The translations under genes were made by a program, and so were the position numbers. Below, one piece after another: positions 1 through 21,351 of a stretch of 21,351 nt of DNA. This stretch comes from a virus. Location: positions 1 through 21,351 of the IMG/VR virus record IMGVR_UViG_3300042484_001306. The stretch is one strand, 5' to 3'. The notes beneath the pieces are model-generated. The model saw only the letters and a list, made by a program, of their open reading frames with translations. It was not told the origin of the DNA and did no database searches. Every line of letters starts with the position of its first letter. The first letter of the stretch is position 1.

Positions 1-15
1 GAAACAATCCACTCC

Positions 16-408
16 TCACGCTTTATCTTTTGCTTGCCTTTGGTATATGAAATCGTTGCCTGAAGGTAAAAGATCGGAAGAGACATCTATTCGTGTTTTA
101 TGGATAAAAGACTCTGCAATCTTCTGTGGTTTTATAAACCCAGTAGGTAGGTCGTCCTGTATTTTAGCTGTTGGTATTGTTACGCAGTTGTCGCCTTTCT
201 TGTTCCATATGAACATAACGATGAACTCCTTGCTTGTGGACATAGGAACGAATCGTATGACTCCATTATCAAGCGTAGCCTGGATGACGTAGAACGTAAC
301 GTCCTTTGATCCGTTGCTGCTTGCTAAGGAGAAGGAGGAAGAGGGTGGGACAGTGATGTCCCTCCCCCACTCCATCGAAAGCAGATATGCTATCGACGTC
401 TCCAGCAT
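16..408 (-). CDS. hypothetical protein, 130 aa
   Basis: I do not recognise this protein. It has a Ser-rich stretch near residues 22-34 (PPSSSFSLASS), a hydrophobic beta-like segment with FIVMFIW near residues 62-68, and a polar, basic C-terminus. No signal peptide or membrane anchor is convincing. Its ATG overlaps the TAA of the upstream 92-aa gene by one base (TAATG), so the two are probably translationally coupled. It is the last gene seen in a unit that begins with the ERF annealing protein and the exonuclease, so a role in DNA recombination or replication is possible. That is inferred from position only. Confidence 0.7.
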   Translation of the reverse strand: MLETSIAYLLSMEWGRDITVPPSSSFSLASSNGSKDVTFYVIQATLDNGVIRFVPMSTSKEFIVMFIWNKKGDNCVTIPTAKIQDDLPTGFIKPQKIAESFIHKTRIDVSSDLLPSGNDFIYQRQAKDKA

Positions 409-686
409 TAGAATTCTAGCGTGGTGGTTGGCGTTACCCGGGGCTGTTCAGTCCTAGGCTGTGCTGGTGTCTTAGCGGCTTCGATAGATGCGTAAGGCTT
501 CTTTGGCTCACGACCTGTTCTAAGCTTAATCAATACACGACCAGTGTCGGCTAGATATGCCTTAGCATTGTCAAGCTCTTCTGCTGTTAGGTACAGAGAA
601 TATCCAGTGAATTCACCTTCGTATTCGTTGTAAAAAACATTGCCGATATAATTGATTTTCTTCTTATAATCTGTTGATGATGACAT
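408..686 (-). CDS. hypothetical protein, 92 aa, with disordered Pro/Thr-rich tail
   Basis: This is a small protein of unknown function. Residues 1-58 look folded (NYIGNVFYNEYEGEF, then a helical TAEELDNAKAYLAD). Residues 59-92 are rich in Pro, Thr, Lys and Arg and end in TTTLEF. It lies 10 bp downstream of the Exo8-like nuclease and is coupled to the next gene by a TAATG overlap. A flexible tail ending in hydrophobic and acidic residues is typical of proteins that recruit partners, as in single-stranded-DNA-binding proteins. I see no clear OB fold, so an accessory role in recombination is only an inference. Confidence 0.75.
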   Translation of the reverse strand: MSSSTDYKKKINYIGNVFYNEYEGEFTGYSLYLTAEELDNAKAYLADTGRVLIKLRTGREPKKPYASIEAAKTPAQPRTEQPRVTPTTTLEF

Positions 687-696
687 AAAATTAAAA

Positions 697-1485
697 TTAA
701 AGTTCTCCTGTTATTATATAATTATCGAGGTCTTCGCCGTTGATAAAGTACTCCGTGTAAACACGGACAGCTTTATCGACTAAACGCTTACCCTCAAGGT
801 AGAAGGACTCAGAGACGGAGAAAACCCCGATATCCTTACTTCCCTTATCGACCACAATGAACTGAAAGTTATTGTAGTCAATTCCAAACAGCGTAGAGTA
901 GATGTATACCTGTGCTGGATATCCATACCGCTTTGCGCTGTGGCTAAATGAGCCAATGTCTGATGTTGTCTTAAGATCGTAAACGGCGACACCTCTGTGG
1001 AGGATGTCCGCCTTCGCCCGGTGGGGCAGTCCAGATACGTCACCAATAGCTGGCATCTCGAACTCCCCACCCTTTAGCATATCCTTAACTAACTCGTTGC
1101 GAAGCAGAACTTCCACAACAGCCATACTAAGGTCGTACTCGCTAGTGGTCAGGATCGTCTGACCCTTCAACAGCTGTTCCTTGGCATCCTTGTATATCTT
1201 AGATGCCTTACTCGCCACGTCTACCTTCACAAACAGAGCCTCTACCTTCTCAGGCTCAAGTACCGCTGTGTGGATTAGCTTGCCGATGGCAAGGGCTGGT
1301 GTATCCAGCCTTGCTCCCTCTAGCATATTTTTGTACTCCTTCGGGCTTTCGTTTAAAAGCTTGTCAGAAGAAGATGATAGTGAAGCAGAGCCTAGGTAGC
1401 CATAGTAGAAGTCGTCGTCCATCATTGCTTCAAGCAAGACGTTCTTCTCCCAGGACGTGCCGTCAAGCAAGATTATCTCGCTCAT
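697..1485 (-). CDS. PD-(D/E)XK exonuclease, Exo8/RecE-like
   Basis: This is probably a double-strand-DNA exonuclease that makes the single strands used by the neighbouring annealing protein. It has the motif order of the RecE/Exo8-like PD-(D/E)XK family: GKLIH at residues 68-72, with the family's conserved His72; the metal-binding Asp160 in HRAKADIL; the core DLK at 170-172; and a QxxxY motif (Gln192, Tyr196) in YPAQVYIYS. At 262 aa it matches the nuclease domain alone, without the long N-terminus of E. coli RecE. Its ATG overlaps the TAA of the upstream ERF gene by one base. Annealing protein plus exonuclease is the classic phage two-component recombination set, like Red beta and exo. The family call is strong; its substrate preference is inferred. 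Confidence 0.88.
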   Translation of the reverse strand: MSEIILLDGTSWEKNVLLEAMMDDDFYYGYLGSASLSSSSDKLLNESPKEYKNMLEGARLDTPALAIGKLIHTAVLEPEKVEALFVKVDVASKASKIYKDAKEQLLKGQTILTTSEYDLSMAVVEVLLRNELVKDMLKGGEFEMPAIGDVSGLPHRAKADILHRGVAVYDLKTTSDIGSFSHSAKRYGYPAQVYIYSTLFGIDYNNFQFIVVDKGSKDIGVFSVSESFYLEGKRLVDKAVRVYTEYFINGEDLDNYIITGEL

Positions 1486-2090
1486 TATTTCTTGATGAAC
1501 TTAGACAGGGCGTTACGCTGGGAATCAGAGAGTTGGTCCCCAATTGCTGTTAAGATCTCTTCGTACTTCTCTTTAGTACCTACCTCTTTCATTCGGTCAA
1601 CAGCTTTTTGGAAAAGCTCAGAACCTACTGAAGGCTTAACGGCGACCGGCTTCGCCGTAGGCACCGAAGCCGAGGCGCCCTTGCCGTGCGTATTTGTAGA
1701 GTCAGCATCTTTATTATCATCAATGAGAAACATACCACCGAGTGCGTACTTACGAGCATAGGATGACGATGACCCAAATGACTGAGCTATATCCATACCT
1801 TTTCTGTTAGGGTCGATGCCCGCACAGGCAGAGACCTGCAGTGACTTCTCTCCATCGCTTATTGTTACGGTGGCTTTCACGATTAGCATATTGCCCTCGA
1901 ATCCATCCCCGATGATTTCATCAGAGATTGTAATAATCAGTCCGTTCTCTGCAAGCAGAGGCTTTACCGACTCTAAGATATCCTCCTGATTACGGTAGGA
2001 GTATTTACCGAATGAATTGTACTGAGACTTGTTGGCCTTCAGCCGCGACTGGACATTGATCAGTCGCTGTTGGAAAGTTTGTTCTTTCAT
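1485..2090 (-). CDS. erf: ERF-family single-strand annealing protein
   Basis: This is a phage recombinase that anneals complementary single strands during recombination and end repair. The ERF fold is recognisable by eye: an N-terminal helical stretch with FGKYSYRNQEDIL at residues 27-39, the KPLLAENGL block at 43-51, and the hallmark block SFGSSSSYARKYALGGMFLI (104-123) followed by DDNKDAD. From about residue 130 a linker rich in Ser, Ala and Val leads to a C-terminal helical region (LFQKAVDRMKEVG) that may bind partners. The 201-aa length is usual for the family. A leftward promoter lies 32 bp upstream, and the exonuclease follows with a one-base overlap, so this pair starts its own transcription unit. 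Confidence 0.9.
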   Translation of the reverse strand: MKEQTFQQRLINVQSRLKANKSQYNSFGKYSYRNQEDILESVKPLLAENGLIITISDEIIGDGFEGNMLIVKATVTISDGEKSLQVSACAGIDPNRKGMDIAQSFGSSSSYARKYALGGMFLIDDNKDADSTNTHGKGASASVPTAKPVAVKPSVGSELFQKAVDRMKEVGTKEKYEEILTAIGDQLSDSQRNALSKFIKK

Positions 2091-2121
2091 AGTGTTTAAT
2101 TGAATTATTGATTAATTTGTA

Positions 2122-2152
2122 CAAAGATAATAGTAATATATCTGGTATGCAA
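2122..2152 (-). promoter_or_regulatory. leftward Bacteroidota-type promoter for the recombination operon
   Basis: On the minus strand TATCTTTG (plus 2122-2129) matches the TAnnTTTG -7 box exactly. A TTG (plus 2150-2152, within TTGCATA) lies 20 bp upstream. It is placed correctly to start transcription about 25-30 bases before the ERF start codon. The TTGCATA element recurs at the promoters near 5.55 and 7.52 kb. Confidence 0.75.
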
Positions 2153-2182
2153 CTATTTGCTGTTATTTATTTTATTACGCGC

Positions 2183-2320
2183 CTAGTTTTTACCCTCTGC
2201 GCTCACTTTTCTCGATATGAATCTGCTCCACATCTTCGCGGCAACAGCAATACGCTGGAGTCGGAAAGGATAGGCGGGGCGCAATCGCGCCATCGCTATC
2301 CGCATAAACTGCTCTCTCAT
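2183..2320 (-). CDS. hypothetical small basic protein, 45 aa
   Basis: This short frame encodes an Arg-rich protein (MREQFMRIAMARLRP, then SRFISRKVSAEGKN) and ends at a TAG at 2183-2185. Its ATG overlaps the TGA of the upstream 30-aa membrane-protein gene in an ATGA arrangement, which suggests coupled translation. Its net positive charge could suit binding of nucleic acid or membrane. It has no recognisable domain. Coding potential is uncertain, because the sequence here is more GC-rich than its neighbours and contains the inverted repeat ATGGCGCGATTGCGCC. Confidence 0.45.
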   Translation of the reverse strand: MREQFMRIAMARLRPAYPFRLQRIAVAAKMWSRFISRKVSAEGKN

Positions 2321-2409
2321 TGTATGTGTGCGTTTATTAGGGCTGTAAACACTACTATCGTTATGATAGTCAGATAGATATAACCCATTGCTTCAATCTT
2401 TTGTTTCAT
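2317..2409 (-). CDS. small single-pass membrane protein, 30 aa
   Basis: A 30-aa peptide begins MKQKIEAMGYIY, continues with a hydrophobic run (LTIITIVVFTALI, about residues 13-25) long enough to cross most of a membrane, and ends NAHIQ. The start codon is preceded by the A-rich leader seen throughout this arm (AACAAATAAAACTATG). The stop overlaps the next gene's start. Phage membrane peptides of this size often act in host takeover or lysis control, but nothing here identifies the role. Confidence 0.6.
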   Translation of the reverse strand: MKQKIEAMGYIYLTIITIVVFTALINAHIQ

Positions 2410-2472
2410 AGTTTTATTTGTTTGTTGTTAATTGGATATAGTGCGCCTGGATTGCCCCAGGATAACGAAGCC

Positions 2473-2604
2473 TTACTCTTGACGCAGAAGCATCAGTTCG
2501 TTTAGCAGTGCATCCCGCTCTGTTTCGACAGCCTTGAGGGCTGTCTCCATCGCGGTTACTCGCAGTACGTAGAAGCGTACTAAGGAATGAAAGTGATCGT
2601 TCAT
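2473..2604 (-). CDS. small helical (coiled-coil-like) protein, 43 aa
   Basis: The frame encodes MNDHFHSLVRFYVLRV followed by a strongly heptad-like stretch of Ala, Leu, Glu and Arg (METALKAVETERDALLNELM, residues 19-38), which suggests a short coiled coil or amphipathic helix. It is the first gene after a candidate promoter at 2654-2684. The coding sequence holds a perfect 7-bp inverted repeat (plus 2527-2533 and 2539-2545), which may be chance. The function is unknown. Confidence 0.6.
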   Translation of the reverse strand: MNDHFHSLVRFYVLRVTAMETALKAVETERDALLNELMLLRQE

Positions 2605-2653
2605 ATGCTGTATGTGTTAATGTTATAGACGTTAATTGGTTGCTCTCGCAGGG

Positions 2654-2684
2654 CGAAGTTAGCCCTCAGAATTTATAGTAGCAA
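2654..2684 (-). promoter_or_regulatory. candidate leftward promoter
   Basis: On the minus strand TTG (plus 2682-2684) lies 20 bp upstream of TAACTTCG (plus 2654-2661), one mismatch from TAnnTTTG. An AGGGC/GCCCT inverted repeat overlaps the -7 box and could be an operator or a transcript hairpin. About 25 bp farther upstream is the 17-mer AAATTGTTAATAACTTT, which occurs again just upstream of the promoter near 5.55 kb. Confidence 0.5.
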
Positions 2685-2713
2685 GGTTTTTTGTACTCTT
2701 TAAAAAAAAGTTA

Positions 2714-3013
2714 TTAACAATTTACTATTTGTATAACAGCATCAGGGCAGTCGCTACTGCAGGCCATCTTGCTGTCGGTTATAAGCATCCCATCCTCGGA
2801 ATAACTTAGGCTGTAGACCCCGAACCGAACTACTGGGCTATCGCCCTTCTTCTCGTCGAGCCATAGGTTCACATCGTAGTACTTATCGCCTACCGATGTG
2901 GTAGCCCACTCATCGTCAACGAGTGGTCTTATGGTCACCTCGCCCTTAGTTCCGTTCGCGCAGAAGCGGATAAGGAACTTGCTTGAGGTAAAGGATTCGT
3001 AGGTCATCTTCAT
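2714..3013 (-). CDS. hypothetical protein, 99 aa
   Basis: This compact, beta-rich protein of unknown function contains KGEVTIRPLVDDEWATT, a DVNLWLDEKKG stretch, and a C-terminus with three Cys (MACSSDCPDAVIQIVNC). I chose the ATG at 3013 because it overlaps the TGA of the upstream membrane-protein gene by one base (TGATG). A GTG three bases earlier would add one residue. Its last codons lie inside the repeated 17-mer AAATTGTTAATAACTTT shared with the region near 5.57 kb. Confidence 0.7.
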   Translation of the reverse strand: MKMTYESFTSSKFLIRFCANGTKGEVTIRPLVDDEWATTSVGDKYYDVNLWLDEKKGDSPVVRFGVYSLSYSEDGMLITDSKMACSSDCPDAVIQIVNC

Positions 3014-3153
3014 CACGTTAGTGCTTTAATTATTTGTGCTACAATTAGCACCACAATGTTAGCGAAAATAACTACTTGCAGGAATGACATACCCTTGGCG
3101 GCTATCTTATCGATCAGTTCAGAGAACTCATCGTTACTGGAAGTCTTCTTCAT
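3013..3153 (-). CDS. small single-pass membrane protein, 46 aa
   Basis: The polar N-terminus (MKKTSSNDEFSELIDKIAAK) is followed by a membrane-spanning helix, about residues 24-44 (FLQVVIFANIVVLIVAQII). The positive residues before the helix favour an N-in orientation. The start lies inside the preceding 43-aa gene, overlapping it by 20 bases in another frame, and the TGA overlaps the next ATG by one base. Such tight packing on both sides supports real translation. The function is unknown; membrane-targeted phage peptides can act in exclusion or lysis timing. Confidence 0.6.
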   Translation of the reverse strand: MKKTSSNDEFSELIDKIAAKGMSFLQVVIFANIVVLIVAQIIKALT

Positions 3154-3265
3154 CGTATTGTTCTTCTTTGATTACTATGTGTTGTGCGTATCGTACTCGC
3201 GTGATGATTTTACTCATCGTGCTGTCGGAGGTAAGCCTCTTCTTGTTTCTAACTATAGGCTTCAT
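3134..3265 (-). CDS. hypothetical small protein, 43 aa
   Basis: This is a short protein with a basic N-terminus (MKPIVRNKKRLTSDS), a middle segment SKIITRVRYAQHIVI and an acidic tail (KEEQYDEEDFQ). The split charge pattern suggests a small binding protein. Its ATG overlaps the TGA of the upstream 200-aa gene (ATGA), and its 3' end overlaps the next gene by 20 bases. I recognise no family. Confidence 0.55.
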   Translation of the reverse strand: MKPIVRNKKRLTSDSTMSKIITRVRYAQHIVIKEEQYDEEDFQ

Positions 3266-3864
3266 CGTAGTGCGTCTTGAAGTTCTTGTCTCGTTAGGTC
3301 AGCCTCATCAGCAAGCCAGTTAAGGAATGTGTCCGACTGATGCGAGCGTACCACTACATCGGTTGCGGTAGAGAATACGTTGCTCGTTCGTGCAAACACA
3401 AACCACACCTCTACTGGAGGAATAAGCGTTCCGTTGTGGATGTTCTCAATAAAGTCATTGAAACTCCATTTCCAACTTACGTCATCATACCTGCCAGTAG
3501 TCCACCCGTTGGCAACACTTTCGTAGCCATCGTTGAAGTCAACAGCAATATAGCCTCGGTATCCTTGTCCTTCCCACTTTGCACCTTTGATGCAGATTGG
3601 GGTTCCCTCAAACGTCTCGTAGTTGTCCACGTCGCGCGTCTTGTCAAGCGTATAGGCGTAGTTAAGTTGGCGCATCGAGTCCTCGTTAGGGTCAAACTCG
3701 TGGATGATGACAGCAGACTCCCAGTGTGAGTCGTTGCACCCCTCACAGATTATCTCATCTGATCCGTTGTACTCATAGAAGTCGTTGTCTTGGTTAATCT
3801 CTTGCCCACACTCCACACAATTTTGGATAGGCTCTGCTGTTGGGTTATCTGAATAGTCTTTCAT
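3262..3864 (-). CDS. hypothetical protein with N-terminal four-cysteine zinc-ribbon-like motif, 200 aa
   Basis: The N-terminus carries CVEC (Cys16, Cys19) and CEGC (Cys40, Cys43), a pairing expected to bind one zinc ion in a ribbon. The rest is acidic and aromatic-rich, with WSFNDFIENIHNGTLIPP near residues 132-149 and a helical C-terminus (FLNWLADEADLTRQELQDALR). The family is not recognised. Zinc ribbons in small phage proteins often mediate protein-protein or nucleic-acid contact. The start follows the upstream stop by only two bases (TAACTATG), and the TGA overlaps the next start. Confidence 0.75.
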   Translation of the reverse strand: MKDYSDNPTAEPIQNCVECGQEINQDNDFYEYNGSDEIICEGCNDSHWESAVIIHEFDPNEDSMRQLNYAYTLDKTRDVDNYETFEGTPICIKGAKWEGQGYRGYIAVDFNDGYESVANGWTTGRYDDVSWKWSFNDFIENIHNGTLIPPVEVWFVFARTSNVFSTATDVVVRSHQSDTFLNWLADEADLTRQELQDALR

Positions 3865-3866
3865 AG

Positions 3867-4019
3867 TTATTTGTTTTTGCTGTTGTTTTTGTTGGTTAAT
3901 TGTTTTGCCAGGTCAAACGCATCCTCCTGGTTGGTGAATGACTTGATGAACCTGAACGGCTCCTGAAGTAGCACATCGTGCTTCTCGGTGTCGGGGTTGT
4001 ATGATACCACGTACTCCAT
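3867..4019 (-). CDS. hypothetical protein, 50 aa
   Basis: This small protein reads MEYVVSYNPDTEKHDVLLQE, then FRFIKSFTNQEDAFDLAKQL, and ends with a Lys/Asn-rich tail. The pattern of beta strands followed by an 'F..F.....AF..A..L' helix is like the neighbouring 66-aa protein (FESFDQAFRFAKII), so the two may be small paralogues. The start lies two bases beyond the upstream TGA, and the AAC/AAA-rich tail doubles as the A-rich leader of the next gene. Confidence 0.65.
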   Translation of the reverse strand: MEYVVSYNPDTEKHDVLLQEPFRFIKSFTNQEDAFDLAKQLTNKNNSKNK

Positions 4020-4021
4020 AA

Positions 4022-4222
4022 TCAAAAGGTTTGCGTGTCCATAACCTCTCGGCTGATAATCTTTGCGAACCTAAACGCTTGGTCGAATGATTCGAACTCG
4101 TACCCAAGGTCTTGGTCGGCATCGTCCATTAGGACGTAGATGCCGCCTTTACGTTCAATACGCACCTTGGCGACTGGTAGTAGTGGGGTGAATATCTCAC
4201 CGAAGAATGATTTGTATTTCAT
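4022..4222 (-). CDS. hypothetical protein, 66 aa
   Basis: The protein starts MKYKSFFGEIFTPLLP, has a beta-hairpin-like KGGIYVLMDDADQDLGYEF, and ends with the helix DQAFRFAKIISREVMDTQTF. I chose the ATG at 4222 and not an upstream in-frame alternative at 4267, because the A-rich leader AAACTAAAAACTATG sits directly before it and the upstream part lies inside a terminator-like hairpin. The fold outline resembles the next gene's product. The function is unknown. Confidence 0.65.
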   Translation of the reverse strand: MKYKSFFGEIFTPLLPVAKVRIERKGGIYVLMDDADQDLGYEFESFDQAFRFAKIISREVMDTQTF

Positions 4223-4245
4223 AGTTTTTAGTTTTTGATTGGGTT

Positions 4246-4278
4246 TAAAAATGGGGCGCAGCCGCACCTACCCCCATT
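4246..4278 (-). terminator. candidate intrinsic terminator in the leftward operon
   Basis: On the minus strand a 7-bp perfect stem AATGGGG/CCCCATT (plus 4272-4278 and 4250-4256) encloses a 15-base GC-rich loop, and the 3' arm runs into TTTTT. It occupies the only sizeable gap (84 bp) in this part of the operon, so it could attenuate expression of the genes to its left. Confidence 0.5.
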
Positions 4279-4306
4279 GTGATGACTCATTGTGCGGATG
4301 ACTTAT

Positions 4307-4462
4307 TTAGTTTGTTTTAAAACGACTCTTGTGTTCCTCGTCGGTAGAATTGTCAAAGTAGTATGTCCACTTGCCCATCTTAATGTACAGGCATCCGTTG
4401 TCTATAGTTATCACTTTGTTCTTCTTACCCGACCTTCTGATTTCGATTTGTACTGGCTTCAT
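4307..4462 (-). CDS. hypothetical small basic protein, 51 aa
   Basis: The frame encodes MKPVQIEIRRSGKKNKVITI, then DNGCLYIKMGKWTYYFDNST, and ends DEEHKSRFKTN. It looks like a small basic beta-sheet protein. It has a strong copy of the repeated leader (AATAAACAATTAGAAACTATG) directly before its ATG, and a terminator-like hairpin follows it. The function is unknown. Codon use and leader make it a convincing gene despite its size. Confidence 0.68.
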   Translation of the reverse strand: MKPVQIEIRRSGKKNKVITIDNGCLYIKMGKWTYYFDNSTDEEHKSRFKTN

Positions 4463-4490
4463 AGTTTCTAATTGTTTATTGGTTAGTTAA
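4463..4490 (-). repeat. copy of the repeated A-rich leader
   Basis: Minus strand ends AATAAACAATTAGAAACTATG, almost identical to the leaders at 5499-5525, 5811-5834 and 6292-6310. It contains the stop codon of the upstream 137-aa gene's vicinity and ends at the start of the 51-aa gene. Confidence 0.7.
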
Positions 4491-4896
4491 TAATAAAATC
4501 TTCAGTAAGATTCAGACGTTTAATTTCTTCGGTAGTCACTTGTTCTGCGAATAGGCAAAGAATCCTTTCGCCATCTTCGGGGTTTTGTGTGTTAGGCTCA
4601 TCACTTGTCACATAAAAGTCTGACCACCTCCATCCTCCAAGCAGTTCGTTCAGTTCGATGCATCGTTCTTCTGCTTCTTTACGAGTCCCAACCATAAAGG
4701 TTTGGACTGATTTGAATTCGTAAACTGCATCAATGTCAATCTCAACTTTCATATCGCTTGGATTGCAAAGTTCAGTAAGGTATCCACCTTTGTGGATTTT
4801 GTCCATAACTGAGTCCATTGCTTCGTCAAGGTTTTCTGCTTGAACCTCAATGATGGTGCTGTTGCGAACTGCAGCAATAAATGAATAAATTCTCAT
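4483..4896 (-). CDS. hypothetical protein, 137 aa
   Basis: This is an acidic protein of unknown function. An N-terminal strand-helix unit (RIYSFIAAVRNSTIIEVQA, then ENLDEAMDSVMDKIH) is followed by a second one (YEFKSVQTFMVGTRKEAEER). A C-terminal part contains GGWRWSDFYVTSDEP and ends LNLTEDFIIN. Its stop TAA lies in the leader of the next gene. A likely T-C-rich leader (ATAGACACTATG) precedes its ATG. No motif points to an enzyme activity. Confidence 0.72.
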   Translation of the reverse strand: MRIYSFIAAVRNSTIIEVQAENLDEAMDSVMDKIHKGGYLTELCNPSDMKVEIDIDAVYEFKSVQTFMVGTRKEAEERCIELNELLGGWRWSDFYVTSDEPNTQNPEDGERILCLFAEQVTTEEIKRLNLTEDFIIN

Positions 4897-4907
4897 AGTG
4901 TCTATTT

Positions 4908-5129
4908 TTATAGTTGATGTTCGGTGATGTATATTCGGATGCTGTCCCCGTCCACTTGTACGTAGTAATCGTCATCGTTGTCGTGGTACACTTCTTCGAT
5001 TTGCTCTCTTGTTTCGACTGATGCCTTTGTGGCATCAAAGAACTTCTTTGCGGCTTCGTATGTGGTGAAGGGTTCGTGGTCGTTGTAGTCGCACAATGAA
5101 TGTGCTTCGTGGAGGATGTAGAATTTCAT
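4908..5129 (-). CDS. hypothetical protein, 73 aa
   Basis: This is a small acidic protein: MKFYILHEAHSLCDYNDHEP, a helix with TTYEAAKKFFDATKAS, and a C-terminal hairpin (DDDYYVQVDGDSIRIYITEH). The Asp-rich turn DNDDDYY could bind a cation, but it is not a standard EF-hand loop. The start ATG follows the upstream stop by four bases (TAAACAAATG). The function is unknown. Confidence 0.7.
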   Translation of the reverse strand: MKFYILHEAHSLCDYNDHEPFTTYEAAKKFFDATKASVETREQIEEVYHDNDDDYYVQVDGDSIRIYITEHQL

Positions 5130-5133
5130 TTGT

Positions 5134-5286
5134 TTAGTATTTAATTTGTTTATCAGTGGAGCATATGTTGCTCAATTCGTTCTCAAAAAATTCAGTCATT
5201 TGCTCAAAGTCAAAGTGAACCTTTGCGTTTGCGTCAATGTGGTAGTACACAGGAACGATGATTTGTTGCGGGATATAAGTTTTCAT
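5134..5286 (-). CDS. hypothetical protein, 50 aa
   Basis: The frame reads MKTYIPQQIIVPVYYHIDAN, AKVHFDFEQMTEFFENELSN and ICSTDKQIKY. It looks like a short beta strand pair plus a helix. It begins five bases beyond the upstream stop, after the leader AATAACAAATAGAAATTATG, and ends four bases before the next ATG. The function is unknown; the arrangement and leader support its being a gene. Confidence 0.66.
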   Translation of the reverse strand: MKTYIPQQIIVPVYYHIDANAKVHFDFEQMTEFFENELSNICSTDKQIKY

Positions 5287-5291
5287 AATTT

Positions 5292-5498
5292 CTATTTGTT
5301 ATTAAAGTATTCATCAATGCAGTCAAGTTCGCTCTTGTTGTCTACATTGAATTTGCTACCAAGGAACTTGGCGTACTCAATGATTGCGTCAGACCAAAAT
5401 ATATCGAGGCCGTCAATCTTATACCCCATTGCTAACATTCGGTCGGTCATACAAAATACTCCGTATGATTCTTCGTGGTTAATTACTGATTTGTTCAT
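5292..5498 (-). CDS. hypothetical protein, 68 aa
   Basis: I chose the ATG at 5498 (MNKSVINHEESYGVFCMTDR) because it is preceded by a full copy of the repeated leader. A longer frame from 5561 would read through the promoter. The protein is small, acidic and helical (FWSDAIIEYAKFLGSKF), ending ELDCIDEYFNNK. It is the first gene after the promoter at 5531-5561. I recognise no family. Confidence 0.68.
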   Translation of the reverse strand: MNKSVINHEESYGVFCMTDRMLAMGYKIDGLDIFWSDAIIEYAKFLGSKFNVDNKSELDCIDEYFNNK

Positions 5499-5525
5499 AG
5501 TTTCTAATTGTTTATTTGTTATTGG
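5499..5525 (-). repeat. copy of the repeated A-rich leader
   Basis: Minus strand reads CCAATAACAAATAAACAAT followed by TAGAAACT and then ATG. This is one of the most complete copies. It carries TAA, TAA and TAG in different frames and lies just downstream of a promoter, so here it is a true 5' leader and not only an intergenic junction. Confidence 0.75.
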
Positions 5526-5530
5526 TTGTG

Positions 5531-5561
5531 TAAAGGTGATAATGGATTTTGGAATATGCAA
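5531..5561 (-). promoter_or_regulatory. leftward promoter, TTGCATA type
   Basis: On the minus strand TTG of TTGCATA (plus 5559-5561) is 20 bp upstream of CACCTTTA (plus 5531-5538). The block ATTATCACCTTT and the TTGCATAT element are shared almost exactly with the promoter at 7506-7537. The 17-mer AAATTGTTAATAACTTT lies directly upstream (plus 5565-5581). Confidence 0.6.
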
Positions 5562-5582
5562 GAGAAAGTTATTAACAATTTG

Positions 5583-5810
5583 TTATCTTAAACTCAGGGA
5601 ACCGCACTTCACTTCTAATTCGTTATTGCTTGGGTTAAAATACCTTACGGACGTTCCGTAGGGAGATTTACCCTTGATTTTATACTTACCACACCCGCAC
5701 TTACTCACCTTGAAGTCGCTCATCTTTTGTTTAAAGAATCGCATTGTGTCCTTTGAAAAGTAGTAGGGCGCAGTTTCTGCTGTTAGTTTTTTTATTTGGC
5801 CTATTGTCAT
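5583..5810 (-). CDS. conserved phage protein with TMRFF motif, 75 aa
   Basis: The protein starts MTIGQIKKLTAETAPYYFSK and then has DTMRFFKQKMSDFKV, a CGCG (Cys38, Cys40) and a beta region ending in GTSVRYFNPSNNELEVKCG. The 'YYFSKDTMRFF' block is one I associate with a widespread family of small phage and plasmid proteins of unknown function. I am not certain of a family name. A full repeated leader precedes the ATG. The gene ends next to a leftward promoter. Confidence 0.72.
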   Translation of the reverse strand: MTIGQIKKLTAETAPYYFSKDTMRFFKQKMSDFKVSKCGCGKYKIKGKSPYGTSVRYFNPSNNELEVKCGSLSLR

Positions 5811-5834
5811 AGTTTCTATTGTTTATTTGTTATT
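5811..5834 (-). repeat. copy of the repeated A-rich leader
   Basis: Minus strand reads AATAACAAATAAACAATAG then AAACT and ATG. The TAA at its 5' end is the actual stop of the upstream 153-aa gene. The copy contains TAA, TAA and TAG in three different frames. Confidence 0.75.
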
Positions 5835-6291
5835 GAATTGTTAACCAATCTTCGTCCATATTGAACTCATCGATTTGTGCTTGACTAACGAATGCTTCGC
5901 AATACCACGAATCACCGCCATCACTATTGCTCGTTAGGTCTGCCGTTACGTTGGTGCCGAGCAAGGTTTCCCACTCACGAGTAAAGTCGTTGACGTCGCT
6001 TTGAGTTCCGTCAAAGTATGTCCATACTCGAAGGTCATTTATTGTTTCCATAGTTTCCATTGTTTGTTTTTTAATTTGTACGTATGTCATCCAATACTTA
6101 TCGCTATCAGTTGTCACGTCATCTTGGTCATTCATCAAATCCATAAAATCAGTAAGTTCAATAATGCCTATTTCCTTTCCATAGTATAGACCATAAAGGA
6201 ATTCTATGCTGTCGTAGACATTGTTCTCAATGCGTTCTGCCTCTTTTCGTTCAAACGATTTTATTGGCATTAGTAAAATGTAGGTTTTCAT
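5830..6291 (-). CDS. hypothetical protein, 153 aa, probable fusion of two small genes
   Basis: The first 77 residues (MKTYILLMPIKSFERKEAER ... MTYVQIKKQT) and the last 73 (METINDLRVWTYFDGTQSDV ... DEDWLTIQ) look like separate acidic proteins. Between them, at plus 6051-6072, the DNA reads AAACAAACAATGGAAACTATG. That is the repeated intergenic leader AAATAAACAATAGAAACTATG with the in-frame TAA changed to CAA and ATA to ATG. The frame is open across it, so the two parts are now one ORF, although translation could also restart at ATG 6060 or 6051. Neither part has a recognised domain. The second part has conserved-looking Trp residues (VWTYFDGTQ, DSWYCEAF). Confidence 0.72.
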   Translation of the reverse strand: MKTYILLMPIKSFERKEAERIENNVYDSIEFLYGLYYGKEIGIIELTDFMDLMNDQDDVTTDSDKYWMTYVQIKKQTMETMETINDLRVWTYFDGTQSDVNDFTREWETLLGTNVTADLTSNSDGGDSWYCEAFVSQAQIDEFNMDEDWLTIQ

Positions 6292-6310
6292 AGGTTCTAT
6301 TGTTTATTAA
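6292..6310 (-). repeat. copy of the repeated A-rich leader
   Basis: Minus strand reads TTAATAAACAATAGAACCT then ATG, one substitution from the copies at 5499-5525 and 5811-5834. It contains the region of the upstream 105-aa gene's stop. Confidence 0.7.
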
Positions 6311-6624
6311 TTTAGTTCTAATTCAGTTACATTACCCTCGGGGTCGACAGCATATTGGTGGTCATCCTCGTCCCATTCCGTGTAGTAAATCTCGCCGTCG
6401 GTCAGTTCATAGACAAGCGATATCAATGTATAGTTATCTTGAATTGTCAGTAGATGCGATGCAGTGGCAGGCAAGGCGTCAATTAGCGTGCCCTGACGTA
6501 GATGCTTACGCATTTCGTTTGCTGTTGTGGCTTCATCCTTTGTGTAGAATTCACCATCGTTCCATACGTAGCCCTCGTTAAATAGTTTCCCGGTGACTGA
6601 GCATTTTCTTGCAAAAGTTTTCAT
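6307..6624 (-). CDS. hypothetical phage protein, 105 aa
   Basis: The N-terminus MKTFARKCSVTGKLFNEGYV followed by WNDGEFYTKDEA resembles small phage proteins with a 'CSxTGKxMNEGYVxNDGE' opening that may bind zinc. Here only one Cys is present, so metal binding is doubtful. The second half (LISLVYELTDGEIYYTEWDE, then HQYAVDPEGNVTELELN) is an acidic beta-rich unit that could be a separate domain. The leader ACGATAGAAAATATG precedes the ATG. The role is unknown. Confidence 0.72.
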   Translation of the reverse strand: MKTFARKCSVTGKLFNEGYVWNDGEFYTKDEATTANEMRKHLRQGTLIDALPATASHLLTIQDNYTLISLVYELTDGEIYYTEWDEDDHQYAVDPEGNVTELELN

Positions 6625-6644
6625 ATTTTCTATCGTTTTATTGG

Positions 6645-6806
6645 TTAGTAAGGCTGTAGAGTGGTGTAGCCGTAGGCTATAATCTTGCCATCAGATAGCA
6701 AGCCATCTAGAATTTTAATTGCACTCTCCGTAGGTTGTCCCTCAAGAATAGTATCTTCGGCAGTTCCGTAGGCGGTGCTTCTCATAAATAAATCGTAGGT
6801 TTCCAT
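6645..6806 (-). CDS. hypothetical protein, 53 aa
   Basis: The frame encodes METYDLFMRSTAYGTAEDTI, LEGQPTESAIKILDGLLSDG and KIIAYGYTTLQPY. It is a small, mildly acidic alpha/beta protein. Its ATG follows an A-rich leader (AAAAAACAATTGATATG), and its TAA lies 20 bp before the next gene's start. In the 71 bp between it and the upstream gene there is a small hairpin, ATGCC-GAGA-GGCAT on the minus strand, with no T-run. The function is unknown. Confidence 0.65.
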   Translation of the reverse strand: METYDLFMRSTAYGTAEDTILEGQPTESAIKILDGLLSDGKIIAYGYTTLQPY

Positions 6807-6877
6807 ATCAATTGTTTTTTGGTTAAGATGCCTCTCGGCATTTCGGCTATTGAAGCCTCGTCAGTTAACCTGCCTTC

Positions 6878-7471
6878 TTAATACTTGCCTGAATTGCGCA
6901 ACGCCTCCCATACTATGGCTTGGAATTCGTAGCCCTTTAGCCCTACCTTCTTAGCCTCCTGAATAGTGATGCGCTCCAATTCTCGGTATCGTTTAAGGGT
7001 CAAGCCTGTCTCAATGGTCTCACCGAAGCAAGCCCTCAGATGCCATAGGTCAATGGTCACCTTTGTATCGTCAAGCGCTCCGATATTGCGAACAAATGCG
7101 AACGTCTTGGGACTTGTTGCAGTTATGCTAAGTTCACCGCGTGCAATTGCAAAGGCTTTGAACTTGTTCGCGTGGAACGTGCACACCTTCACTTGGTCGG
7201 CAGTCGCTCCGGCCTTAACAGCCTTTAGGACGCATTCAGTGTCGATAATGTTTCGCTCCCATTTGTTGTTTGGGCTCAGTGCGCTCATAATCTGAGCCAC
7301 GCGCTCGGTAGTGGTCTCGTACTTTGTGGCGTACTTTAGGCAAATGTCGTGGGCACCTTTGTACCACGCAACGCCTCCAATGATATCGGCCTCGGTCGCA
7401 CTATTGAAAATGTCGCGGAGGTTAACGCGCACTTTTGAGCGTTGGTATTTTGTCAGGGCAGTTAGTTTCAT
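6878..7471 (-). CDS. conserved phage protein of unknown function, all-helical, 197 aa
   Basis: This belongs to a protein type I recognise from many unrelated phages by its blocks: the segment AWYKGAHDICLKYA, then MSALSPNNKWERNIIDTE (residues 63-80), FHANKFKAFAI, SPKTFAFVRNIG and KVTIDLWHLRACFG. The order 'ALSP-N-W-N ... K-F-N-I ... V-T-I-D-x-W' loosely recalls helix-hairpin-helix DNA glycosylases, where a conserved Asp follows the lesion-binding helix. I cannot confirm that link. It is the first gene of the leftward arm, directly behind a promoter, so it is probably made early. Base use here is more GC-rich than in the small genes to its left. Confidence 0.78.
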   Translation of the reverse strand: MKLTALTKYQRSKVRVNLRDIFNSATEADIIGGVAWYKGAHDICLKYATKYETTTERVAQIMSALSPNNKWERNIIDTECVLKAVKAGATADQVKVCTFHANKFKAFAIARGELSITATSPKTFAFVRNIGALDDTKVTIDLWHLRACFGETIETGLTLKRYRELERITIQEAKKVGLKGYEFQAIVWEALRNSGKY

Positions 7472-7505
7472 AGTCGATTAGATTAGTTCTTGTTGTTTGA
7501 TGGGT

Positions 7506-7537
7506 CAAAGGTGATAATTACTTTTTGACATATGCAA
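7506..7537 (-). promoter_or_regulatory. leading promoter of the leftward arm
   Basis: On the minus strand TTG of TTGCATA (plus 7535-7537) lies 21 bp upstream of CACCTTTG (plus 7506-7513). The element shares TTGCATAT and ATTATCACCTTT with the promoter at 5531-5561. It sits about 35 bp before the first gene of the arm (start at 7471). Confidence 0.65.
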
Positions 7538-7607
7538 GTTTTTAGGTGAAAGTTTTTTTGATTCACACATAACTTGCTGATAATCACCGACAAAAGTTTT
7601 AGTCAGA

Positions 7608-7630
7608 GGGTTAGCGTAGGTGCATAACCC
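7608..7630. repeat. stem-loop GGGTTA/TAACCC
   Basis: A 6-bp perfect inverted repeat (7608-7613 and 7625-7630) with an 11-base spacer. It could be a regulator site or a small hairpin near the start of the G-rich tract. Confidence 0.45.
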
Positions 7631-7640
7631 ATAGCCTAGT

Positions 7641-7687
7641 GGGGGGAAGTGGGAGGTAGTGGGAGGCTAAAGGTTGATTAGGGAGGG
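7641..7687 (+). repeat. G-rich tract with 10-bp tandem repeat
   Basis: The plus strand has AGTGGGAGGT followed directly by AGTGGGAGGC (7648-7667), flanked by GGGGGG (7641-7646) and GGGAGGGG (7681-7688). The four G-runs could fold as a G-quadruplex, with one long loop. The strong G/C asymmetry stands out from the AT-rich surroundings. Confidence 0.5.
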
Positions 7688-7861
7688 GCTATTGTTCCTC
7701 GCTTCGGAACTCCTCACCAAACCTACCAAACAAACGCTCAAGCCGCTCACCATATCCGACCAACCAAAACGCCAAAAGTTTGCAATAGGAATACACGCGC
7801 ACGAGGGGCATACGTGCAGGATTGCGTTTCCGTTTGCGGGTGCGTACGCTTATATATGTAT

Positions 7862-7878
7862 ATTATCCCCCAGATAAT
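7862..7878. repeat. stem-loop ATTATC/GATAAT
   Basis: A 6-bp perfect stem (7862-7867 and 7873-7878) with a 5-base loop CCCCA, in an AT-rich stretch of the inter-arm region. Confidence 0.4.
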
Positions 7879-7933
7879 TATTTCTGACTCTAAATAATTT
7901 AACCTACCCTAGATACTTTTATCTAACTACAAT

Positions 7934-7968
7934 GCTTCTGACGTCAACCCTTAGGTTGAGGAAGAAGC
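7934..7968. repeat. two-part hairpin, TCAACC-CTTA-GGTTGA with outer GCTTC/GAAGC
   Basis: The inner stem (7944-7949 and 7954-7959) has tetraloop CTTA. The outer 5-bp stem (7934-7938 and 7964-7968) is separated by a small internal loop. The architecture matches the hairpin at 8032-8066: inner 6-bp stem, four-base loop, internal loop, outer stem. Confidence 0.5.
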
Positions 7969-8031
7969 TGCAGACGTAAACTTATACATTGACGATAGTA
8001 GTCTAAACAGCTGTTAAATTACCATCACGTG

Positions 8032-8066
8032 GGAGGTGGAGGGTCCCTAAGGACCCGTATACCTCC
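8032..8066. repeat. two-part hairpin, GGGTCC-CTAA-GGACCC with outer GGAGGT/ACCTCC
   Basis: The inner stem (8041-8046 and 8051-8056) has tetraloop CTAA. The outer 6-bp stem (8032-8037 and 8061-8066) is separated by a 3x4 internal loop. All 12 pairs are Watson-Crick. No T-run follows on either strand, so it is not a canonical terminator. The RNA would be very stable. Confidence 0.6.
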
Positions 8067-8185
8067 ATTACTCTGCTTTATATGGAGTAAAAACGAGTAA
8101 ACAATATGTAATGATGATCAGAACGAACAGACCATAGTTGTCGCTTATTCTGGGTATCTGAGCACTTGATGTGTTTCGTGACGGG

Positions 8186-8219
8186 TAGGGGGGTCTCTGC
8201 TTATGCTACGACCCCCTTA
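8186..8219. repeat. long stem-loop with GGGGGTC/GACCCCC
   Basis: A stem of up to 10 pairs (8186-8195 with 8210-8219, one G-U) encloses a 14-base loop. It sits between the two copies of TGATGTGT (8167-8174 and 8225-8232), giving a repeat-hairpin-repeat layout. Confidence 0.55.
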
Positions 8220-8233
8220 GTACGTGATGTGTA

Positions 8234-8259
8234 AAAGCGATTGTCTTTTAGATCGCTTT
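8234..8259. repeat. stem-loop AAAGCGAT/ATCGCTTT
   Basis: An 8-bp perfect inverted repeat (8234-8241 and 8252-8259) with a 10-base spacer. It lies about 60 bp upstream of the first rightward promoter and could be a regulator-binding site or an RNA hairpin. Confidence 0.5.
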
Positions 8260-8319
8260 GTCTTTGAGCACTGTCACTGCAGACCTTAGTCTATGCGAAG
8301 GTACGAATGGATTTACAAC

Positions 8320-8348
8320 TTGTCAACCGACTATTTTTTGTATATTTG
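8320..8348 (+). promoter_or_regulatory. rightward Bacteroidota-type promoter
   Basis: TTG (8320-8322), an 18-bp spacer, then TATATTTG (8341-8348), an exact TAnnTTTG. The first start codon downstream is the ATG at 8371, preceded by the A-rich stretch AACAACAAAAATATAACACT. Confidence 0.72.
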
Positions 8349-8370
8349 CAAACAACAAAAATATAACACT

Positions 8371-9108
8371 ATGAAAATCTACCATATAAAGAACAGCTAC
8401 GGGTCCAACAAGATTGTGATTGCATCAGACAGATCCGCATTCTACACGTTTAGGAACAAGGCAGGTGATATATCGCCACTTAAGAAGATATACTGTGACG
8501 ACAGGGGTTGGACCGTTGTATCGACTAATGGCCTCAAGAAAGGTATATCCTTAAATATAGTGGAGATAGACTATGACAGGGAGTTCTCTTATGATTCATT
8601 ATCAGGTCCAGTAGGTACATCTGTAATGTGCGAATACGAATCAGTAAAGGAATGGCTAGACAGCAACAACTGCAAGATTCTACCTGGAGGAATGTGTAGG
8701 TACGCTGTATCTAGCAAGGGGGAGGCATTTCGTATGTTTGATAAATTTGGTAATCTAAAACCTTTTAAGTTAATTGGAGCTAAAAATAGTAGGGGGTATA
8801 CACAGATTCATATTAAACAATTAGATGGTTCGACTAAATATGTATTAATCCATAGACTTGTAGCATATATGTTTCTCAATCTAAGTTGGGACTCTAAACT
8901 TGACATCGATCATATAAATATGAATAAGGACGATAATAGGTTAAAAAACATTAGGGCGTGTACAAGGTCTGAGAATTTACAATTCTTTAGAGACCGAGTT
9001 GTAAAGCTGTACATAAAAAATGGAAGAGATATAGCAAGCACCGCAAGGGCTATGAATATAACTCAATTTAAAGTAGCGCAGTCATTGTCTATGGAAGGCG
9101 TTAAGTAG
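8371..9108 (+). CDS. HNH homing endonuclease with duplicated N-terminal module, 245 aa
   Basis: This is a probable site-specific DNA endonuclease that promotes its own spread. The HNH_3-type core is clear: HRLVAYMFL (His161), then DIDHINMNKDDNRLKNI (Asp180, His181, Asn189, Arg190, Asn193) and SENLQFF. The end, GRDIASTARAMNI, looks like a helix-turn-helix used for site recognition. Two NUMOD4-like units seem to be repeated: IVIASDRSAFYTFRNKAG (residues 15-32) and YAVSSKGEAFRMFDKFGN (111-128). I chose the ATG at 8371, behind the promoter, over an upstream frame start at 8293. The part after about 8730 is more AT-rich than the first third, suggesting a composite origin. Confidence 0.85.
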   Translation: MKIYHIKNSYGSNKIVIASDRSAFYTFRNKAGDISPLKKIYCDDRGWTVVSTNGLKKGISLNIVEIDYDREFSYDSLSGPVGTSVMCEYESVKEWLDSNNCKILPGGMCRYAVSSKGEAFRMFDKFGNLKPFKLIGAKNSRGYTQIHIKQLDGSTKYVLIHRLVAYMFLNLSWDSKLDIDHINMNKDDNRLKNIRACTRSENLQFFRDRVVKLYIKNGRDIASTARAMNITQFKVAQSLSMEGVK

Positions 9109-9113
9109 AATTG

Positions 9114-9121
9114 TATATTTG
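9114..9121 (+). promoter_or_regulatory. -7 box TATATTTG just before the endolysin gene
   Basis: An exact TAnnTTTG lies 5 bases before the ATG at 9127. No TTG at the usual spacing is obvious. If used, the transcript would be nearly or fully leaderless. Confidence 0.45.
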
Positions 9122-9126
9122 CTGCT

Positions 9127-9591
9127 ATGAAACTAAGTAACTACGTATCGCTATCGGAGGTCACTAAGAGTGACACGGCCAAGCGCAAGGGTATCAGCAA
9201 CGAGCCCACCCCAGAGCATCTAGAGAATCTAAAGACAATATCTGTTGAGGTCTTTGATAAGATCCGTGAGCACTTCGGTGTTCCTATCTACATCTCATCG
9301 GGATACAGATCTTCTGCCTTGAATAAGGCCATCGGAGGCAGCAAGAACTCGGACCATAATCTTGGTAGGGCCTTAGACCTAGACCAAGATAATAGGGGTA
9401 ATGGTATTACTAATATGGAGGTGTTTGAGTTTATAAAGGACAACCTAGAGTTCGATCAGCTCATCTACGAGTTTGGCACCACTAAGAACCCTGACTGGGT
9501 TCACGTGGGTTACCGCAAGGGAGCCAACAGGAAACAGATACTTGTAGCCTACAAGGAGGGCACCAAGACAAAATACAAACCATTTAAATAA
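9127..9591 (+). CDS. peptidase M15 family endolysin (D-Ala-D-Ala carboxypeptidase-like)
   Basis: This is a zinc peptidase that probably cleaves peptidoglycan cross-links at lysis. The M15 signature is complete: ISSGYRSSALNKAIGGSKNS at residues 57-75, then SDHNLGRALDLD with zinc ligands His77 and Asp84, and WVHVGY with the third ligand His126. FDQLIYEF (109-116) precedes it as in family members. At 154 aa it is a single catalytic domain with no signal peptide or cell-wall-binding domain, so a holin or another export route would be needed. No holin is evident next to it. The only nearby membrane-directed protein is the lipoprotein at 10500-11195. Confidence 0.9.
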   Translation: MKLSNYVSLSEVTKSDTAKRKGISNEPTPEHLENLKTISVEVFDKIREHFGVPIYISSGYRSSALNKAIGGSKNSDHNLGRALDLDQDNRGNGITNMEVFEFIKDNLEFDQLIYEFGTTKNPDWVHVGYRKGANRKQILVAYKEGTKTKYKPFK

Positions 9592-9599
9592 TATCTTTG
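9592..9599 (+). promoter_or_regulatory. -7 box TATCTTTG directly before the EF-hand-like protein gene
   Basis: An exact TAnnTTTG ends 5 bases before the ATG at 9605, the same spacing as at 9114-9127. It begins one base after the upstream stop codon. It implies a leaderless or very short-leader transcript. Confidence 0.5.
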
Positions 9600-9604
9600 T
9601 ACCT

Positions 9605-10057
9605 ATGAAAGCAAAGATGACTGTTTATAAGAATGGTGGCAATACGCCAATCGTTCCAGACCCCAAGAAAAAGATGACCGATATGGAGATTGCCAAGGCA
9701 AACCGTATGGATATGTTAACCCAGGAGCGCAACACCATTCGCAAGAATGACCCAGATGCACTAGCCGCGTTTGATCGCGGACTAAAGGCGCAAGGATTTA
9801 TGGTCAACAAGAAGCCAGCCGCTAAGCCAGCCGCTAAGCCAGCTGCCGCAGCCGTCAAGAAGATGATGGGCGGAGGTAAGATGGATATGTACTCTAAAGG
9901 AGGCAAGATGGAATACGGTATGGGCGGTAAGACCGATATGATGTACGGTATGGGCGGCAAGATGAAGAAGTATCTAATGGGCGGTCAGGTAAAGCTTGAC
10001 AAGAACAAGGACGGAAAGATTTCCGCCATTGACTTCAAGATGCTAAAGAAAAAGTAA
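9605..10057 (+). CDS. Gly/Met/Lys-rich virion-type protein with EF-hand-like loop, 150 aa
   Basis: Three parts are visible. Residues 1-70 are polar and helical. Residues 71-84 are a PAAKPAAKPAAAA linker. Residues 87-128 are low-complexity repeats of MGGK/YGMGGK type. The C-terminus has DKNKDGKISAID (132-143), which matches an EF-hand or dockerin calcium loop (Asp132, Asn134, Asp136, Gly137, Ile139, Ser140, Asp143). Only a single loop is present. Gly/Met-rich proteins of this style occur near structural genes of marine and freshwater phages. A role in the virion is inferred, not shown. A minus-strand frame over the same DNA is only a shadow of the repeats. Confidence 0.8.
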   Translation: MKAKMTVYKNGGNTPIVPDPKKKMTDMEIAKANRMDMLTQERNTIRKNDPDALAAFDRGLKAQGFMVNKKPAAKPAAKPAAAAVKKMMGGGKMDMYSKGGKMEYGMGGKTDMMYGMGGKMKKYLMGGQVKLDKNKDGKISAIDFKMLKKK

Positions 10058-10063
10058 ACAGTT

Positions 10064-10246
10064 ATGAAAGCCAAGAAGTACAACTACGGTGGTAGGATGA
10101 GTGATGAGTCTAGTGAGGAGATTGAGATCAAGTCAATGGATATGGCCTCTGGGATGAAGCAGCTTGAAGCTGCTGTTAAAGCATCAGGAAAAATGCCAAG
10201 TCACTACAAGTTCAAGGCCTGCTTCTACGAAGAGGACGAGGACTAG
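10064..10246 (+). CDS. hypothetical small acidic protein, 60 aa
   Basis: The protein begins MKAKKYNYGGRMSDESSEEI, has an amphipathic helix (MASGMKQLEAAVKASGK), and ends with an acidic tail (FYEEDED). The opening MKAKKYNYGGRM is like the starts of its neighbours (MKAKMTVYKNGG, MKAKKKDSHV), which hints at a small family of related virion-associated peptides. It lies 6 bp after the preceding stop, in the same operon. The function is unknown. Confidence 0.72.
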   Translation: MKAKKYNYGGRMSDESSEEIEIKSMDMASGMKQLEAAVKASGKMPSHYKFKACFYEEDED

Positions 10247-10252
10247 ATATTG

Positions 10253-10268
10253 TAAGCAAAATTGCTTA
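10253..10268. repeat. 7-bp inverted repeat over a start codon
   Basis: TAAGCAA (10253-10259), two bases, then TTGCTTA (10262-10268), whose last base is the A of the next ATG. It could be an operator, or a small hairpin limiting translation start. Confidence 0.4.
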
Positions 10269-10486
10269 TGAAAACTAAAAAGTACTACGACAGCAACCCT
10301 AAGGCTTACCAAAAGAAGAAGGAGTACGATACGGAGTATCACTCCACCGACGAGCGCAAGAAGTATCGGGCTGAGCTCAACAGAAAGAATCGTCAAGCCG
10401 GCAAGTACGGAAACGGAGATGGTCTAGACTACGACCATACCGAGCGTAGGTTTATATCAGCAGTAAAGAACAGATCTAAAAAGTAA
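10268..10486 (+). CDS. conserved small basic phage protein, 72 aa
   Basis: The sequence MKTKKYYDSNPKAYQKKKEY, DTEYHSTDERKKYRAELNRK and NRQAGKYGNGDGLDYDHTER resembles a family of small phage proteins with a 'Y..T.ER.KYR.ELN..NR..G.YGNGDG.D..HT' pattern and a C-terminal NRSKK. It is highly charged and probably helical, then disordered. The role of the family is not known to me; presence next to structural genes suggests packaging or virion association. I chose the ATG at 10268 over a TTG six bases earlier. Confidence 0.75.
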   Translation: MKTKKYYDSNPKAYQKKKEYDTEYHSTDERKKYRAELNRKNRQAGKYGNGDGLDYDHTERRFISAVKNRSKK

Positions 10487-10499
10487 ACAACCCCCCAAT

Positions 10500-11195
10500 A
10501 TGAAAAATACATTATTATCACTACTTGCTGTTTCAGCACTGCTAAGCTGCGCGAGCGAAGAATCGAAAGACGCTAAGGCCCTTAAGATCCACGAAGGCCT
10601 TTATGCCTTCTGTGGAGCATCAGGTGCGGAGCTTACTGGAAAACAGATTATAGTTCAGGGAAAGGTATTTGAAGAGGGCTGTTCTATCTGTCCAGTGTTG
10701 GATGGACCTTCGGTCTCTAACCTAGCTATGGATGGCTATAGCTTTAGCTGGGGTTCTGAGTTCAGTACCGATAAAAACTTTCAGTATCCTAACAACGACG
10801 GAAGCACAGTATGGGATGGTAGGTCAGTGTGGTCTTTGTACTGGTACTTCGACACCTCTAGCTTTATCCCTCAGTACAATCCAAAGACTCAGGATTGGGA
10901 GATGATGCACCCAAAGAACCGATCGTTTATTGTCAACACAGACTACGCGGTAACAAGCGAGAGCAATATGTTCTGTATGCCCTGTGAGGTTTTTGATACC
11001 ACAGAGACTGGAATCGTTCTTGCTAAATGCTACGGACCTATGAATGAGGCTGCTGTTCCTCTGCGTAGGGCCATCGAAGTGAAGACTGGTATGAAGTCAA
11101 TCACCGCAGCGATAGCAGGAAAGCCATACCCAGTGGGAACACCAGTTCCCGTTATGGAGATGAGTAAGAAAGCACAGAAAAAAGCAAAACCATAA
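10500..11195 (+). CDS. phage-encoded lipoprotein with two CxxC motifs, 231 aa
   Basis: The N-terminus is a lipoprotein signal: MKNT, a hydrophobic run LLSLLAVSA, then the lipobox LLSC with Cys17 as the lipidated residue. The mature part has two CxxC motifs, CSIC (61-64) and CMPC (159-162), plus Cys38 and Cys177, so disulfides or metal binding are likely. The middle is rich in Trp and Tyr (VWDGRSVWSLYWYFDTSSF), as in surface-exposed beta domains. A Lys-rich tail ends the protein (KKAQKKAKP). Phage lipoproteins can block superinfection or aid lysis. Which of these applies is unknown. TAA overlaps the next ATG. Confidence 0.82.
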   Translation: MKNTLLSLLAVSALLSCASEESKDAKALKIHEGLYAFCGASGAELTGKQIIVQGKVFEEGCSICPVLDGPSVSNLAMDGYSFSWGSEFSTDKNFQYPNNDGSTVWDGRSVWSLYWYFDTSSFIPQYNPKTQDWEMMHPKNRSFIVNTDYAVTSESNMFCMPCEVFDTTETGIVLAKCYGPMNEAAVPLRRAIEVKTGMKSITAAIAGKPYPVGTPVPVMEMSKKAQKKAKP

Positions 11196-11368
11196 TGAAG
11201 GCCAAGAAGAAAGACAGCCACGTAATGGTTCCAGCACCAGCTGGTCATCACTGGATGATGGAGAAAGGTCGTTACTACGTGATGGCTGACAAGGACGGGA
11301 AGTTTACCCCTCACGAAGGTGCTTCGAAGGAGGCAAAATTCCGGCTATACTCCGCCCATCAATCTTAG
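11195..11368 (+). CDS. hypothetical small protein, 57 aa
   Basis: The frame encodes MKAKKKDSHVMVPAPAGHHW, MMEKGRYYVMADKDGKFTPH and EGASKEAKFRLYSAHQS. Its start overlaps the lipoprotein stop by one base (TAATG). 'GHHWMMEKGRYYVM' and 'KDGKFTPHEGAS' look like a compact beta unit. The last 65 bases overlap the 3' end of the leftward gene 11304-11933, so the two mRNAs are complementary there. The function is unknown. Confidence 0.7.
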   Translation: MKAKKKDSHVMVPAPAGHHWMMEKGRYYVMADKDGKFTPHEGASKEAKFRLYSAHQS

Positions 11369-11933
11369 CCTGAGCGATAATCTTCTTGCCAAGGGGAGTA
11401 TCCTCGTGGCCTTTTAGCTTTCTGCCCAATAGAACCGTAGGGATGCCCTCTGCCCTGTTAGGAATTGTCTTGTTGATGGTTTTTTTGTCGTACTGAAGCT
11501 CTACAGTCTCCTTACCGGAGGCTATATCCCTCCACCTCTCTACAATCATACGCCCCTGCTGGGTTAGTGAGTACCTTTTGCGGTAGTTCCACCTGTTCTC
11601 ATCGCGAAACCACATAGAGGTGTCCTTGTGGATGTCGATATCCTCCATCGAGAAGTAGTCGAACAGCAATTCCCGCTTCTTCATCCTAACAGTTAGCCAG
11701 TCCTTTGTCTGGTTGTAGGACTTCGACAGCTGTTGTCCCATCCACTCGATGGTGAAAAACTCTAGGTCATAGGCGAAGAGCAGAAAGTCCACCTGTATTG
11801 GCAGGAGCTTATACTCCTGCTTCATAAACTTGTTGGCGTGCCAGACGAATTTGTATAGAGTAGGCCCGCGATCGTCGCGGTAGGCGAAGTCCCTAAACTT
11901 TAGGTCTTCCTTTTTCTTGAACTTTTTAGCCAA
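11304..11933 (-). CDS. winged-helix-like DNA-binding protein, candidate regulator, 209 aa
   Basis: This is the only leftward gene among the rightward late genes. Residues about 45-135 have the outline of a MarR-like winged helix: a helix LPIQVDFLLFAY, a helix-turn-helix TIEWMGQQLSKSYNQTKDWL, a recognition region VRMKKRELLFDYF, then a wing and KRYSLTQQGRMIVERW. The flanks are basic (MAKKFKKKEDLKFR at the start, GRKLKGHEDTPLGKKII later). The start codon is probably TTG at 11933, since no in-frame ATG lies upstream before the -7 box at 11957-11964. The divergent arrangement and wHTH outline suggest control of late genes. A virion role cannot be excluded. Confidence 0.68.
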   Translation of the reverse strand: MAKKFKKKEDLKFRDFAYRDDRGPTLYKFVWHANKFMKQEYKLLPIQVDFLLFAYDLEFFTIEWMGQQLSKSYNQTKDWLTVRMKKRELLFDYFSMEDIDIHKDTSMWFRDENRWNYRKRYSLTQQGRMIVERWRDIASGKETVELQYDKKTINKTIPNRAEGIPTVLLGRKLKGHEDTPLGKKIIAQAKIDGRSIAGILPPSKHLREG

Positions 11934-11945
11934 TGAAGTAAATTG

Positions 11946-11964
11946 TATCTTTGTAGCAAAAGTA
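11946..11964. promoter_or_regulatory. face-to-face divergent -7 boxes
   Basis: Rightward TATCTTTG (11946-11953) and leftward TACTTTTG on the minus strand (plus 11957-11964) both match TAnnTTTG and lie only three bases apart, oriented toward each other. Transcripts would start across one another's promoters, so the two genes should compete. Confidence 0.6.
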
Positions 11965-11970
11965 CGAAAT

Positions 11971-12948
11971 ATGGGAACACTTAGTGGTCAGCGCGTAAAA
12001 GATGCATTCGGTTCACTCCTTAAGATGGAGAGCGGAACAGCAACATCGACGACTAAAATAATTGAAGACGGAGCAGGAAACGATACCGCTCTCAAACTGT
12101 CAACGGTAAAGGTTGAGGTAAACGGAACTCTTGCCTTTACCTCTGCACCAAGTACTGGGTCTACTGAGGTAGCAGCCCTTTTCCTTGACGCTAGCAATAA
12201 CATTGTAAAGCGTAACCTTGGAACCGCAGCGTTTACCTCAGGGTCTAGCCTAACGCCCGTTGCTCCGCTAAACATAGCTAGCAACATTATTTCCATCAGC
12301 GCACCAACGACCTTGTCGCAGCTTACGGAGGCTACCGTTGCCATTGCAGACACCTTCCTGATCTATGATGCAACAGCTACCGTATACAAGTATGTGACCC
12401 TTGAGGACCTAACCCAGTATATGGCTGCCAACATCACCGCTGCATCACCTGGGTCTAACGGACAGATTCTTTACAACGATAGTGGAACTTCAGCAGGAGC
12501 TTCGGGGCTGTCGTACAACGACTCACCAGCCTCTGAGCAGTTCACATTCACAGGGCTAGACTTCGTTCAACGCGAGGTGTCATCTGGAACTTGTGCATTC
12601 TATAGCCGCTCCGACAGCGCTGTAATCAACAACGCGGTTACCAATGGTGTGGTAACAACCTTAGAGGCAAATCTTTTTGCCGGGGCTGTTATTGTTGACT
12701 ATATGATCTACAACTCAGGGTCTACCACTGTTCGTGTTGGTGAGATACACATTGTTTGGAACCCATCAAACCTAGCAACGGCTCCATCAATTGTCGACTC
12801 TATCAAGACGTCAATTGGAACCTCTACCGCTGCAACCTTTGTCTTCAACGCATTTATAAACTCTACTACCCTTCAGCTTCGCGCTACTAATACCTTCGGC
12901 GCGAATATGACGGTACTTCTAAACTTCAAAGCCTTCTACGCATTCTAG
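11971..12948 (+). CDS. fibre-like or appendage virion protein, 325 aa
   Basis: The protein is rich in Thr, Ser, Ala, Asn and Gly and lacks charged enzyme-like motifs, as in phage tail fibres or other virion appendages. Typical segments are NGTLAFTSAPSTGSTEVAAL, LGTAAFTSGSSLTP, ISISAPTTLSQLTEATVAIA and SPGSNGQILYNDSGTSAGAS. The last has the 'GxxGQxLYNDxG' type seen in fibre proteins. The C-terminal third forms repeated beta strands ending in LLNFKAFYAF, possibly a trimerisation or binding domain. I used the ATG at 11971 behind the promoter, not an upstream frame start that lies within the divergent gene. Confidence 0.72.
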   Translation: MGTLSGQRVKDAFGSLLKMESGTATSTTKIIEDGAGNDTALKLSTVKVEVNGTLAFTSAPSTGSTEVAALFLDASNNIVKRNLGTAAFTSGSSLTPVAPLNIASNIISISAPTTLSQLTEATVAIADTFLIYDATATVYKYVTLEDLTQYMAANITAASPGSNGQILYNDSGTSAGASGLSYNDSPASEQFTFTGLDFVQREVSSGTCAFYSRSDSAVINNAVTNGVVTTLEANLFAGAVIVDYMIYNSGSTTVRVGEIHIVWNPSNLATAPSIVDSIKTSIGTSTAATFVFNAFINSTTLQLRATNTFGANMTVLLNFKAFYAF

Positions 12949-12949
12949 T

Positions 12950-13252
12950 ATGAATGATGAAGAAAAGGCTAGGGCTAGGATTGAGCTGTTTATGTTTGCA
13001 AAGAACAGCTTCGACGACATATTGAACAAAGCCGAGGATCTAGGTCTGCTTGATGAATTTATGATGATTGCATCAGCAGGCCTTGTGGTAGACCAGATAG
13101 ACGGAAACAGCATTGTTGAGTCTGTGTCCAACATCAACGTAGACACCAAGGAGGAGATGATTTCCTTAGTCACATACCTTATGGGATCTTACAGAGAGGA
13201 TGACGAAGCCGACGATACAACCAATATAGATTATTGGCTAAATTTGAACTAA
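12950..13252 (+). CDS. hypothetical acidic helical protein, 100 aa
   Basis: This helical, acidic protein reads MNDEEKARARIELFMFAKNS, FDDILNKAEDLGLLDEFMMI, ... IDGNSIVESVSNINVDTKEE, MISLVTYLMGSY, then an acidic tail and IDYWLNLN. It starts one base after the fibre-like gene's stop. The acidic helical composition would suit a chaperone or scaffold for the fibre, but that is only an inference from position. I do not recognise a family. Confidence 0.74.
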   Translation: MNDEEKARARIELFMFAKNSFDDILNKAEDLGLLDEFMMIASAGLVVDQIDGNSIVESVSNINVDTKEEMISLVTYLMGSYREDDEADDTTNIDYWLNLN

Positions 13253-13263
13253 ATTAAAATGAA

Positions 13264-13497
13264 ATGGAACTTATCAGAAAAATCATTGCGGGAACCGACC
13301 CACTGAAAGCCTTAGCCTACTATGTCGGCCAGAAGGCTGGGGACGGAGAGATCGACTCAATCGTTCTCGACGGATCTCACCTCCACTACCACGGGGAGCG
13401 CAAGTACCTCATATACCTAAAGAAGGAAGACACACTTATGCTGTGGAAGACCATCGAGGGTATGCCAGTTATAGTAGAGTACGACTGTAACTTCTAG
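13264..13497 (+). CDS. hypothetical protein, 77 aa
   Basis: The protein begins MELIRKIIAGTDPLKALAYY, then VGQKAGDGEIDSIVLDGSHL, a His-containing HYHGERKYLIYLKKEDTLML and WKTIEGMPVIVEYDCNF. The 'GDPLKALAYYVGQ' helix followed by strands suggests a compact alpha/beta fold. It is the last gene before a terminator-like hairpin at 13496-13522. The function is unknown. Confidence 0.72.
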   Translation: MELIRKIIAGTDPLKALAYYVGQKAGDGEIDSIVLDGSHLHYHGERKYLIYLKKEDTLMLWKTIEGMPVIVEYDCNF

Positions 13498-13522
13498 TTG
13501 TAACCGACTTACAACTTTTATT
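13496..13522 (+). terminator. intrinsic terminator
   Basis: An 8-bp perfect stem AGTTGTAA/TTACAACT (13496-13503 and 13509-13516) with a 5-base loop CCGAC is followed by a T-rich run (TTTTATTTATTTT). It overlaps the stop codon of the 77-aa gene and separates it from the GroES-like gene. Confidence 0.65.
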
Positions 13523-13538
13523 TATTTTAATTAAACAT

Positions 13539-14117
13539 ATGATACCATTGTACCACATACTAGTGCACATACCTAGCGCTGTAAACGACACCATCAAGGT
13601 TGGAGAGTCAGAGCTTTACCTCGACACTAAGTTCAACGAGTTCCAACACCGAACTATGAAGGCTCGTGTTGTAGGCATTCCTGCCAAGTTCAAGTCCGAG
13701 CTAGAGATAGGAGACTACGTATTCCACCACCACCACGTTGCGCTCAACGACACCCAAGTCGTTGACCCTAAAGAAAAGATATACCGCGTCAACTACGACC
13801 CATTCGGTGGTCAGGGTAACCAGGCATACCTCATCGAAAAGCCTGACGGTAGCCTTATAGCTGTTGCTGATTGGGTGTTCCTAGAGCCCTTTGACATTGA
13901 TGCTGACAAGGAGAAAAGCTTCATAGAAATCATTACTATCAAGGAACCAGAAAAGCGCTGGGGCCGTATCGTATATGGCAGCAGGTGGCTAGAGGAGGAA
14001 GGTCTTGCTGTTGGCGACGTGGTGTACTTCGCCAAGGACGCAGACTACGAGATGGACATCAATGGCCGCAAGCTGTGGCGTATGCAAATCCACCACCTGA
14101 TATGTCAAAAGCTGTAA
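13539..14117 (+). CDS. GroES-like (co-chaperonin fold) protein, 192 aa
   Basis: The outline matches the GroES/chaperonin-10 beta-barrel: an N-terminal strand (LYHILVHIPSAVNDTIKVGE), a KARVVGIPAKFKSELEIGDY block (41-60, with the GD turn at 58-59), FHHHHVAL, then AVADWVFLEP (108-117). A second half repeats the pattern: GRIVYGSRWLEEEGLAVGDV (142-161), VYFAKDADYEMDINGRKLWR and MQIHHLI. Phages such as T4 (gp31) encode their own co-chaperonin to fold the capsid protein. Here the gene lies just upstream of the packaging genes, which fits a role in virion assembly. The fold call is by eye. The typical mobile loop is hard to place. Confidence 0.6.
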   Translation: MIPLYHILVHIPSAVNDTIKVGESELYLDTKFNEFQHRTMKARVVGIPAKFKSELEIGDYVFHHHHVALNDTQVVDPKEKIYRVNYDPFGGQGNQAYLIEKPDGSLIAVADWVFLEPFDIDADKEKSFIEIITIKEPEKRWGRIVYGSRWLEEEGLAVGDVVYFAKDADYEMDINGRKLWRMQIHHLICQKL

Positions 14118-14395
14118 AGTTCACAACAGTTACTGCTGCGCGTAACCTCATCTCTGCAATGGAGGCTGCAATCGGTAATATGACCGAGGAGATCCGCAAG
14201 CCGGTAGACCCCGACTTAACGGGGTCAGCCCGCAAGGCAGAGCTGCAGGCCATCAAGGACACAGCCCTAGCCTGCAAGGAGCTTATCGTAGAGAGGCAGA
14301 AGCTAGAGCAGCTTGTTGGCGACATCGAGGAGTCCGGATCCTTTGAAAAGGAGAAGGACTTCAAGGGAGGCTTCGCTGAGAGGATGGCAAGATAA
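14102..14395 (+). CDS. helical protein upstream of TerL, candidate small terminase, 97 aa
   Basis: I chose the ATG at 14102 (MSKAVKFTTVTAARNLISAM); a longer frame from 13985 would sit inside the GroES-like gene. The protein is helical, with EAAIGNMTEEIRKPVDPDL, then a long charged helix (ELQAIKDTALACKELIVERQ, then KLEQLVGDIEESG) and an FKGGFAERMAR tail. It overlaps the GroES-like gene by 16 bases, and its TAA overlaps the TerL ATG by one base. The position directly before TerL is where small terminases usually lie. No helix-turn-helix is obvious, so the role is tentative. Confidence 0.72.
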   Translation: MSKAVKFTTVTAARNLISAMEAAIGNMTEEIRKPVDPDLTGSARKAELQAIKDTALACKELIVERQKLEQLVGDIEESGSFEKEKDFKGGFAERMAR

Positions 14396-16506
14396 TGGCT
14401 GGACTTAAGGTAATAGACAAGCAGGAGGTGATAAACATCTGTCCGAACAACTCGGACGGCCCTATCATTGAGATAGAGTCCCTGAGTATCCAGTTACCAA
14501 AGCCGGAGCATTTCCTCTTTAGCGACCTACCCAAGCATCAGCAGATGTGGAAGCGTCAGGACATCCCTAGGGAGCTTGCACAGATAAACTCTATGGACGA
14601 CTGGTACGAGTCCCCTCGTGAGTTCCAGCAGAAGTGGAGCCCCTACATTGAGCAGGAGTTCAAGAGACGTAAGGAGGGGCTGTGGTTTATGAACAACGGA
14701 GAGGAGACCTACATCACGGGTCATCACTATATGTTCCTCCAGTGGAGCTCCATAGACATCGGATACCCTACGTACCTAGACTTCCAACGAAAGCTGTTTG
14801 TCCACCTCTCGGCCTGCGAGGCAGACCCTCGGTGTTTAGGTCAGATATACACCAAGTGCAGGCGTTCTGGATATACCAATATGAGTGCGTCGGTACTTGT
14901 GGACGAAGGCAGTCAGGTTAAGGAAAAGCTGTTGGGGATTATGAGCAAGACAGGAACAGACGCCCAGGAGGCGGTGTTCGGCTCTAAGATTATCCCTATA
15001 TTCAAGGGATACCCGTTCTTCTTTTCTCCTATCATTGACGGAACGACTAACCCAAGGATGGAGCTTGCCTTCCGCGAGCCCTCTAAGCGGATCACCAAGA
15101 AGAACAAGACGACCTCACGCGGTGAGGCTTTGGATACTATAATCAACTGGAAGAACACTACCAACAACGCATACGACGGAAGCAAGACCCATATGCTATT
15201 TCTCGATGAGGCTGGTAAGTGGCTAAATCCTAACGACATAAGAGAGGTGTGGAGAATCCATAGGACCTGTCTTTTGGTTGGACGTAGGGTAATTGGGAAG
15301 GCGATGGTGGGGTCCACGGTAAACCCGCTGGACAAGGGCGGAAGGGAGTTTAGGAATCTGTACTACGACTCCGACCCCAACGACCGCAACGAGAACGGAA
15401 GGACTAAGAGCGGGCTGTACAAGATATTCATCCCAGCATACGATGCGATGGAGGGATTCTTCAGCCAGTACGGACTGCCGATTGTTGAAGACCCAGAGAC
15501 TCCAATGCTTACCGAAGACGGAACCATAACCGAAATTGGAGCTAGGACGTTCTTAAAGAACGAGAGAAAGGGTCAGCAGAACAACAGCTACGAGCTCAAC
15601 GAGATTATCCGTCAGTTCCCCTTTACTGAGGACGAGGCGTTCCGCGACTCGACCAAGAGTTCTCTGTTTAACATCCAGAAGATATACGAGCAGATACAAC
15701 ACAACGAGGAGCTTTACCCAAACCCTGTAGTTATCGGCAACTTCCAATGGAAAGACGGGAAGATGGACAGCGAGGTGATATTCGCCCCCGACCCTAATGG
15801 GCGGTGGCGTGTGGCTTGGCTTGCTCCTACAGATATTCGAAATAAACGAAAGGTTGAGAACAATAAAGCTGTTGCCCCCAACGGAGCATTCGGGGTTATG
15901 GGTGTTGACTCCTACGACCTTGACACCACCCTTGACTACAGGTCCTCAAAGGGTGCCTGCCACGTGTATAACAAGTTCTCGATGGAGCACCCCTCCAATA
16001 TGTTTGTCGCTGAGTACGCCTCACGGCCTCCGCTTGCCAAGATATTCTACGAGGACATCCTTATGGCTGCAGTATTCTACGGATACCCTGTGCTGATAGA
16101 GAACAACAAGTACGGTATCGCTAGGTATTTTGAGTCAAGGGGGTACGATGAGTACCTTATGAACCGCCCTGCGCATCTTGCGTCTACCTCTTCAAAGATG
16201 AACGTAAAGACAAAGGGGATACCTTCCAACAGCCAAGACGTGATACAAGCTCACGCTCAGGCTATTGAGTCCTACATCCACGACCACGTAGGGCTCCACA
16301 ACGAGACTGGTAAGTTTGGACGTATGTATCTAAACAGGACACTTGAGGACTGGATAAACTTTAAGATAGACGACAGGACGAAGTTTGACTTAACGATTAG
16401 CTCAGGGCTGGCGCTGCTCGCCGCCCAGAAGCAGGTCAAAGAAGTCAAAAAGACAAACTTCAACGAGCGTGTTTTCTTCCGCAAGGGTAAGGAAATTAGG
16501 CGATAA
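14395..16506 (+). CDS. terL: terminase large subunit (ATPase and nuclease)
   Basis: This is the motor that translocates DNA into the procapsid and cuts it. The ATPase half has a Walker A-like CRRSGYTNMSA (residues 155-165), a Walker B HMLFLDEAGKW with Asp271 and catalytic Glu272, and a motif III-like AMVGSTVNP (303-311). The nuclease half begins near GVMGVDSYDLD (Asp505), typical of the RNase H-like fold. Further acidic residues lie downstream. At 703 aa it is long for a TerL because of an N-terminal extension of about 110 residues. Start and stop are tight with the upstream gene, and a -7 box follows before the portal gene. Confidence 0.92.
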   Translation: MAGLKVIDKQEVINICPNNSDGPIIEIESLSIQLPKPEHFLFSDLPKHQQMWKRQDIPRELAQINSMDDWYESPREFQQKWSPYIEQEFKRRKEGLWFMNNGEETYITGHHYMFLQWSSIDIGYPTYLDFQRKLFVHLSACEADPRCLGQIYTKCRRSGYTNMSASVLVDEGSQVKEKLLGIMSKTGTDAQEAVFGSKIIPIFKGYPFFFSPIIDGTTNPRMELAFREPSKRITKKNKTTSRGEALDTIINWKNTTNNAYDGSKTHMLFLDEAGKWLNPNDIREVWRIHRTCLLVGRRVIGKAMVGSTVNPLDKGGREFRNLYYDSDPNDRNENGRTKSGLYKIFIPAYDAMEGFFSQYGLPIVEDPETPMLTEDGTITEIGARTFLKNERKGQQNNSYELNEIIRQFPFTEDEAFRDSTKSSLFNIQKIYEQIQHNEELYPNPVVIGNFQWKDGKMDSEVIFAPDPNGRWRVAWLAPTDIRNKRKVENNKAVAPNGAFGVMGVDSYDLDTTLDYRSSKGACHVYNKFSMEHPSNMFVAEYASRPPLAKIFYEDILMAAVFYGYPVLIENNKYGIARYFESRGYDEYLMNRPAHLASTSSKMNVKTKGIPSNSQDVIQAHAQAIESYIHDHVGLHNETGKFGRMYLNRTLEDWINFKIDDRTKFDLTISSGLALLAAQKQVKEVKKTNFNERVFFRKGKEIRR

Positions 16507-16516
16507 GTTAAGTTCG

Positions 16517-16524
16517 TACCTTTG
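16517..16524 (+). promoter_or_regulatory. -7 box TACCTTTG before the portal gene
   Basis: An exact TAnnTTTG lies 17 bases before the portal ATG at 16542, in the 35-bp gap after TerL. No TTG occurs at the usual distance, so it may be weak or depend on an activator. Confidence 0.45.
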
Positions 16525-16541
16525 TCCATAAACTCCGATAA

Positions 16542-18998
16542 ATGGATCAATACTCTGTAAAAAGTAACTCATACGACTCTACGTTCCCAGACCCTTTTGC
16601 CTCACACGATGTAAAGGTGGGAAAGAGGTACGGTCTTCAGTACGCAAAGGCTATATACGGCCAGTGGGGAAGCGCCCAGTACGAGGGGTCTCTGTACAGC
16701 AAAAGGTTCCGTGAGTTCGAAGTCTCTAGGGACTACGCCAACGGAACCCAAGACACATCCATCTACAAGCAGATACTTACCTCTCTTGACCCGAACAATG
16801 GTGATGGGTCTCTGGTGAACCTAGACTGGACACCAGTTCCTATCGTTCCCAAGTTTGTAAAGATTGTAGTCAACAAGATTCTGTCTTCCAAGTTCTACCC
16901 CAACATTGAAGCTGTTGATCCTTTGTCGCGCAGTGAGAAGGACTACGAGAAAAATAAGATGAAGATATTCATCGAGAATAAAGATATTCTAAAGGAGGCG
17001 AAGGACTCAGGACTTCGCACCGAGGTAGACCCAGATTCACTTCCCGATACCGCTGAGGAGACCGAAATTTTCCTTGAGACTAACATCAAGACCGCTGCTG
17101 AGATTGCTGCCCAGATTGGCATCAATTTAACGCTAAGCTGGAATGACTTCGACGAGCGCATTTTTAGGCGCAATGTCGAAGACCTCGTCACCTGCGGTAT
17201 TGCTGTCACCAAGCGCAGCAACGACCCCAACTACGGAATCGTTGAGGACTATGTAGACCCAGCATTTTTCATCCACAGCTTTACCTCTGACCCCAACTTT
17301 ACGGATATAACCTACGCAGGCCACGTAAAGCGTATGAGCATCTCAGAGCTTAAGCGCACAGCGGGAGACCAGTTCACCGAGGACGAGTACGAGAAGATGG
17401 CAAGGACGGTTATGAACCGCTTTGGCAATGACTCTAGCAGGCTGATGGGCTCTGGGTACGACCCAGGTATGGAGCGCTACTACTACGGCTATGACGAGTA
17501 CACCATCGAAGTACTTGACTTTGAGTTCGTTAGCGTTGACAACATCATCTTCGAGAAGAAAGAGTCTCGCTTTGGAAACGTTGGTTTCTACTACAAGGGC
17601 CACAAGTACAATGCCCCACAGCAGAGTGTGTATGATAGGGAGGCTGTCTATATGCAGAACCAGACGCTGTATGGTGGTAATTACATCCTAGGGACTGACT
17701 ACATCTACGACTACGGGTTGAAGAAGAACATTCCTAAAAATGTTCACGACCTCACCCGCACCCGGATGAGCTACAGCATTGTGGCTACCAACATCCGCAA
17801 GTCTATTCCTAAGTCTATGGTTAGCGGCATCATCGGCTTTGCCGACCAGCTGCAGATCACCCACCTAAAGCTCCAGCAGTCTATTGCCAAGGCTAAGCCC
17901 GATGGACTTATCATCGACATCGAGGGACTTGAGAACGTACAGCTAGGACGTGGCGGTGAGCTACAGCCTCTGGATCTTCAAGACATCTACGAGCAGACGG
18001 GTATCTTCTACTACCGCAGCAAGAATCCTGACGGCAGCTTCCAGAACCCACCGATCCGTCCGCTTGAGAACGGCATCAGGAACATCAACGAGCTCATCAC
18101 CATCTACAACCACGCTCTTCGTATGATTCGTGATGCTACGGGCATCAACGAGGTTATGGACGGGACTAGCCCTAAGGGAGACCAGCTTGTTGGCGTACGC
18201 CAGCAGCAACTGGCGGCAGGCAACAATGCTCTTGGGGATATTAGCAATGCAGCGATTGTGCTGTACCGCAGGATCTGTGAGGACGTTGTGAAGTGTCTTC
18301 AGATACTTCCTCCTAAGTCTATCCTTTACAAGGCGTATGAGACTGCTATTGGCAGGGAGAATATGGCTGTGCTGTCGAGCTTCTCTAATCTCCCTATGTA
18401 CAACTTCGGCGTTAGGGTTGTCGCGGATATGAACGAGATTGACCGTATGTACCTCGAGCAAAACATCCAGGCCTCTATTGCCCAGGGTGAGCTTGACATC
18501 GAGGACGCTATTGCCATCCGTCAGTTAAGGGACATCGACCAAGCCGAGAGGCTGCTTATTGTACGCCGTAAGAAGCGTATGAAAGCTCGTCAGGAGATGG
18601 CCCAGCAGAACTCTCAGTTCCAGGCTCAGGCCAACGCTCAGGTCGCTCAGGTGACAAGCCAAGCCAAGATGCAGGAGGACCAGATGAAGGCTCAGTTGGA
18701 CGCTCAGAAGATTCAGCTAGAGGCCGAGGCTAAGGCTCAGCTGCTGCAGGTAGAGTACGGACTTAAGATGCAGTTGGCTCAGCTGCAAGGAGACTACGGA
18801 ATCAAAGAGCAGCAGATTGAATCTGGAGTCCGCCAGAGTGCTGATCAAGAGGCTGAAGACCGCAAGGACAACCGCATTAAGGAGCAAGCAGTTGCACAAA
18901 GCAAACTGATTGCCCAGCGCAAGGGAGACCGTGCAGAGTTGCAGAAGCAGGACCTAGAGGGTCAGGAGGATATTGTGGATATCATATTGAATCAATAA
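16542..18998 (+). CDS. portal protein with long coiled-coil C-terminus, 818 aa
   Basis: This is probably the dodecameric portal at the capsid vertex through which DNA enters and leaves. The position directly after TerL and the sequence style support this: long polar N-terminus, VPKFVKIVVNKILSSKFYPN near residue 106, a stem-like middle, VMDGTSPKGDQLVGVRQQQL near 540 and an 'RRKKRMKARQE' region near 678. The last about 140 residues are a very regular Gln/Ala/Lys-rich helix (QAQANAQVAQVTSQAKMQED and on) that would form a long coiled coil, ending DIILNQ. Portals in Bacteroidota phages of this size class often have such tails. There is no protease or scaffold domain. Confidence 0.82.
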   Translation: MDQYSVKSNSYDSTFPDPFASHDVKVGKRYGLQYAKAIYGQWGSAQYEGSLYSKRFREFEVSRDYANGTQDTSIYKQILTSLDPNNGDGSLVNLDWTPVPIVPKFVKIVVNKILSSKFYPNIEAVDPLSRSEKDYEKNKMKIFIENKDILKEAKDSGLRTEVDPDSLPDTAEETEIFLETNIKTAAEIAAQIGINLTLSWNDFDERIFRRNVEDLVTCGIAVTKRSNDPNYGIVEDYVDPAFFIHSFTSDPNFTDITYAGHVKRMSISELKRTAGDQFTEDEYEKMARTVMNRFGNDSSRLMGSGYDPGMERYYYGYDEYTIEVLDFEFVSVDNIIFEKKESRFGNVGFYYKGHKYNAPQQSVYDREAVYMQNQTLYGGNYILGTDYIYDYGLKKNIPKNVHDLTRTRMSYSIVATNIRKSIPKSMVSGIIGFADQLQITHLKLQQSIAKAKPDGLIIDIEGLENVQLGRGGELQPLDLQDIYEQTGIFYYRSKNPDGSFQNPPIRPLENGIRNINELITIYNHALRMIRDATGINEVMDGTSPKGDQLVGVRQQQLAAGNNALGDISNAAIVLYRRICEDVVKCLQILPPKSILYKAYETAIGRENMAVLSSFSNLPMYNFGVRVVADMNEIDRMYLEQNIQASIAQGELDIEDAIAIRQLRDIDQAERLLIVRRKKRMKARQEMAQQNSQFQAQANAQVAQVTSQAKMQEDQMKAQLDAQKIQLEAEAKAQLLQVEYGLKMQLAQLQGDYGIKEQQIESGVRQSADQEAEDRKDNRIKEQAVAQSKLIAQRKGDRAELQKQDLEGQEDIVDIILNQ

Positions 18999-18999
18999 C

Positions 19000-19007
19000 T
19001 ATCTTTG
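19000..19007 (+). promoter_or_regulatory. -7 box TATCTTTG after the portal gene
   Basis: An exact TAnnTTTG begins two bases past the portal TAA. A TTG lies 24 bp upstream (18973-18975), a long spacer. It would give a 5' leader of about 40 bases before the GTG at 19050. Confidence 0.5.
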
Positions 19008-19049
19008 TAGGGCATTAGCGTTGCTTTTTAACCTTTAAACTTTACCATT

Positions 19050-19316
19050 GTGAGCTATTCAAACATTACCAACCCAGTAAACTACCAACTTCAGGCATTC
19101 GGTCAGAAGGGATTTAGGGTAGTAACCTCAGCATTTACTCCTGTTAGCGGAGAATTCTACCGAGCATTTACCATAACTAGCGACGCAGTGGTCACCGCTA
19201 CATCGGTAGAGGGGGATAGCCTTAGCGCTGTAACGCTACTTGCCGGAACAACAGTTTACGGATTGTTCAGCGCAATCAGCGTTTCTTCTGGAACGGTAAT
19301 CGCCTATATCGCATAA
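19050..19316 (+). CDS. hypothetical small virion-type protein, 88 aa
   Basis: The only sensible start is the GTG at 19050 (SYSNITNPVNYQLQAFGQKG). The protein is rich in Ser, Thr, Val and Ala with a repeated beta pattern (FYRAFTITSDAVVTATSVEG, then DSLSAVTLLAGTTVYGLFSA), as in small phage head or tail decoration proteins. It follows the portal and lies 2 bp before the next gene. No specific family is recognised; the virion role is inferred from composition and position. Confidence 0.66.
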   Translation: MSYSNITNPVNYQLQAFGQKGFRVVTSAFTPVSGEFYRAFTITSDAVVTATSVEGDSLSAVTLLAGTTVYGLFSAISVSSGTVIAYIA

Positions 19317-19318
19317 AG

Positions 19319-19594
19319 ATGATTGGTCTCGGTTTAAGCGTAAGCCTGACTCCGTCTGGTGCTGGATTCCTTCGCGGAGCAGCTCAGCTAATCTACAATG
19401 ACTACTACAACCGAGTAACGGCAGATGGTGGTACTGTGGAGGGAGAGTCTTGTTTTGAGCGTGCTGTATTCCTACTTGGTGTTCGTAACACCGTCAACTA
19501 CATCGACCTAATCTTCCAAAGATGGACTGCCGACGGCGGAACTATAGAGGCGGAAGATTGCTTTACAAATTCTTTCTTTGCGCTAAATCAGTGA
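19319..19594 (+). CDS. small virion-type protein with duplicated TADGGT motif, 91 aa
   Basis: Two copies of the same unit are visible: RVTADGGTVEGESCF (residues 32-46) and RWTADGGTIEAEDCF (68-82), each followed by a hydrophobic stretch (AVFLLG, NSFFALN). The N-terminus (MIGLGLSVSLTPSGAGFLRG) is hydrophobic and Gly-rich. 'DGGTxE' units with a Cys occur in small structural proteins of Bacteroidota phages. The role is inferred. The TGA overlaps the ATG of the inserted homing endonuclease by one base. Confidence 0.7.
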   Translation: MIGLGLSVSLTPSGAGFLRGAAQLIYNDYYNRVTADGGTVEGESCFERAVFLLGVRNTVNYIDLIFQRWTADGGTIEAEDCFTNSFFALNQ

Positions 19595-20187
19595 TGGAAG
19601 AGTGGAAGGACATACTAGGCTACGAAGGCGAATATCAAGTGAGTAACTATGGTAGCGTAAGGAGTCTTGATAGGTATATAAAGTCTAAATCTAAACTAGA
19701 TAAAGAGTTTGTGTATTTTAAAAGAGGTAAGAACTTAATACCAGAACTTGGGTCGTTGGTTTATCCTTATGTCGTTTACTATTTAAAAAAAGACGGAAAG
19801 AGATACTACAACAAAGCCCACAGGCTTGTTGCTAAAGCTTTTATTTCGAACCCAGAAAACAAGAAGGTTGTCAATCACATTGATTCAAATCCAAGAAACA
19901 ATCACGTAGACAACCTAGATTGGGTAACACATAGCGAGAATGCCAAACACGCTTACGATAACGGAAGGATTGATATAACAAAAGCAATAGAGGCTTCAAG
20001 GGAATCAAGAATTGGTACCGGAAAAATTGTATATCAATACACAATCAATAAAAAACCAATAGCTCAGTTTAACAGTGTTAGGTCTGCGGCTAAAATAACA
20101 AACTCTGACGAAAACTCTATATCAAAGGTTTGCAGAGGAGTAATCAATATTCACAATAATTATTTTTGGAGTTATGAGCTTTTATAG
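19594..20187 (+). CDS. HNH homing endonuclease with NUMOD4 and NUMOD1, 197 aa
   Basis: The domain order is textbook: NUMOD4 at residues 2-27 (EEWKDILGYEGEYQVSNYGS, then VRSLDR), HNH_3 core at about 76-117 (HRLVAKAFI with His76, VVNHIDSNPRNN with Asn94 and His95, NLDWVTHSEN with Asn116), and a NUMOD1-like unit at 145-182 (IVYQYTINKKPIAQFNSVRS, then AAKITNSDENSI). It is a free-standing nuclease that likely cuts a phage gene lacking it. It is AT-rich compared with its structural neighbours, a sign of transfer. Start and stop overlap both neighbours, so it disturbs neither. Confidence 0.9.
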   Translation: MEEWKDILGYEGEYQVSNYGSVRSLDRYIKSKSKLDKEFVYFKRGKNLIPELGSLVYPYVVYYLKKDGKRYYNKAHRLVAKAFISNPENKKVVNHIDSNPRNNHVDNLDWVTHSENAKHAYDNGRIDITKAIEASRESRIGTGKIVYQYTINKKPIAQFNSVRSAAKITNSDENSISKVCRGVINIHNNYFWSYELL

Positions 20188-21351
20188 TGACGCATCTTTA
20201 GTGATGATACCTTCGGGTTATAAAGACCAGAAGGTCTACTGTGCGGTGCCAACCGATGGTGCTGCCGACCTAACTTTTAGCCGTGCCTCAAGCGCCACCC
20301 GTGTGGCAAGCAACGGCCTAATTGAAAAGGTGAGAACTAATTTAATTCTGCAGTCCGAAGCGTTTAATACGACTTGGAGCGTTGTAACAATGAGCGTTAC
20401 GGCCAACACTACCGCCAACCCCTTAAATGGTGCATTAACTGCTGATACAATTACACTTGGTGCTGGAACTATTCAAAAATATATTGAGCAAGGTATAGTC
20501 TTAAGTGGAAATTTTACCGCAAGCGTTTATTTGAAGGCGGGAACACAACAATTTGTTCAATTTCTTCTCGGTACTGACCCTGCCCCAAGCGCAAACTTTG
20601 ACCTTGTAAATGGAACCGCCTCTGCAACAAATTCAACCGCAAGCATTGTATCGGTTGGCGGTGGGTTTTTCCGTTGTTCAATGTCCTTTACTTCAACTAT
20701 TGGCACAAATGTAATTATGCTTGGTGTTGATTCTTTGGCGGCTGCTCGTTTTGCGCCAACTGCGTCAACGGGTACTTTTATTGCCTTTGGCGCACAAGTA
20801 GAAACGGGCGACATAGCAACCGACTACATCGCCACCACCACCGCAGCGGTATCAGTTGGCCCCGTTAGCGGTTTACCCCGTTTGGATTATTTGGGTAGCA
20901 CTTGCCCAAAACTTTTGCTGGAGCCGCAGCGGAGTAACCTTGCACTAAACTCAGAGCAGTTTGATAATGCGACTTGGACTAAAACAAACGTAACCATCAC
21001 CGCAAATAACTTAATTAGCCCCGATGGATCTCAAAATGCTGATTTAGCAAACTTTACAAGCGGGACTAATTCAATAAATACAGGCAGCAGTTTTGCGGGA
21101 AACGGAAGCGTGACTATTTCTGCATTTGTTAAGGCGGGAACAATTAGTATTTTTAGAATAAGGGAAAGTTTTTATACTGGCGTAAGTTGTGTTTTTGATT
21201 TATCAGCCCAAACTACGGGCGCAGGGGGCAAAATAGATAATTACGGCAACGGTTGGTACCGCTGTAGCTTTACTTATACTTTAGGCGTTGGGCAAACAAA
21301 CATTAACTGGATTTTTGATAGCAATACTGCTATTGGTTCTTTGTATTTGTG
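20174..21351 (+). CDS. fibre- or spike-like virion protein, 3' end beyond the window
   Basis: The first 392 codons of an ORF that continues off the window are visible. The opening MSFYSDASLVMIPSGYKDQK and a SRASSATRVASNGLIEKV block (36-53) are typical of large phage head- or tail-fibre proteins with jelly-roll binding domains. Two similar units occur: TNLILQSEAFNTTWS (near residue 55) and SNLALNSEQFDNATW (near residue 250), each followed by Ser/Thr-rich beta strands such as a GNFTASVYLKAGT type. This suggests repeated concanavalin-like or carbohydrate-binding domains. The ATG lies inside the last 14 bases of the homing endonuclease. Its ligand is not identifiable. Confidence 0.78.
   Translation, partial: MSFYSDASLVMIPSGYKDQKVYCAVPTDGAADLTFSRASSATRVASNGLIEKVRTNLILQSEAFNTTWSVVTMSVTANTTANPLNGALTADTITLGAGTIQKYIEQGIVLSGNFTASVYLKAGTQQFVQFLLGTDPAPSANFDLVNGTASATNSTASIVSVGGGFFRCSMSFTSTIGTNVIMLGVDSLAAARFAPTASTGTFIAFGAQVETGDIATDYIATTTAAVSVGPVSGLPRLDYLGSTCPKLLLEPQRSNLALNSEQFDNATWTKTNVTITANNLISPDGSQNADLANFTSGTNSINTGSSFAGNGSVTISAFVKAGTISIFRIRESFYTGVSCVFDLSAQTTGAGGKIDNYGNGWYRCSFTYTLGVGQTNINWIFDSNTAIGSLYL

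Follow-up and report, generated by a model that had tools for sequence, protein, structure and literature searches.

A conserved gene-free locus, probably a control element, at the divergence of two gene arms in a phage related to crAss-like phages

Why should a phage keep 899 nt free of genes between two divergent gene arms? The interval lies in the record of an uncultured lake phage; the whole stretch analysed, here called the window, is the complete virus record of 21,351 bases, which may be a piece of a larger genome. Its left arm (minus strand) encodes ERF, a RecE-like exonuclease and DUF7178, and its right arm (plus strand) HNH, an M15 endolysin, terminase and portal; we infer that the left arm is early and the right arm late. 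Among relatives the left arm holds nucleotide and replication genes (primase-helicase, RNR, ThyX, ERF, exonuclease), and the terminase is common to 12 of the 14 records checked, at 65-99% identity. We place the relatives near the crAss-like phages, because one of them has a crAss muzzle domain and because tblastn matches them to Azobacteroides, Cellulophaga and Flavobacterium phages (<60% identity). The gene-free region appears to be a genuine control element, and probably serves as an origin of replication or encodes an early untranslated RNA. Comparison of the relatives (conservation, position, a promoter motif termed P1, core spacing, lack of a conserved gene) points to a non-coding control locus that is conserved where the early and late arms diverge.

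Gene content and conservation of the interval

The earlier note had called the region gene-free, and this was borne out: between the DUF7178 and HNH genes the only ORFs of at least 40 aa are one of 67 aa and one of 40 aa, and no conserved open frame was found among relatives, the frame over the core having stops in many homologs. Third-position-like variation had hinted at coding potential in the core, a candidate that stops in all frames ruled out. ARAGORN found no tRNA or tmRNA in the window. Rfam searches of the window and of the relatives' loci, at gathering and permissive thresholds, gave no match within the element, including GOLLD and ROOL; a Pistol ribozyme (RF02679, 54.5 bits) was hit elsewhere in one relative's contig (L133:13389-13452). 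No homologs of the element were found in cultured phages or plasmids, and no copy could be recognised in Elemovirus or the Manatee Spring phage. Bacterial genomes gave 12 matches to the core block 2 pattern, all without context and chance-like.

At least 12 distinct contigs contain the interval in alignable form (72-94% identity), and ordered short blocks are kept in ~35 contigs, always at the arm divergence. In further relatives the order is G-rich tract, ATTGTTCC, core block 1, core block 2, AT-rich tract, ATCCCC (Table 1). A scan of viral contigs with the core block 2 pattern gave 64 stretches, ~45 of them in element context; 35 homologs were aligned. This way of gathering them partly builds in the conservation of block 2; block 1 and the inter-block spacing were absent from the pattern. 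The contigs compared are often fragments, and in five contigs of 60-76 kb the element stands at the divergence of two arms. Relatives of the HNH gene occur in only four contigs and those of the endolysin gene are common; since the interval is conserved beside various other ORFs or none, it is independent of the HNH gene. (The record has a second HNH gene, at 19522-20187, with NUMOD4 and NUMOD1.) These comparisons indicate strong constraint on a gene-free stretch that both annotation and Rfam pass over.

Some relatives have additional features around the element. L037 and L019 bear a second long GC-rich gene-free stretch left of it, which in the L131/L136/L158 group has its own promoter-like site. 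On the stretch from the element to the endolysin gene, L006, L019 and L041 share a palindrome-like CCTACTAATTTAGTAGG and, after it, TTTATTCTGC, with slight differences. The pair recurs in relatives that lack the window's HNH gene, and is a possible operator or late promoter.

Table 1. Features of the gene-free interval and its borders (positions in the window)
Feature	Position	Strand	Remark
DUF7178 gene	start 7471	minus	left border of gene-free interval
Whole gene-free interval	7472-8370		between divergent arms; homologous interval in at least 12 contigs
Putative P2, TTG-N21-CACCTTTG, relaxed box	7506-7537	minus	before first left-arm gene
Left-end block TGATAATCACCGACAAAA	7578-7595		alignment
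G-rich tract, G-quadruplex-like on plus strand	7641-7666	plus	G-runs also in relatives
Conserved ATTGTTCC block	7691-7698		alignment
Core block 1, AAAACGCYAAAA	7766-7777		exactly 39 bp before block 2
Core block 2, GGGGnnTnnGTnnnGGATTnCGTTTCSG	7805-7832		homolog alignment
AT-rich tract ending ATCCCC	7850-7871		adjoins core; relatives
AGATAATTATTTCT-type AT-rich repeats	7864-7905		unit number differs among close relatives
Hairpin-rich module, predicted transcribed	7930-8300	minus	z -4.7/-4.5; close relatives z -2.5 to -5.8
Hairpin GCTTCT..TCAACC-CTTA-GGTTGA..AGAAGC	7934-7968		sequence, alignment
Proposed long-range helix arm	7999-8011		partner 8276-8285; one covarying pair, two G-U switches
Double stem GGAGGT/ACCTCC + GGGTCC/GGACCC	8032-8066		sequence, alignment
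Stem-loop	8125-8150		
GC-rich hairpin, conserved apical GC-NYAA-GC	8189-8216		stem covaries between relatives
Hairpin AAAGCGAT-N10-ATCGCTTT	8234-8259		invariant in close group
Stem-loop	8281-8292		
Predicted P1, TTG-N20-TACCTTCG	8296-8326	minus	leftward, predicted start ~8291; same motif at same edge in homologs
Possible P3, TTG-N18-TATATTTG	8320-8348	plus	toward HNH and endolysin genes; sequence inspection
HNH gene	8371-9108	plus	right border of gene-free interval; optional element neighbour in relatives

Predicted promoters and a bipartite core

Of the 33 homologs, which are related and represent about ten sequence groups, 25 carry the pattern TTG-N19/20-TAnnTT(T/C)G on the minus strand no more than 600 nt from the core. 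Dinucleotide shuffles give an expectation of 0.29, a figure that is not fully independent since the pattern was written from relatives first spotted by eye. On the plus strand the pattern occurs in 4. In four of the homologs missed by the strict pattern there is an N20 version with a single mismatch in the box. The spacer length is 20 almost without exception, the spacer sequence varying between groups, and in the whole window the strict pattern has only three matches, all on the minus strand. Flavobacterial sigma-A promoters carry TAnnTTTG at -12 to -5 (PMC9723704). As a sequence pattern, P1 agrees with this Bacteroidota type in its TTG, the gap of ~20 nt and a TAnnTTTG-type box, with a frequent T-to-C variant; it differs in that the box is usually TA(A/C)CTT(T/C)G and the 20-nt spacer is near-constant. 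Judged by this resemblance P1 would be active and its RNA would exist, and the region is very likely transcribed leftward from predicted P1 as an untranslated RNA. We considered, and rejected, a phage virion RNA polymerase as reader of the region, the giant proteins checked having no DxDGD motif.

P2 is the weaker predicted promoter: its box is relaxed in the close group, and several other relatives have a canonical TAnnTTTG in its place. It lies downstream of the core in most homologs, ahead of the left-arm genes; left-arm expression alone would therefore not call for P1. We found no intrinsic terminator on the minus strand before P2. The first box of P3 adjoins that of P1; the P3 spacing falls outside the strict scan, and P3 is therefore not in the promoter count. 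A control function, for which the earlier note named an origin, a structured non-coding RNA and a switch for both arms as candidates, is supported by the predicted minus-strand transcript together with this divergent arrangement.

Could the transcript serve the early operon as a long untranslated leader? P1 would then read into the left arm, and hairpins and core would act in cis, e.g. as an antitermination or timing element. The direction of P1 and the lack of a detected intrinsic terminator before the left arm are consistent with this, as is the clustering of sigma-A-type matches in the early arm of contig G001. Lambda nut and HK022 put are antitermination elements of early leaders, and share with the element an untranslated leader segment in early orientation; unlike them, it is much longer and is followed by a second promoter. 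Because P2 lies where it does in most homologs, its transcripts would lack the element, and we consider a leader role improbable.

The bipartite core (7766-7832) is the most rigid part of the locus: the distance from block 1 to block 2 is 39 bp in 33 of the 35 homologs, with most of the bases between them varying. A fixed distance over a freely varying spacer suggests a DNA element bound by protein, an RNA motif being the alternative; folding of the core does not exceed chance (left-module z ~0). An AAAACGC/CGTTT pairing inside the core was ruled out by eye, being broken in several homologs. The AT tract averages 70% AT in 22 distinct homologs, against a background of 56%; in the L131/L136 group its position is GC-rich.

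Fixed core spacing and closely placed divergent P1 and P3 are also what one might see if the locus worked at the DNA level only, as an operator region switching P1, P2 and P3 or as a packaging or end site, the hairpins being incidental. Contig ends fit such an end site in one respect: within 2 kb of the endolysin gene, 16 of the 43 endolysin-side contigs (L006-L048) end on the element side and 2 downstream. This pile-up could reflect assembly breaks, strain variation or genome ends; however, the ends are scattered with no single point, like assembly breaks. A packaging site is more usually near the terminase gene, here 6 kb off, and stable hairpins in DNA predicted to be transcribed suggest a role for RNA. 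A purely DNA-level role is, in our judgement, quite improbable.

Folding and covariation of the hairpin module

The earlier note saw a region packed with hairpins. This holds for ~7930-8300 and was overstated for the left half, where 7563-7932 has z ~0 and is not structured beyond chance. At least six stem-loops are present, as it said (7934-7968, 8032-8066, 8125-8150, 8189-8216, 8234-8259 and 8281-8292), as are the direct repeat, with GTGGGAGG copies at 7639-7670 and 8029-8050, and the G-rich tract. Its 10-bp palindrome, AACAGCTGTT at 8006-8015, exists in the window but is not conserved as a palindrome, 6 of the 10 aligned relatives having AATAGCTGTT; it is therefore probably one arm of the long-range helix of Table 1, whose two G-U switches are standard pairs on the minus strand only.

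Folding of the whole interval gave z -4.75 (plus) and -7.39 (minus), with only 20 shuffles. When the record was scanned in 370-nt segments, 7931-8300 and the overlapping 8001-8370 (z -4.1 to -4.7) took the first two places, in that order, on the plus strand; on the minus strand 7931-8300 came third and 8001-8370 first, with the segment at 2001 alongside. By folding energy the plus strand is as stable or more so, and this does not decide the strand. The other well-folding stretch, 2001-2700 (z -3.7/-4.5), lies upstream of ERF, contains small ORFs, is conserved in close relatives and has a minus-strand match to the sigma-A-type promoter on either side (2684-2654 and 2152-2122). In far relatives different hairpins occupy equivalent places, and in several far groups the module is no more stable than shuffles; L036 has a different hairpin (GCTCTC/GAGAGC) instead of that at 8234-8259. 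A conserved hairpin at the predicted RNA 5' end was not enriched.

With the minus-strand structure, 99.3% of cells are paired in the ten close relatives, and both sides have changed in only two pairs. Three further pairs alternate A-U or G-C with G-U, which on the plus strand would give A-C mismatches; these switches are a hint of the minus strand, the assignment of which rests on P1, not on covariation. In the GC-rich hairpin, three positions covary by eye between relatives (U-A to G-C, G-C to U-A, G-C to C-G). The close group has two to three times the number of confident pairs seen in controls. Yet where predicted pairs differ between close relatives, the two bases still pair in 23% of cases, and in column-shuffled controls in 24%, so the stems are preserved mainly by sequence conservation. 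The covariation analysis that had been proposed thus gives a divided answer: compensatory changes are rare, a few stems covary and most do not, across the module as a whole the close group does not exceed control, and an ornate RNA is not proven. That the region probably does something stands as far as the sequence goes, which is clearly conserved and keeps the stems with it; pairing beyond sequence is weakly shown.

These results bear on a further explanation, a stand-alone structured non-coding RNA of 0.7-0.8 kb made from P1 and acting in trans in the manner of GOLLD and ROOL. It would account for a module among the most structured segments of the record, for stems kept in close relatives with two covarying pairs, for the joint change of the GC-rich hairpin and helix 1 in L036 and L129, and for the absence of a conserved ORF. 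GOLLD and ROOL (PMC12286853) are of the same size class, occur in phage genomes and likewise have a conserved and a less conserved part. The element differs from them in having no Rfam match, in not lying by tRNA genes (none in the window), in its little covariation and in that its most conserved part, the core, is unstructured. The equality of pairing retention with controls, the stability no greater than that of shuffles in several far groups and a 3' end undefined by any terminator also count against an RNA acting in trans, which we hold to be unlikely.

A transcription-activated origin as working model

Our working model, to which we give a probability of about 0.4, is a transcription-activated replication origin, with the non-coding RNA and the early leader as close rivals. 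In this model a host sigma-A-type P1 at the right edge would start an untranslated leftward RNA, which would cross the hairpin-rich, fast-evolving stretch and then enter the invariant bipartite core with its AT-rich and G-rich neighbours; the transcript would open or prime the DNA at the core, phage replication proteins would bind there, and P2 would then start the left-arm genes. We favour an origin because a promoter, an untranslated RNA without terminator, a rigid core and an AT-rich neighbour occur together. The promoter reads into a conserved element with DNA that is AT-rich in most homologs, not all; the variable AT-rich repeats of close relatives, the position at the arm divergence in the 60-76 kb contigs and the replication genes of the left arm also speak for it. 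Transcription-activated origins of the ColE1 and T4 type consist of a promoter, an untranslated structured transcript and a short conserved DNA element, and need no terminator. The likeness of the element to them is one of layout, with no sequence similarity known, and its predicted RNA would be C-rich, not G-rich.

Several observations weigh against an origin. The L131/L136 group lacks the AT tract, and the hairpin module would require a separate explanation. Over the G-rich tract the predicted minus-strand RNA would be rich in C, and this is not the strand that usually favours R-loops. No known origin motif was identified in the element. Cumulative GC skew, which had been proposed as a check, was computed for the five contigs of 60-76 kb; it follows gene strand, not replichore, and because it tracks gene orientation it is uninformative for or against an origin.

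To our knowledge, neither the start of replication nor the set-up of early transcription has been established in crAss-like phages, and our literature search found no description of such a region. We tentatively suggest that the locus may represent an undescribed class of phage locus: a non-coding RNA driven by a host promoter, its structured 5' domain evolving fast and its linear core invariant, which would sit at the arm divergence throughout a crAss-like-related clade and be needed to start replication or the infection programme. Being compact, with a defined predicted promoter and a fixed core, and having dozens of variants in nature, it offers a direct experimental handle.
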